Below are positions 1 to 51,601 of a stretch of 51,601 nucleotides of DNA, piece after piece. The position numbers and the translations under genes are program-made. Below the pieces are notes generated by a model, which was not told the origin of the DNA, ran no database searches, and was given only the letters and a program-made list of their open reading frames with translations. The stretch spans positions 1 through 51,601 of IMG/VR virus record IMGVR_UViG_3300032265_000046; one strand, written 5' to 3'. Each line of letters starts with the position of its first letter. The stretch's first letter is position 1. This DNA comes from a virus.

Positions 1-216
1 CATTCCCCAAGCCCGTGCGCTTCAATCCCTCTTCATACTGCTTGTCGCGGTTCTTTCGCGCTTCCTTGTCTTTCTCGATCAAGTCGATATAACGCATACC
101 AACCTTGTCTAGGTCGTACAGGTTTACCGCCTCTTCTGCAAGGTTTTCGTAGAATTCTGCGTCCTCCTCGGGGCCTTTGTCCTCGCCCAAGCGAACAATT
201 GCTGAACCATCTTCTA
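1..216. repeat. Terminal direct repeat, left copy (map closure)
   Basis: These 216 bases recur at 51386-51601 in the same orientation, with 10 substitutions and no indels. Both copies are the same segment of the portal gene. The simplest reading is that the window is a circularly closed or permuted genome of about 51,385 bp whose ends come from two related genomes in a population. A true duplication of part of the portal gene is the alternative. Confidence 0.9.
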
Positions 217-334
217 GTTCTTCAACGTCGTTTATCTCTTCGTCCAACTGTACGTCAGCACCGCCATCAGCGTTGTTTTTAATCCCGTTTATGAATCTAT
301 CAAACTCTGGATCATTGGGCATTTCAGTTGCCAT
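1..334 (-). CDS. Portal protein, N-terminal part (continues across the map junction)
   Basis: This is the start of the portal gene, whose remainder is at 49209-51601. The ATG at 334 opens MATEMPNDPEF and the frame stays open to base 1, giving about 111 residues. Residues 49 onward match the first residues readable at the right end (GEDKGPEED...), with one Glu/Asp difference. The joined protein would be about 836 residues. The start overlaps the last 11 bp of the upstream 1362-residue gene, a typical coupled arrangement. The first 48 residues are acidic and exist only in this copy. A portal forms the dodecameric DNA channel at one capsid vertex and docks the terminase. Confidence 0.88.
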   Translation of the reverse strand, partial: MATEMPNDPEFDRFINGIKNNADGGADVQLDEEINDVEELEDGSAIVRLGEDKGPEEDAEFYENLAEEAVNLYDLDKVGMRYIDLIEKDKEARKNRDKQYEEGLKRTGLGN

Positions 335-3300
335 ACATATTCCTTAAAAAATTATTTGAGTCTTCATAACTTAAAACTTGTCCACCCTTGGCGTAAAAAC
401 TATGCGGAATGATGTTCTCACCATCCGTTACGTCAGGCGTTGTGTCGCTCATATTGACCACACCTCCGCCAGCCATCTTGCGATGGTGATTGTTTAGGGC
501 ATCTAGCCATGACATTTGTTCCACAGAGCCTCCGTCTTTATGACCTTCTTTTTGAAGGTTGGTTAAATAGTCTTCGCTTACAAATTGCTTGGGCGTTGTT
601 GCCGTCAAGTCTTTGTGACCCATCGGTTGGGGATTGCCTGCCTTGTTCTTACGATTTGCATATTTAGCCACAAAGTCAGGCGCGGCAAACTCAACAGGGG
701 CTGGCTCAAACAACAAGCCAAGGTCAGTGCCAGTCACTTGATGTGGGAATGCCGCATTGAGATCAGGGCGATAGATGCCCGTGTCGCTATCAATAGTGAA
801 CAGGCGATTGCCTACAGCGTATGTAGGCGAGTTGGCTAACAATGGGTCAGTCTCTTCTCTAATAATCTTGAACGCTTCTTGCGTTGCCTTTTCGCCCCGC
901 TTCTCTCCGCCCATCGTCATAGCCTGCGCTAACACTTTGCGTTGGTCAAATGTCTTAGCCTTATCCAATACGGTTGGGTCGCTGACATCAATGCCTTCAG
1001 GAAATATTAATTTGCCAGACTTTGGGTGAACAGCACCGTTGACCTGCGCATTCATTTTGTCAATTAAGTCAGCAGAAGGGTTAGCCGCTCTATGCGCCTC
1101 ATACATACGCTCAACAGTCACTGGGTTACTCATGTGCTGAGTTGGTGAACCAACAAAGGTTGACCAAACAGTGTCTGGAGTATTGGCATTTATTAGGCGA
1201 GTGGCGTGGCTAGGTTTACCTACGCCCCAAGTCGTACCCGCTTTCTGGTGTGGTTTGCTAGTTAACTGCAAGCCAGAGAAACCTGTCCCACCTTTGTTGG
1301 GGCCGAACACTCGGGATCGATCAGCCTGCGTTAGGTTGAGAGTCATGCCTTCAGCGCCAGCATTACCCAAAGCCTCAGACATACGCATAATGTCTTTAGG
1401 ATTCATTGGATCAGCAAAGTCAACGCTTGGTACACCCAACCCGCGAGCGCGAAGTGCGGCTTCCTCTGCCTTGCTGAGTTTGGTTCCAGCCTTGCCTAGT
1501 TTGGCTAACGCGCTGAGTCCGCCAACCTGCATATGGATAGCGCCACCTTCTGCCATGCCTTCTGGTGGTGGCGGAAATCCATATTGCTCATGCATAAATT
1601 TAGGGTCTGCCTTGGACCTAGTTAAATTTAAGTAGTCGTATATAAGTTTTTCGTGTTCTGCGTCGGTTAAATATTCTGGAACATTCATGCCAGCATCGGC
1701 AAAACTTGCACGTTCAGGAACACTTTCAATATGTTTTAAACCAGTGTTTTGCAAATCACCAACTTCTGTATATTTACCGCTCTTTACAAAGTCTTGGATG
1801 TAAGGCAAATACTCTTTGTTTGGAGCGGCGTTCTGTTTACCTTTGATTTGAGTAATATATTGGGGCATATTGCCAATTTTTTCTTTATAAATGTCATCAA
1901 TGTGTTTATATAAATCGTTTGATGCCTGTGCTCTTTGTTCGCTGTTTGCGTTTTGAACCCACTCTTTTTGATTTTCTGGAGTGATGCCCATTCTTCGCTT
2001 TGCCTCAACCATTGCTTCACTGTAGTCAAGCCCAGCCTTTTTAAAATTTTGTGGCGTTGCTAAATTAGTTTGATTGACTTCTATCGTTGCGTGCGACATT
2101 CCTTTTGGATCACGCAAAGAATAAATCTTAGCGGCTCCAGACTTGATTGCTTCATATCCACCATGACCGTAGTCGTTATAACCAGAGTTGCCAGAGATGT
2201 CTGTCCAATCAGGGTGACCTTGTGGGGGTTCGTATCCACGAACAGAATGACCCATGATGTCAGACTCCAGCGCAAACTGCCCCGGCTGGTCTAACTGCAC
2301 CCACTTGTATCCTTCAGGATATTCTTTGTGAACCTTAGCGCTTGTCTGCTCTGCAACTCTAGCATTGAGCATCTTTTGCTTGAGTTCCTCGTCATACTGA
2401 TGAGTGCGACGTACCGCGTCTTCCATACTCACCTTATTGAGTTGCTCAGGGCGGATGCGACCTGCGGCTACGTCTTCACGCAACACATCCATGATGTGGT
2501 CAAAACCCATCTTGCTAAAGTCAGCATCTGTATTCAGGGAATAGATGTTTGTCTCTGGGTCTAATTTATTTACCCACGGCATATCTGCTGTGTTTCCAAC
2601 TGGTCTCTGCATACTTGGTAAAGCCTGTATGCGTTGATAGTGTTTAGCCGCAATTGGGCTGATTGCTTGGTCAGCCAAAAACTCATAATGCTTTGCCAAA
2701 GGGTTTTGGGCTACGCCCTTAACAGGCGAACCAAATTCTTCTCGTCTTCCTTTGACATCAAAGTTGGGAAATGTATGCAACTCCAAGTCACCATATTCAT
2801 CCACGTTTTTAGGGAAAGCGGTGATGCCCTCCTCAGCCAACTTGCGCACTGGGTCAGCCTCAGTACCCATTTGCTTAGTGATGTAGTTGCTAAGGTTCGA
2901 TTTAACCCATTTGTTGGTGGCTTCGTTACCAATTGCATTTTGCAAATCTCTGGTAAATCCTGCTACTTGGGGCGCGTCTCCTCTTGCAACTGCATCCTCA
3001 AGCATTTCCTTGATGTATTGACTATTAGGATTGTGTTTACCCTTTTGAAGATTTTCTAACTCGCGGTCAAGTTGTGTTCTGTACACGATGCGGTCAGTAG
3101 ATGGCAACCAATTGCCATCAGTCGGTTTGACAATGTGCATTACTGGTGGGTTGGCAAGGGATGCAGGCACGCCGGGGATTAGGGACTGACCCGTTGCAAT
3201 CCTATGTCCAGCAGTCTCTGCCAACTCTTTACCTAAAGTTTTAGCACCTTTATAAGCAGAGCCAAGCGCATGAAAGCCCGAGCCGGGGCCAGTGTAGAAC

Positions 3301-4412
3301 GAGCCACCCAACTGTCCCAACCCAGTAGCCGCACGACTCACTGGCGTATCCGACTTAAATGGCAGGCGCTTCTCAATCTCTTCGCTGGTCGGCAGGATAG
3401 TCTTCTCATCTAGATACGGCAACATACGAATGAGGGACTCTAGGTCACCCAACTGTCCTAGCGCTCCAGCCACAAACCCTCTTGCCGCATCGACAGGCAC
3501 ATTCTTTGAAGCCTCGCGGTCTTGGTGCGCACGCCTTGGCTTCATCTGTGGCATCACGCCAAACGCCGCTCCACCATCTGCAAATCTTGAGAGTCCGCCT
3601 TGGATTGAACCGCCGTCGGCATATATGTCTGGCAAATCAACTCGCGGACGTTTGATATCTTCTTGCCTGAGATTATCAAAATAGACTTGTGGTCTGACTT
3701 TGTTATTGGTCATCTCAAGTTCTTGTTTGAGAGCCTCTATATATTCTTCTTGCGTACGTCTAGGTAAGGGTTCACGCAACTCACGCCTTGGCAACAATTG
3801 CACAAGATTGCTTTGCTCTCCCATATTCGCTATGGCGCGGTTTCTATGCCGACCTTCATGCCCAGTGATAAACGGAACCAGTGGCAATCCCTGTTCTTCC
3901 TTATTGATAAGCAAATATGGAACGTCAGCAAATCCGCCTTTTACATTTGATAGGCTATCAATGTACTCAGACAACGTCATGTCTTTCATTGAGTCATCAA
4001 GGAACTGGCTTCCATATCCGCGATGCGCCTGCGGACTACTCATGTAGTCTGGAATAGGCGTTGCATACTTTTCAAAGTCTTGCGGTTTTATTGTCATCAT
4101 TGCGGCGGCATTGTCTCCAGTAAACGCATCCGCTAACGCATCGTGGGTGTACATCCTCTCAAGGTTCGGTATCTCATCAGCCGCACGCTCGACACGCCTT
4201 GCGCCGTAGTTGCCCTTTATGTTGCGCACCGCTTCTCTGACGTTGTTCAGTTTACCGGGGACAACAATGCCCGGGGCTGGCAAATTGATACGCGCAGTTG
4301 GCATCATGTCAATGCGCATTTGCTTTTCCGCTTGCGATGCCAGCGCTTTTTGCCAAGACGACTCGTTTGAGAGACTGGTCAATCCTTTAGCAAGTTTGGA
4401 GTAGTTAGGCAT
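324..4412 (-). CDS. Large polyvalent-type protein (1362 aa), probably virion-associated
   Basis: This giant protein sits between TerL and portal, 2 bp after the terL stop, and is translationally coupled to both. Visible blocks are an N-terminal region with GHEGRHR at residues 184-190, resembling ParB-like or polyvalent-protein domains; a Gly/Ala-rich helical stretch around 305-400; a block near 745-895 with YGHGGYEAI and QIKGKQNAAP, as in phage large polyvalent protein domains; and a C-terminal domain around 1000-1280. The blocks are separated by A-x-G-G motifs: YADGGS at 264, FADGGA at 277, MAEGGA at 953, HKDGGS at 1291, MAGGGV at 1313 and YAKGGQ at 1340. No catalytic site is certain. I infer a packaged or ejected multidomain protein; the order of blocks is secure, the function is not. 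Confidence 0.75.
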   Translation of the reverse strand: MPNYSKLAKGLTSLSNESSWQKALASQAEKQMRIDMMPTARINLPAPGIVVPGKLNNVREAVRNIKGNYGARRVERAADEIPNLERMYTHDALADAFTGDNAAAMMTIKPQDFEKYATPIPDYMSSPQAHRGYGSQFLDDSMKDMTLSEYIDSLSNVKGGFADVPYLLINKEEQGLPLVPFITGHEGRHRNRAIANMGEQSNLVQLLPRRELREPLPRRTQEEYIEALKQELEMTNNKVRPQVYFDNLRQEDIKRPRVDLPDIYADGGSIQGGLSRFADGGAAFGVMPQMKPRRAHQDREASKNVPVDAARGFVAGALGQLGDLESLIRMLPYLDEKTILPTSEEIEKRLPFKSDTPVSRAATGLGQLGGSFYTGPGSGFHALGSAYKGAKTLGKELAETAGHRIATGQSLIPGVPASLANPPVMHIVKPTDGNWLPSTDRIVYRTQLDRELENLQKGKHNPNSQYIKEMLEDAVARGDAPQVAGFTRDLQNAIGNEATNKWVKSNLSNYITKQMGTEADPVRKLAEEGITAFPKNVDEYGDLELHTFPNFDVKGRREEFGSPVKGVAQNPLAKHYEFLADQAISPIAAKHYQRIQALPSMQRPVGNTADMPWVNKLDPETNIYSLNTDADFSKMGFDHIMDVLREDVAAGRIRPEQLNKVSMEDAVRRTHQYDEELKQKMLNARVAEQTSAKVHKEYPEGYKWVQLDQPGQFALESDIMGHSVRGYEPPQGHPDWTDISGNSGYNDYGHGGYEAIKSGAAKIYSLRDPKGMSHATIEVNQTNLATPQNFKKAGLDYSEAMVEAKRRMGITPENQKEWVQNANSEQRAQASNDLYKHIDDIYKEKIGNMPQYITQIKGKQNAAPNKEYLPYIQDFVKSGKYTEVGDLQNTGLKHIESVPERASFADAGMNVPEYLTDAEHEKLIYDYLNLTRSKADPKFMHEQYGFPPPPEGMAEGGAIHMQVGGLSALAKLGKAGTKLSKAEEAALRARGLGVPSVDFADPMNPKDIMRMSEALGNAGAEGMTLNLTQADRSRVFGPNKGGTGFSGLQLTSKPHQKAGTTWGVGKPSHATRLINANTPDTVWSTFVGSPTQHMSNPVTVERMYEAHRAANPSADLIDKMNAQVNGAVHPKSGKLIFPEGIDVSDPTVLDKAKTFDQRKVLAQAMTMGGEKRGEKATQEAFKIIREETDPLLANSPTYAVGNRLFTIDSDTGIYRPDLNAAFPHQVTGTDLGLLFEPAPVEFAAPDFVAKYANRKNKAGNPQPMGHKDLTATTPKQFVSEDYLTNLQKEGHKDGGSVEQMSWLDALNNHHRKMAGGGVVNMSDTTPDVTDGENIIPHSFYAKGGQVLSYEDSNNFLRNMYGN

Positions 4413-4414
4413 AG

Positions 4415-5833
4415 TTACACCGCATATGGGTTGACCCGCGCAGGTTGGGCATCGAAGTAATCGTCGTCGTCGTCATCATACCGAGGTTCAGGGTCAATGT
4501 CGAGCCAGCCCATGTCTTTTAACCAACGCATCGCCTGAGTCGCTGAGTCCACATAGTCATCATGCTGTGAGTCAGGGAAGGCGCATATCTGGGACAGGAA
4601 CCCTTCAGCCCAATCCTTCACATAGCCCTTATGCACCTCGGACTCTGGGAGCCAGACACGCTTGGCAACAAAGATAGCCGCAGTAATCTGTAGGCGTTGC
4701 ATCTTGTCAGCCCGACCGGGGTTATATCCCCGCACCATCAAGTGCGCCTTCTGCAACTCTTGAATCAGAGACAGACCCGCCGCCTTCTCCTCCACCAGTA
4801 TCAGGTCAGGGCGCTTGGCATCTCTGCCTTCACCGTAAGACACTCGCCACTCGTCCTGCGCCCGCTCCTTGAGTTTAGGGAAGGTGAGGTGTTCTGCCCA
4901 GCAGTCAATCAGGAGCACGGACATCGGGCCGTCCTGTGGCTTGAACACTCCCCACGTTGTCATCGCCGTCGGGTCGTTGTAAGACTTGTCGGTGTAGGCG
5001 CAGTCATAGGACTGGATGATGTACTCGAACTTAGGGAAGGGCTTACCAGCAGGCCACATCTTGAACATATCCCTGCTCACCACCTTGCCGTCTTCGAGGT
5101 CTACCACCTCGCCGAGCACCTCCTGCTGATACAACTTCGTACCCTTGTACTGCTCAAGTTGCTTGCTGAAGGTAGCCGCTAAGTTGGCTTTGTTCTCGTA
5201 GGTGCTGGCGCGATCAATGATTACGTCGTCACCCTCACGGCTTATCAGGTCAAGGATTAAATCCTTTGGGCGCGGTGTCGTGGTCACAATCACACGAGGT
5301 TGGTCGCCCAGACGCAAACCCATCATCATCATGTCCCACGCCTCACCAGCGCCGAGGTATTGGAATGCCGCCAACTCGTCCGCCCAGCACCAATGGAACT
5401 GCGGGCCGCGTAGTCGCTCATAGGAGTCAGCGCTAATGCCACGAATGCTCGATCCATTGGACAACGTAATCTCGTGGTCTTGTTTGTTGTACTTAGCCAC
5501 CAATTCAGGAGGGATGTTAGCGAGCAGTCCTGACTTGCCCTCGAAGCAGGTGAACTTGATGTCGTTAGATGTTGGAGCCAACACCAGCCCACGGGAGCCG
5601 GGGTGCGTCCAACACCACCACCAAAGCGCATGGCTACCAGCATGGGACTTGCCCGCGCCCCTGCCTGCAATCAAAGCCCACACCGTCCAATCCAACTCCA
5701 ACGGCGGAGGTATCTGGTACTTGTGGGCGCTCGCCACCCACTCAAGGTGAGCGATTAACGCAATGCGGTCGTGCTCTGGCTTGGCGTTGAACTCCGCCTG
5801 AACTTCTGGGTCTTCGAGTAGTTCTGTTAACAC
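4415..5833 (-). CDS. terL: Terminase large subunit (packaging ATPase/nuclease)
   Basis: The 472-residue packaging motor translocates DNA into the prohead through the portal and cuts concatemers. The N-terminal ATPase shows Walker A GRGAGKS at 57-63, Walker B HWCWADE at 147-153 with catalytic Glu153, and the TTTPRP coupling motif at 184-189. The C-terminal RNase H-like nuclease shows SYDCAYTD with Asp277, LVEEKAAG with Glu348/349, and HDDYVDS with Asp425/426. An unusual Asp run (residues 453-458) lies near the C-terminus. Length and motif order are normal. It follows terS by 76 bp and precedes the 1362-residue gene by 2 bp. Confidence 0.97.
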   Translation of the reverse strand: MLTELLEDPEVQAEFNAKPEHDRIALIAHLEWVASAHKYQIPPPLELDWTVWALIAGRGAGKSHAGSHALWWWCWTHPGSRGLVLAPTSNDIKFTCFEGKSGLLANIPPELVAKYNKQDHEITLSNGSSIRGISADSYERLRGPQFHWCWADELAAFQYLGAGEAWDMMMMGLRLGDQPRVIVTTTPRPKDLILDLISREGDDVIIDRASTYENKANLAATFSKQLEQYKGTKLYQQEVLGEVVDLEDGKVVSRDMFKMWPAGKPFPKFEYIIQSYDCAYTDKSYNDPTAMTTWGVFKPQDGPMSVLLIDCWAEHLTFPKLKERAQDEWRVSYGEGRDAKRPDLILVEEKAAGLSLIQELQKAHLMVRGYNPGRADKMQRLQITAAIFVAKRVWLPESEVHKGYVKDWAEGFLSQICAFPDSQHDDYVDSATQAMRWLKDMGWLDIDPEPRYDDDDDDYFDAQPARVNPYAV

Positions 5834-5909
5834 AAGTATTACCTAGAACCCAAACAAGGGATAAAACCCCGTGTTTTTCGACACCAAGCAGAAGTATTTG
5901 TAATACTTT

Positions 5910-6494
5910 TTAGCCAGCACGTTTAGTCATCTCGATGTTTTTAACGATCTCTGTAAACCTGTCTATGCTTTTGTTTTCAGTGGCGATAGGCGCTCCACCC
6001 ACTACGCCCTCAACAGCAAAGCGGTCGCCGTACTTGCGTGGCTTGAGTTTCGCCGCCGTCCACTTGCGTGCCTCTATGCGACTCCTCTGCCAGTTGATGT
6101 AGGTTGCGTCCAGCGTAGTGCGACCGTCTTTGTCGGTGTACTCAGGAGGGTGCTCATCAGCGATCTGGAGGATTTCGTCAGCGTTAGTGTCAGCCTGATC
6201 CTCTCGTGCGCGTGCGTACATATCGCAGAAGATTGGGAAGCGAGCCAACCAACGATAGATTGTTGCGACGTGCGGTAGGTGGTCGTCCTTGCACATTTGC
6301 ACTAATGGCTCACCGTGAGTGAGTCTCCAGCATATCTCGTCTGCTATAGCGTCTGTGAACTCTACTGGTCTACCAATGGGGACTTGTTTTGCGGGGTCTG
6401 GAGCCTTTGCGGGCGCGGTAGCACCCTTTGCCTGTGTCTTAGGCTTTAATGGCTTAACGGGGCGTTTTGTCCCCTTCTTGGCGGTTTCTGGCAT
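5910..6494 (-). CDS. terS: Terminase small subunit
   Basis: This protein recognises phage DNA and hands it to TerL. After a basic, low-complexity N-terminus rich in Lys, Pro and Ala, an HTH-type segment contains HLPHVATIYRWLARFP, followed by a helical oligomerisation region (ARAREDQADTNADEILQIADE), as in Sf6 gp1-like small terminases. I chose the ATG at 6494 (MPETAKK), giving 194 aa. The open frame extends to a TTG at 6539, but that codon overlaps the predicted promoter -10 and lacks a ribosome site. The position directly before terL supports the call. Confidence 0.9.
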   Translation of the reverse strand: MPETAKKGTKRPVKPLKPKTQAKGATAPAKAPDPAKQVPIGRPVEFTDAIADEICWRLTHGEPLVQMCKDDHLPHVATIYRWLARFPIFCDMYARAREDQADTNADEILQIADEHPPEYTDKDGRTTLDATYINWQRSRIEARKWTAAKLKPRKYGDRFAVEGVVGGAPIATENKSIDRFTEIVKNIEMTKRAG

Positions 6495-6529
6495 GACCCG
6501 TATTCCCTTCGGTTTGATTGATTGTCGCC

Positions 6530-6559
6530 AGTGTATCAAACCTTTATGGTTTTCGCCAA
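6530..6559 (-). promoter_or_regulatory. Putative promoter for the terminase/late operon
   Basis: On the minus strand TTGGCG (6559-6554) is followed, after 18 bp, by TACACT (6535-6530), preceded by TGA in the extended -10 position. The transcript would start just ahead of the terS ATG at 6494. The match is moderate. The TGATACACT stretch also occurs in the rightward promoter at 14299-14307, so both may be read by the same polymerase form. Confidence 0.5.
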
Positions 6560-6564
6560 TAGGT

Positions 6565-6771
6565 TGTTGGTGGATGTTTGGGTTTCAGGCTTACAACACA
6601 AGTCCCGCACATGGCAGTTCCCCGTTACATCGGGTGGCCTTACCTCCACCAACACGGCTGGGGACTGTTACCGATCTTTCACGGAGCCGTAAACAGCATT
6701 TACAACAGTCCTCATGCGTGATGGCTCCGAGTCGCCCTCCCTCGGATGCTTTGTCCCGAATTCCACGGGCT
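6565..6771. other. Dense inverted-repeat region before terS: candidate structured RNA or packaging site
   Basis: About 200 bp hold many perfect inverted repeats: 6565-6574 with 6645-6654 (10 bp); 6662-6669 with 6704-6711 (8 bp); 6682-6688 with 6723-6729 (7 bp); 6726-6731 with 6741-6746 (6 bp); 6689-6693 with 6699-6703 (5 bp, 5-nt loop); 6633-6637 with 6646-6650; 6621-6624 with 6631-6634; 6601-6606 with 6661-6666. The 8-bp and 7-bp stems cross, giving a pseudoknot topology around the 5-bp hairpin. Some other stems exclude each other. The strand is undetermined. A 78-codon frame covers most of it on the minus strand. Confidence 0.5.
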
Positions 6772-6827
6772 TGGCCTACTTCACCTATATAAAGATTACA
6801 GACCTCCGAAAACCATTGTGAAACCAT
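6591..6827 (-). CDS. Small Cys-rich hypothetical protein (78 aa), doubtful
   Basis: The frame starts at an ATG sharing one base with the stop of the preceding membrane protein gene (TAATG), an arrangement that favours real translation. It has a CCKCC cluster near residue 41 and a basic middle part. I recognise no family. Against it, base composition differs from its neighbours, the residue composition is odd, and the same DNA carries strong inverted repeats that could be RNA structure. It is either a small phage protein or an accidental frame over a structured element. Confidence 0.4.
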   Translation of the reverse strand: MVSQWFSEVCNLYIGEVGQARGIRDKASEGGRLGAITHEDCCKCCLRLRERSVTVPSRVGGGKATRCNGELPCAGLVL

Positions 6828-7045
6828 TAAGGTTTCTTAACTCCTTCACACAAGTCCCCGACGTAGGCTTTTGGCTTTTGCTGAACACATTCCTGCTCAG
6901 TCAAATTAAAGTCTGGAACCCACGCCAAAAGAAACACAACCAACAAAACCATTATAGCAATTCCAACCTTTTCAAACAAGGTTTCTTCTGGTATTTGCTG
7001 GCTCGGGAGATGACTCATCATCTCGTCTATTTCCTGCTTGTTCAT
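6827..7045 (-). CDS. Small single-pass membrane protein (72 aa)
   Basis: An acidic N-terminus of about 25 residues is followed by one hydrophobic segment, VGIAIMVLLVVFLLAWV (about 27-43), then a short tail with two cysteines. There is no recognised family. It overlaps the preceding gene by 4 bp and the following frame by 1 bp, so it belongs to the early leftward operon. A cell-envelope or superinfection role is possible but unsupported. Confidence 0.75.
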   Translation of the reverse strand: MNKQEIDEMMSHLPSQQIPEETLFEKVGIAIMVLLVVFLLAWVPDFNLTEQECVQQKPKAYVGDLCEGVKKP

Positions 7046-7245
7046 GCCTCTTCCTCCTCTGGTACTGGGACGTTATCAACGACGCACTGCAATGCGTGAA
7101 TCATCTGACGTGCCTGCTCAAAAGTCAAGGTGACGTGAGCACCACCACCCTTTACATGAATAGACAACCAGACCTCGTCGTCGTGCTTATCAGTAAATAC
7201 CACCTCACCTCTTTCGGTGGTTTCAATTCTGGTTTGGAAATTCAT
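7042..7245 (-). CDS. Conserved-type small phage protein (67 aa), unknown function
   Basis: This compact predicted alpha/beta protein (IETTERGEVVFTDKHDDEVWLSIHVKGGG in two strands, then EQARQMIHALQ as a helix) ends in an acidic tail (PEEEEA). It starts with a good ribosome site in the repeated initiation module (CAGTGAAAGGATATTGAA before the ATG). Proteins of this shape are frequent in phage early regions and have no known role. Confidence 0.8.
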   Translation of the reverse strand: MNFQTRIETTERGEVVFTDKHDDEVWLSIHVKGGGAHVTLTFEQARQMIHALQCVVDNVPVPEEEEA

Positions 7246-7265
7246 TTCAATATCCTTTCACTGAA
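7246..7265 (-). repeat. Repeated translation-initiation module (five copies)
   Basis: Five early genes share a nearly identical leader before the ATG, of the form CAGTGAAGGAA-x-AGTGAA. Copies are at 7246-7265, 7463-7481, 7778-7796, 8543-8562 and 9881-9900. The GAAGGA core is the Shine-Dalgarno element; the flanking CAGTGAA/AGTGAA doublet is extra. Three copies are the leaders of promoter cassettes A, B and C; two sit inside the operon. Confidence 0.8.
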
Positions 7266-7462
7266 CGCGGAAGGTTTTCAAACCAATCATCGTGATGGTC
7301 TTGCCATGCGTTTTCAGCATCACTACGGTTAGGAAAATTTATTTCCTCAACTTGAGTTTGGGTATGGTAGAAACCAAAACCATTAGCATTCTCAAATATC
7401 TCACCCAAAACTTTGCCGTAAATGGATTTGATTTCATTAATTACTGTTGCATTCGATTTCAT
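7247..7462 (-). CDS. Hypothetical small protein (71 aa)
   Basis: The acidic, Asn- and Trp-containing protein has no recognised domain. Its ATG is preceded by the conserved initiation module CAGCGAAGGAATAGTGAA. It ends 1 bp before the next gene. A perfect 6-bp hairpin with a UUCG loop lies just upstream at 7486-7501. Confidence 0.78.
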   Translation of the reverse strand: MKSNATVINEIKSIYGKVLGEIFENANGFGFYHTQTQVEEINFPNRSDAENAWQDHHDDWFENLPRSVKGY

Positions 7463-7485
7463 TTCACTATTCCTTCGCTGTTAGT

Positions 7486-7501
7486 GGGGGGCGAACCCCC
7501 C
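7486..7501 (-). other. RNA hairpin with UUCG tetraloop
   Basis: On the minus strand six G and six C flank UUCG: a 6-bp all-GC stem with an exceptionally stable loop. It lies between the stop at 7508 and the ATG at 7462. No U-tract follows, so it resembles an mRNA stabiliser, processing site or weak terminator more than a canonical terminator. Confidence 0.7.
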
Positions 7502-7507
7502 GTTGGT

Positions 7508-7777
7508 TTACGCCAGTTGCGCCCTTACTTCTTTGATGTCTTCACCCGAAGCCAGCCTGCCGTTGGCGGCAATGCTGTATTCGATCTGCTCAATTGTTGG
7601 CTTGTAGCAGTCACCGTAATCAGTCCACTGACCACACTGACGGTCACCTTCAAACCAAATAAGGTAGATGTTGAAACCACTTATTTCCGCTATCGTGTAC
7701 ACCTGAGCGTCTTTGTGTTCACCACGGACAATCAGTTGACCAACACGGAGTTGTTTAAGAGTAAGACGTTTTGCCAT
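7508..7777 (-). CDS. Hypothetical early protein (89 aa), first gene after promoter cassette A
   Basis: MAKRLTLKQLRVGQLIVRGEH begins a protein that looks like a small beta-barrel with a helical C-terminus; no family is recognised. I chose the ATG at 7777 rather than the GTG two codons upstream, because the initiation module (CAGTGAAGGAAAGTGAAT) places its Shine-Dalgarno correctly for it. It is transcribed from the promoter at 7832-7859. Confidence 0.78.
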   Translation of the reverse strand: MAKRLTLKQLRVGQLIVRGEHKDAQVYTIAEISGFNIYLIWFEGDRQCGQWTDYGDCYKPTIEQIEYSIAANGRLASGEDIKEVRAQLA

Positions 7778-7831
7778 ATTCACTTTCCTTCACTGTTACT
7801 GACTATGCGGTATTGCTGTGTCAGTGATACT

Positions 7832-7896
7832 AGTATAACACCAACTTAAACGATGTCAACAACTTTATCAATTTATTTTCTAGGTACTTTCCCTAG
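7832..7896 (-). promoter_or_regulatory. Promoter cassette A (strong sigma70-type, with upstream element)
   Basis: TTGACA (7859-7854), a 16-bp spacer and TATACT (7837-7832) form a near-consensus promoter. A conserved upstream element (TAGGGAAA... then ACCTAGAAAATA) lies at 7896-7874, 14 bp from the -35. The operator-like palindrome is degenerate here: the right half CTTAAAC at 7845-7851 is intact, and the left half at 7833-7839 matches 5 of 7. Confidence 0.85.
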
Positions 7897-7906
7897 TATT
7901 GGGAGA

Positions 7907-7920
7907 GGGGCTTTCGCCCC
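7907..7920 (-). other. RNA hairpin with GAAA (GNRA) loop after the 204-aa gene
   Basis: On the minus strand GGGGC-GAAA-GCCCC follows the stop at 7928. There is no U-run, only CUCCC. It may terminate weakly or protect the 3' end before the next promoter. Confidence 0.6.
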
Positions 7921-7927
7921 CCCTGCT

Positions 7928-8542
7928 TTAGACCTTCTCCATCTTTCTCCAAGCGGTGGAGCCAATCCAACTCTTCCAAACTTTCTCTTCTCTCTGGGCT
8001 TTGAAGTAAACCCGTGCGCCGTCTAATTGGGTGGCTACATAGATTGCATCGTGTGCGGTTCTTTTCTCGCCAATTTCGATTTGTACTGGGGCTGTCTTGG
8101 TAACTGTGACCAAAGGCTTGCCGTGGTACTCGTCAGCGATTTCACCAAGTGTTTTGATAAATGATTCGCCGGCACGCGCCTTCATTTTTAATTCCCACTC
8201 TAATTGTTGACGGGCTTGGCGCTGGTCATAGGAGTTTGCTTCGACGTAAGGAATAGTGACTCTTTTGCTGTGGCGACCAGTAATCACAAACTGTGGCAAT
8301 AACTTGCCCATGATTACCTGCTCTGCCTGTTTCAACAACTCTGGAATCTCCGCCTTGATGTCAGCAATGATTTTGTCAGTCTCTGCGCGGCTTACTTGGA
8401 TCGGGGCGTGGCGCTCGCCAGAACACACACCGTTGAACCAACCGTGCTCTACGGTGTAACCATGTTTTGCCATCATTCCGTTTTTGACAGCCTGCTGGCG
8501 ACCGCAACACTGGCAATTACCTCTGATTTGATTTGTTTCCAT
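7928..8542 (-). CDS. Zinc-finger-like early protein (204 aa)
   Basis: The N-terminus contains CQCCGRQ (about 11-17) and later VCSGERHAP, a likely Cys/His zinc site. A Lys/Glu-rich helical segment and a C-terminal beta region follow (APVQIEIGEKRTAHDAIYV, WKSWIGSTAWRKMEK). The start is the ATG at 8542 in the conserved initiation module. It is the first gene downstream of promoter cassette B. No family is recognised; nucleic-acid binding is an inference from the zinc motif. Confidence 0.78.
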   Translation of the reverse strand: METNQIRGNCQCCGRQQAVKNGMMAKHGYTVEHGWFNGVCSGERHAPIQVSRAETDKIIADIKAEIPELLKQAEQVIMGKLLPQFVITGRHSKRVTIPYVEANSYDQRQARQQLEWELKMKARAGESFIKTLGEIADEYHGKPLVTVTKTAPVQIEIGEKRTAHDAIYVATQLDGARVYFKAQREEKVWKSWIGSTAWRKMEKV

Positions 8543-8593
8543 ATTCACTGTTCCTTCACTGTTTACAACTGCACTATTGCTGTTGTTGGTTTA

Positions 8594-8648
8594 AGTATAT
8601 CTTAAACGAACAGCCTGTCAACAATTATTTTCTAGGTAGTTTCCCTAA
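8594..8648 (-). promoter_or_regulatory. Promoter cassette B with perfect operator palindrome
   Basis: TTGACA (8621-8616), 16 bp and TATACT (8599-8594) form a near-consensus promoter. The palindrome GTTTAAG-N5-CTTAAAC at 8589-8607 covers the -10, the expected place for a repressor. The conserved upstream element at 8648-8626 lies only 4 bp from the -35, one helical turn closer than in cassettes A and C, and overlaps the end of the sigma-like gene. Confidence 0.88.
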
Positions 8649-9114
8649 GTGCCAAAAGTTTTTCAATCAACTTGTCTTCGCGCCATTCATTAGCCCACTT
8701 ACGATGTTTTTCAGCCTCTTCCTTTTGCTTACGTTGCTCTATTGGGCATCGGTCAATGAAGGGATACAGTCGATCACTACGAGATGGGTGTCTTAATTTA
8801 CGGAGCGCTCTAGCCTCAATCTGGCGTACTCGCTCTTTGGACACTCGAAAGAAGACCCCAACATCGTGAAGGGTGCGGTCGTCCCAAAATCGAAACCAAA
8901 GGCAAGCCTTTTCTTTATCGGTCAGTTGTTCCAAAGTTTTTGGAATCAAGCGTTCTAAATCAATTTTGTTGTCAATGTCATCGGACTCTAAAGCCATCCA
9001 CGGTGGAAGGCGCTTAAACACCTCCTGCTCTGGCTCTTCATGGCGACTACGCCAGAGTTTGCCTACCTCTGGGTGAAAGTCTGCCAGCCGGCCTTCAGGG
9101 GTTATCCTGCGCAT
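8632..9114 (-). CDS. Sigma-70 region 4-like transcription factor (160 aa)
   Basis: Residues about 54-110 (LIPKTLEQLTDKEKACLWFRFWDD..., VSKERVRQIEARALRKLRHP) match sigma-70 region 4, including the recognition-helix signature S-x-E-R-V-R-Q-I-E. No region 2 is visible, so it is not a complete sigma factor. It could replace or bridge region 4 to redirect host RNA polymerase, as other small phage sigma-like proteins do. The C-terminal third is charged and helical. The last codons (RETT-stop) lie inside promoter cassette B. It overlaps the preceding gene by 20 bp. Confidence 0.85.
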   Translation of the reverse strand: MRRITPEGRLADFHPEVGKLWRSRHEEPEQEVFKRLPPWMALESDDIDNKIDLERLIPKTLEQLTDKEKACLWFRFWDDRTLHDVGVFFRVSKERVRQIEARALRKLRHPSRSDRLYPFIDRCPIEQRKQKEEAEKHRKWANEWREDKLIEKLLALRETT

Positions 9115-9271
9115 TTGGCTTACCCTCCATCTTGAGGCGCTTTACCAAATCGACCAGCACCATCGCGTCGTGGCTGTTAGCCTCCTTGGTGTATCGCTCG
9201 ATCTCCGCCACAATGTAATCGCACCCGTGGTCAAAGCCTTTGATGTATTCGCTCATAGTTGATTCATTCAT
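9095..9271 (-). CDS. Hypothetical small protein (58 aa)
   Basis: The protein starts MNESTMSEYIKGFDHGCDY and is mostly helical. The ATG at 9271 follows AAGGAG at proper spacing; the longer open frame upstream lacks this. No family is recognised. It overlaps the sigma-like gene by 20 bp, suggesting coupled expression. Confidence 0.7.
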   Translation of the reverse strand: MNESTMSEYIKGFDHGCDYIVAEIERYTKEANSHDAMVLVDLVKRLKMEGKPNAQDNP

Positions 9272-9285
9272 GTTGTGGCTCCTTT

Positions 9286-9582
9286 TTAATAGTCTTCGCC
9301 GGCACGGGCTGGTTGTGCGCCCAAAAACTGGGGGTTGTATGGCGCGTCGTAATTGAACGGGGCAACTTTGGCATCGCGCTCCCCTTCCAGTTTGAGTTTT
9401 GCCCAATCAGCAGTGCTCAAAATGCGTACAGTGCCTTTATCCAAGGCGTGACTCCAACGCTTGGCATAGACAAACTTAACAGCCTGCTTTAAGGTGCAAG
9501 GGATAGTTTTGTCAATCCATGTGTTGTCGTAATCGCTGTGCATTACAACCACAAAGTCTTTTTTCCATGCTGGGTTTTTCAT
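9286..9582 (-). CDS. Hypothetical early protein (98 aa)
   Basis: It begins MKNPAWKKDFVVVMHSDYD with AGGAG before the ATG. The predicted fold is mixed, with several Trp residues and a flexible Ala/Pro-rich tail. No known domain is seen. It lies between two other small genes of the same leftward operon downstream of cassette C. Confidence 0.75.
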   Translation of the reverse strand: MKNPAWKKDFVVVMHSDYDNTWIDKTIPCTLKQAVKFVYAKRWSHALDKGTVRILSTADWAKLKLEGERDAKVAPFNYDAPYNPQFLGAQPARAGEDY

Positions 9583-9595
9583 GTTGGACTCCTGA

Positions 9596-9880
9596 TTAAC
9601 GTGATGTAACTTTGACGGTAAAACGAGCGCTGGTCTTGGTGTAGTTTGCATACTCAACCGCGCCGAACTTTGCAATGAATTTGTCCTTGTCAAAGGTGGT
9701 GACGTTGGAGTCGCTGTAGGTGGCTTTGAAGATAGCGCCTTCTACTACCTTAGCGCCACCGTTGCTGGCGGATTCTTTGATTGCGTCCTTGATAGCCTCG
9801 GCTTGTTTTGTTAAGTCGGCAATCTGTGCCAACAAAGAACCGAGAGTGTCTACGCTGTTGAGGTTTAGGTCGTTGTTCAT
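9596..9880 (-). CDS. Hypothetical early protein (94 aa) with N-terminal coiled coil
   Basis: Residues about 12-38 form an amphipathic helix (LGSLLAQIADLTKQAEAIKD), followed by a Gly-rich turn and a beta-rich C-terminal half. This shape is common in lambdoid small proteins of unknown function. The ATG carries the conserved initiation module. It is the first gene after promoter cassette C. Confidence 0.8.
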   Translation of the reverse strand: MNNDLNLNSVDTLGSLLAQIADLTKQAEAIKDAIKESASNGGAKVVEGAIFKATYSDSNVTTFDKDKFIAKFGAVEYANYTKTSARFTVKVTSR

Positions 9881-9934
9881 TTCACTGTTTCCTTCACTGT
9901 ATCGACTGTGCGTTATTGCTGTGTCGATGTGTGT

Positions 9935-9999
9935 AGTTTAAGCCAGTCTTAAACGATGTCAACAACTATTTGCAAATATTTTCTAGGTGGTTTCCCTAA
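9935..9999 (-). promoter_or_regulatory. Promoter cassette C with perfect operator palindrome
   Basis: TTGACA (9962-9957), a 16-bp spacer and TAAACT (9940-9935) form the promoter. The palindrome GTTTAAG-N5-CTTAAAC spans 9936-9954. The upstream element is at 9999-9977, 14 bp from the -35, and contains the final codons of the Ref-like gene. The -10 is weaker than in A and B. Confidence 0.85.
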
Positions 10000-10285
10000 T
10001 ACCGCCCTCAAGTAATCCTAAAGTGTCACTTAGCAAGTCTTCCTCGGTGTAGCCCCAGTGTTTAGGGAATCCTTTCGTGCCAAGCCCGTGAACGCCCGTA
10101 GAGCCTCTGTGGTGCTCTGGGCATAGCGGTATGACACTCATGTGGCTAGAACGCCCCCAACCCCCCGCCAATCGCCTTGGATGGTGCAACTCGGCGGGCG
10201 TACCTGCATACCCCATCCGTCGGCAAACTGCACAACCCAGTTCGGCAACAGCATCCATGTGCTTGCGCTCTGCTTTTGTAGTCAT
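9983..10285 (-). CDS. ref: Ref-like HNH nuclease (100 aa)
   Basis: The protein resembles the catalytic part of phage P1 Ref, a RecA-dependent HNH nuclease that cuts at displacement loops. Visible motifs are CAVC at 18-21, AELHHPRR with His34/His35, SVIPLCPEHH with Cys55, His58 and His59, and TGVHGLGTKGF. It lacks the long basic N-terminal region of P1 Ref. It sits next to a small zinc-ribbon protein (4-bp overlap) and in the same operon as RusA, consistent with a recombination role. It ends in RETT inside promoter cassette C. Confidence 0.85.
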   Translation of the reverse strand: MTTKAERKHMDAVAELGCAVCRRMGYAGTPAELHHPRRLAGGWGRSSHMSVIPLCPEHHRGSTGVHGLGTKGFPKHWGYTEEDLLSDTLGLLEGGIRETT

Positions 10286-10431
10286 TGTTTCCTTTTGGTA
10301 AAACCGACTCTGTTTTTAAGTTCATGGCAAGTCTGGCATCGCCATTGGAATGCACCGTTGCTGTTCTTGCCCTTCACGCCTGCTGGTTGCCTGCGACAAA
10401 CCTGACAGGTTGGTGGCTTCTTATCACTCAT
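10282..10431 (-). CDS. Small zinc-ribbon protein (49 aa)
   Basis: This short frame has two CxxC knuckles, CQVC (9-12) and CQTC (about 32-35), in a basic context (MSDKKPPTCQVCRRQPAG; KNRVGFTKRKQ). The start overlaps the previous stop (ATGA), and the stop overlaps the start of the Ref-like gene, so it fits the operon exactly. Nucleic-acid binding is likely; the partner is unknown, possibly the adjacent nuclease. Confidence 0.78.
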   Translation of the reverse strand: MSDKKPPTCQVCRRQPAGVKGKNSNGAFQWRCQTCHELKNRVGFTKRKQ

Positions 10432-10703
10432 GCTTGTCCCCTTGCTCTGATTGCGTTTGAATAGTCAACAATCCCTGTCTTCATGTGGTCAAGCAACTCT
10501 TGGATGGTGTATGTTTGTTTTCCACCAAAATTCATTGGGTGCAAAATATTTTTTATTTCAGCACACGCCTCACGTTCTTTTTCTGCTACCAGTTTGGCAA
10601 ACAACTGCAAAGGTTCACCAACACCTGCCCAGCACCATTCTGTTCCGTTGCATAGTTTGTTTGAAACCTCTAAGTACATCTCAATGATTTCATCTTGTGT
10701 CAT
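10428..10703 (-). CDS. Hypothetical protein (91 aa)
   Basis: MTQDEIIEMYLEVSNKLC starts a helical protein containing EKEREACAEI, a motif seen in many small phage proteins of unknown role. The ATG at 10703 overlaps the previous stop as ATGA, which decides against the longer upstream frame. Confidence 0.75.
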   Translation of the reverse strand: MTQDEIIEMYLEVSNKLCNGTEWCWAGVGEPLQLFAKLVAEKEREACAEIKNILHPMNFGGKQTYTIQELLDHMKTGIVDYSNAIRARGQA

Positions 10704-11032
10704 TGCGTAACCTTTCCTTCTGCTCTGTTGTTTGCTTGCTCTGTACGCCATATTTCAACTCGTGCCTGCGCACCAATCAAATCCCAACGCAACTTCTCTT
10801 CCTTTTCAATTGCCTCTCGCAAACCCTCAAGCAACTTGACATACTCAGGGTCTGCATATGCATCACGCTCCTGCGCTCCTATTGCTGATTCCAACGATCT
10901 TTTCATCAACAAGGCTTTTAGAGATTTACGAAACTCTTCAATGTAACAACGCTCGGCTTTTGCCTTTGCAAAGTTTTTACCGTTGAGCAATATGTAGTCA
11001 ACGGCTTTGTGGGGGTCTCTGTCTTCGTTCAT
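10700..11032 (-). CDS. Conserved-type phage early protein (110 aa), helical
   Basis: It begins MNEDRDPHKAVDYILLNGKNFAKAKAER and is almost fully alpha-helical with a Lys/Glu-rich coiled coil. Proteins with this start often occur beside recombination or ssDNA-binding genes in phages; that association is from memory, not searched. A good GGAG site lies within the end of the preceding small gene. Confidence 0.78.
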   Translation of the reverse strand: MNEDRDPHKAVDYILLNGKNFAKAKAERCYIEEFRKSLKALLMKRSLESAIGAQERDAYADPEYVKLLEGLREAIEKEEKLRWDLIGAQARVEIWRTEQANNRAEGKVTQ

Positions 11033-11035
11033 GTC

Positions 11036-11161
11036 TTACTCCTGTGGTGGACGATTGCTCATCCAATAAAACCAAACAGCGAATATTCCAACAATCCAAG
11101 TCAGTACGCCAGTCAACGCTAACGTCACAAAAATGGCTGTCCAAAAAGTATCAAGCGTCAT
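11036..11161 (-). CDS. Very small membrane protein (41 aa)
   Basis: MTLDTFWTAIFVTLALTGVL is followed by TWIVGIFAVWFYW: nearly the whole protein is hydrophobic, giving one or two membrane passes. It overlaps the previous stop by 4 bp, and its end carries the ribosome site of the next gene (CAGGAGTAAGAC before the ATG). It is too short for family assignment. Confidence 0.65.
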   Translation of the reverse strand: MTLDTFWTAIFVTLALTGVLTWIVGIFAVWFYWMSNRPPQE

Positions 11162-11667
11162 TGCTTTTTTTCCTGTAAGTTAGCCCACTTAAATTGGTCG
11201 GACATCATCTCGTCGAAGTCAAAGTGGGTTCCAAAACAACCTCGAAAAGAAACCTCTTCTGCATCAAAGCCCCACACCTTGTTGTCATAGATGTGTACTG
11301 CGCTAGGCAGATTGATCAATCCATTTAAAAAGTCTTGACCCCTAAGAGTCACACGCCAAATGCCTGAGCGCGTTGACTTGGACTCAATCAAGTCCCAATG
11401 CTCAAGCAAAGGATATGTCTTACTCTTGAGCATCCAACGTGGCGCTGTATTTTGCACATCAACCCATCCATCCACCGCATCTCCGTGGATATACATCCAT
11501 CGCAGGCATAGCGCAAGGTGCTGACTCAATTTGGTTTTATAGACCTTGCCCCACTTTCCACAGCATGGACAAAACCCACCATCAGCCTCAATCGACTTGT
11601 TCCAGTTGTTGCGCATCTTTGCAAGAAAAGAACCTTCACCCTCAAACATATCAAATTGGTCAATCAT
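11158..11667 (-). CDS. Zinc-finger early protein (169 aa)
   Basis: An N-terminal CPCCGKW motif (about 33-39) and later Cys/His residues (SQHLALCLRW) suggest a zinc finger. The rest reads like a winged-helix fold (HWDLIESKSTRSGIWRVTLRG, with LRGQDFL). A DNA-binding regulator or replication accessory is plausible; no family is recognised. AAGGAG precedes the ATG at 11667 with 6-bp spacing, which decides the start over the GTG at 11682. Confidence 0.78.
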   Translation of the reverse strand: MIDQFDMFEGEGSFLAKMRNNWNKSIEADGGFCPCCGKWGKVYKTKLSQHLALCLRWMYIHGDAVDGWVDVQNTAPRWMLKSKTYPLLEHWDLIESKSTRSGIWRVTLRGQDFLNGLINLPSAVHIYDNKVWGFDAEEVSFRGCFGTHFDFDEMMSDQFKWANLQEKKQ

Positions 11668-11836
11668 CACTATCTCCTTCACTTGTAAATTCTGGCTTTA
11701 CGGACATCATTGCTTTAGCCATCTCATAAGAGCGGTAAGCAATTCCTTCAATTGGTGGATTCTTTGAGGCTGTTTGCAACAATGCTTGCATGGCAAACAA
11801 AGCCACGACATCAATCCATTCAGGTTCATTTTTCAT
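11660..11836 (-). CDS. Hypothetical small protein (58 aa)
   Basis: MKNEPEWIDVVALFAMQALLQ begins an amphipathic helical protein with an acidic tail. It overlaps both neighbours by about 8-11 bp. No family is recognised. Confidence 0.68.
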   Translation of the reverse strand: MKNEPEWIDVVALFAMQALLQTASKNPPIEGIAYRSYEMAKAMMSVKPEFTSEGDSDD

Positions 11837-12098
11837 GTGGCTTCTTCCAAGTTGGCTTTGACCAAGGTTTGTCATTAACTAAAAAATCTGTATCAAGTTC
11901 AGCATCTACAAATTCATCGTCTTCATTTTGCAGAAGACAGCAACTACCACGATTCAATACTTTTATTTCACAACCGTATGGGTCACCATGTTGGTCAATT
12001 TGCCAAAACAATTCTCTTTTGTCTGGCGCAAATGCAATCCCGTACCAACCCGTAGGCTTGTCTTCGTCATTAAGAAAACGAAACGCATATGCAATCAT
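11826..12098 (-). CDS. Hypothetical protein (90 aa)
   Basis: MIAYAFRFLNDEDKPTGWYG opens a mostly beta protein (FWQIDQHGDPYGCEIKVLNRG) with an acidic C-terminal part. No known domain. It overlaps rusA by 4 bp. Confidence 0.72.
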   Translation of the reverse strand: MIAYAFRFLNDEDKPTGWYGIAFAPDKRELFWQIDQHGDPYGCEIKVLNRGSCCLLQNEDDEFVDAELDTDFLVNDKPWSKPTWKKPHEK

Positions 12099-12442
12099 AA
12101 AATCTCCTTAATTTTGATTTTCAACATTCCACCAATATCTTCTGACCAATAAATGCGTAGGTCAACAATCTGCGAATCGTCTTCATACACACCTGCGTGC
12201 GCCAGCGCATCGAGCGTTGCTTTCAACAGGTTGTCTAAATCCCTGCGTCGTTTGTCTGGTCGCCATGCCTCAATCTCCACGCATAGCCGGCCTGTAAAGT
12301 GTTTGATTGCTTTCTGCAAAATCATCTGGTCACCAACAGTTTCTCGGTACTCTCGCCCTTTGGCAGAAATAATCATTCGACCATCAAAGTTGCGCCAGTA
12401 AGTGTTGACCGATGGAGGCCAAGGCAAAGTTAATTCAATCAT
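12095..12442 (-). CDS. rusA: RusA-type Holliday junction resolvase
   Basis: The 115-residue protein matches RusA over its full length: PWPPSVNTYWR at 7-17, then RPDKRRRDLDNLLKATLDAL with Asp68, Asp70 and Lys74, then YEDDSQI with Asp89. These correspond to the catalytic aspartates and lysine of RusA. It cuts four-way junctions and would resolve branched DNA before packaging. It lies among replication and recombination genes of the early operon. Confidence 0.94.
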   Translation of the reverse strand: MIELTLPWPPSVNTYWRNFDGRMIISAKGREYRETVGDQMILQKAIKHFTGRLCVEIEAWRPDKRRRDLDNLLKATLDALAHAGVYEDDSQIVDLRIYWSEDIGGMLKIKIKEIL

Positions 12443-12692
12443 TAAAATTTTCGCTTTCGCTTATCCATGAATTTAGAATAAACATAACATTTCGCAAAAA
12501 TACTTTTGATTCTTCGGTGTCCCCAGTTCGTCCCTCAAGAACAAGTTCCCCAGATTTTTTAAAAAAGAAAAACACAGCCGCGGTTGTTTGCGTATCTGGC
12601 GACGAAAACAATTCACTCAATCTTTTATCTGGCCCTTTTTCCAAACGCATTAAATTAATATTGTCATCAAATTTTTCAGTTTTCATTTCCAT
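12435..12692 (-). CDS. Hypothetical protein (85 aa)
   Basis: An acidic start (EKFDDNINL) is followed by hydrophobic strand TTAAVFFFFKK and a helical C-terminus. No family is recognised. The start overlaps the end of the previous gene, and the end overlaps rusA by 8 bp. Confidence 0.68.
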   Translation of the reverse strand: MEMKTEKFDDNINLMRLEKGPDKRLSELFSSPDTQTTAAVFFFFKKSGELVLEGRTGDTEESKVFLRNVMFILNSWISESENFND

Positions 12693-12925
12693 TCTCCAAA
12701 TTTGCCTCGGTTGCCTTTAACCCATTGGTCTCTAACATCTTTTTCAAGATTAGATTTGGGGTGAAGTTCGTTCCATCCTTTGTGACGTTTCCCAGCATGG
12801 TCAACGTAACCGTAGAGCCATAGGTGTGCGCTATCCCTATCTTTGGCACGCATCCTGATAACTTCCCTAACGAGACAACGGTGACGATGTTCATCTGTTC
12901 CTTGACCTTCTTTTTTCTCATTCAA
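12683..12925 (-). CDS. Hypothetical basic protein (80 aa), TTG start
   Basis: The stretch LWLYGYVDHAGKRHKGWNE looks like a genuine folded segment, with basic and Trp-rich C-terminal residues (DQWVKGNRGKFGEWK). The frame opens with TTG overlapping the end of the previous gene (TTGAATGA). A second frame, 12676-12921, begins with ATG in the same overlap but has less protein-like composition. I prefer this frame, with reservation about the start. Confidence 0.6.
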   Translation of the reverse strand: MNEKKEGQGTDEHRHRCLVREVIRMRAKDRDSAHLWLYGYVDHAGKRHKGWNELHPKSNLEKDVRDQWVKGNRGKFGEWK

Positions 12926-13031
12926 AGTCTAGATCGCCAGTTAATCTCAAAGCCAGAATAATTTTGTACAAAGGGTGCGGAACACCATCCTTGACTTCAT
13001 CCAACAATTTTTTTGCGTCAAAGAAATTCAT
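12918..13031 (-). CDS. Very small hypothetical protein (37 aa)
   Basis: MNFFDAKKLLDEVKDGVPHP begins an amphipathic helix-rich peptide. The ATG shares one base with the preceding stop (TAATG), and its stop overlaps the next gene's start region. The support is the tight gene fit rather than homology. Confidence 0.55.
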   Translation of the reverse strand: MNFFDAKKLLDEVKDGVPHPLYKIILALRLTGDLDFE

Positions 13032-13273
13032 TAGAAATCCTCATCTCTTTCGTAATAACTTTTAGGGATTGGCTTGTCGCTCAACTTGTCGATAAGTTTT
13101 TCCATAGGCTTGGCAGGGGGGTAAGAGGGCTTGTCTTCGCTCCATGCGTGATAACTGCATAGCCGTCTTTCCATCATCACTGACCACCGCTTGGTGCAAC
13201 CGGGATGTGTGCAGTACAGCATCGCATCCACATCCACAAAATCATTCTTTCTTTCTGGTTTGGCAAATGTCAT
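13031..13273 (-). CDS. Small zinc-finger-like protein (80 aa)
   Basis: Residues around 20-42 contain CTHPGC, then CSYH after 14 residues, a C2CH-type zinc site (LYCTHPGCTKRWSVM and RRLCSYHAW). The C-terminus is Lys/Pro-rich. It overlaps the replication protein gene by 4 bp and may work with it; this is inference from position. Confidence 0.75.
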   Translation of the reverse strand: MTFAKPERKNDFVDVDAMLYCTHPGCTKRWSVMMERRLCSYHAWSEDKPSYPPAKPMEKLIDKLSDKPIPKSYYERDEDF

Positions 13274-14022
13274 TTTGTATATTTCCCATCAATAATTTTT
13301 GCAAAATTTGTTGCGTTAACTATCCACACCAAATCAGGTTGCCACGTCCTGCCATTAGTCTCGAAACCTTTTGCAAGACTTGTGTCGTTAGCAATGTATC
13401 CAAAAAAAGAATCCCACCACGTCAACCCATCTTCCAATGTGTCATACCCCTTGGGCGAATACTCCGATGGCTTACTTGCCTGAATCCATCTGGACTTCAT
13501 GCTGGACTGCCTAGAGCCTTCCCATACCCTTGGCTGAGTGAGATGAGGCAAATGCTTTTGATAAAGTTTTAATAACGCTTTGTGGGGACAAGGAGGGAAC
13601 GGAGTTCCCGACAAAGATGCGTTAGCATCTGTATTTATATTCTGTTCTGTATCTGTTCTGTTTCTGTTCTGTTTGGGGGGGCTTAATGGTTCTTCTTTAG
13701 GAACCTCAATGGTTTTAGGTCTACCGCCCAATTTTGCAGACTTTCTATTTAATTCCACACGCACGTTGTAAGCAAATATTTCCTTATCTGCTCGTGGGTT
13801 GATATAACCGTCTTTAGTCTTTACAAAAAATTCTGCTAACACTGGAGCCACCACATCCTCATCAAGTCGTATGCGTCTAGAAACTAACGCAATGTCTAAT
13901 GGCAATGGTTTTTCGCTCATGTAGTACCAATCCAACAATCGACGGTATGCCAAGTCTTCGGCATCGTCTAAGTGCATGGTGTGTGAGATGTAGTCGCCTA
14001 TGTGGAATTTGTACCATATCAT
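13270..14022 (-). CDS. DUF1376-type replication protein (250 aa)
   Basis: Residues 1-90 (MIWYKFHIGDYISHTMHLDD, AYRRLLDWYY) match the DUF1376 domain of phage YdaU-like proteins, a winged-helix-like N-terminus typical of replication initiators next to repressors. A polar linker of about 50 residues rich in Asn, Thr, Lys and Pro separates a C-terminal domain with DTLEDGLTWWDSFFGYIA. It probably marks the origin and recruits host replication proteins, since no helicase or polymerase is encoded. It overlaps the repressor gene by 4 bp. Confidence 0.83.
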   Translation of the reverse strand: MIWYKFHIGDYISHTMHLDDAEDLAYRRLLDWYYMSEKPLPLDIALVSRRIRLDEDVVAPVLAEFFVKTKDGYINPRADKEIFAYNVRVELNRKSAKLGGRPKTIEVPKEEPLSPPKQNRNRTDTEQNINTDANASLSGTPFPPCPHKALLKLYQKHLPHLTQPRVWEGSRQSSMKSRWIQASKPSEYSPKGYDTLEDGLTWWDSFFGYIANDTSLAKGFETNGRTWQPDLVWIVNATNFAKIIDGKYTK

Positions 14023-14231
14023 TTCGCTGTCTTTCCAAATATGTCGGGTCGGAGTTCCGCCCTCTTCACTTTTCTGCCTGTGCTCAACTCGATGTCACGA
14101 GCCAGTTCGGGGCTAGGCAGTTGTCGCCCCGTAACAATCAGTGAAAACCAAGTCTTGCTAATGCCCAATTTACGAGCCATAGCAATCATTGAGCCTCTTG
14201 GTTTGTCTTTAAAAAATTCTTGTAACGTCAT
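14019..14231 (-). CDS. Cro/YdaS-like repressor (70 aa)
   Basis: The small HTH protein (MTLQEFFKDKPRGSMIAMAR; KLGISKTWFSLIVTGRQLP; VKRAELRPDIFG) matches YdaS/Cro-like regulators. The HTH runs from about 15 to 40. The ending RAELRPDIFG is typical of this group. It is the first gene of the leftward early operon and is divergent from the rightward operon. It is the natural candidate to bind the GTTTAAG-N5-CTTAAAC palindromes in the promoter cassettes. No CI-like partner or integrase is visible. Confidence 0.88.
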   Translation of the reverse strand: MTLQEFFKDKPRGSMIAMARKLGISKTWFSLIVTGRQLPSPELARDIELSTGRKVKRAELRPDIFGKTAK

Positions 14232-14255
14232 CTTATTTCCTTTTTGGTTAACTGC

Positions 14256-14284
14256 ATCTTACACCAGAAAAAATAATTGTGCAA
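14256..14284 (-). promoter_or_regulatory. Leftward early promoter
   Basis: TTGCAC (14284-14279), 17 bp and TAAGAT (14261-14256) on the minus strand precede the repressor gene. AAGGAAATAAG supplies a ribosome site before its ATG. The -35 overlaps that of the rightward promoter through the palindrome TTGTGCAA (14277-14284), so the two promoters probably compete or are co-regulated. Confidence 0.72.
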
Positions 14285-14333
14285 CTACAGATTAAACATG
14301 ATACACTTAGGCGTGTTTAACTCAAAAGTGAAC
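14277..14333 (+). promoter_or_regulatory. Rightward promoter with operator-like half-sites
   Basis: TTGTGC (14277-14282) is followed by TGATACACT at 14299-14307; the -10 is TACACT (19-bp spacer) or GATACA (17 bp). TTAAACA (14292-14298) and TGTTTAA (14314-14320) form an inverted pair around the -10. Two degenerate versions of the cassette operator can be drawn: 14279-14297 with right half ATTAAAC (6 of 7) and 14315-14333 with left half GTTTAAC (6 of 7); their other halves match only 4 of 7. Confidence 0.55.
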
Positions 14334-14334
14334 T

Positions 14335-14526
14335 ATGAACAGTGAAGACGAAATGCACCAACTAATGTTGGAAAGAATGCAAATGCTTGAGGAGGCTCTA
14401 GAAAGGGCTGAGGCAGGCGTTGCTAGTGGGGACGACTGGAGCATCATTCGCAGTGAATGCGGTGTGCCAAAACGTCCAATTGTGACTTTAGAAACTTTAT
14501 CAATCAGGAGCGAATCATGGGATTAA
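14335..14526 (+). CDS. Hypothetical small coiled-coil protein (63 aa)
   Basis: The first half (MNSEDEMHQLMLERMQMLEE, ALERAEAG) is a strong amphipathic helix. The remainder is mixed. It opens the rightward operon just behind its promoter and overlaps the next gene by 10 bp. No family is recognised. Confidence 0.7.
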   Translation: MNSEDEMHQLMLERMQMLEEALERAEAGVASGDDWSIIRSECGVPKRPIVTLETLSIRSESWD

Positions 14527-15173
14527 CAGTGAAAGCATCAGGTGGGGCATCCACTTTCAAACAAGTACCGCCGGGGATGCACCTCGCGCGTTGCTACCGC
14601 GTCATCGACATGGGTACTCAAATCACCACTTGGAAGGGCGCTACCAAGCAACAACCCAAGGTTATGTTGCAGTTTGAAGTTCATAGCGAGGATGCTAGTG
14701 GTCACGCGCTGACCACCGACAAAGGCGAACCCTTGTCCATCAGCAAGACCTTTACAGCCAGCCTTGGCGAAAACGCCATCTTGCGTCAAGAACTTGAGAA
14801 CTGGCGCTCACGGGCATTTACCCAAGAAGAACTCAATGGGTTTGAACTCAAGAATGTATTGGGCGCTTGGGCTTTGTTGTCTGTAGTCAAAGAAGTTGGC
14901 AACGATGGCAACGAGTACACCAATATCTCTAGCATTAACCCAGTGTCATCACAAATGAAAAAGGCTGGTTTGCCTGACCCTCATAACGAACTAACAATTT
15001 TTGACATGGAAGACCCAAACATGGAATTGTTTGAGACTTTCAGCAACAAGATGAAAGAGAAGTTACAAGCAACGCCCGAATGGAAAGAGCGTTTTAGTAA
15101 CTCACAATCCTTCAACCCTGTCACTGCCCCCAAAAAAGGGTTTGAAGACATGGATAGTGACATCCCGTTTTAA
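14517..15173 (+). CDS. ssDNA-binding protein, DUF669-like, with SSB-type acidic tip (218 aa)
   Basis: The N-terminal part (MGLTVKASGGASTFKQVPPG, MHLARCYRVIDMG) resembles phage DUF669/OB-type ssDNA-binding proteins. The protein ends DMDSDIPF, nearly the partner-docking tip of bacterial SSB (DDDIPF). It would coat ssDNA and recruit the adjacent nuclease and host SSB partners. CAGGAG lies correctly before the ATG at 14517; the longer upstream frame overlaps the previous gene. Confidence 0.82.
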   Translation: MGLTVKASGGASTFKQVPPGMHLARCYRVIDMGTQITTWKGATKQQPKVMLQFEVHSEDASGHALTTDKGEPLSISKTFTASLGENAILRQELENWRSRAFTQEELNGFELKNVLGAWALLSVVKEVGNDGNEYTNISSINPVSSQMKKAGLPDPHNELTIFDMEDPNMELFETFSNKMKEKLQATPEWKERFSNSQSFNPVTAPKKGFEDMDSDIPF

Positions 15174-15191
15174 TTAAAAAGGAGAGTGGCA

Positions 15192-15446
15192 ATGTTTATA
15201 TCAAAACTGGAAAAGTTAAAACTTATCTCTGGCATCATGGATTTGATGGCAACGGTACAAAAGTTGGATAGCGAAATAATTTATTTGAAAGCCAGAATTA
15301 AAACGCTCGAAGGCAAAAAACCCGTAGTTAAAAAGAAGTCAACGGCAGAGCAACGCGCCAAGCAACGCGAATATGCAAGACGTTACTACGCCAAAAAACA
15401 ATCGGAGAAAAAAAATGTTAACAGTATCAGCATCACGAGCGTCTGA
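15192..15446 (+). CDS. Small coiled-coil, basic protein (84 aa)
   Basis: Residues about 10-45 form a leucine/isoleucine coiled coil (LEKLKLISGIMDLMATVQKL, DSEIIYLKARIKTLEG), followed by a Lys/Arg/Tyr-rich tail (QREYARRYYAKKQ). DNA association is plausible. AAGGAG precedes the ATG at 15192 by 7 bp. It overlaps the nuclease gene by 32 bp. Confidence 0.72.
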   Translation: MFISKLEKLKLISGIMDLMATVQKLDSEIIYLKARIKTLEGKKPVVKKKSTAEQRAKQREYARRYYAKKQSEKKNVNSISITSV

Positions 15447-16182
15447 GTCCAACCATTGGTACACCCGTGACGGTGCGCCCATGTATACCGTAGAGGCCAA
15501 GAAGGGCGGACAAAGGGCTACAACCCTGCGTGATGCCCGTACAATGAATCTTGTTCCCTCGGTAACTACAGTTTTAAATGTCGCCGCTAAACCAGCCCTG
15601 CTTGCTTGGATGCAACAACAGGTGCTGTATGCGGCGCTAACCCTTCCACGCCGCCCCGACGAACCTGAAAAGGAATACATCGACCGAATCATCAACGATT
15701 CCAAAGAACAGGGTCGTTCGGCGGCGGATGCTGGAACTGATATCCATGCATCTATTCAAGGACATTATGAAGATAGACCAACAGGAAAACACCCTGAGAG
15801 TGTTAGCGCCTGCGTCAAAGCCATCACAGATCACTTCGGAGAAGCAGTCTGGATTTCTGAGCGTTCATTTGCACACGAGGCAGGTTTTGGAGGTAAGTGC
15901 GATCTATTTTGCGCTGGAACCCTTAACGCGGTCATTGACATCAAGACCAAAGAGTTTAGCGACCCCGCAAAGGTCGATGCCTATGACGAGCACCTTATGC
16001 AACTCTCGGCATATCGAGTTGGTCTAGGCATACCGCACGCACGTTGTGCAAACGTGTTTGTATCTCGTAGCGTCCCCAATCTAGTCGTTGTAAAAGAATG
16101 GCAGGCTGAGGATTTAAATCGCGGCTGGGAGATGTTTATGCACCTCCTGTCGTTTTGGCAATTAAAAAATCAACACCAATGA
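15415..16182 (+). CDS. RecB/Cas4-like PD-(D/E)xK exonuclease (255 aa)
   Basis: Motifs in order are GTDIH (107-111), AGFGGKCDLF with Asp163, NAVIDIKTK with Asp175 and Lys177, and HLMQLSAY with Gln196/Tyr200. This is the standard PDDEXK set of phage and RecB-family exonucleases. It probably resects dsDNA ends for recombination with the ssDNA-binding protein two genes upstream. GGAG before the ATG at 15415 decides the start over the earlier in-frame ATG at 15373. Confidence 0.88.
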   Translation: MLTVSASRASESNHWYTRDGAPMYTVEAKKGGQRATTLRDARTMNLVPSVTTVLNVAAKPALLAWMQQQVLYAALTLPRRPDEPEKEYIDRIINDSKEQGRSAADAGTDIHASIQGHYEDRPTGKHPESVSACVKAITDHFGEAVWISERSFAHEAGFGGKCDLFCAGTLNAVIDIKTKEFSDPAKVDAYDEHLMQLSAYRVGLGIPHARCANVFVSRSVPNLVVVKEWQAEDLNRGWEMFMHLLSFWQLKNQHQ

Positions 16183-16189
16183 GGAAACC

Positions 16190-16411
16190 ATGTTAAGCGA
16201 AGAAGAAGTCAAACAAATCTTTTTTTATTGTGATCTGCACGAGCCAAATGCGCTCATTGCCGACGAGGTAGACATCGTCCAGTTTGCACATAAACTGGAG
16301 GCATACCTTCAACCCATCATTGCTGGAAGGGAACACCAGAGATGCATACAAATTGTGAACGACATGAATTCAGAGGTGGCTCGCTCGTTGGCAAATCAGA
16401 AGCCGAAATAG
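16190..16411 (+). CDS. Hypothetical protein (73 aa)
   Basis: MLSEEEVKQIFFYCDLHEP begins a helical protein with the phrase IAGREHQRCIQIVNDMN, common in short phage proteins of unknown role. GAGGAAACC precedes the ATG. It follows the nuclease gene by 7 bp. Confidence 0.75.
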   Translation: MLSEEEVKQIFFYCDLHEPNALIADEVDIVQFAHKLEAYLQPIIAGREHQRCIQIVNDMNSEVARSLANQKPK

Positions 16412-16524
16412 AAAAGGCTCTGTTGGAAGCGTATATGAAAGGCTTTGACGACGGTGTCGAAGATGCCGAGCATAACTTCCTACAGACTCAAATGCTGTTA
16501 ATGATGACAGCAGGAAACGCATAA
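16342..16524 (+). CDS. Hypothetical small protein (up to 60 aa), start uncertain
   Basis: The C-terminal part (EIEKALLEAYMKGFDDGVED) looks like a real helical phage peptide. The ATG at 16342 overlaps the previous gene by 70 bp without a good ribosome site; a start at 16435 would leave 29 residues. It is the last gene of the rightward operon and ends next to the late-operon terminator. Confidence 0.55.
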   Translation: MHTNCERHEFRGGSLVGKSEAEIEKALLEAYMKGFDDGVEDAEHNFLQTQMLLMMTAGNA

Positions 16525-16545
16525 AAAAGCCCCTGAAAAGGGGGC
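16523..16545 (-). terminator. Rho-independent terminator of the late leftward operon
   Basis: On the minus strand GCCCC and GGGGC pair (16545-16541 with 16533-16529) and are followed by six U (16528-16523). It lies 25 bp after the stop of the last late gene and touches the end of the converging rightward operon. In the plus direction no U-tract follows, so it works mainly leftward. Confidence 0.85.
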
Positions 16546-16569
16546 AAAAAGGAGAGTGGCAACTGCTCC

Positions 16570-18399
16570 TTATTCTTCTTGGCGCTCGCGTTTAGCCGCC
16601 AAAATACCACCAAGTTGTGACAAGCCACCGCGCACAGGTTCTGCTACCGCACGCATTTGCGCTGGTCTTTCTGTAGCCAATGCAGTCAAGCCACGCATTG
16701 CAGGTTTGTTGTACATAGCGCCCGCGGCAACTAACGGAGCACCGCTTGTAAGAAAATGTCCGCCAGCCTCCGCCGCGCCAAATCCAAGCATCTTTCCCAA
16801 TGCCGCTGGAGTTAGCAAACGAGCCGCTGTACCGCTATCTGGCAGTCCTTTACCCATAACGGAGACCGCCGCCTGAGACTCAGGCACTGACATACCTATA
16901 CCTCTTGCAGTTGCACGACGACCAGCCATAGACTCAGCCGCGGAACGCATTTGGTTGGCAGAAAATACAGCCTCATCTGCGCCACGCAAAGCCGCCGCTT
17001 TTTCTACGCGAAGATAATTTTTAAACGCCTCGTGCGCCTCTCTAAGTTCTTTGCCCACTTGTGGGTTTTGTTTGGTCAATTCATTGCGTAAGGCTTCTTG
17101 GAACTCACGCAGGGCAAAACCTTGACTGCGCTGTATTGGGTCTGCGCTTGAAATATATGTCTTAGCCATCTCGCCCAAACTCATTTCGGCTATACGAAAT
17201 TGTTTTCCATCAAGCGAGTATCTTTCCAAGAGTGGCTCAAAGAATGTTTTCTTTAGAGCGTCATCTACTTTTTGAGCGGCTTCTGGGACGAGATTTTTTG
17301 TTATGTTGACACTCGAATCCATCATTCGATTGATAGTTGTCGAATTTGTCTTAGGGTCAATAAAGTTACCAAAAGAGATTTTTGGCTCTAAACTTTTATA
17401 CGCACCATTTATTTTTGAATACAAATGGTTGATCATGTCCTGACCAGCAGAGACACTTTTTGGCAAAGTCTCGTGCAAAGGTTTTAGTACCTGATTACCC
17501 ATAGCGCGGTTGAAGTCTTCGGTTGCTATGCGTTGTCCGTGTCCAATGATTGAACCAAGTAATGGAGCGCTTGTCAGTGCCTCTTCCGCTTTTTGAATCA
17601 TGCCTCCAACCACTGGGATTTGCCCCGCGAGTTGACCGGGCGTGAAGTGCTTCATCCCCAACTCTTGCAACATCTTCATTTCATCAGATACTTTGGGATT
17701 AAAAATCATTTGACCAGCCTTGCCCAATGCACCCCCAAGCACAGTGCCAAAACCAACCTGCTCGGCTTTCTTAGCCAAAAAATCTGCATAGTCTTCTGTG
17801 TCTGATGTTGGCGTAAAAGCCGCAGAACCTGCTCCTTGTGCGGCAGACTTAGCCAATACAGATTTATCTAAGACAGAACCTATTTTTGATGTGGCTCCAC
17901 GAATCTGCGGAACAAATTTTGGAATCTTGCCTGCCAATTCAAACATCTTCATAGGCGCAGGACTGGCAACTTGACCCACAATATCAGCAACTTCGGCTGG
18001 CGTTCCACCAACTTGTGCGCCCATGTTAGTAACTTTTTCTAGAGTTTCAGCAGGTTTGTTGATGCCTAGAAACTGAGCCGCACCAGCAAATGGCTTAAGC
18101 ATTCCAGCCGATCCGCTCATCAACGTAGCACCCATGCGTTGACCCATACCATAATCCATAGGAACCCCGCTAACAGGGTCATAAACTGTGTCTGGGTTTG
18201 CGTAGGGGTTTGGTGGCGCAACCTTTTGCGGAGGCTCTTGAACAAGTGGTTTTACAGGCTCTGCTGGGGCTTGTTTCTTTATGGAAGAGTAGTGCTCCTC
18301 CGCCGCTTGTTGGAGGTCAGCCTCAGTCGCCCCCGATGGGCCTTGAATCCTAAGTATCGTGCCGTCTGGGGCTTGTATTTTATAAATTACATCAGACAT
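16570..18399 (-). CDS. Putative internal virion/ejection protein (609 aa)
   Basis: The N-terminus (MSDVIYKIQAPDGTILRIQG then PSGATEADLQQAAEEHY) is a small domain found at the start of phage internal proteins. A Pro-rich linker (about 40-65) is followed by long Ala/Gly-rich and amphipathic segments, and a coiled coil around 340-490. A Gly/Ala-rich hydrophobic stretch near 530-575 could insert in membranes. It is the last late gene, next to three other large low-complexity proteins, matching the ejection-protein position of podoviruses. No enzymatic motif is seen. Confidence 0.65.
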   Translation of the reverse strand: MSDVIYKIQAPDGTILRIQGPSGATEADLQQAAEEHYSSIKKQAPAEPVKPLVQEPPQKVAPPNPYANPDTVYDPVSGVPMDYGMGQRMGATLMSGSAGMLKPFAGAAQFLGINKPAETLEKVTNMGAQVGGTPAEVADIVGQVASPAPMKMFELAGKIPKFVPQIRGATSKIGSVLDKSVLAKSAAQGAGSAAFTPTSDTEDYADFLAKKAEQVGFGTVLGGALGKAGQMIFNPKVSDEMKMLQELGMKHFTPGQLAGQIPVVGGMIQKAEEALTSAPLLGSIIGHGQRIATEDFNRAMGNQVLKPLHETLPKSVSAGQDMINHLYSKINGAYKSLEPKISFGNFIDPKTNSTTINRMMDSSVNITKNLVPEAAQKVDDALKKTFFEPLLERYSLDGKQFRIAEMSLGEMAKTYISSADPIQRSQGFALREFQEALRNELTKQNPQVGKELREAHEAFKNYLRVEKAAALRGADEAVFSANQMRSAAESMAGRRATARGIGMSVPESQAAVSVMGKGLPDSGTAARLLTPAALGKMLGFGAAEAGGHFLTSGAPLVAAGAMYNKPAMRGLTALATERPAQMRAVAEPVRGGLSQLGGILAAKRERQEE

Positions 18400-19946
18400 T
18401 ACGGAGCCTTTGCTGGTTCAGTACCTACAACTTTAAATTTAGATTTGCCACTAGACGATGGCGACGCTGGCTCCTCATCAAATACGGGCGGACGACCTTC
18501 AGCAATATCTTTTGCGCGTTGTTGAGCACGCAACATAAACTTGTTAATTTCAACAAGCGAGTTATCAAAGGATTTTTTGGACATCCCGGGATTGAGTTTT
18601 GCAATTGCATCCGTGATCTTGTCGCCTTCTTTGTTAGATAGCGCACCCAACCCCCTCATTGATTGGACGTTAGCCAAGAATGTTTGGGACTTGAGTTTTT
18701 CCATTTCATTCATAAAGTCAAAAGAATTTGTGCCGCGGACTAATTGCGCTGGATTGTATGTAGTCAATCCGTTCATGCGACCGGGGTGGTTCTTAATTAA
18801 ATTAACTTGATTGATCACATCCTGAGCAGTATCGAAAGCCTGTTTTTGGGTTTGTTGTGCAAGATTTTTCTTAGTCTCTTGGGCTTGTTGCTGATCAAAC
18901 AAACGCTGTTGCGCTAAAGATTGGTTGACAGATGACACCGCCGCCGCCTGCGCCAATGCTGACTGACGATCCATATGCGAGGTCATCATGGTTAACATTT
19001 GATTTGCTAACTTGTCGGCATCTTCTTCTTTTATTAATCCTGACTTGTATCTCTGTGCGGCGAGTACCGCTTGTTGTCGAATGGCTGGGTCTTGAGCCAT
19101 CATTGCTAATGCATCAAATGGCGTTCCTTCGGTTGAACGGTCACCAAGCAGACCTGCCTTGCGCATCTCTGGAATAGCCTTGATAAACTCCAGCGCGTCT
19201 TTAGGCCCCGCCAAGCGGAAAATATCCCGCACTGCGGTTGGGTTTACTTGGTAAGAAGTAATAGGCTCTTCACCTTCTTTAGTGGGAGTTTTAACCTGCG
19301 TAAACATATTTCGATACGCAGTCTCTATGTTTGACTTTTTTTGTTGCTCTACTATTTGTGCAACATATTTTGGGTCACCAGACAACTGCGTTAAGCGTTG
19401 CGCCGCATTAGGATCAAACACAAAAGTTTCTTCGCCATAAGGGTCTTTAACTTTTTTATAAAGAGAAGATGACGCGCTTTCTAACAAACGACGTTTGCGC
19501 TCTTCTTGAACCGCTTTTTGCAATTCAACTTGCTTACCCATCAATTCGCTTTGACCAGTCAACTCATCTTGCGATGCCCTGTTGTAGGCTGATGCGCCCT
19601 GACCAAGCGACTCAAAAAAGTTTCCTGTCTTAGTCGGTTGCGCCATGCCTATGCCTAATGCCAACAATTTAGGGTCATAGTTCAGACCTTGATTGGGTTG
19701 CATACGCTTTGTCAAAGCCTCTTGCATCTTTTGAATTTGTGTATCCAAAACATTTTGACCCTGACGGTATTTGTTCATCTCTGCGTCAACATCAAATCCA
19801 CCCTTGTTGGATAGATTTTCAGACGCAATTTGATCCGCCTGCGATGCCTGATCTATTTTTGGCGCAGGCTGTGCAGGCTGATTAGATTGATTAGGCGGTG
19901 GCGCTTGAGCGACTTGATTTAAACCACCCTGTTGTTGTTCATTCAT
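18399..19946 (-). CDS. Putative internal virion protein, Gln-rich and helical (515 aa)
   Basis: The N-terminal 60 residues are Gln/Pro/Ala-rich and disordered. The rest is almost all helix, with heptad-like stretches (QAQETKKNLAQQTQKQAFDT; KLNPGMSKKSFDNSLVEINK). It overlaps the downstream gene by 1 bp and follows the 330-residue gene by 3 bp. No known domain is visible. Size, helicity and position match podovirus ejection proteins. A Lys/Pro tail ends the protein. Confidence 0.65.
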   Translation of the reverse strand: MNEQQQGGLNQVAQAPPPNQSNQPAQPAPKIDQASQADQIASENLSNKGGFDVDAEMNKYRQGQNVLDTQIQKMQEALTKRMQPNQGLNYDPKLLALGIGMAQPTKTGNFFESLGQGASAYNRASQDELTGQSELMGKQVELQKAVQEERKRRLLESASSSLYKKVKDPYGEETFVFDPNAAQRLTQLSGDPKYVAQIVEQQKKSNIETAYRNMFTQVKTPTKEGEEPITSYQVNPTAVRDIFRLAGPKDALEFIKAIPEMRKAGLLGDRSTEGTPFDALAMMAQDPAIRQQAVLAAQRYKSGLIKEEDADKLANQMLTMMTSHMDRQSALAQAAAVSSVNQSLAQQRLFDQQQAQETKKNLAQQTQKQAFDTAQDVINQVNLIKNHPGRMNGLTTYNPAQLVRGTNSFDFMNEMEKLKSQTFLANVQSMRGLGALSNKEGDKITDAIAKLNPGMSKKSFDNSLVEINKFMLRAQQRAKDIAEGRPPVFDEEPASPSSSGKSKFKVVGTEPAKAP

Positions 19947-19949
19947 TTT

Positions 19950-20942
19950 TTACCCCACTAAATAGCCGTGATCATCATAGAAATTACCCTGACCATCGTG
20001 GTAAGAAGCGCCCATAGGTACTCCTCCATCTGCCATCATTACAGCACCGCCGTCCGCCTTTGCTACTACTGGTTTCGTTACATCCATACCTTGTTTGATG
20101 GCATTGGATATATCAGAATTACCAGACAACGACGCGAGTATTGTTCCCAAAGAACCGATTTGAGTCAGTGGGCTGAGTCCGAATTGTCCTTGGGTGCCGG
20201 GAGCCACCGTCTGCTGTAATGAACCCATAGGCACCGTACCCGCTGGCAACAGTTTTGCATAGTTCTGCGCTTGCAACATTGGGTAATCAAGCGCCGCTTG
20301 CCCTAACTTCTGCTGGTTTGCACCAAAGTTAAATAGAGTGTTTAAACCACCAGTACCAAGTTGATTTTGTGCTTGACCTAGTTGACCCAAACCCTGACCT
20401 GCCGTTATTTGACGACCTAAATCAGTTTGAGCGGCTTTTGTAGCCGTGTCATACCCTGTGCTAAGTGCTTGATATTGCTTGCCTAACAAATCGCTTTGGA
20501 TGTCGCGTAGCGTGTTTCCTGTAATCTGTTGCTGGCGCTGTGAACCAAACTGTCCTGAACCAGCCGCTACACCACCAAGTGCAGGCAAAACATTCTCTTG
20601 CACATTACGGTTAACCAAACGACCCATCTCGTCCACAACATTGGACTGGTACGGGTTCATGTAGCCTTGGACTATCTCAGGAGTTGCTGTACCGCCTGCG
20701 CCTGTCAACATTTGGCTGGCTTGACCCAATGATCCAGAGCCAGCAAACGCCATGTCTGGAGCCATTTGGAAGGCTTGCTGTTGGAGCGGGCTAAACCCTG
20801 CGACACCGCCCTGTTGGACAGCGCTCTGCCCTAAGTTTGCAATATCTTGGAGGTAATTGTTGTAGTAATCGGGGGCGGTATCCTGCTTCTGAACCGTTGT
20901 GGTTACATCTGGCAGTGCCGCGCCTTGGAATAGATCAGCCAT
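19950..20942 (-). CDS. Putative virion protein with C-terminal ADGG motifs (330 aa)
   Basis: The protein is Gln-, Gly- and Leu-rich and helical (LQDIANLGQSAVQQG, GFSPLQQQAFQMAP). Its C-terminus carries KADGGAVMMADGG (295-307), two copies of the A-x-G-G motif seen in other late proteins here, then an acidic-aromatic tail (YHDGQGNFYDDHGYLVG). It overlaps the preceding gene by 8 bp. No enzyme signature; a structural or ejected role is inferred. Confidence 0.65.
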   Translation of the reverse strand: MADLFQGAALPDVTTTVQKQDTAPDYYNNYLQDIANLGQSAVQQGGVAGFSPLQQQAFQMAPDMAFAGSGSLGQASQMLTGAGGTATPEIVQGYMNPYQSNVVDEMGRLVNRNVQENVLPALGGVAAGSGQFGSQRQQQITGNTLRDIQSDLLGKQYQALSTGYDTATKAAQTDLGRQITAGQGLGQLGQAQNQLGTGGLNTLFNFGANQQKLGQAALDYPMLQAQNYAKLLPAGTVPMGSLQQTVAPGTQGQFGLSPLTQIGSLGTILASLSGNSDISNAIKQGMDVTKPVVAKADGGAVMMADGGVPMGASYHDGQGNFYDDHGYLVG

Positions 20943-23448
20943 TCATAGACTCCTTGATATAGTTCAAAGGTGATTTAGCCTTTGGGGGTATTTTACCGAG
21001 AGGTGCGCTTCTTTTGTGCGCCCGTACTTCTTCGCGGAACTTATCTAGCACCTTTGCGCCAGCCTTATTAGAACCGTTACCTAACATGGAAACCAATTCG
21101 GCATCCATAACGTATTCTCCATCAGCCAGCCATGCAGGAATGTCGTCCGATTGACCATCGCCGGCACCGTTAACAGCGGAGCCTTGACGGAAATCCACGC
21201 GCTTGTCTACCACTGGATTGGTGTGGTGGCTATGTTGGGTGTGAGCCTGCGAGAGTCCACCCTTTTTCATGCCATGCGCCAAGCCAAGTGTCTCGGCTGG
21301 ATCAATAGCGCGACCAAACGTGTAATGCGTTGCGCCACCCGTAGCCATTGCTGGCTCTTGCGTTGTATCTGAATTACCAGACTGATCCACTGGATTACCT
21401 TGGTCGTCGGTGTACTGAGTCATTTCAGGCTCGTTCAAATAACCAGAAATGCCAAGGTCTGAATACAAGCGCTGGTCTGGGGTGTATTGGTAATCAGAAC
21501 TTTGGTCGTAGTCTTGGTATGGAACAACAGTGCTACCAGTGCCTGTGCGACCGCCTGTCATACCTGCACCAAAATCTGTAGTTCTTGGAGTTATTGCTGT
21601 TAATTCCGAAATATCTACTGGCTGTCTCGTACCGCTTGAATCACCGCTTGAACCCATCAACGAAGTTAGCAATGCGCCAATTGCACCGCCAGCAAGCGCT
21701 GGGTTTTGGCTCACATATGATTTAAGCGCATCTACTATGCTGGTATCTTCTGGTTTTGCATCTGTAGGAACAACTGCATTTTGTTTAGCAAAACTTGGTT
21801 TTGCAACGTCACCTACAGAAGTAATTGCTCCAACAGCAGGTTTTGTATTGCTTGGCAAACCAGTATTGGTAACTGGCGTACCCGTAAAGTTTATGGGTTG
21901 ATTGGTCTGCATATCATAGGTTTGATTTCCTACTGAATATGTTCCATCCCCATTGTCAGTCACAACATCTACACCGCCATTTGGATTATCTCTATACAAA
22001 GGCATATCCGTTTGCATATCAAAGGTCGTGCCATTGAGGGTATAAGTTCCATCGTTGTTGTCTACAGCGCCTTCTGGCATATAGGAAGTATCTGCACTTG
22101 TATTAGATGCTGATGCAATACTGCTCAAAGATGTTGGGGCATTGGATTTTGCATATCCTTGGTTACCAAGCACAGGGACGTAAGAGTCACCAGACTCGTT
22201 TGTTCCTAAAGGCTTATACAAGTCTCCAGTTTCAGGATTAATCGCATAGTCTGTGATAGCCCCAGTTTCATCAACAAGGTTTCCGTCAGCGAATCTAGGC
22301 AATCCGCCTTTTTGTTTTTGATGCATAGAGCCACCATTTTTTGCAAAAGAGTCATAACTAAAATCGTATCCTGATCCGCCACCAGAATCTACTGGCGTAT
22401 CGTTACCCGCTAGTGTGTAGTCGCCACCACCAAGTGAGTAATCTCCACCCCCAAGCGTGTAATCGCCACCTAATGTGTAATCACCACCAACAGTAGTGTC
22501 ACCAGCAACAACAGTGTCACCGCCAGTAACCGTGGTGTCTCCGCCAGTAACAGTTGTATTGCCACCAGTAACGGCAGTGTCTGCGCCTGTAACAGTATTA
22601 CCACCATCAACAGCCTCCATACCAGCCGTAGTTCCATCAGCGTTGTAAGTGGTTTTAATGCCATCCTCAATTACGGTATATGTTCCATCTGCATTTTTAA
22701 TTGCACCTTCTGGTGGAGTAAAAGACTCTTCAGATGCCTTAACTCGGTCAAGTTCCGCTTGAATTTCTTCGTCAGTTAAAACTTTACTGGTGATAGGCAC
22801 ATTTGTTTTTCCACCAGCACCAGTAGTTCCGCCAGCAGGTGACTTTGCGCCACCAGAAGTTCCACCACCAGCGGGTTGCTTAGTGCCACCACCTAGAATA
22901 TTTCCAATAAGCGCACCCGCGCCAGCACCTGCAATCGTTTTGACAATTGGATTATTAAGAACACTGGTTATGCCAGAGGTATTAGTTTTTGGAATAGTTA
23001 TTGGCGTTTTTGTGGTTGGCGTAGTTATGGGTTTTACTGGAGTCTTTGTTGTGGTTGCTATAGGAGTAACAGGCTTTTTAGGCGTTGTAATAATTGGCTT
23101 AACGGGTTGCTTAACAGTAACTGGCGTTTTGCTGACTGGTTGTACAACTTTGCTAGGCAAATTGGATATTGGGGTTTTAGGCTGAACTACAGAAGTAAGT
23201 GGAGTTTTTCCAACAGGTGACCCAACAGAAGAAATTGGCGCAACAGGTTTATTTGAATTTGTTGCTAAGTTTTGATTACTGATTGAAGTAACAGGTCTAT
23301 TTGGGTTTGCCGCAATGCTTTGGTTGATTGGAGCAACGCCTGTTCTTGTTTGAGACCTGCCAAAGTTGCGAGGCGCATTACGCATCACCGAACTTATAGT
23401 TCGTACTGGTGTTCTGGTCTCTAAAGGGTTAATGATTGTTTTAGCCAT
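20935..23448 (-). CDS. Large repetitive virion protein (837 aa)
   Basis: Several low-complexity modules occur in order: KPxTP-type repeats (about 66-155), a hydrophobic Gly/Ala segment (166-188), GGTS/AGG linkers, a run of VTGGDT units changing into GGDYTLGG units (285-350), motif-bearing linkers FAKNGGS (368) and KQKGGLPRFADG (378-389), two NDGTY...QT repeats (460-520), a hydrophobic segment (580-600), MATGGA (701) and MKKGGL (727), and a conserved-looking C-terminal domain GAGDGQSDDIPAWLADGEYV. The last recalls domains in podovirus tail or ejection proteins. Function is otherwise unknown. Confidence 0.68.
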   Translation of the reverse strand: MAKTIINPLETRTPVRTISSVMRNAPRNFGRSQTRTGVAPINQSIAANPNRPVTSISNQNLATNSNKPVAPISSVGSPVGKTPLTSVVQPKTPISNLPSKVVQPVSKTPVTVKQPVKPIITTPKKPVTPIATTTKTPVKPITTPTTKTPITIPKTNTSGITSVLNNPIVKTIAGAGAGALIGNILGGGTKQPAGGGTSGGAKSPAGGTTGAGGKTNVPITSKVLTDEEIQAELDRVKASEESFTPPEGAIKNADGTYTVIEDGIKTTYNADGTTAGMEAVDGGNTVTGADTAVTGGNTTVTGGDTTVTGGDTVVAGDTTVGGDYTLGGDYTLGGGDYSLGGGDYTLAGNDTPVDSGGGSGYDFSYDSFAKNGGSMHQKQKGGLPRFADGNLVDETGAITDYAINPETGDLYKPLGTNESGDSYVPVLGNQGYAKSNAPTSLSSIASASNTSADTSYMPEGAVDNNDGTYTLNGTTFDMQTDMPLYRDNPNGGVDVVTDNGDGTYSVGNQTYDMQTNQPINFTGTPVTNTGLPSNTKPAVGAITSVGDVAKPSFAKQNAVVPTDAKPEDTSIVDALKSYVSQNPALAGGAIGALLTSLMGSSGDSSGTRQPVDISELTAITPRTTDFGAGMTGGRTGTGSTVVPYQDYDQSSDYQYTPDQRLYSDLGISGYLNEPEMTQYTDDQGNPVDQSGNSDTTQEPAMATGGATHYTFGRAIDPAETLGLAHGMKKGGLSQAHTQHSHHTNPVVDKRVDFRQGSAVNGAGDGQSDDIPAWLADGEYVMDAELVSMLGNGSNKAGAKVLDKFREEVRAHKRSAPLGKIPPKAKSPLNYIKESMNG

Positions 23449-23451
23449 TGT

Positions 23452-26097
23452 TTATACCAACCTCGTTTGGTTGCCTAAAGTTGTTGTCAGTTTCGCCGTA
23501 AGCGGATTAGTTATTGGTGTTTTCACCAAATTTAAACTTGGGTTTTTTGTTTGAGTTATTGGTATTAATTTATCTGTATTTACTTGCGCAAGTGGATTGC
23601 CAACTTTTGAATCTGAAATTTGTGTAGCAGTATTTTGTCTTGCAGAATTTATAGCATTCAAAACACTCTTGTTATCTGTAACAAAGTTTTTAACATCAGC
23701 AAGTTGATTTAATCCGCCAGTTGGTTTTGTTGTATCTTCAGTTTGAATGTCTTCACCTGATAGCGAAGCAGTTTTTGTTGTTGGGCTAATCGAAGATACT
23801 GCATTATTCACAATACTTTTTAGTGTTGCGGTAGCACTTGGTACATTCGTATCAATTGCAGTGGCAAGTTCCATACCCGCCGAAGTAACCGCTGATTGAT
23901 TGCCAGAGTTATATGCTTGGACAAGTTTGGTTGCGGCACCCGCCAGTTTTAAATCAGGACTGTTTACCAAGTTTCCAGAAACCTGTAACAAACCGCTTAG
24001 ATCATTTTTTGCAATTGCATTAGCCGCAGACAACGTACTCATAGCCAGTGATACGGTTGGCATATTTTCAGTGTTTGCTACATTTGCGCCCATTGCTATC
24101 AATGGCGTGAAATTTCCCTTATCCGCCGCTTGCACTGCGCTGATTGCCGATGCCGCCAACTTTGCTGTTGAAATATTTGATGCCGCCTGCACCGCTGGAT
24201 TAAATCCTTTAGTTGCTATATCACTGGATAAGTCCAAACCGCTTACAGAATTCAAACCATTTACGGATTGCATACCAGCAATATCTGCACCCTGCAACCC
24301 TGTATAGCCTGATATCCCGCTCATAACCGTGCCAAGGTTAAATTTGCCTTGGCCTAAATCGGTTGCAACATCGACTAAAGATAATTCGGGTTCAATTATT
24401 TTGGCAACTGTCCAAAGAGGGCCGAGGTCTTTTAACCCACCCGCTATATCACTAGCAAGGTTTTTAAAAAAACCACCACCGCTTGTTGCTACTTGGGCAG
24501 GCTTTGCATTGCCTTGTGCATCCCAATGCCCATATACATAATGACCACCATCTAACCAAGTAACGACACGAGGATCGCCTTGGTAATCATATGCTTTTCC
24601 GTTTTGATCATACGAAACAGTTACAGGAATGCCATTGACGTAGGTCGGTTTGTTTGAAACATAGTTTCCACTGTCCGCATCTAGTGTGACGTCAGCATTT
24701 TTTATTTGGGGTCGTGGTGTATATGTATATGGATTTCCATTTTCATCGTATGACGTGATTGGCGCAGATGGCGTAAATTCCAACTGTGTTGGTATACCAG
24801 CCTTTTTTATGTCTATAGGCGTAAACAATTGAACTTGATAGTCTTGAATTTTTCCACCAAAGTTTTCATTGGCTGTGTATTGCGCCATGTTTGCTATTTG
24901 GTTATACGCCGTAGGGCTTATAAGTTCAATTTGCCCCTGAAAAGTACCTGCTTTATCAATAGCAGATTGTGCTTGTGCTTGCGTAAAAGCGCCATTAGAA
25001 GCATCTGCTATTTGCTGTGCAGTAAAACCATTATTTTTTGCAAAAGTTGCTAATGCATATGGGTTATTTAAATTTGCAGATACCGTATTTTTAAGGATGG
25101 CATCTTGCGAACCCAATATTGTTTTTACAGAAGCAACACCTAATCCCGTAGCAGAAGCAATTTGTTCTGGTGTGAAGTTGTACTTGTCTTGATAAGCCTT
25201 GATGCCTTTGGCTTCATCCAGAGAAATATTACTGTCTGCTAATACAGCAGAAAGATTTTGCTTGATTGTGTCTGTTTGTTGTTTTAATTGATAATTTTGA
25301 ACATACTGCGTGTAGGCATCATTTGGGTTTGCCTTTTCATATGCAGAAACAGAATTTTGAAATATATTTTTAAAGTCTTGCGGAGAAATTTTTCCAGCGT
25401 TTAATTCACCTTTCCAATAATCAACTTCTGATTGTTTAACTTCATTTGTTTTTCCACCAACTCCAGTACGTCCAATGTCACTATAAGCGTCATTAATTAG
25501 TTTGTTGTAAATGGTATCTGTGTCAGTCAGGCGCCCTTCGTTTATCCCGTAGGTGCTGTAATGCAGTTTGGCAAAATCATCCGCACTTAACCCGCCAGAA
25601 GATGTTTTGTATGCCTCGGCTACATCTGGGTTAGCCGCAAGATAAGCATTGCCACTGAACCCCGTTGGTATTTGTTGCGCTTGATAATTGTTAACGTACT
25701 GTGTGTAGGGGTCGTTTGGATTTGCCGCTTTGAATGAATTGACAGCGGCGTTAAATGCAGATTGAAAGTTATTTGGATTTAAAGCCCCAGATGTAATTTG
25801 GTTAGCCCAATATTCTTTTTCGCCCGGCGTAAGAGCGCCTAATCCAACGCCAGTATCTGATCTGCCAGTGCCAGCGTATGCCTTTGAAATTAAATTATTA
25901 ATATCTGTTGTAGATGGCGTATCAATGGGAAGTTCTCCTCCTCCTCCTCCTCGTCCAGAAGAACTGCTTGATTCATTTGGAGGTGGTGGCGGTGCAAGTG
26001 GTTGTAATCCATTTTGAGCGGCGGCAATAAGTTCATCCGTAGTTGCATTTGGATTTGCGGCTTGCATTGCGGCTACTTGGTCTTCTGTTATTGCCAT
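23452..26097 (-). CDS. Large virion protein with duplicated DUF4214-like segment (881 aa)
   Basis: After a Pro/Ser/Gly-rich linker (33-56), two related segments occur: about 66-139 (KEYWANQITSGALNPNN, KAANPNDPYTQYV) and 198-269 (VDYWKGELNAGKISPQD, EKANPNDAYTQYV), recalling DUF4214-like repeats. Between them lies NAYLAANPDVAEAY...GINEGR (150-189), typical of repeat-rich secreted or structural proteins. A beta region with two YDxNGxxYxY phrases follows (449-505), then long Ala/Gly helices that could cross a membrane. I infer an internal or ejected virion protein. Confidence 0.68.
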   Translation of the reverse strand: MAITEDQVAAMQAANPNATTDELIAAAQNGLQPLAPPPPPNESSSSSGRGGGGGELPIDTPSTTDINNLISKAYAGTGRSDTGVGLGALTPGEKEYWANQITSGALNPNNFQSAFNAAVNSFKAANPNDPYTQYVNNYQAQQIPTGFSGNAYLAANPDVAEAYKTSSGGLSADDFAKLHYSTYGINEGRLTDTDTIYNKLINDAYSDIGRTGVGGKTNEVKQSEVDYWKGELNAGKISPQDFKNIFQNSVSAYEKANPNDAYTQYVQNYQLKQQTDTIKQNLSAVLADSNISLDEAKGIKAYQDKYNFTPEQIASATGLGVASVKTILGSQDAILKNTVSANLNNPYALATFAKNNGFTAQQIADASNGAFTQAQAQSAIDKAGTFQGQIELISPTAYNQIANMAQYTANENFGGKIQDYQVQLFTPIDIKKAGIPTQLEFTPSAPITSYDENGNPYTYTPRPQIKNADVTLDADSGNYVSNKPTYVNGIPVTVSYDQNGKAYDYQGDPRVVTWLDGGHYVYGHWDAQGNAKPAQVATSGGGFFKNLASDIAGGLKDLGPLWTVAKIIEPELSLVDVATDLGQGKFNLGTVMSGISGYTGLQGADIAGMQSVNGLNSVSGLDLSSDIATKGFNPAVQAASNISTAKLAASAISAVQAADKGNFTPLIAMGANVANTENMPTVSLAMSTLSAANAIAKNDLSGLLQVSGNLVNSPDLKLAGAATKLVQAYNSGNQSAVTSAGMELATAIDTNVPSATATLKSIVNNAVSSISPTTKTASLSGEDIQTEDTTKPTGGLNQLADVKNFVTDNKSVLNAINSARQNTATQISDSKVGNPLAQVNTDKLIPITQTKNPSLNLVKTPITNPLTAKLTTTLGNQTRLV

Positions 26098-26100
26098 ATA

Positions 26101-26358
26101 TTATCCAAACACTTGTGTTGGTTGATTTACTGCGCCGACTAGTGCCTGCGCCCATTCGTGCCAATTGTCGTAGATGTAGGGGCCGGGGATGCCTTCGTTG
26201 GTAAATATATCAATCGCCTTCAATCCCGCCGCCCACTCTTTCCAATGCTCCTCCCCAGAGGGAACAGCCAATTGTTGACCAGCATACGCCTCGCACATAA
26301 GACTCGCCCATGAGTCCCATGTGTGATATCGAGGATCGTAGACAAGCGCCAGTGCCAT
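26101..26358 (-). CDS. Small conserved-type tail-region protein (85 aa)
   Basis: MALALVYDPRYHTWDSWASL starts a Trp-rich protein with EEHWKEWAAGLKAIDIFTNE and FG-type end residues. Similar small proteins often follow gp10-like stabilisation genes in phages, role unknown. The ATG at 26358 sits just after the previous stop. The longer open frame upstream overlaps the previous gene by 80 bp and is not needed. Confidence 0.75.
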   Translation of the reverse strand: MALALVYDPRYHTWDSWASLMCEAYAGQQLAVPSGEEHWKEWAAGLKAIDIFTNEGIPGPYIYDNWHEWAQALVGAVNQPTQVFG

Positions 26359-26359
26359 A

Positions 26360-28630
26360 TTAACTTCCGTATGGGCGAACGTCGCCAAAGTCTGCACTGA
26401 GCAAAACCTTACCCATTTGGTAAGTTCCACCTTGTACATTGCTGTTAAATCGTAATCTCAATTCTCTGCGTTGCTCACGCATATCTACCTTGCCAGTGTC
26501 TGGGTCAAAATAGTATGGGTCAGAAATTACATCGTCTTTTTGGGCAAATGGTCGCCCAACGACTTGCAGTGACATAACGCCAGATTGCACAAAGTCAGGT
26601 TCGACACGCTCAAGATGCAACCAGCGGTTATCGCCTATGCCACCTTGGGGAATCTGCGGGGACTGCGCTGGGCCACCACTGACCCAACCTAAATCAGATG
26701 TTTCAAAATAACTCTCAATTGCATCAGAAACTTGATCAATCACAGCGTCTGTGCCAATTTCATGTTGCCAAAGAATGATTTTATTTGGCACGCTTTGAAA
26801 GTTTGCAGACACAATTGCTGTTGCAGTTGCCGCAATTGAGAGCGTTAAAGTATTACCAGCAAATGAAACTGCGCCAGAAACTGCGCCTGAATTGACAATC
26901 GATAACGTGATAGTTGTACCCACAATACTGACAACAGTTGCGCCAGTTCCAATTCCTGTGCCAGTCACCAATTGACTTCTTAAAATTCCCGTTGCGCTTG
27001 CTACCGTAATAGTGCTTGCACCAGAACTACCCGTTGCAGTTGTTGCGGCTGAATTTGCCACAATTGCAGAAATATACGCACCTGTAGGAACTCCAGTTGC
27101 CACCACCAATTGACCGTTTGCAATTTGATTATTAATTGACATGGTCACGGTAGCGCTTGAATTTGTTGTGGCAATGTCTGCCGCAAACAGCGTTGCCTGA
27201 ATAGTTAAGTCTGCCCCAGCATTAATCGGGTAATGGAAAACTTGTGAAAAATATCCAGCCGTGCGTTGAGCGCCATCAGAAAAACCAGCGTCATACCAGC
27301 AATTTTCTCGAATGTTATAGATGATGCAGTTGTTGCATTCTTCGGAATCACCAGAGGGATAGAACCACCAAATTTCACCAAAACGCGGAACTTTTGTTGC
27401 CCATACCTTTTGACTCTGCGCATAGTTCAGATTGTCAAAAAAGTAGTTTTGGTTCATGGTGTTAGCAATTTCCTTAACCACGCCGTTGTATAGCAAGAAC
27501 CTATCAACGCCAATCCAGTAATATATTCCGTCGTACTCAATTACGCATTGCGATGACAAGATAGACGTCTGACTAGAAATAATGTCATAGCGCCAATAGA
27601 ACGTCGATGATGTTCCGCCGACGCTAATTGTTGTAGGCGTATAAGAAACTCGAATCAACGAGTCCAAAGCCCAGAACAAACCAGATGGAGCGTTAGAACC
27701 ACCTCTTACGGGTAAACCCTTGACAATCTTTGTAGAGGCAACATTGGCTTCGTTAGAGTCTGCGCTATTCCAATTGTATGGATCACCAGCGGCACAATTC
27801 TTAATCAGACCGTTGTCGCCATATACAAAAACGTATGGGTGCAAAACAACCACTCCACCAGCAACAGAAATGGTTTCTCCCGTAGGGTTTGGGCCATTGA
27901 TGTCGCGTAATGGTTGCATGGTCAAACCATCAATGTTTCCAGCCAAAACTGGGGTTGCAACGGTTTGGTCAATCTGCGCCAAGTTAAGCCCGGGGTGCGC
28001 CAACAACAACTGATTCCCAGAACCTTGAGAGTCAAAAGAAGAGTCAAACTGCCAAAGATTCAAAGCGTTTTCAGTGAACCCATCGTCAATTGTTGCCACT
28101 TTAATCGAGAATCCGCTACCAGTGCCACCAATACTCGCCGCAGTTGCGCTTAGGGTATCGCCTGCGGCGTAGCCATCACCAGCCGCCGTAAGAGTCACAG
28201 TGGTCACCGTAGCGCCAGCAACCACAATGGTCGCCTTTGCACCCGTGCCAGTGCCACCAGTTAGGGTTACTGCCGTGTATGTTCCGTTGGTGTATAGCGT
28301 ACCACCCACAAGAGTGTTAAGCGTCAAAATGAAACCGTTAAAAACAAATTGGTTTACACCGCCGCCAATACCAAGGTTGTTTACGTTAAGAACCTCAAGT
28401 CCAGAACTGTATCCGTTAAAAACTTGATTTACGCCATCAGCGGAGTTAACAAAAATTCCCCGAGATATTCCATTTGCTTGTTCAGTAATGGATCGATACC
28501 CGCCTACTTTGCGCGGACGACCACGTTGAAATCTTACCCAACGACCATCGCTGTAAAAGTTTTTGTCGAAGAAAGTACCATCCCGTTGAATGCCGGGCTG
28601 GGTATCAATTGAAAAAACTTTTTTAGTCAT
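26360..28630 (-). CDS. Tail/DNA-stabilisation protein, P22 gp10-like (756 aa) with inserted beta modules
   Basis: The backbone reads as a tail-hub beta-propeller-type protein: TQPGIQRDGTFFDKNFYSDG and RWVRFQRGRPRKVGGYR at the start; later YYWIGVDRFLLYNG and RFGEIWWFYPSG, as in P22 gp10-like proteins that plug the portal. Two Gly/Thr/Val-rich stretches interrupt it, at about 101-182 and 486-612, reading like autonomous beta modules. The ATG shares one base with the previous stop (TGATG). Confidence 0.78.
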   Translation of the reverse strand: MTKKVFSIDTQPGIQRDGTFFDKNFYSDGRWVRFQRGRPRKVGGYRSITEQANGISRGIFVNSADGVNQVFNGYSSGLEVLNVNNLGIGGGVNQFVFNGFILTLNTLVGGTLYTNGTYTAVTLTGGTGTGAKATIVVAGATVTTVTLTAAGDGYAAGDTLSATAASIGGTGSGFSIKVATIDDGFTENALNLWQFDSSFDSQGSGNQLLLAHPGLNLAQIDQTVATPVLAGNIDGLTMQPLRDINGPNPTGETISVAGGVVVLHPYVFVYGDNGLIKNCAAGDPYNWNSADSNEANVASTKIVKGLPVRGGSNAPSGLFWALDSLIRVSYTPTTISVGGTSSTFYWRYDIISSQTSILSSQCVIEYDGIYYWIGVDRFLLYNGVVKEIANTMNQNYFFDNLNYAQSQKVWATKVPRFGEIWWFYPSGDSEECNNCIIYNIRENCWYDAGFSDGAQRTAGYFSQVFHYPINAGADLTIQATLFAADIATTNSSATVTMSINNQIANGQLVVATGVPTGAYISAIVANSAATTATGSSGASTITVASATGILRSQLVTGTGIGTGATVVSIVGTTITLSIVNSGAVSGAVSFAGNTLTLSIAATATAIVSANFQSVPNKIILWQHEIGTDAVIDQVSDAIESYFETSDLGWVSGGPAQSPQIPQGGIGDNRWLHLERVEPDFVQSGVMSLQVVGRPFAQKDDVISDPYYFDPDTGKVDMREQRRELRLRFNSNVQGGTYQMGKVLLSADFGDVRPYGS

Positions 28631-29859
28631 CAATAAGTCCCGCCAGCAATCCCACCAGAGAATGTTCCAGTTCCAACGACGGCAATTCCAGAAGCAGAAA
28701 CTGTTAAACGCAATGCTCCCAAAATTGCAACATTGAACTCACCCGAAGCGGCACGGTAAACGCCAGTAGTTGTTTCTGAAGAAAAATTCAAAGATGGAGC
28801 GCCAACAGAACCATTGTTCAAACTAATGCTTGATGATCCAGCCAACACCGTATTGGCGTTGTATAAGTTGACAGAGTCACAAACTAAAGTGGCTTGACTG
28901 CCAGCAGTTAAAACGGCAGTTGCCCCGCTACCAGTTGAAATGGTCAGGGTATACGCACCGCTAGTTTCGTTTAGGATGTAATAAACCTGAACAGTCGCGG
29001 GAACCACAATTGTTACATTGCCCGTCAATGTTCCAGTATATTTTTGAATGACGTTTGAAGCCTCAGCCGCTGTCAATGTGTAACTGCCAGTGGCAACAGC
29101 CTTGGATAATTGAGTGAACGCAAATTGCGTAGATTTACCCAATCCGACGGTGTAAAACTGAACACCGTTACAAACAATAATACAAGAATCAGTTGGCTGA
29201 AGAACAATTGAAGCAGACCCGTTGATTAGGTTTCCACTTGTTCCAGTAACAGTCAGAGCGCCAGTTCCACTATTGCGCACAAACATGAACCAGTTATCTC
29301 CAAGCGTAGACGCAAGGGTCAAAGTCAAAGTTCCAGCGCCACCTGTCCATATATAAGTGCTAGAACGGTCTGTATCCAGCGCGGTATAACTAGAAGAAAA
29401 AGTCGTTACAGGCTGGCTTTGGTTCAAAGTCTGACCAATAGCCAACAGCCCGTATCCAGCCAATGTAGCCGCATCTGCGCCAGAAGAGCCAATACCGTAG
29501 GCAATGATGCCCCATGTTCCCGCTGTGGTAGCGTTGGTAGTGATATATATGTATTGCGCTTGACCAGCGGCAACCGTCACGATGGTGTTTGCACCAGTAA
29601 AATCTTTAACCGTCAGAGCAACAGAGCCGACATTACGAATCAAGGCATCTTGACCAACTGAGGCTTGATTGGCAGGAGGCATCCACAACTCGTTTGCCGT
29701 GGTGGTGGTTGACACCTCCATGATTCGAGCGGCGGCATCATCAGTGGTTGTTCCATTAATAGGCCACGTCAACTGCAAATCATCTGTCAGCGTGATGCGG
29801 CTATACGATACGTCAGTTGGCTGGATGACGTTACCAGTAAAAGGGCTGTTGTAACTCAT
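28630..29859 (-). CDS. Tail-fibre-like protein (409 aa)
   Basis: The N-terminus (MSYNSPFTGNVIQPTDVSYS; RITLTDDLQLTWP) looks like a virion-attachment domain. The remainder is Thr/Gly/Ser/Val-rich beta repeat sequence typical of fibre shafts (LTLASTLGDNWFMFVRNSGT; GNVTIVVP). The end, SLNFSSETTTGVYRAASGEF, is a phrase common in trimeric fibre tails. It lies between the adaptor-like and the gp10-like genes, so it is probably a base-attached fibre. Confidence 0.75.
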   Translation of the reverse strand: MSYNSPFTGNVIQPTDVSYSRITLTDDLQLTWPINGTTTDDAAARIMEVSTTTTANELWMPPANQASVGQDALIRNVGSVALTVKDFTGANTIVTVAAGQAQYIYITTNATTAGTWGIIAYGIGSSGADAATLAGYGLLAIGQTLNQSQPVTTFSSSYTALDTDRSSTYIWTGGAGTLTLTLASTLGDNWFMFVRNSGTGALTVTGTSGNLINGSASIVLQPTDSCIIVCNGVQFYTVGLGKSTQFAFTQLSKAVATGSYTLTAAEASNVIQKYTGTLTGNVTIVVPATVQVYYILNETSGAYTLTISTGSGATAVLTAGSQATLVCDSVNLYNANTVLAGSSSISLNNGSVGAPSLNFSSETTTGVYRAASGEFNVAILGALRLTVSASGIAVVGTGTFSGGIAGGTY

Positions 29860-30494
29860 TATGTGTCCACCGCTACGGCTTGACGATCAGCCAATCTCAA
29901 TTTATCTTCCGCCATCAAGGTTTGCATGATGAGGTCATAGTTTTGTTGCCACATACCCATGCGCTCATCATTCTTGAGGAACGGCATAGACTGCAACAAA
30001 GACCCATACAGCAACGCTTGAGGCGCGTAAATTGTGAACCAATTCGTCTGGTTAGAAGAATCCAAAGGTTGAATGCGCTCATAGTACAGAACCTCAAATG
30101 AGTAGGTTGTAGTAGGAGTTGGTGCAACCAACCAATGGGTGTAGTCGTAGTCCGCAAAATAAGCGGGAATACCAGTCTTGGTCGCGTCAGGCCAATACTC
30201 ACGAAGGTACTCATACTTGCGCAACAAAACAGGCTGGCGCTCACCAGCCACTGAAATATTGAACGAAACTGTCTTATGCCAACGTGCTGGCTTATCAATA
30301 ACCGCTTGGTTGGAAACCATTGTGGATTCCACAACGGTTAAGTTACCTAAAAACTTAATTTGGCTGGCAATAATTTGCTCTGCCAGCATGATGAACAGAG
30401 GGATTTTCTCAAGCGTAGCGGTGTCAGTACGCTCCAGATATGACTGAATGTTTTCGACCAAGGAGTCATATGTCATTACCGAAGCAGTCGTCAC
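29859..30494 (-). CDS. Phage adaptor / tail-tube-A-like protein (211 aa)
   Basis: YDSLVENIQSYLERTDTATL and KIPLFIMLAEQIIASQIKFL are characteristic of a phage head-tail or tail adaptor family. The C-terminus holds the conserved phrase IYAPQALLYGSLLQSMPFLK. It starts with GTG at 30494, with GGAG placed correctly (GGAGAAATAGC before it). It likely docks below the portal or around the hub with the gp10-like protein downstream. Confidence 0.8.
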   Translation of the reverse strand: MTTASVMTYDSLVENIQSYLERTDTATLEKIPLFIMLAEQIIASQIKFLGNLTVVESTMVSNQAVIDKPARWHKTVSFNISVAGERQPVLLRKYEYLREYWPDATKTGIPAYFADYDYTHWLVAPTPTTTYSFEVLYYERIQPLDSSNQTNWFTIYAPQALLYGSLLQSMPFLKNDERMGMWQQNYDLIMQTLMAEDKLRLADRQAVAVDT

Positions 30495-30529
30495 GCTATT
30501 TCTCCAAGAATTTGGTATAGGTTATTGTA

Positions 30530-30552
30530 TTGCCTAGACCTTGTTTAGGCAA
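30530..30552 (-). other. RNA hairpin containing the endolysin stop codon
   Basis: TTGCCTA and TAGGCAA pair perfectly across a 9-nt loop on the minus strand; the endolysin stop TAA is at its left edge. No U-tract follows. It may stabilise or process the lysis mRNA. Confidence 0.5.
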
Positions 30553-31003
30553 CTTTGGCATGGTATTGGGCTTCGGTTAAAACTCCAGCCTTGTATTTTC
30601 CTTCTGGCTTATAGATGGTTAGTTCTTGCTGACGCATCTCAGGCGCAAAGGATATGTGCATCCACCGCCCGTATTCGTGAATCATTTGGTCAAACTTGAT
30701 GTTTGCCTTTAAAACAATCTGACATAGTTCATAAGGAGTGTGAGCAGAAGAAGAGCAGTCAATAGCCCAACCATCCATGTGGCTGGACACCTTAGAACCG
30801 CCAACAGCAACATTAACATCGGGCAAGCGTAGCCAAGAATTAATACGAAGAGCGCCTGTGACATTTCGCACCTCCTCCAAACGCCCTGCCGCCACCTTCA
30901 TGTTTGCCAGTTGGCGCTCATCGGGCTGGTTATTAATCCCCAACCGTATAGCAGTTTCGCTATAAGTTGCTTCCTCAAGGGTAAAGTGCTCGCTCAGACT
31001 CAT
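30545..31003 (-). CDS. Endolysin, peptidase M15-type (152 aa)
   Basis: A metal-dependent peptidoglycan carboxypeptidase/endopeptidase of the M15_3 group. Zinc residues are seen in SSHMDGWAID (His75, Asp82) and RWMHISFAP (His116). SEHFTLEEATYSETAIRLGI at the N-terminus is typical of such phage enzymes. It lacks a signal peptide, so the upstream holin should release it. The start overlaps the holin gene by 4 bp. Confidence 0.92.
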   Translation of the reverse strand: MSLSEHFTLEEATYSETAIRLGINNQPDERQLANMKVAAGRLEEVRNVTGALRINSWLRLPDVNVAVGGSKVSSHMDGWAIDCSSSAHTPYELCQIVLKANIKFDQMIHEYGRWMHISFAPEMRQQELTIYKPEGKYKAGVLTEAQYHAKVA

Positions 31004-31395
31004 TTCTTCACCTTGTCGGCTATCTTCTCAAAAGTACGACCACCAAAGTAAAACGACATCACCACCATGCCCCAATTTCCTAAGAGTTCTACATAGTTAC
31101 CCCTAGTCTCAAAATCAAACATGGAGGCAATAGCAAACCCTGTGTATGCCAATAAAAGGAATATAAGAACCATTGGGCGGATGTTTTTAGACAACCAAGA
31201 GTCAGAACCCATGTCCGCTTTGAGGCGCTCTGTAAGTTCGTGTGTCTCAGCCACGTCAGCGTTAAGTTTTGCTAACTCGCCATTTTGTTGCATCTCAAGT
31301 AACTTGAGTTTGGCTTGTTCCGCCTGTGCTGGGTCAGGAAATACTTTGTCAAGTATCTTTCCACCAATATCTAAAAGTGCGCCAATAGGTATCAT
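31000..31395 (-). CDS. Holin, GTA-type 3TM-like family (131 aa)
   Basis: The N-terminus (GALLDIGGKILDKVFPDPAQ) plus a coiled coil (AKLKLLEMQQNGELAKL), then SWLSKNIRPMVLIFLLLAYT and GNWGMVVMSFYFGGRTFEK, match holins of the gene-transfer-agent type. Two clear membrane segments lie at about 70-92 and 98-118. It makes the inner-membrane lesion that lets the endolysin out. It overlaps both neighbours by 4 bp. Confidence 0.85.
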   Translation of the reverse strand: MIPIGALLDIGGKILDKVFPDPAQAEQAKLKLLEMQQNGELAKLNADVAETHELTERLKADMGSDSWLSKNIRPMVLIFLLLAYTGFAIASMFDFETRGNYVELLGNWGMVVMSFYFGGRTFEKIADKVKK

Positions 31396-31559
31396 TTTTG
31401 TTCCTTTAGTTCACGTTTCAATTTACGCAATTCTTTAATTTCTTGTTTTAATTGCGCTTTCATGTATAGGGTTTCCACATATGCCATCGAGGTTGCTCCC
31501 ACAATTACGCATATTGCTACTCCTATCAATATCCACCAGACAAGTTTTGTAGTTCCCAC
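31392..31559 (-). CDS. Small membrane protein (55 aa), overlapping frame; possible spanin- or holin-like
   Basis: From GTG at 31559 the frame encodes one membrane helix (LVWWILIGVAICVIVGATS) followed by a Lys/Glu coiled coil (KAQLKQEIKELRKLKRELKE). It overlaps the end of the previous gene by 34 bp, and its stop overlaps the holin start as ATGA. Single N-terminal helix plus periplasmic coiled coil is the layout of an inner-membrane spanin, but it is very short. An ATG start would leave 31 residues. Confidence 0.5.
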   Translation of the reverse strand: MGTTKLVWWILIGVAICVIVGATSMAYVETLYMKAQLKQEIKELRKLKRELKEQK

Positions 31560-32233
31560 ATGATCCACCCAAAGAATGAAGATATAACCACCACGGCGAC
31601 CACCCCACTTGTTAACTCAATAAATCGAATTTCTTCTTGCTCCTTCTTCCATCTAGCCAGCCTAGCCCTACGAATCATTTCTGACTTAGCCCACTCTTGT
31701 TCACGTTCAATCTTGGCGTGCATTTTGAGAAATCGGCTATACAAATCCTTTAGTTCAGAAGGCGCATACACCATTGCCTCCCTCGTCTGCTCCATCATCT
31801 TTTCCATCTGCAACTCAATAAGCACCCTCTCCGTTGCTTTCTTTGAGGTGTTTTGCTCAGGGTTGTACTTGGTCTTTGATTCTTCTTCTAGTTCAAGGTA
31901 ATGGTTGTTAATCTGTTGTTGCGCGTCAAACAAAACTCCGAGGCTTGTACCAATATCGTTGATAAGTTTGGTTTCAAACTCTTCGTAAGATTGTTGGGCT
32001 TTGGCAATTTTCTTTTGCGCCACAGGCTTGGGCGGGGCTGTTTTGTCGGATAACTTAAAAAATCCAAGGAACCAGTCCCAGACACCCCTAATAGTTTTGA
32101 CATCATCAATTGCCTGCTCAACTGTCTTCTTAGCAGATTCGACCGCCATACGACCATCGTGAAGGAGCGCGACCCCCTGTTTGATAACTCCAAAAGCGGT
32201 TTGCGCGGCAAGTAAGATGCTGAAGGGGTCAAT
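31526..32233 (-). CDS. Helical protein with C-terminal membrane anchor (235 aa), probable ATT start
   Basis: The ATG at 32149 (MAVESAKK, 207 aa) has no ribosome site. The same frame continues upstream as DPFSILLAAQTAFGVIKQGV, a typical phage-protein N-terminus, back to a stop at 32243, with no ATG, GTG or TTG. An ATT at 32233 lies 6 bp after AGGGG. I therefore propose ATT initiation giving MDPFSILLAAQ. The protein is a long charged coiled coil ending in a membrane segment (SGVVAVVVISSFFGWIMW). Position suggests a lysis or membrane accessory. Conservatively the gene is 31526-32149. Confidence 0.68.
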   Translation of the reverse strand: MDPFSILLAAQTAFGVIKQGVALLHDGRMAVESAKKTVEQAIDDVKTIRGVWDWFLGFFKLSDKTAPPKPVAQKKIAKAQQSYEEFETKLINDIGTSLGVLFDAQQQINNHYLELEEESKTKYNPEQNTSKKATERVLIELQMEKMMEQTREAMVYAPSELKDLYSRFLKMHAKIEREQEWAKSEMIRRARLARWKKEQEEIRFIELTSGVVAVVVISSFFGWIMWELQNLSGGY

Positions 32234-32242
32234 GTCGCACCC

Positions 32243-32458
32243 CTATCGAATAATAAGTTTCATCAAAAGCGCAGAGACCGAATCAGTTCCTAAAAGAGTT
32301 ATTGCAACAATTAAATACAAAATGTACTCAATACGTTGCATTCTCTTAGAACCGTCGTCAAAACGCTTTTGTATGCCCTCATAACGGGACGCACAAATTG
32401 CTTCGTGAACCGCGAGGCGCTTGTCAGTCTCCGTGGCTAGTTCGTGAGTGTCAGACAT
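32243..32458 (-). CDS. Small membrane protein, XhlA-like lysis accessory (71 aa)
   Basis: MSDTHELATETDKRLAVHEA is an amphipathic helix, followed by MQRIEYILYLIVAITLLGTD with one C-terminal membrane segment. This helix-plus-anchor layout is that of XhlA-type hemolysin/holin accessory proteins. The ATG at 32458 overlaps the previous stop by 8 bp. It begins the lysis cassette. Confidence 0.72.
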   Translation of the reverse strand: MSDTHELATETDKRLAVHEAICASRYEGIQKRFDDGSKRMQRIEYILYLIVAITLLGTDSVSALLMKLIIR

Positions 32459-32600
32459 TACCTTGATCTTCAGTTGGCACAACAGGAGGCTTTGCCGCAT
32501 CCTGAATTGCTTGAATTAGGCTAAATACTTCTTGATAAGGACGTGTGCCAAGATAACCAAGGACTTGGTTTACTGTTTCAATTGGAAGTTGTAGGTTCAT
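32451..32600 (-). CDS. Small hypothetical phage protein (49 aa)
   Basis: MNLQLPIETVNQVLGYLGTR is followed by PYQEVFSLIQAIQDAA. Proteins of this type (an LPxE start, L-G-x-x-P-Y, V-x-L-I-x-x-I) are common beside tail-fibre chaperones and have no known function. The ATG overlaps the previous stop (ATGA); the longer upstream frame is a shadow of the preceding gene. Confidence 0.72.
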   Translation of the reverse strand: MNLQLPIETVNQVLGYLGTRPYQEVFSLIQAIQDAAKPPVVPTEDQGNV

Positions 32601-32770
32601 GTCAATGCCTGAATTTGTGCTTGAAGTGCTTGAAGTTGAGCCAACAACTCTTCTTTTGTTAGCGTAGGCGTTGTTGGTGGCACATATGCCGCTTCCATAG
32701 CATCCCATGCCGCTTCTTCTTCAGCGGTAAAAGGAACATCGCCTTTATCTGTTGAGTGGAATCGTGCCAT
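32597..32770 (-). CDS. Small tail-fibre accessory/chaperone-like protein (57 aa)
   Basis: MARFHSTDKGDVPFTAEEEA and TKEELLAQLQALQAQIQAL: an acidic head, a YVPPTTPT hinge and a C-terminal coiled coil. It is paralogous to the 60-residue protein at 36401-36583, sharing TAEE, AYVP/SYVP, PT-x-TKEQ/ELLA-x-LQAL and a final I-x-AL. Each follows a fibre gene, suggesting a dedicated fibre-folding or attachment partner. It overlaps the next gene as ATGA. Confidence 0.78.
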   Translation of the reverse strand: MARFHSTDKGDVPFTAEEEAAWDAMEAAYVPPTTPTLTKEELLAQLQALQAQIQALT

Positions 32771-32779
32771 AGTATTTCC

Positions 32780-33610
32780 TTATGAATTAGCAAAAGCGTA
32801 AAGACGCATATTTCCGTTTCTAATTACCCTACCTGAACAAGATATACGAATGCCAGAAACAGCAGATATATCATCTAATATTCCGCCACCACCATTTATT
32901 TGAGAGGCTCCGACAGAGTTTACATTTGCTGGCGCTGACCCTTGCCAACTAAATGTTTTGTAATTTGTTGTACTTGTTGCATTTATAAGCGTCATTGCAA
33001 TAGTCCCTGCTTTTGAACCATCACTTGACCCCCCAAGGTCACTGCACATATTGATAGATGATGCGGCATATACATTACGAGTAACCTCAGTTGTACCATC
33101 GGATGAGTCCCGTCTATTAAAATAACCTATGCTTGTGTCATAAGTTCCATTTAATGCAATCTCTACACTTATGCTTCCTTGAGATTCTTGACACGCGATA
33201 TTAAACAACAAAAGATAATTTGCATAAGTGCTTGAAAAGCCGGAGGTAAGCGCCATCGTAGAAGCGCCCGGCGTTGCTACGGTACTACCAACAAAAATTA
33301 ATGCACCAGCACTTGGCGTTGTCCAAGTCGGTATTCCTGTACCCGCACTAGTTAATACTTGACCAGAAGTACCAGCCGCTGAAAAGCCTGTTGCTCCAGA
33401 ACCAGATTGATATGGAACTGCGCCAGCCACACCACCCGCAAGGTTTGTCGATGTACCAGTTGTAATTCCAGACAACGAAGTTGCACCCGTACCGCCAGAA
33501 GCAACAGGCAGTGGGGTAGTCAGCGTTGTAGTTCCAGCAACACTCAAGTTACCCGTGTTTGTCTCGCCGGGGGTTGTTATCCCCGCTGACCCATCAATTA
33601 TTACTGTCAT
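32780..33610 (-). CDS. Tail-fibre/receptor-binding protein (276 aa)
   Basis: An N-terminal beta shaft (MTVIIDGSAGITTPGETNTG) contains the shared modules VASGGTGATSLSG, STNLAGGVAGAVPYQSGSG and GTSGQVLTSAGTGIPTW. A distinct globular C-terminal domain (about 105-276) ends NMRLYAFANS. The shared modules recur in four other fibre genes of this array, with different C-termini. It overlaps the cupin gene by 17 bp. Confidence 0.8.
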   Translation of the reverse strand: MTVIIDGSAGITTPGETNTGNLSVAGTTTLTTPLPVASGGTGATSLSGITTGTSTNLAGGVAGAVPYQSGSGATGFSAAGTSGQVLTSAGTGIPTWTTPSAGALIFVGSTVATPGASTMALTSGFSSTYANYLLLFNIACQESQGSISVEIALNGTYDTSIGYFNRRDSSDGTTEVTRNVYAASSINMCSDLGGSSDGSKAGTIAMTLINATSTTNYKTFSWQGSAPANVNSVGASQINGGGGILDDISAVSGIRISCSGRVIRNGNMRLYAFANS

Positions 33611-33929
33611 TTTTTACTCCGTTTGGAATCATGTCTGGAGAAATAATCTCACCATCAAGGTCTCGATGCGCATGGATACAGAAAGCCACTGTGTTGTCTT
33701 CTAAAGCCATCAACTCGTGCATCACATCTTTGTGAATCCAAATCATGTGAGGCGCTTTGTAGTCGGTTGTTGCGCCGTCTACATTGACACGCAATGAACC
33801 AGCCGCCAAAAGCGTCAGGTGGTCAAACTGATGGGTATGACCTTGCTCTACATCGCCAGCACGCACAAAATGCATCTGACGACTGTAGAGGTTCTTAACG
33901 CTACCAAGTTTGATTTCAGGCTCGTTCAT
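33594..33929 (-). CDS. Cupin-domain protein in the tail-fibre array (111 aa)
   Basis: GHTHQFDHLTLLAAGSLRV carries a cupin metal-site start (His31, His33, His37), and the second motif is HMIWIHKDVMHELMALED with His71. A single small beta-barrel is expected. Cupins bind metals and sugars or act as enzymes; none is identified here. It lies between two fibre genes, overlapping both. It may be a structural adaptor or glycan-binding accessory of the fibre complex. Confidence 0.82.
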   Translation of the reverse strand: MNEPEIKLGSVKNLYSRQMHFVRAGDVEQGHTHQFDHLTLLAAGSLRVNVDGATTDYKAPHMIWIHKDVMHELMALEDNTVAFCIHAHRDLDGEIISPDMIPNGVKNDSNN

Positions 33930-34357
33930 TAAACACCTGAGACTGGAATGGTGTCACCACTAGTTTGAGCCAAGATTGCAGTAGCAGAAGCCTGAGATAC
34001 GTCACCAGACGCAACAAGCATATCTAACACTTCTTGGACTTTGGCGCGATAACTTTGACCAAGCAATTCCACCTTAGCGGTTTTGATCTCATCGCTTTTG
34101 TCGTTGTCCCACTTGACGCGCTCGGCAAGAGTTAAGCCTTTGCGAACATCATCAGCAGTCCAAGAAACAGGCAATGGTGTTGGCTCAGGTATTACTGGCT
34201 TAACCAGAGCACCATTCACCCACCCGTCGCCATTTACTGCGTCATCTGGAACTTGTGTTGTGTAAAGTGCGGCAACATCTGGATGGTAATGCTCGGTAGG
34301 TTCACCACCTTGGCAAATGTCACGAACTTTATTGTCTTCAATCCATGCGTATTTCAT
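33929..34357 (-). CDS. Tail-fibre assembly-like protein (142 aa)
   Basis: MKYAWIEDNKVRDICQGGEP begins a protein with a central linker (PVIPEPTPLPVSWTADDVRK) and a helical C-terminus (KAKVQEVLDMLVASGDVSQ-like). This is the arrangement of phage fibre assembly chaperones. It directly follows the Gly-rich adhesin gene, which is the likely client. Confidence 0.7.
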   Translation of the reverse strand: MKYAWIEDNKVRDICQGGEPTEHYHPDVAALYTTQVPDDAVNGDGWVNGALVKPVIPEPTPLPVSWTADDVRKGLTLAERVKWDNDKSDEIKTAKVELLGQSYRAKVQEVLDMLVASGDVSQASATAILAQTSGDTIPVSGV

Positions 34358-34359
34358 TT

Positions 34360-35631
34360 TTAATATCCTTCGGTGTAATAAAGAACAACAGCGCCATCGC
34401 CACCACTTCCACTACGACAATAAGTACTAGCGCTACTATCTGCGCAATTTCCGCCGCCGCCACCACCTCCGTTGCCACCATTGCCACCATAGCCAACATA
34501 ACTAGCGGAAGTGGTACGCCCACCACCACCTCCGCCACCAAAACCACCATTACCGCCAAATGCTGTACTAGAAGATGCGCTATAAGCACCGCCACCACCC
34601 CCGCCAAATCCACCGCTACCCCCATATGCAGTTGCTGATGAATAACCATAACAGCCACCACCACCACCACCATTACCACCATTACCGCCAGAGCCCGGTT
34701 GGTAGTATGTGTTCATACAACCACCCCCTCCGCCATCAAGATTACCCCAGTATGCTAAAAAGGCACTTCCGCTTGTTGAGCCAACACTACTTGTAGATTG
34801 GAATGCGTAATTTGTAGTGCTATAAATAAGAACATAGCCAGCAGTACCACCGTTTGATCCACCACCATTCTTTGAACCTTGACCTGTAGCCCCTCCGCCA
34901 CCACTACCATAAGAGTTAAATGTATTTTGCGCGGCACTTTGTAATCCGCCACCACCAGAGCCATAACCGTTTCCGCCATTTCCCCCAAATCCACCACCAC
35001 CAAGACCAGCATATGTACCTGTTGTACTACTAGTTACAAACCCATTACCACCTGTTCCATAAATTGAACCTGCACCACCTCCACCGCTTCCTCCTGTGTA
35101 TGAATAACTAGTACTGTGATAACCACCAACGCCACCAGTGGCTGTGTAGTATTGACGTAATGAAGTAGAAGCAGTACCCGAACCACCAGTTCCTGCGGAT
35201 GTAGTATTGTTAACACCACCAGTGCCACCTGTAGCACTTAATAATGTTCCGTAAGAAGATGTGCCTCCAGCATTACCTGAAGCATTTCCAATAACTGACG
35301 CACCGCCAGCACCAACAGTTATTGTGGATAAAATTTGCCCCGGTACTACGTCAATAATTCCTTGAGCGTAGCCTCCACCAGAACCACCCAAAGCGTAATT
35401 ACTATTGTAAGTAGACCCAGATGATCCAGAACCACCTGCACCCCAAACGCAAACCATAATTTGATATACGTTTTGTGGAACAACAAAAGGACTAGTAAAC
35501 GTACCAGCAGTTAAAAACGCACGATAGTTTACCCATTTAGGAGGTGCTAAACGAGTCGCAGTATTAGGTGGCAATGGTGTGCCATATGTGCCTTTATTTA
35601 GGGCTGATCTGTTTTCATTACCGAATGACAT
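34360..35631 (-). CDS. Glycine-rich adhesin-like tail-fibre tip (423 aa)
   Basis: After an N-terminal attachment part (residues 1-60, GTFTSPFVVPQNVYQIMVCV), the protein is a series of Gly-rich blocks (GGSGGGYAQG, GGGGFGGNGGNGYGSGGGG) with Ser/Tyr/Asn loops. This resembles the poly-glycine sandwich of T2/S16 gp38-type adhesins, in which exposed loops bind the receptor. It ends GGDGAVVLYYTEGY. Gly-dense coding DNA makes long GGN-CCN tracts. Receptor binding is inferred from composition. Confidence 0.78.
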   Translation of the reverse strand: MSFGNENRSALNKGTYGTPLPPNTATRLAPPKWVNYRAFLTAGTFTSPFVVPQNVYQIMVCVWGAGGSGSSGSTYNSNYALGGSGGGYAQGIIDVVPGQILSTITVGAGGASVIGNASGNAGGTSSYGTLLSATGGTGGVNNTTSAGTGGSGTASTSLRQYYTATGGVGGYHSTSYSYTGGSGGGGAGSIYGTGGNGFVTSSTTGTYAGLGGGGFGGNGGNGYGSGGGGLQSAAQNTFNSYGSGGGGATGQGSKNGGGSNGGTAGYVLIYSTTNYAFQSTSSVGSTSGSAFLAYWGNLDGGGGGCMNTYYQPGSGGNGGNGGGGGGCYGYSSATAYGGSGGFGGGGGGAYSASSSTAFGGNGGFGGGGGGGRTTSASYVGYGGNGGNGGGGGGGNCADSSASTYCRSGSGGDGAVVLYYTEGY

Positions 35632-35632
35632 A

Positions 35633-36127
35633 TTAGTAATCTCCGCCTTGTACTGTTACTAGAACACCGATGTTTGTGCCACCAGCCGCGACTGTTGTAC
35701 CTGCATAAATTTTGTATCCAGCAGGCAAACTGATACCGCCAGCCATCGGACTGTTTGTCATTGCGCTATAAGAAGGCAATGTTGATGTATCCAATGCAGT
35801 CACCGCAGTAGCAGGAATTGCCACATCCCAAGGTGTTAGTTGGTTGTTAGTTGCTGTGGTGTTTGCTGAACCGTTGTTGATCCAAAAGCGAACCAAGGTA
35901 GCCGCGCTTGTACCAGAGGCTGTTGCGCCATTAGTACTTGTCAGACGTACAGTAACTGTGTCTACGCGAGAACCGTTAGAGCCTGCTGTATACACCAATG
36001 CCAAAGCAGTGCCAGCAGTGTCAGTGCCGTCAAATGCCTTTGTATTGGTTAATGCTGTGCTTAGGACAGCATTTTGTACGCCCAAATTGGGCGTTAACGG
36101 GAAAATTGGTGAAGTATTAGCCGCCAT
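35633..36127 (-). CDS. Small virion/fibre-array protein (164 aa)
   Basis: MAANTSPIFPLTPNLGVQNA starts a beta-rich protein (DTVTVRLTSTNGATASGTSA) with a final segment ISLPAGYKIYAGTTVAAGGT. Proteins with this ending occur as short structural or receptor-side proteins near fibre genes. It ends 2 bp before the Gly-rich gene. Confidence 0.7.
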   Translation of the reverse strand: MAANTSPIFPLTPNLGVQNAVLSTALTNTKAFDGTDTAGTALALVYTAGSNGSRVDTVTVRLTSTNGATASGTSAATLVRFWINNGSANTTATNNQLTPWDVAIPATAVTALDTSTLPSYSAMTNSPMAGGISLPAGYKIYAGTTVAAGGTNIGVLVTVQGGDY

Positions 36128-36397
36128 TTAGAAACCTCCGAAGTTTGTGTATAGATACAGGGTTGAGCCTGTGGGTGATGGAGCAGAAGCCCAAGTTGGT
36201 GAAGCACCTGTTCCCCCAGATGTTAGAACTTGACCAGATGTGCCGTACGCTGGAGAAGAACCGAATCCTACAGCACCTGATGTGTTTAATGTAAGCGCTG
36301 GGGTCGTGCCATTGATTTGAAGTTGTAGAACGCCTGTGGTATCTCCGCTAGAGACTAGAGCCGTTCCGCTTGTGGTTCCTGCTGATATTGAACTCAT
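36128..36397 (-). CDS. Mini-fibre: attachment module without receptor domain (89 aa)
   Basis: This short protein contains the shared fibre modules (GVLQLQINGTTPALTLNTSG; AYGTSGQVLTSGGTGASPTW) and then stops after a brief end, GSTLYLYTNFGGF. It lacks the C-terminal globular domain that follows the same module in the 260- and 276-residue fibres. It may be a natural cap, a decoy or a truncated remnant of a recombining fibre gene. Confidence 0.75.
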   Translation of the reverse strand: MSSISAGTTSGTALVSSGDTTGVLQLQINGTTPALTLNTSGAVGFGSSPAYGTSGQVLTSGGTGASPTWASAPSPTGSTLYLYTNFGGF

Positions 36398-36400
36398 GTT

Positions 36401-36583
36401 TTACCCCAGTGCGTTAATTTTTGTGGTCAATGCTTGTAACTCTGCAAGCAGTTGTTCTTTTGTCGGTGTGGGAGGTACAGTTTCAGGAACATAAGATGCA
36501 ACATTTGCATCGTGTTCTGCTATTTCTTCCGCAGTCAGATTAATTTGAACGCCATCAATAATTTTATGAAGTGTGATTGACAT
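36401..36583 (-). CDS. Small tail-fibre accessory/chaperone-like protein (60 aa)
   Basis: MSITLHKIIDGVQINLTAEE is followed by SYVPETVPPTPTKEQLLAEL and a coiled-coil end (QALTTKINALG). It is a paralogue of the 57-residue protein at 32597-32770. The ATG at 36583 lies 2 bp after the stop of the upstream fibre gene; the longer upstream frame is a shadow of that gene. Confidence 0.8.
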   Translation of the reverse strand: MSITLHKIIDGVQINLTAEEIAEHDANVASYVPETVPPTPTKEQLLAELQALTTKINALG

Positions 36584-36585
36584 AA

Positions 36586-37368
36586 TTAAACGTATCCATA
36601 AATATAAATTTGACCAGATGCCCAAGAGCCACTTGAATTTGTAAATTGAACAGAAGTAATTGCCGCTTGTGAATCCCAACCACAACCACCAACAGTTGAA
36701 CCATTAGAACCACTAGGAGGATTGGCTTCTTGGGTTTGAAAAAGAGTATTTTTATAAAAAGATGATTGACAAGAAAAAACTGTCATTGTACCTAAAGAGC
36801 GTTGCGCTACACTTCCACTATTTCCAACTTTTAATTGTATATATGATTGGGCAACAATTTGTGTCCAAGTGCCATTGTCAATATAAGCACCGTTGTAATT
36901 AGCACCCGTATCGTTATTAAAAGTAACTCGAAGCCTTCCATAGGTTGATGTTGTATCTTGTATGGAGGCAAAAACAATGTAAAGACCGTTATATGTGCTT
37001 GGAATAGTTACAGAAACAGTAGTTGTACTAGCAGATAAATTTGTTAAATTAACCAAACTTACAGCACCTGTGCTTGGTGTCACCCAACTTGGCGCACCTG
37101 CACCATTTGTTTGTAGCAATTGACCGCTAGTACCAACCGCAAGCATTTGAGTTGTACCGCTTGCTGATTGATAAGGAATCGTTCCGTTAGAACCACCAGC
37201 AAGGTTTGTAGACGTAGTTGCTGTTGTTGCACTTACAGCATTGCCGCTGGCTGTTGTCAAAACCGTGCCACTTGTTGCAGGCAAAGTCAAGACTGTAGAG
37301 CCAGCAACGGTTGGCGCTTGCAAAGATACCGTGCCTGATGTGTCGCCTGAAATAACTACTGAACTCAT
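36586..37368 (-). CDS. Tail-fibre/receptor-binding protein (260 aa)
   Basis: The N-terminus (MSSVVISGDTSGTVSLQAPT) and the shared modules STNLAGGSNGTIPYQSASGT and GTSGQLLQTNGAGAPSW lead into a C-terminal domain of about 160 residues (TTVSVTIPSTYNGLYIVFAS, ending GQIYIYGYV). The shaft matches the 276-residue fibre while the C-terminus differs, indicating module exchange. Confidence 0.8.
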   Translation of the reverse strand: MSSVVISGDTSGTVSLQAPTVAGSTVLTLPATSGTVLTTASGNAVSATTATTSTNLAGGSNGTIPYQSASGTTQMLAVGTSGQLLQTNGAGAPSWVTPSTGAVSLVNLTNLSASTTTVSVTIPSTYNGLYIVFASIQDTTSTYGRLRVTFNNDTGANYNGAYIDNGTWTQIVAQSYIQLKVGNSGSVAQRSLGTMTVFSCQSSFYKNTLFQTQEANPPSGSNGSTVGGCGWDSQAAITSVQFTNSSGSWASGQIYIYGYV

Positions 37369-37377
37369 GTTTTTTCC

Positions 37378-38070
37378 TTATAGAACGACCCAGCGCTGAC
37401 CGCTGGTGACAGTTACACTTTGACCAGAAGCCACAGTAATGGGGCCAACTGACATTGCGTTGTACCCACTTGCCACCGTATAACTTGCCGCTACTGTTGC
37501 ATTATTAACGAAAATGCCGTTTGACGCCACCATTTCAGACGCTTGCAACTCGCCAGTAGAAGGCTTGTACAAAAGTTTTGCGTTACTGGTATACACCGTA
37601 GTTGGCGTGCCACTTGTGGCATTTGAAAACATTGGGTATAGATTTGACGCTGTACTTGTATCGTTGCTGATAGTCGCGCCAGAAACCACCGTTGCCCAAG
37701 ATGTAGTTGTACCGTCTGTAGTAAGGTATTTACCAGTGTTACTAGTTTGGGCTGGAGCCAAAGCATTAAATGCCGCAGTCGCTGTAGTCTGACCCGTACC
37801 ACCATTGGCAATTACCAAAGTACCTGCAACCGTAACAGCACCTGAAGTCGCTGTATTTGGGGTCAATCCAGTCGAGCCAAAAGAAATTGTGTTAGTGGTT
37901 GCAGATGCAGAAGCCAACAAAGTCACTACGCCAGAACTATTCTTGGCGTACAACTTCATGTCATTGATGTTGAGTCCTAACTCGCCATTGGCAAGGTTTC
38001 CAGACGTTGGGACAGCCGAAGCCGTTGTGCTGTAGTACAGCGAAATTGGGGTAAAGCCTGATGCCGCCAT
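37378..38070 (-). CDS. Tail-fibre protein (230 aa)
   Basis: MAASGFTPISLYYSTTASAV is followed by NLANGELGLNINDMKLYAKN, a classic fibre attachment segment seen in many phages. GTLVIANGGTGQTTATAAFN and KYLTTDGTTTSWATV are fibre-shaft phrases. The C-terminus (SGQSVTVTSGQRWVVL) is a frequent phage fibre ending. Its ATG touches the stop of the 804-residue fibre gene. Confidence 0.82.
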   Translation of the reverse strand: MAASGFTPISLYYSTTASAVPTSGNLANGELGLNINDMKLYAKNSSGVVTLLASASATTNTISFGSTGLTPNTATSGAVTVAGTLVIANGGTGQTTATAAFNALAPAQTSNTGKYLTTDGTTTSWATVVSGATISNDTSTASNLYPMFSNATSGTPTTVYTSNAKLLYKPSTGELQASEMVASNGIFVNNATVAASYTVASGYNAMSVGPITVASGQSVTVTSGQRWVVL

Positions 38071-40484
38071 TAGAATGTTCCTCCAGAAATGCCAACATAA
38101 GAAGTGGCAGTCACAGTCGTAAATGCACCTGTTGATGTTGTTGTTGCACCAATTGATGTACCGTTTATTGTCCCACCAGTAATGGCTACAGCGCCAGCAC
38201 TTTGTGTCGACATTGTTCCTAAACCAGTGATTGCTGTATTAGGAATTGTTGTAGATGCAGTAAATGCGCTTGTTCCGTTACCGTACAAGTAACCAGTCAG
38301 CGTTGTGGCCCCAGAACCACCGTTTACCACTGGAAGGGCTGTACCAGACAAAGTTACAGCCAAAGTGCCACTTGTAGTGATTGGGGAACCAGATACAGAC
38401 AAGAACGTAGGCACGGTCATGGCAACTGAAGTTACCGTACCGCCAGCAGATGGGGTTGCAGAAATAGTGATACCACCAGCCGTATTGCTAATGCTGACGT
38501 TAGTTCCTGCTGTCAGGGTAGACAGAGTAAAACCAGTACCGTTACCAATGTGCAATTGCCCGTTAGTAGGAGTTGCTGTTGTTCCAGTGCCGCCGTAAGC
38601 CACGCCAATTGCTGTACCGTTCCAAGTTCCCGCCGCCAAAGTTCCTACGCCAGTAATACCTGTATAAGAACCGCTCAAGCGACCAGTAGGAAGCGTTCCA
38701 GAGGTAATATTGGATGCGTTGGTAGTATCAGTCGTTGCAGAAGGCGCAAGACCTGATACAGCGCCAGAGGCAATAGCAATTGAAGTATTTGTTACGCCAG
38801 TCAATTGACCTTGTGCGTTTACCGTTAAAACAGGAACTTGAGAGGCAGAACCATAAGTTGCCGCCGTCACCGTTGTATTAGTAATACTAAAAGCGTTACC
38901 AGTAAGGGTTAAACCTGTACCAGCAGTATAGACAGTTGCCGCGCCAAACTGAGTGAATACCAACGCAGTTGTTCCAACAACAATTGGAAGGGCAGTTTGC
39001 TGAACCCAAGATGTATTGGCGTTTACAGTTCCAGCAAGCACCAAAACGTAGTCGCCTTGGTCAATTTCATTGGTTCCAGTGCCAGATGTGTCGTAATCAG
39101 TGGCACGAGTCAACACCCAAGCCGTAGCGCCAGAGCCTACAACGGTTACCGTATAAATGCCGTTATAAGCACCATTGGTCTCATTCTTAACCAAAATACG
39201 ATTACCTACCGCTGGTGTAGAACCATCAATTGACAAGCCAGAAAAAGGTATTATTTTTGTCAGTGTTGCGCCAACACCAGATGCACCATTGTTGTAAAGA
39301 ACAGTGCCAAGGTCTGCGGTAGTTGCATAGTTACAAGCCGCATGGAAGTTGATGCCAGTCGCAATTGAATCCGCATATAACTTGTTGACAATATCGTTAT
39401 CGGTAGCAGGCGCAGTTGTAATTGTTCCAGTCGTCATCGCCACGCTAGTGAAAGTACCAGCCGCAGGAGTGGCTCCGCCGATTACAGAATTGTTAATTGC
39501 TACACCAACAATCGTACCGCCCGTAATTGCAACACTGGTTGCATTCTGGGTAGACATAGTGCCTAACCCAGTAATTGACGTACTTGGTATGGTAGTGCTG
39601 GCAGTCATGGCAGACGTGCCGTTGCCAAACACATAACCAGTCAATGAAGTTGCGCCAGTTCCGCCGTTTGCGACGTTTAAAGTTCCGCCGAGAACTATTG
39701 CACCAGATTGAGCAGAGGAGGGGGTAAAACCTGTCGTGCCTGCGCTAAAGGTTGAAACACCACCAGCCAAAGTAAAGGCATTCCAATTACCTGCGGCATA
39801 TCCGTAAAAAGCACCAGTATCAGTGTTGTAGCGAATCTGTCCAGCCGTACCTATTGGCTGTTGGGCAGTTGTTCCAAGCGGGACAACCATGCCGCTAGTA
39901 CCCGGCATCACAGCGTTGTCAGCCAAAGCAATTGTTGGATTGCCCGCTTGACCATCGCCGTTTGTCAACGTGATTTGATTTGATGTACCAGTAATGGTAC
40001 GAGGATTAATACTTGTGCCACTAATAACGGCAAGCATTCCAGAGCCACTTAGGTTAGCCAAAGTAGCAGGAAGACCGCTCAAGGCTAGTGTTGGGTTGCC
40101 ACCAGTGCCATTGGCGTTAGAAACGCTCAAACCGTTGCCAGAGACCGCGATTGACCGCGAGGCTACCGTGGATGCCGAATCCTTCACAATAATGCCACCA
40201 GCGGCGTTATCGAGGCTTAGGGCGGTATCCGTAAGATTGACTCTAAAGAAGGAGCCTGCGCCACCATCCGTAATAGATAAACCAGTGCCAGCAGTTACAT
40301 AACGGCTGTTGGGTAACGATGTTTGCTGTGTTGCCGTTAAAAACGTCTGAGTCTGAGTAGGCTGGACAGAAATAGCGCCAGTCGTAGTCTGAACTGTCAC
40401 TCCATTTTGGACAATAGGAACAGCCTCTGCGCCTGTTAGAGCACCAGCGGCTGGGAGTTGGGTAATGACGACTTGTGCTGACAT
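38070..40484 (-). CDS. Long tail-fibre protein with repeated shaft (804 aa)
   Basis: It starts MSAQVVITQLPAAGALTGAE and is Gly/Thr/Ser-rich beta shaft throughout. Two homologous segments, one near residue 280 and one at the C-terminus, share LTGYVFGNGTSAMTASTTIP / LTGYLYGNGTSAFTASTTIP and GLGTMSTQ-x-AVAITGGTI. A middle block (SWVQQTALPIVVGTTALVFT) is more globular. The end, TSYVGISGGTF, is typical of fibre shafts that need a partner tip. It is the longest and first fibre of the array. Confidence 0.85.
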   Translation of the reverse strand: MSAQVVITQLPAAGALTGAEAVPIVQNGVTVQTTTGAISVQPTQTQTFLTATQQTSLPNSRYVTAGTGLSITDGGAGSFFRVNLTDTALSLDNAAGGIIVKDSASTVASRSIAVSGNGLSVSNANGTGGNPTLALSGLPATLANLSGSGMLAVISGTSINPRTITGTSNQITLTNGDGQAGNPTIALADNAVMPGTSGMVVPLGTTAQQPIGTAGQIRYNTDTGAFYGYAAGNWNAFTLAGGVSTFSAGTTGFTPSSAQSGAIVLGGTLNVANGGTGATSLTGYVFGNGTSAMTASTTIPSTSITGLGTMSTQNATSVAITGGTIVGVAINNSVIGGATPAAGTFTSVAMTTGTITTAPATDNDIVNKLYADSIATGINFHAACNYATTADLGTVLYNNGASGVGATLTKIIPFSGLSIDGSTPAVGNRILVKNETNGAYNGIYTVTVVGSGATAWVLTRATDYDTSGTGTNEIDQGDYVLVLAGTVNANTSWVQQTALPIVVGTTALVFTQFGAATVYTAGTGLTLTGNAFSITNTTVTAATYGSASQVPVLTVNAQGQLTGVTNTSIAIASGAVSGLAPSATTDTTNASNITSGTLPTGRLSGSYTGITGVGTLAAGTWNGTAIGVAYGGTGTTATPTNGQLHIGNGTGFTLSTLTAGTNVSISNTAGGITISATPSAGGTVTSVAMTVPTFLSVSGSPITTSGTLAVTLSGTALPVVNGGSGATTLTGYLYGNGTSAFTASTTIPNTAITGLGTMSTQSAGAVAITGGTINGTSIGATTTSTGAFTTVTATSYVGISGGTF

Positions 40485-40862
40485 TTATGTACTCGTATTG
40501 TCTGGAGGGTTCGGAGCAATTGTGTCTTTGTTTCCAGTGCTTGTAGGAGTCTGAGTGTTCTGCTCCGTAGAAATTTGGAATTGGCTCGAACCATCAAGGT
40601 TTTGACTACCTGTCATCAAGAAGTTGTCATTTGCGGCAACGCTGACATCAGGACGTGGGAATCTAAGATTAATGCGCTCAGTCTTTCTAGCGGGAAGTCG
40701 ATAAGGATCAAGTTGGTCTTTACACCCACGCTCCGCACAGACCCGTAAGCCGGGCGCGTTGGAGTCCGCCACCAATGTCACAAAAGGCACTTTCATCTTG
40801 CACCTATCGCATACCGCAATGGCAACCGATGTCAAACCCATTGTGTCAAGAAAGACTGGCAT
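40485..40862 (-). CDS. Zinc-ribbon protein between adaptor and fibre genes (125 aa)
   Basis: The N-terminal half has CDRCKMK (about 18-24) and CAERGCKDQLDPYRLPARKT, giving four cysteines for a zinc ribbon. The second half is Asn/Thr/Ser/Pro-rich and disordered. Proteins with the phrase LDPYRLPARKTE-x-I-x-LR-x-PRPD sit at this position in other phages as small structural proteins. It touches both neighbouring genes. Confidence 0.75.
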   Translation of the reverse strand: MPVFLDTMGLTSVAIAVCDRCKMKVPFVTLVADSNAPGLRVCAERGCKDQLDPYRLPARKTERINLRFPRPDVSVAANDNFLMTGSQNLDGSSQFQISTEQNTQTPTSTGNKDTIAPNPPDNTST

Positions 40863-41935
40863 TATCTTGTGTACACCGAAATGTTAGGGGCAAGGTAGAT
40901 TGGCGACTTATCGCGCTCTTCTGCCTCGGCCTCAGAGTAGAAACGGTCAGCCATCTTCTCAAGGTATAAAGTTCGATCCGATGCTACTTGCGGTAATTCA
41001 AGGCTCATACGGTGAGCCAGCATAAACACAACAGCCTCATACCAGCGTTGTGGGACTTCTAATTCGTCAGTAAGCGCACCAACGTCCATGATCTGGCGCT
41101 GATACCACACCGTCATTTGAATGAACGGATCGCTTGGCGTAGGCCACAAATAAACCGTAGCCTGTGGGATTGTTCGGTCAAACCAAAATTGATAGGGCTG
41201 ATTGGCTGTGAAATTCTTGTTTGGCAGATTGGTGTAGTCGTCACGGTTCAAGCGAGCCATTTGAATCTCGCGGCTGTTATTACCAAAGTACAACTCACGC
41301 AAAGCCAATGTTGTGCCGTTATATGCACGAATGCGGTAGTAGGCGACAGACTCGCCGGGGTCGATGTCAGTCCACACCCACTCATTGTTAGAAACCGCAA
41401 TGGTTCCTAAATCTTGCAACATATTCCATGTTGAATTGTCAGTGGAGTATTCCAGAGCAATTGACCAAGTGGCTGATCCATTACCCGCCACATAGGGTAA
41501 AAAGCCAATAGAGCCAATATAAATGGGGTTGCTAGAGCCAAAATTGACCGCAATATTGCCGTTTGTTGACGTTTGCTGGCAATAAGTATTGACATCGCCG
41601 TCATACACATTTGCCACCACACCGCCTGCTGAGGTGGTATATGCGCCGTTTGGACGGTTTATTGTGCGGTAAAGCACGTTCAAAACGTCAATACAGCCCA
41701 ATGGCATAGAGTAAATGTACTGATCTGCGTTAAGACCAAAGACTTTTTTGCTGATTGCCCAATAATTTATGCCAATGTTGGCAAGATGGGACAGCAAAAA
41801 GAAAAGTGATTGACGAGAAGAAAGAACCTGCTCAGAGGTTAATTCTTCGGCTAACTTTCCACACCGACGTGCGCCGTGGTCTATCAGCGTTTGGACGTTG
41901 ATAACGGTTGTGCCGACGGTTCCTGAGTAAGCCAT
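40862..41935 (-). CDS. Head-tail adaptor (P22 gp4-like) with inserted F5/8C-like domain (357 aa)
   Basis: The N-terminal and C-terminal parts (AEELTSEQVLSSRQSLFFLL; DELEVPQRWYEAVVFMLAHR; LALRELYF) form an adaptor-like helical body. Between about residues 96 and 219 lies a discoidin-like insert: DGDVNTYCQQTSTNGNIAVN, IGSIGFLPYVAGNGSATWSI, EYSTDNSTWN and YYRIRAYNG are hallmarks of F5/8 type C jelly rolls. The insert could bind surface glycans or stabilise the capsid exit. Confidence 0.8.
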   Translation of the reverse strand: MAYSGTVGTTVINVQTLIDHGARRCGKLAEELTSEQVLSSRQSLFFLLSHLANIGINYWAISKKVFGLNADQYIYSMPLGCIDVLNVLYRTINRPNGAYTTSAGGVVANVYDGDVNTYCQQTSTNGNIAVNFGSSNPIYIGSIGFLPYVAGNGSATWSIALEYSTDNSTWNMLQDLGTIAVSNNEWVWTDIDPGESVAYYRIRAYNGTTLALRELYFGNNSREIQMARLNRDDYTNLPNKNFTANQPYQFWFDRTIPQATVYLWPTPSDPFIQMTVWYQRQIMDVGALTDELEVPQRWYEAVVFMLAHRMSLELPQVASDRTLYLEKMADRFYSEAEAEERDKSPIYLAPNISVYTR

Positions 41936-41946
41936 TACCTATCCTT

Positions 41947-42201
41947 TTACCAACCGGGGCAGTCCCACCGCTTCAGCGATGCCTTAGCGCGTGGTGCGTC
42001 CCCCTTTGCGTGTTCTACAACGCCGCTCATGCGTGCGCAAAATGAATCTTTTCGAGCGCCACCTTTTGGCTGTGGAGCCTTTAAATGACTCCCAGTTTCA
42101 CGGTTGTATTTTGCCCTACCTTTGGCTGTTAATCCAGCACCTTTTTCAACAGACAACTTTTCACCGCGACCAACTGCAAGACTTACATTCTTCTTGCTCA
42201 T
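41947..42201 (-). CDS. DUF6321-like basic protein (84 aa)
   Basis: GAGLTAKGRAKYNRETGSHL and KDSFCARMSGVVEHAKGDAP match a widespread small phage protein family (DUF6321-type). It is Lys/Arg/Gly-rich and ends CPGW. Its role is unknown; DNA binding or virion incorporation is possible. It overlaps the preceding gene by 4 bp, and the pair recurs together in other phages. Confidence 0.8.
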   Translation of the reverse strand: MSKKNVSLAVGRGEKLSVEKGAGLTAKGRAKYNRETGSHLKAPQPKGGARKDSFCARMSGVVEHAKGDAPRAKASLKRWDCPGW

Positions 42202-42476
42202 TTTACTTTGGCTGTTTTGGCTGACTCTCGGAAGGCTTCAGCCGTTGGCGCACCTTTGCTACCAACTCGACGCATTTTTTCGCCAGAGCCTTCAGAAATT
42301 CTTTCACGTTTTGCATTAATGTTGTCATACAAGCCGCCTCCTTTAAATTTTTTACCTTTGTCAGCCTCATTAAATTCTTTGCCAACCTTTTGAGGTATAC
42401 CAACTTTTTTAGCAAACGCAGGGTTATGTGCGACCGCCGCCATTAAATTGTGTTGGGCAGGTGATTTGCTTGGCAT
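42198..42476 (-). CDS. Small basic conserved-type phage protein (92 aa)
   Basis: MPSKSPAQHNLMAAVAHNPA and FAKKVGIPQKVGKEFNEADK is a very recognisable start of a common small phage protein. The rest is basic (KFKGGGLYDNINAKRERISE). It lies beside the DUF6321-like gene with 4-bp overlap. Function is unknown; the KGGG element recalls the K-G-G-rich protein upstream. Confidence 0.82.
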   Translation of the reverse strand: MPSKSPAQHNLMAAVAHNPAFAKKVGIPQKVGKEFNEADKGKKFKGGGLYDNINAKRERISEGSGEKMRRVGSKGAPTAEAFRESAKTAKVK

Positions 42477-42478
42477 GG

Positions 42479-42898
42479 TTAGATAACAGGATTAACGTAA
42501 TGTTTTTGCATTTCAAGAATGACTGTGTACGCATCACCCGCTCCACCATCTAAAGTAGAAAAGGAAATTGAACCAGTTTTTCCTGCGCCAGCGTTGTTAG
42601 TCAATCCGCCAAAAGAGGAAAAATCTTGCGTATATATGCTATTTTGTGGAATGACTTCAATAACCACAGGAGCGGTAGCAACCCAGTTCATTTGAACCTC
42701 AAGTCCATGCGTCATTGCTGTGCATTTTAAAATGGTTACAGCATCGCAAGCACCACCAGCGTTGGATGGAAGCAAAGTTGAAGGATTGACTTTAACAACA
42801 TTAGCCTCATTCTCTGTAGCGCTCATCGTTGCATAGAACTTCATAATGGCGACTCTTTCGCCATCAAACAATGTTTGTGATGTAGCCGTGATAGCCAT
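42479..42898 (-). CDS. Structural protein of the head/tail region (139 aa)
   Basis: MAITATSQTLFDGERVAIMK begins a beta-rich protein with a Gly/Ala-rich loop and KTGSISFSTLDGGAGDAYTV, as found in phage capsid-accessory proteins. GGAG 6 bp before the ATG at 42898 decides the start; the longer frame would need a TTG. Confidence 0.75.
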   Translation of the reverse strand: MAITATSQTLFDGERVAIMKFYATMSATENEANVVKVNPSTLLPSNAGGACDAVTILKCTAMTHGLEVQMNWVATAPVVIEVIPQNSIYTQDFSSFGGLTNNAGAGKTGSISFSTLDGGAGDAYTVILEMQKHYVNPVI

Positions 42899-42942
42899 AT
42901 AAATCTCCAATTAGAAGTGGGAGCCGAAGCCCCCACTCGTTT

Positions 42943-44307
42943 TCAACAAGCGCGTCCGCCGCGTTTCTTTCCTGCTGGCGTAACAGTTACAGACTTTTCA
43001 GTCTGCGTTACAGCACCCGGTGCTTTGTTCGCACGATCTGCCCTTATCTTGTCAGCCATGTATCTACGAGACTCGCCCTCAAACAACTTCTTGCGCTCAT
43101 CGCCCTTGAAGTAACCCTCTGGGTCAAAAGAACGCATAACGTGTTGTCCAAGACTCTTGAGCGGGTCAAGAATCATGTTGCGCATTGACTCGTTTTCTGC
43201 CCTTTCATTGGCATAGTGAGCGTCATACGCGCCATTAGACATATCTTCCATAGGCTGTCCGCCAGATGCCATACGCTTTGGTGAACCATATTTCAGGTTG
43301 CTATCCTTTTTGGCATCTCGCATAGACATAGCATTTTCTGAGGCGTTGTATTTCAACAAACGTGCTTCCGCAGGAGTTGCTCGCCCACCCTTTTTGTAAG
43401 TACCAGCCAGTTGGCTAATCTTTACAGATGAGGGAACGGGCTTATTGCCTTGCGGCATTGCGACGGCGCGACCTGAATCAACAGTTCCCCCCGTCGCGTA
43501 GGCTTTTTTTGAGGTTTTGCCCCCCATTTTGAAACCACCAGCATTACCGTTACGCACACCGCCTGTTACGGCTCTTGAGCGATCTGGTTTTGCCTGATGC
43601 ATCAGCGTAGTGTCATATGAGCCACTTGTAGTCTCTGAAGGAATAGAGCCTCCAGTTGCATAACCGCCAGCATTGGACTTAGCCACGCCACCAGTTGCAT
43701 ACTTAGTTTTTCCACCCTTTTTGAAGCCACCAGCATTCCCGTTCTTTACATCGCCAGTCTTGGCTTTGGAATGATCGGGTTTTGCTTGATGCATCTTGGT
43801 TGTTGGGTAGTTATCCCAACTTTCCTCAGAAGGAATTGAACCGCCAGTAGCGAACTTTTTCATTCCGCCCTTTTTCAGTTTTAATTCCGTTCCTTTGCCA
43901 CCTTTATGCTCTTGCATATCGTGTTGCTTGAACGCCTTCTTGATCATGGCCTTGTCTTGCGCCATATCAGATTTACCGCCCTCCATCATCATCTTGCCGC
44001 CTTTTCTCATCATAGGCATAGCCATTGGGGGGCCTGACGGCGTGACAGCAGGCTTTGCCATCATCGCTTTACGACGCATAGCCATTGAGGGCTTCATAGG
44101 GGTGCGCACAGGAGCGTTAACAGCAGGACGACCCAACAAAGCAGGTGTTCCAGCCATCATGTCCATAGCGCCACCACCCATAGCCATCTTCTTGGCTTTA
44201 GTGGTGCTACCGCCTTTTTTCATTTTGACTGCACCACCTTTTTTGAGTTTTAACTCAACGGTTGGTTCTGTGGTCTCCATCTTGACCATTGGTTTAAATT
44301 GACCCAT
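42943..44307 (-). CDS. K-G-G/A-T-G-G repeat protein, Met- and Lys-rich (454 aa)
   Basis: An unusual low-complexity protein. Residues 1-150 are Met/Lys/Gly-rich with KKGG and MMM runs. Two near-identical units follow, about 151-206 (FATGGSIPSE...MHQAKPDHSKAKTG...NAGGFKKGGK) and 216-274 (YATGGSIPSE...MHQAKPDRSRAVTG...NAGGFKMGGK). Further A-x-G-G motifs are YATGGV (203), YATGGT (270) and MASGGQ (346). The last 90 residues are helical and charged, ending GGRAC. It lies between capsid-side genes. Strong basicity suggests contact with packaged DNA. No family is recognised. Confidence 0.72.
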   Translation of the reverse strand: MGQFKPMVKMETTEPTVELKLKKGGAVKMKKGGSTTKAKKMAMGGGAMDMMAGTPALLGRPAVNAPVRTPMKPSMAMRRKAMMAKPAVTPSGPPMAMPMMRKGGKMMMEGGKSDMAQDKAMIKKAFKQHDMQEHKGGKGTELKLKKGGMKKFATGGSIPSEESWDNYPTTKMHQAKPDHSKAKTGDVKNGNAGGFKKGGKTKYATGGVAKSNAGGYATGGSIPSETTSGSYDTTLMHQAKPDRSRAVTGGVRNGNAGGFKMGGKTSKKAYATGGTVDSGRAVAMPQGNKPVPSSVKISQLAGTYKKGGRATPAEARLLKYNASENAMSMRDAKKDSNLKYGSPKRMASGGQPMEDMSNGAYDAHYANERAENESMRNMILDPLKSLGQHVMRSFDPEGYFKGDERKKLFEGESRRYMADKIRADRANKAPGAVTQTEKSVTVTPAGKKRGGRAC

Positions 44308-44318
44308 GTCAGTCTCCT

Positions 44319-45284
44319 TTAGGCTTGAGTGACACCGAGAGCGCCAACGCGAGTAGCGTTAGGGCCGACAGCGATAGCAGGCAACAAAATTCCAGCCACT
44401 GTACGAACAATACCGTCCGATGCAGTTGCAGGGGTGTAAGTACCACGAACATCACCCGTTGTGGTTGTTGCAACAGCAGTATCTGCGGCTACAAACGTAC
44501 CAGCATCTTGCGCTAGTGTGTTGTTGCTCTTAACGCTGGCAAGGTATGCCACGTTAAACACGCGAACTGGCAAACCAAGAACGTCACTTGTACCAATGAG
44601 GACAGCAGTTGCAGAACCAGCAATCGTTGCTCCAGAAATTTGGAAGAACGCCTTTTTGCCAGTTACAGCAGTACCAGCAGTTGCAACAGTGATAACTTCA
44701 CTCATTGCTTGACCGTAGTAGTCGTAACCACTAACAGTGAAAGCGCGAGCAGTTGTTGAGCAATTGACTTTAACAGCGCGTGGCAAGTCCAACTGAATAA
44801 CAGTTGTACCGTCAGTGCGAACAACAGATTTAGCAGAGGTGCCTGCGGTCAAAGTAACCGCTTGACCAGCAGTTGTTGTTGTTTGCGAAGCGGCGATGTT
44901 GTTAGTCACAGCGGCTTGAGGAATTACGTCCCAAACGTAAATGCGACCAACAGGGCCAACACCCAAATCCATTGGAGATGGATCATCAAATGCAATGTTG
45001 CCGTGTGCAGTCATTGCAGTGCTTGCGGCAGTTACCGATTGGTTAATTGTGTAAGTACCCAAACCACCAGTACCAGTACCAAAGGCAGTGATATAGGTTC
45101 CATCGGTCACGCTTGAACCATCAACATACATACCAACAGCAATTGGTGCGCCTTGACCCAATACAGTAACGGTCAAAGTTGTACCTGACATTGTGCCAGT
45201 AAAGGTTGTGGTGTAAGGGCGAATGCCAGTACCAATAAAGGTCTGGGCAGGGCCTAAGAATAGGTCATCAGAAAATTGTGGCAT
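44319..45284 (-). CDS. Virion protein with beta-rich module (321 aa)
   Basis: After PQFSDDLFLGPAQTFIGTGI, a Gly/Thr/Val module (about 28-85: FTGTMSGTTLTVTVLGQGAP, VGMYVDGSSVTDGTYITAFG, TGTGGLGTYTINQS) resembles phage Ig-like or decoration modules. The rest (DPSPMDLGVGPVGRIYVWDV) is beta-rich. It lies just after the capsid terminator and may be a decoration or tail protein. AAGGAG precedes the ATG. Confidence 0.7.
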   Translation of the reverse strand: MPQFSDDLFLGPAQTFIGTGIRPYTTTFTGTMSGTTLTVTVLGQGAPIAVGMYVDGSSVTDGTYITAFGTGTGGLGTYTINQSVTAASTAMTAHGNIAFDDPSPMDLGVGPVGRIYVWDVIPQAAVTNNIAASQTTTTAGQAVTLTAGTSAKSVVRTDGTTVIQLDLPRAVKVNCSTTARAFTVSGYDYYGQAMSEVITVATAGTAVTGKKAFFQISGATIAGSATAVLIGTSDVLGLPVRVFNVAYLASVKSNNTLAQDAGTFVAADTAVATTTTGDVRGTYTPATASDGIVRTVAGILLPAIAVGPNATRVGALGVTQA

Positions 45285-45324
45285 TTTGTCTGCTCCTTGA
45301 AAAGTTTGACAAATACAGTTAACA

Positions 45325-45354
45325 AAAAAGGGGCTGGGTTTTATCCCAACCCCT
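45325..45354 (-). terminator. Terminator/attenuator after the capsid gene
   Basis: On the minus strand GGGGTTGGG and CCCAGCCCC pair (one G-U) across ATAAAA, followed by six U (45330-45325). It is a strong intrinsic terminator 10 bp after the capsid stop, within the late operon. It probably limits read-through so that capsid protein is made in excess, or it separates two transcripts. Confidence 0.9.
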
Positions 45355-45364
45355 GTGGCGGTTT

Positions 45365-46279
45365 TTACACGCCGGGTGTGCCGTAAACGGCGCGTGGATC
45401 AGTAAAGCCCACTTGATAACGCTCAGTAGCCTTGTAGCGCATAGAGTCGGTCTCAAAATCACCTTCCATAGTTTTTTCGAGTTTGCGACGCATTAGCAAC
45501 TTCATGCCTTCTGGTGCATCAGTCTGTACCCAGAACGCTGTAGCGCTGGTTAAACGTGACAACACTGCCGCGCCTTCGTCCAATAGACCGATAGACTTAA
45601 CAGGGTTGATGTCGTTGTTACCAGTACCAGAGCGGAGAACAGACTTCAACAACACTTCGGCTTGGAAGACGTTGCTCGGAGCCACAATCAATTGACGTGG
45701 AACCAAACGAATCTTCTTACCGTTGTTGTCTACTGCTTGGCGAATCTGAATCAACATCTGCTCAAGCGATGTTTGGCTCAGGTTTGCGGCTGTGGTCAAC
45801 AAGTTGCTGAAAGTACCATTCACGATTGGGTGAGCGTTGGAGTTCAATTGAACGCCATCACCACCGGGGTACGCACTGTTAAACGCGCGGTTCAACACGT
45901 TTGCCGCCAAAGTCTCTTTGGTCTCAATCAAAGACTGAGCCAAGTGACGAGCGTAAACCTGACCGATACGGATATGGTCGCCATCTTCAACCAAAACTTT
46001 GGTCAACGCGAAGGCCAAGCCATACACGTTATACACATAGCGTTGCAAGAAGAGTACGCCACCTTGCTGATAGGACACTGGTGTTCCGTCAGGCAATTGA
46101 GGCGCGGCTCCAAATCCATAAAGGACTGGTTCTTCGTGGTAGTTACGGGGAATACCTTCTTGCTCACGGAAAACCCGTGACCATTCATCGGTACGTTGGT
46201 CATAGACTCCATCGAAGCATTCATTGAGGATAGGTTCAACGATGCTTCTAAAGTCCGTACTTCGCATTGGTGCGGCCAT
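45365..46279 (-). CDS. Major capsid protein (304 aa)
   Basis: The length and content fit an HK97-fold capsid subunit: EEPVLYGFGAAPQLPDGTPV, then RYVYNVYGLAFALTKVLVED (E-loop/spine region), the long helix HIRIGQVYARHLAQSLIETK, the phrase RLVPRQLIVAPSNVFQAEVL, and a C-terminal LTSATAFWVQTDAPEGMKLL...YQVGFTDPRAVYGTPGV. No N-terminal delta domain or protease is seen; a separate scaffold gene is present. A terminator follows immediately. Confidence 0.93.
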   Translation of the reverse strand: MAAPMRSTDFRSIVEPILNECFDGVYDQRTDEWSRVFREQEGIPRNYHEEPVLYGFGAAPQLPDGTPVSYQQGGVLFLQRYVYNVYGLAFALTKVLVEDGDHIRIGQVYARHLAQSLIETKETLAANVLNRAFNSAYPGGDGVQLNSNAHPIVNGTFSNLLTTAANLSQTSLEQMLIQIRQAVDNNGKKIRLVPRQLIVAPSNVFQAEVLLKSVLRSGTGNNDINPVKSIGLLDEGAAVLSRLTSATAFWVQTDAPEGMKLLMRRKLEKTMEGDFETDSMRYKATERYQVGFTDPRAVYGTPGV

Positions 46280-46291
46280 TATTTATTCTCC

Positions 46292-46864
46292 TTAGAATGC
46301 GTTAATGGTTGCAACGTATTGACTGCGAGAGACTTGTACTTGCACTACTGTGTAAGCATCACCCCAAGCATTGTCAACAGCAGGCGTGAGGTTAGTGATA
46401 CGCATATCACCAACAGCACCAGAGCCTACTAACGAAGTGGAAATCGTGCATTGAGACAAACCAGTGGTTGTGGAACCAGCAGAAATGTTTGTAAAGTTTG
46501 CTTGATCTCCGATGGACGTTTGTGCCAAAGAACCATCTGCCTGAATGTCGTAAACGATATTAGGATCAGAATAGTAATAAGTCACTTCAGAACCAGATTG
46601 GTATGCAGTAGATGCAATCCATTGGTTGCTGACAAGACGACGACCTGTTGAGTCGGTGTACTCGTGACCAGCGAAAGCACCTTGATAGGCACTACCAGCA
46701 GTAGCGGCGATGATGTTACCGCTAGTGTTGAGGGCTACAGGCTGACCTTTCAAAATGCCAGTGCTGTAACCAGAGGCGATACCGTTGGGCAGTGCGACGG
46801 CTCGATCCAGACCCGTAGGATGGAACGATGGGCGCATACCGAACGGAGCGTTTGATGAAGACAT
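46292..46864 (-). CDS. Capsid-associated/decoration-type protein (190 aa)
   Basis: MSSSNAPFGMRPSFHPTGLD and AVALNTSGNIIAATAGSAYQ-type beta sequence resemble phage head decoration proteins next to capsid genes (GMRP-start proteins). It directly precedes the capsid gene with a 12-bp gap. Trimeric decoration or a capsid-stabilising role is inferred. Confidence 0.75.
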   Translation of the reverse strand: MSSSNAPFGMRPSFHPTGLDRAVALPNGIASGYSTGILKGQPVALNTSGNIIAATAGSAYQGAFAGHEYTDSTGRRLVSNQWIASTAYQSGSEVTYYYSDPNIVYDIQADGSLAQTSIGDQANFTNISAGSTTTGLSQCTISTSLVGSGAVGDMRITNLTPAVDNAWGDAYTVVQVQVSRSQYVATINAF

Positions 46865-46893
46865 AGTCTTACTCCTTGTTTGTTAAAACATTC

Positions 46894-47439
46894 CTACCCA
46901 GCGAAATGCGGAGCAGGTATCGGCTTATCAATGTTGTCCAAACCTTCGCCTTCTGTCTGACCCAGAGGTCTCCCTCGGCTATCACGTCCCACTTGTTGCT
47001 CTGCTTGTAAGCGAATCTTGTTCGCCTCTTCAAGCGGTGCTTCATGGTGAAAATGAGACATAACTTCTTGATACATATCCATAGGGATTTTGTACAAGAG
47101 CATCTCATTACACGCGATATAACCAGTTTGTTCGCCAGCCTTGACTCGGTAGTTATCAAAACCTTGCATCTCATCCGCTTTCACGGGTTGATAGCCAAGC
47201 CTGATTCTCTTGTCAATGCTGTCATACGCATTGGTTGTCGATAACCAGCAAAGATGCCATCCCTTCATTTCAGGGACATTGGGCAACGCGCTTTGTGTCC
47301 ACTCATCTTTCCACATCTTGCGACGTTCATCAGACGATACGAACTGATCTTCAGGTGCCTCTCGACTTTTATCAAGACTCGCGCGAGTTTCGCGTCCACC
47401 AGCAGACAAATTTTTCTTTAAACGAGAATCCATTTTCAA
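46894..47439 (-). CDS. Head-morphogenesis-region protein (181 aa)
   Basis: MDSRLKKNLSAGGRETRASL opens a charged, helical protein with a central folded part (GWHLCWLSTTNAYDSIDKRI, AGEQTGYIACNEMLLYKIPM). Proteins with this phrase lie between scaffold and capsid genes in other podovirus-like genomes; function is unknown. It overlaps the scaffold gene by 4 bp. Confidence 0.75.
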   Translation of the reverse strand: MKMDSRLKKNLSAGGRETRASLDKSREAPEDQFVSSDERRKMWKDEWTQSALPNVPEMKGWHLCWLSTTNAYDSIDKRIRLGYQPVKADEMQGFDNYRVKAGEQTGYIACNEMLLYKIPMDMYQEVMSHFHHEAPLEEANKIRLQAEQQVGRDSRGRPLGQTEGEGLDNIDKPIPAPHFAG

Positions 47440-48434
47440 CTCCTATTACCGTTGTTTTGACGTGCTTCTTTAGCATAACGAGCGACCATTCGCGCTCTCT
47501 TCTCGGGATCGTCCCACATACCCGCATCTTTCATAGCCCTAACCTGATCTGGGTTTAGGGTAAAGGTATTTCTACCACCACTACTCGACACTGCTTCGCG
47601 TCCCGAACTCGTCACAACATTACGGGGTCTCCGTTGAGTTGGTTTCTCATTCGCGTTATCAGTATAACGGTGTGGTAGGTACTTTTGCAAGCGATTGTCA
47701 AGTTCTTCCCAAAATTCTGCTGTTTGGGGTGAATAACCATCTTCTGCAAGAGCCGCGTCTATGGTTAAAGCAATCTTGGAATCAGAATCTTTGCCTCTAG
47801 GGTCATACCAAGAATTGTTTGACATCCATTGGTTAGCAAAATTCTGCACCGCAGGATCAGGCGCTTGAATTGTGGGTTGTGGGCGTTGTGAAGTGGCTTT
47901 TTTCTTGATATTCTCAAGAGCCTCTGCATTTCTACGCGCATCAAACCACATTTCCTGAGCATTCGTAGCCAAAGCACCGTTTCCAGTGGCAGTAGCCTCT
48001 TCCATTTTGGATTTAGCAAACTGAATCTTGGAATACTCGTTCTCAATTGCCTTATTTATTCGGGCAACCTCAGAACCGTGCGTCTTTTTCTCCAAAACTG
48101 CCATGCGCTCAAGCAATTCTTGGTTTTGGCGCTCCAAATGATTGATTTTTACGCTTTTCTCTTGCTCGACATTGCGGTGATACTCTTTGCGGGAGCGTCT
48201 TTTTTGACGTTTTGCCTCACGCATCGCTTCTGCATCAGCATCTACCTCACCACCAGATGCCATTTCTGCACGTCTGGCTCGATCATCAGCCTCGTCAGAG
48301 TCTTCGTGCTCTGAGTCTGCTTGTACGTCAGGGGATGGAATACTTTCTGGCAATTCAATCGTTGCGGAACCGTCCACCTCCTCTTGAATTGTGATTACTT
48401 CTGGCTTTTCAGCCGTAATTTGTTCGGTACTCAT
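47436..48434 (-). CDS. Scaffolding protein (332 aa)
   Basis: A highly charged, helical protein: acidic N-terminus (about 1-75), a central coiled coil (NHLERQNQELLERMAVLEKK; SKIQFAKSKMEEATATGNGA), and a basic, flexible C-terminus (RMVARYAKEARQNNGNRS) of the sort that touches the capsid lattice. Position between GroES-like and capsid-side genes and the composition are diagnostic. It overlaps both neighbours by 4 bp. Confidence 0.85.
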   Translation of the reverse strand: MSTEQITAEKPEVITIQEEVDGSATIELPESIPSPDVQADSEHEDSDEADDRARRAEMASGGEVDADAEAMREAKRQKRRSRKEYHRNVEQEKSVKINHLERQNQELLERMAVLEKKTHGSEVARINKAIENEYSKIQFAKSKMEEATATGNGALATNAQEMWFDARRNAEALENIKKKATSQRPQPTIQAPDPAVQNFANQWMSNNSWYDPRGKDSDSKIALTIDAALAEDGYSPQTAEFWEELDNRLQKYLPHRYTDNANEKPTQRRPRNVVTSSGREAVSSSGGRNTFTLNPDQVRAMKDAGMWDDPEKRARMVARYAKEARQNNGNRS

Positions 48435-48853
48435 ATGAATGCCCTCACTTCAAGCGGATTACCTGTTACTTTAGCAATAACTTCGTGGTCATTCATAATC
48501 ATAAACTCCACTTGTTCGTCATCTCCGTGCTTGACAGTCCAGCGGTCGCCAGTCCATCGTGGTACGCGAAGAAAATCGCCTATTTCACACCAACTGCCCT
48601 CAACCCAAGGCTCCATTGAATCGCGCTTCTTGAACGCGAGGGGGCCAATCGCCACGACTCGACCAATTGGGTTTTGCGCCCGCTCGGTGTCTCGTGTTTC
48701 TTCAGGCAGGATAATTCCCGATTCGGTCATTCTTTTTTTGGCTATTCTCATTTGTACAAGTACACGAGCGCCTAATGGAATCGCACCGGGGTCTACAAGA
48801 GGAAACGACTCCTCTATATCAGCGGCATTACCCGCTACCGTGCTGTTACTCAT
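48431..48853 (-). CDS. GroES-like co-chaperonin (140 aa)
   Basis: PLGARVLVQMRIAKKRMTES followed by GIILPEETRDTERAQNPIGR and VVAIGPLAF is the GroES beta-barrel with its mobile-loop position (RMTESGIILPEE). The C-terminal half (GDFLRVPRW...VEFMIMNDHEVIAKV) completes the fold, with an insert of about 15 residues. T4 gp31 is the known precedent: a phage co-chaperonin for folding capsid protein with host GroEL. It lies two genes after portal and directly before scaffold. Confidence 0.88.
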   Translation of the reverse strand: MSNSTVAGNAADIEESFPLVDPGAIPLGARVLVQMRIAKKRMTESGIILPEETRDTERAQNPIGRVVAIGPLAFKKRDSMEPWVEGSWCEIGDFLRVPRWTGDRWTVKHGDDEQVEFMIMNDHEVIAKVTGNPLEVRAFI

Positions 48854-49031
48854 CTTTATCTTCTTCCTTTAAAAGGTTATCTAGGATGTCAAGAGCCTCT
48901 ACAAGCCCTGCATAAGTACCGACCAACCTCTGATATGCCTCGTGGTTCTCACAGTTGCCCGCAACAACCGACTGAGCAATCTCGGTTTGACGCGCTTTTA
49001 CAGCGCCGATGAAGTCGGAAACGTATCTCAT
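48846..49031 (-). CDS. Small helical protein near portal (61 aa)
   Basis: MRYVSDFIGAVKARQTEIAQ and YAGLVEALDILDNLLKEEDK: a helical hairpin seen next to portal genes in several phages. Role unknown. It overlaps the preceding 59-codon gene (ATGA) and the GroES-like gene. Confidence 0.78.
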   Translation of the reverse strand: MRYVSDFIGAVKARQTEIAQSVVAGNCENHEAYQRLVGTYAGLVEALDILDNLLKEEDKDE

Positions 49032-49207
49032 GCGTTGCGCTTGTCTACGCCCTTGTTTTGGGAGAAATTCCCATGATCACTGTTTGCCAAAGGTTGTGTC
49101 GCTGTACCCTTCTCTTTTAATTCACTGCCGTTAATCCATGCGCCAGCGGCGTTGCGTGCTTTTTGACGTACATCTTCCGATTGATACTCTTTAACTTTGT
49201 CGTCCAT
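49028..49207 (-). CDS. Very small protein after portal (59 aa)
   Basis: MDDKVKEYQSEDVRQKARNA then AGAWINGSELKEKGTATQPL is a basic-acidic peptide. AGGAG precedes the ATG at 49207, and its stop overlaps the next start (ATGA), so the gene fits exactly between portal and the 61-residue gene. No family recognised. Confidence 0.75.
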   Translation of the reverse strand: MDDKVKEYQSEDVRQKARNAAGAWINGSELKEKGTATQPLANSDHGNFSQNKGVDKRNA

Positions 49208-49208
49208 G

Positions 49209-51601
49209 TCATTCTCCTAAGTTGCGTTGCGTGGTTTGTTGCAGTTTCACAGCAGTCTGCTCCTGCTCTCTTTGCAGTTTTGCCTCTTCGACCGTTAGGT
49301 CTGCCGTCATCATCCGTTCTTTCGTAAGGTTGTTTTCGGCATTCATAGCAATACGAGTTTGCAAATCTTTGTTTTCGCGCTCCATACGCGCTTGCATTTC
49401 CTGCATCTTGATCTGATTGGTCGCTTGGTCTTGCGCCGCTCTTCTTTGCGTTTCCGCCATAGAAGCCTGCAACACAGCCTGAGCCTCGCCATCCATAGGC
49501 GGTGCCGGCGGCTTGAACTGTTGCATGACCTGACCCAATTGTTGGAGGGCGGGCATAACACCTTTGAAAACCTCAGCGGTATCCAACTTAACGTGGTCTG
49601 AAGCAATAGCCATAGCCTTGTCAATCTCTGGGGCTAGTTTGCTATCTTCATATTTGCCAAGTTTGAAGTTGGTTCCCGCAGTCACATATCCATTCATCTG
49701 ACCTGTATACCAAAGCATCATGTGTTGCTTAATGTGCTCTAGCGCCTGCGGTATGAACTTGGGCGCAATCAGGTTGTTTGATCCTAGCGTTGGGTCTAAG
49801 CCAAAGGTAAGGTGAGTTTGAATGTGCGCAAGATGGTCTTGGTTGGGATACGCAAAGGCAGACTTACCCAAAGACATCGCCGCGTTCTCATCCGCCGCGT
49901 TGAGTTCCGTAGGCTTGGATGCGTTGGGCAACAACTCCTGAATGTCAGGAATCTTTAACTGCTTGAGCATTCGACTCAGTACCGCCTTTTGGTCAAACAA
50001 CCCCGGGTTCGCAGACGACATCTGCAACACCGCCTGCATCTGAGCCATACGCTGGGTCTCAGAGAAGATGTGCGGGTCAGACACAGGGACAATGTCGCTG
50101 TTCTTTTTAAAGTCGTCACGGCTGATTGGCAATTCGGCAACGTCATCGCCCTTGCGCATATCGTCCAAGTACCAACGGTTGATGCGACCTAGCACGCCAA
50201 GCACTCGGCGCTGACTGTCATGCAATCGAGCGTGAATGGCGGAGAACACCGCGGCTCCCTGCTCAATCAATGCCTGCGTGGTTCCTACTGGGGTGTTGGC
50301 AGATGCGTCGCCAATCTTTTCCTCAGCGGTGGTGACCACGCCTTTGGCGGCGGTTGTCAGCCAACCAAGCAAAGAAAATAGCACTGGGCTGGGCGCGTTG
50401 AACGGCATGGGCATGGCAATAGAGCGGATGTCGTTCACGCCGGGGCCTGCCTCAATCTCCGTTACCTGCGTCACCTCAATGCTTTGCGATTGACCAGAAA
50501 CCTTTGCCCCCTTCAACTTCAGCATCGTTGCCGAGTTGTTGATGTGAGCGGTGTCCAACAAGGCACGCAGAGCGCCCGTCAGGGCGGCTGTTAAGCCTCC
50601 GATGAGTTGGGGTAGCCCGATAGCGTATGCGCCCCTCCAAGGGATAAATTTAAACTCAATGAGCCAATCTAACTTGGTCATCGTGTCGTCGCCCTCTTCC
50701 CAATTGCGGTACAGACCAAGCACTTTGTGCTCAAGGTCATCCAACATTAGGATGTAAGGAGCGAGTGCGCCCTTGGTTACAGGATCGTCTTCAAGTTCCA
50801 ACCATGTGTAAACGTGGTAGACCTTGCGCAGACCATCCTCGTTGTCACTCCAAGATTTACCTTCGATTTTGTCGTTGGCTTTCTCAGATGCCGTTTGCTC
50901 TGGTTCAGAAGTCGCACGGATAAAATCAATGTCACGGTACAAGCCAGCGTCAATACGGCGCTTAAACTCCATACCTGTGATGTCTTGCATCTCAGTTACG
51001 CGCTGGGCAGTGTAGAAGTTCACCGCGGCGTAGGGAAGCATTACGTTGTCAATAGGAACAAACTCAGCGCAGGGGCGCTTCTTTTGCTCGTCGTACCAGA
51101 GTTTCATGTACTGTGAGCCACCCAAAGGTAGTTGGGTAAGCAACTGCTCCTGCTCGTCGCGGAACTCTTCAATCTGCTCAGTCAACTGCCAGTTTGTCCA
51201 ATCACGCTTACGCTCGGCACGCTCGGTCTTCTCCTCAGAGGCTTCGCCCATGATTTTGGTGCGGACGGGGCCGTCTGGTGGAAACAATTCTTTAATAGCA
51301 CGAGCGGCAAAGTCCACGCAGGCTTCAGCCATAACAGGATGGACAACCTTGGATGCGCCTTGGAACTGAGCACCGCCGGGGCTGTCATTCCCCAAGCCCG
51401 TGCGCTTCAATCCCTCTTCGTACTGCTTGTCGCGGTTCTTTCGTGCTTCCTTGTCCTTCTCGATCAAGTCGATATAACGCATACCAACTTTATCTAGGTC
51501 GTATAGGTTTACCGCCTCTTCTGCTAGGTTCTCGTAGAAGTCTGCGTCTTCCTCGGGGCCTTTGTCCTCGCCCAAGCGAACAATTGCTGAACCATCTTCT
51601 A
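49209..51601 (-). CDS. Portal protein, main part (runs off the right end; N-terminus at 1-334)
   Basis: About 797 codons are present here; with the 48 residues unique to the left end the protein is about 836 residues. FQGASKVVHPVMAEACVDFA and RAIKELFPPDGPVRTKIMGE are characteristic of a large podovirus-type portal family. The central part (LVEFKFIPWRG-like, YAIGLPQLIGGLTAALTGAL) forms wing and stem; the C-terminal 130 residues (MAETQRRAAQDQATNQIKMQ) are a long coiled coil, the barrel that protrudes into the capsid. The ring is the DNA entry and exit channel and docks TerL and adaptor. Confidence 0.93.
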   Translation of the reverse strand, partial: EDGSAIVRLGEDKGPEEDADFYENLAEEAVNLYDLDKVGMRYIDLIEKDKEARKNRDKQYEEGLKRTGLGNDSPGGAQFQGASKVVHPVMAEACVDFAARAIKELFPPDGPVRTKIMGEASEEKTERAERKRDWTNWQLTEQIEEFRDEQEQLLTQLPLGGSQYMKLWYDEQKKRPCAEFVPIDNVMLPYAAVNFYTAQRVTEMQDITGMEFKRRIDAGLYRDIDFIRATSEPEQTASEKANDKIEGKSWSDNEDGLRKVYHVYTWLELEDDPVTKGALAPYILMLDDLEHKVLGLYRNWEEGDDTMTKLDWLIEFKFIPWRGAYAIGLPQLIGGLTAALTGALRALLDTAHINNSATMLKLKGAKVSGQSQSIEVTQVTEIEAGPGVNDIRSIAMPMPFNAPSPVLFSLLGWLTTAAKGVVTTAEEKIGDASANTPVGTTQALIEQGAAVFSAIHARLHDSQRRVLGVLGRINRWYLDDMRKGDDVAELPISRDDFKKNSDIVPVSDPHIFSETQRMAQMQAVLQMSSANPGLFDQKAVLSRMLKQLKIPDIQELLPNASKPTELNAADENAAMSLGKSAFAYPNQDHLAHIQTHLTFGLDPTLGSNNLIAPKFIPQALEHIKQHMMLWYTGQMNGYVTAGTNFKLGKYEDSKLAPEIDKAMAIASDHVKLDTAEVFKGVMPALQQLGQVMQQFKPPAPPMDGEAQAVLQASMAETQRRAAQDQATNQIKMQEMQARMERENKDLQTRIAMNAENNLTKERMMTADLTVEEAKLQREQEQTAVKLQQTTQRNLGE
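51386..51601. repeat. Terminal direct repeat, right copy (map closure)
   Basis: This copy matches bases 1-216 with 10 differences, at positions corresponding to 35, 59, 71, 104, 107, 119, 140, 146, 155 and 164 of the left copy. All fall at third codon positions of the portal frame; nine are silent and one exchanges Glu (left) for Asp (right). Confidence 0.9.

Follow-up and report, generated by a model that had tools for sequence, protein, structure and literature searches.

A two-helix RNA frame with exchanged inserts, predicted upstream of the terminase genes in uncultured phages

The window analysed here, the whole 51,601-nucleotide stretch of IMG/VR record IMGVR_UViG_3300032265_000046, carries adjacent genes for a small and a large terminase subunit (terS and terL), and between terS and its upstream neighbour, a 72-residue open reading frame, lies a gap of about 330 nt in which no gene is convincing, the surrounding genes being on the minus strand. 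After terL comes an open reading frame of 1362 residues (324-4412) without a PHROG match, whereas the portal gene (49209-51575) is found at the opposite end, as if the record were a circularly permuted genome opened just behind the 1362-residue frame. The features of the region are, in order of coordinate:

4415-5833, minus strand: terL, downstream of terS
5910-6494, minus strand: terS, likely start ATG at 6494; Sf6-type small terminase (PF20901)
6530-6559, minus strand: sequence resembling a promoter for terS (TTGGCG and TACACT, 18 nt apart), past the 3' end of the RNA; weak evidence
6566-6572, minus strand: 3' strand of helix H2, CACCAAC, followed by a conserved AACC tail (6565-6562) whose A is at the discriminator position
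6575-6644, minus strand: insert 2, 70 nt, exchangeable module in H2
6647-6653, minus strand: 5' strand of H2, GTTGGTG, a 7-bp acceptor-like helix; two extra pairs (GA, 6645-6646) in the window copy
6654-6667, minus strand: 3' strand of helix H1, CAGTCCCC-AGC-CGT, AGC being the opposite side of the internal loop; 100% identical in L002 and L004
6668-6705, minus strand: insert 1, 38 nt, exchangeable module in H1; contains the 6682-6688 arm of a previously claimed pseudoknot
6706-6719, minus strand: 5' strand of H1, ACG-CAT-GAGGACTG, CAT being the conserved internal-loop side
6726-6746, minus strand: hairpin H0 at the 5' end, TCCGAG-GGAGGGCGA-CTCGGA, then at once GCCAT
6827-7045, minus strand: 72-residue open reading frame (MNKQ...), upstream neighbour of the site

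On comparative evidence, the segment from 6746 to 6566, read on the strand of terS, is the gene of a structured RNA. Its scaffold consists of the hairpin H0, the helix H1 (ACG-CAT-GGGGATTG paired with CAGTCCCC-AGC-CGT) and the helix H2 (GUUGGUG with CACCAAC), H2 adjoining H1 without a gap. Two unrelated RNA domains are plugged into this scaffold, insert 1 into H1 and insert 2 into H2, such that the consensus order of a unit is H0, AGCCAACACG, CAT, GGGGATTG, insert 1, CAGTCCCC, AGC, CGT-GUUGGUG, insert 2, CACCAAC and AACC. Across units insert 1 is mostly 20-106 nt long and insert 2 about 30-160 nt. The window copy departs from perfect pairing in H1 by a single A-C mismatch (6712/6661), and covariance model R1 matches it at 6724-6633 (E 5e-6), scoring 32.5 bits on this strand and 17.4 on the other; the z-score of the folding energy of the region is about -1.6 on either strand.

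The frame was recognised by comparison of 80 contigs with related TerL, collected as relatives, among which blastn returned two short conserved islands upstream of terS in otherwise dissimilar surroundings; these islands were read to give the consensus. A scan of IMG/VR with the arm AGYCYYCAGYCGTGTTGG matched at least 120 stretches, and from the matches listed about 180 distinct scaffold units were assembled, the two-helix frame being common, among those matches, to well over a hundred uncultured viruses, usually at one locus per record, where the unit stands singly or in a tandem of two or three. Searches of GenBank (isolate) phages and of plasmids gave no scaffold, and about twenty common inserts were likewise absent when sought in isolate phages. 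The 53 pattern matches in bacterial genomes are mostly chance occurrences within genes, true units being present only in four assemblies (L209, L226, L228 and L242) from Burkholderiales, Nitrosomonadales and Polynucleobacter; in the host family of L242 the unit occurs in one of 299 genomes. Because of these four assemblies, the hosts are likely to be freshwater betaproteobacteria, Polynucleobacter or other.

The first-pass annotation did not recognise the pattern as a known RNA class, and rightly so: no family of Rfam 15 matches the window element at the gathering score or at E values up to 10. A search of Rfam 15 and of the literature, with bioRxiv and most subscription papers outside reach, returned no such family, and an earlier description is possible. 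We know of no RNA family in which a constant frame carries unrelated RNA domains that are traded between genomes.

The two helices are the best supported part of the structure. In the 80 distinct rows (units) of covariation alignment A1, 97.8% of the cells of H1 and H2 are paired, as against 90.5% in shuffled alignments, cells changed on both sides number 101 against 24, and the covariation score is 0.293 against 0.144; neither the paired fraction nor the score was reached in any of 500 shuffles, and the signal is lost on sliding the partner strand. The pairs of H1 are 98-100% paired, and its strands have been exchanged completely in some units, for example GACCATTG/CAGTGGTC (L082) and GCTGATTG/[TC]AGTCAGC. 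Its internal loop, CAU/AGC, is near-invariant, and in 70 of the 80 units one pair of the helix is a U-G wobble, a conservation which favours an RNA over a folded DNA. Within the GUUGG of H2 the two variable pairs are paired in 91% and 94% of units, against 73% and 60% after shuffling, and since the pair that follows the seventh is at the level of chance, H2 is exactly 7 bp long as a family. On these grounds H1 and H2 are, in our reading of the alignment, genuine RNA helices. H0 shows as an excess of hairpins at one position: in 29 of 96 non-tandem units, against a background of about five per position, a stem of 5 bp or more terminates exactly 6 nt ahead of the ACG of H1. Its sequence differs from unit to unit and its loop is often of GAAAGA or GNRA type. 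Where units stand in tandem, the place of H0 is in many arrays occupied by the H2 of the unit before. An alternative pairing of a 5' CCAAC with GUUGG was rejected, as it leaves 13-24 unpaired cells in three inner columns and receives no support from covariation.

The region had first drawn attention as one rich in inverted repeats, interpreted as a pseudoknot. The three long perfect repeats described there do exist, at 6565-6574/6645-6654 (10 bp), 6662-6669/6704-6711 (8 bp) and 6682-6688/6723-6729 (7 bp), and the latter two interleave. Their excess over chance in the single sequence is marginal: three repeats of at least 7 bp compare with a shuffle mean of 0.94, three being attained in 18 of 300 shuffles, and when the genome is divided into 499 windows of 207 nt, 42 hold as many, the 10-bp arm alone being matched in one of 300 shuffles. 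The count of repeats of 4-10 bp is uninformative, since 60 repeats of at least 4 bp are present in the region. What bears out an RNA structure is the comparison with relatives: most of the 8-bp stem belongs to H1, the 10-bp stem corresponds to H2, and both helices are conserved with compensatory changes. The pseudoknot, by contrast, is not conserved, because its 6682-6688 arm sits within insert 1, which is swapped wholesale in relatives; that arm is found only in the window and in a near-identical copy, L009. Nor is the 78-residue frame noted in the region a gene. It has no Pfam or PHROG match and is broken in relatives by stops after 31 codons (L002), 17 codons (L003 and L004) and 14 codons (L028), such that the observation which the first-pass annotation had named as fatal to an RNA, conserved codons without compensatory changes in the stems, is absent on both counts. 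Judged across its relatives, the region is larger and odder than had been supposed, and the pseudoknot is no part of its conserved structure. An outer 10-bp repeat, 6546-6555/6807-6816, was likewise rejected as a closing stem: it arises from AAACC...GGTTT palindromes, the downstream one of which is missing or altered in many relatives. These palindromes (AAACC-N5-GGTTT, at 6821-6835 and 6538-6552; AACCGAGTCGGTT in relatives) flank the RNA and resemble operator-type DNA sites, one of them overlapping the promoter-like sequence of terS.

The inserts behave quite differently from the frame which holds them. Among the matches listed, 179 units fall into 103 clusters of insert 1 (that of the window being one) and 114 clusters of insert 2, in 168 combinations; 35 insert-1 clusters are found with at least two different insert-2 partners, and 24 clusters show the same in the reverse direction. 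Five clusters have members at both insert positions, the largest of them a GGGTTAGCGCCG...CACTGCTTTATGTGAGC module, and one of the five (around L082) being partly a tandem unit read as an insert. The replacement can be followed between the window, L002 and L004, in which TerL is 100% identical, yet the inserts have been replaced. Here the downstream flank is 97% identical and the upstream reading frame 88-89%, whereas insert 1 of the window is 61% identical to that of L002 and 42% to that of L004, next to an arm of 100% identity, and insert 2 is 38% and 33% identical, respectively. The borders of the swaps are exact and lie at the scaffold arms, one of them at ACCAACAACC. The only homologue of the window's insert 2 among the clustered units belongs to a different phage, L088, where a hairpin CCCG/CGGG versus CCUG/CAGG is compensated. 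In these alignments, then, inserts of both positions can be seen to have been exchanged between phages with exact borders. Folding of the inserts is only modestly better than that of shuffled sequences (mean z -0.7 and -0.3), and some of them may accordingly be unstructured.

Comparison of the site itself addresses the suggestion, made from its position before the terminase genes, that the region is a packaging element, either a pac/cos site or a packaging RNA like that of phi29. Among TerS relatives the same site, from the MNKQ-type frame to the TACACT, contains a scaffold unit at about 40 loci and is empty or replaced in about 25 which retain terS and terL. It is nearly empty in L057, L077, L078, L080 and L041, is reduced to an H2-only form in L017, and in two relatives is occupied by a canonical tRNA-Thr (TGT) gene upstream of terS (L050, 4046-4121; L058, 508-583). 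Sites which are empty or otherwise filled in relatives exclude a signal or RNA on which packaging would depend in this lineage; as judged from these relatives, the locus is dispensable cargo. Moreover, the inserts are unrelated despite an identical TerL, and in several other phages the RNA is far from the terminase genes or on the opposite strand. A packaging role, for which the location speaks, is in consequence extremely improbable. Other occupants of the site include an unrelated second element in L012, L020, L040, L046, L054 and L071, with covarying hairpins CAAGGC..GCCTTG and CAAGGG..CCCTTG, and a small cysteine-rich open reading frame (MHFINDWKTCKCGLQYQDVNF...) inserted in L044 (about 5080-5320) and L068 (about 5110-5300).

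The position before the terminase genes, which the first-pass annotation pointed out in one genome, is a genuine tendency across phages. In 32 records with a unit and a recognised TerL, drawn from phages found independently of their terminase, 16 have the unit on the strand of terL and no more than 2 kb 5' of it, where 1.2 would be expected (a figure reached in none of 20,000 random draws), and within 5 kb in 21, where 2.6 would be expected; the terminases concerned belong to different families. Because of this link, the strongest rival to an RNA acting in trans is a leader or antitermination element which acts in cis where the late (terminase) operon begins, comparable with the put RNA of HK022 or a regulated leader, in which the abutting helices could fold while the transcript emerges. 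Set against it, the distance from the unit to the next gene ranges from about 20 to more than 400 nt and the downstream genes vary, there being no fixed relation, and a conserved TACACT, resembling a -10 element, separates the RNA from terS. More than 5 kb divides the unit from terL in nine of the 32 records; five units are on the strand opposite to terL, 10-19 kb away, and some others are also remote. In close relatives the unit is missing from the same site, with a tRNA gene in its stead in L050 and L058. These points weaken the late leader which had been proposed for terS, and a cis-acting element of this kind is on the whole unlikely, if far from negligible. The TACACT before terS recurs in relatives whether or not they carry the RNA, the window sequence being under the threshold of a consensus scan. 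A promoter of the RNA's own at the 5' end of the unit was sought, and a good -10 in the right place was found in only seven of 103 units, a weak excess. In L193, L198 and their relatives the unit precedes a gene whose product includes the stretch VVDALPDNLKK.KGRPKGS, perhaps a small terminase of another type.

Exact borders of exchange and the presence of the same modules at both positions could also point to an element acting as DNA, in which the arms form a folded single-stranded or inverted-repeat site that moves cassettes. The integron attC site offers a likeness, with its conserved arms, unpaired spacer, variable tip and cassette-like exchange, features which the inverted conserved arms, unpaired middle and variable tip of the unit recall. 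It differs, however, in its core motif, GTTGGTG being at odds with the attC core GTTRRRY in that the sixth base is mostly T, and in that the scaffold has RNA-type wobble pairs, the conserved U-G included, and exchanges short inserts free of genes. Furthermore, all 21 copies counted within 5 kb upstream of terL are on its strand, where chance orientation would place half of them, tRNA-like folds occur at H2, and a reading of neighbour clusters, rather than a systematic search, brought no recombinase gene to notice. A recombination site at the level of DNA thus seems distinctly unlikely.

The resemblance of H2 to the acceptor stem of a tRNA is worth considering in this regard. H2 has exactly seven covarying pairs followed by an A at the discriminator position, and in two units the Rfam tRNA model (RF00005) matches exactly on the H2 domain (L178, 606-713, 44 bits; L190, 653-756, 40 bits), both matches beginning at the first G of GUUGGUG, i.e. 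at tRNA position 1. Moreover, seven arrays have tRNA genes on the strand of the unit at a distance of 300 nt or less, as against 1.3 at random (maximum five in 1000), and elsewhere a tRNA gene replaces the unit. It could be, then, that the RNA is of translational type, a diverged tRNA- or tmRNA-like molecule serving as a tRNA supplement. The tRNA match is nevertheless confined to few relatives, the window copy and most units being unmatched; insert 2 as a rule shows no relation to the D, anticodon and T arms, all three of which are absent from the window copy, and H1 has no counterpart in tRNA. ARAGORN reported neither a tRNA nor a tmRNA, whether in the window or at the units of the relatives scanned, and Rfam none in the window copy. 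As an account of the family, a translational RNA is quite improbable.

The structural part of the interpretation, an RNA frame with exchanged inserts which is carried as dispensable cargo, is highly probable when taken alone. The fuller statement, that this is an accessory structured RNA acting in trans, the inserts of which serve as binding or decoy domains against host factors, we put forward tentatively, at a little short of an even chance. The conserved frame of H0, H1 with its CAU/AGC internal loop and the adjoining acceptor-like H2 would carry the two interchangeable domains; the RNA would be transcribed together with the upstream operon, or else from a promoter close by, and be trimmed at H2 as a tRNA is, and homologous recombination in the conserved arms would trade the inserts. 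Most speculatively, the inserts might bind or decoy varying host factors, for example RNA-targeting defence enzymes, a swap then changing the specificity. The link with terminase genes would reflect a favoured site for accessory genes at the head of the late region, with no role in packaging; the strong excess of units 5' of these genes is nonetheless left unexplained by the decoy idea.

This decoy reading is drawn from the constant frame, the fast-changing content, the tRNA-like company and the precedents for phage RNAs: phage tRNAs counter retron-Eco7 and PrrC (PMC11555353), and phage PhiTE employs RNA mimicry of the ToxI antitoxin (PMC3475682). The likeness to phage tRNA genes and clusters as anti-defence cargo lies in the small RNA cargo, the acceptor-length H2 and the tRNA genes beside or replacing units, whereas the window copy has no anticodon, an extra helix H1 bears its own insert, and the inserts are unrelated in sequence (PMC11555353). 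ToxI, a type III antitoxin, and the pseudo-ToxI of PhiTE are also short structured RNAs, in tandem repeats, and a case of RNA-based evasion of a host nuclease (PMC3475682); the comparison is one of working alone, since the scaffold keeps its frame constant and its content variable, and the window's pseudoknot is not conserved, though tandem units do occur. The ornate RNAs GOLLD and ROOL are, similarly, structured noncoding RNAs of unsettled function, several of them phage-borne, but far larger than the scaffold RNA, which has no Rfam match (PMC12286853). The cabRNA of staphylococcal phages is likewise a structured RNA from the terminase region, but it is transcribed from the terminase genes themselves, whereas the scaffold RNA has an intergenic unit of its own, and its inserts can be swapped (PMC10686824). 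An RNA which, like cabRNA, faces an immune sensor and varies its sequence to escape sensing would account for the high turnover of inserts. The scaffold is retained as the inserts change, however, and, since the locus can be lost, a purely harmful trigger would be expected to be lost and not kept; such a role is very improbable.

The bolder form of the decoy reading is that of an RNA display platform, a fixed two-helix, tRNA-acceptor-like frame for around two hundred kinds of RNA domain, shuffled by recombination and each inhibiting or decoying another host factor; this is possible but doubtful. Were it true, a whole class of RNA anti-defence agents would exist in one recognisable format. If the inserts are specificity domains, a scan for the frame lists some two hundred natural RNA domains in trade, which could be tested against defence systems. 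Whatever the function, a noncoding RNA cargo of phages is swapped here over a short time scale, between phages of identical large terminase.

One insert also has a life outside the frame. The insert-1 module of L181, GCTATCGGCTCACCGTTGAAA..ACGGACAAGT, stands alone in the spacers of tRNA clusters in T4-like, Schitoviridae and Otagovirus phages, which may offer a handle on the unassigned small RNAs there. In these clusters the module (GCTATCGGCTCACCGTTGAAAGAATACGGACAAGTCGGC..CGAC), also the insert in L181, is about 45-60 nt long, absent from Rfam and unannotated as such. Its copies are:

L253, 1501-1550
L254, 1501-1550
L255, 1501-1553
L256, 1501-1550
L257, 1501-1557

In the last of these, Pseudomonas phage Astolliot, inspection by eye suggests at about 1697-1895 a tRNA-like RNA, some 190 nt long, which has the acceptor, D and T arms and a CCA; a very long domain replaces its anticodon arm, and the Rfam tRNA match inside it is weak.
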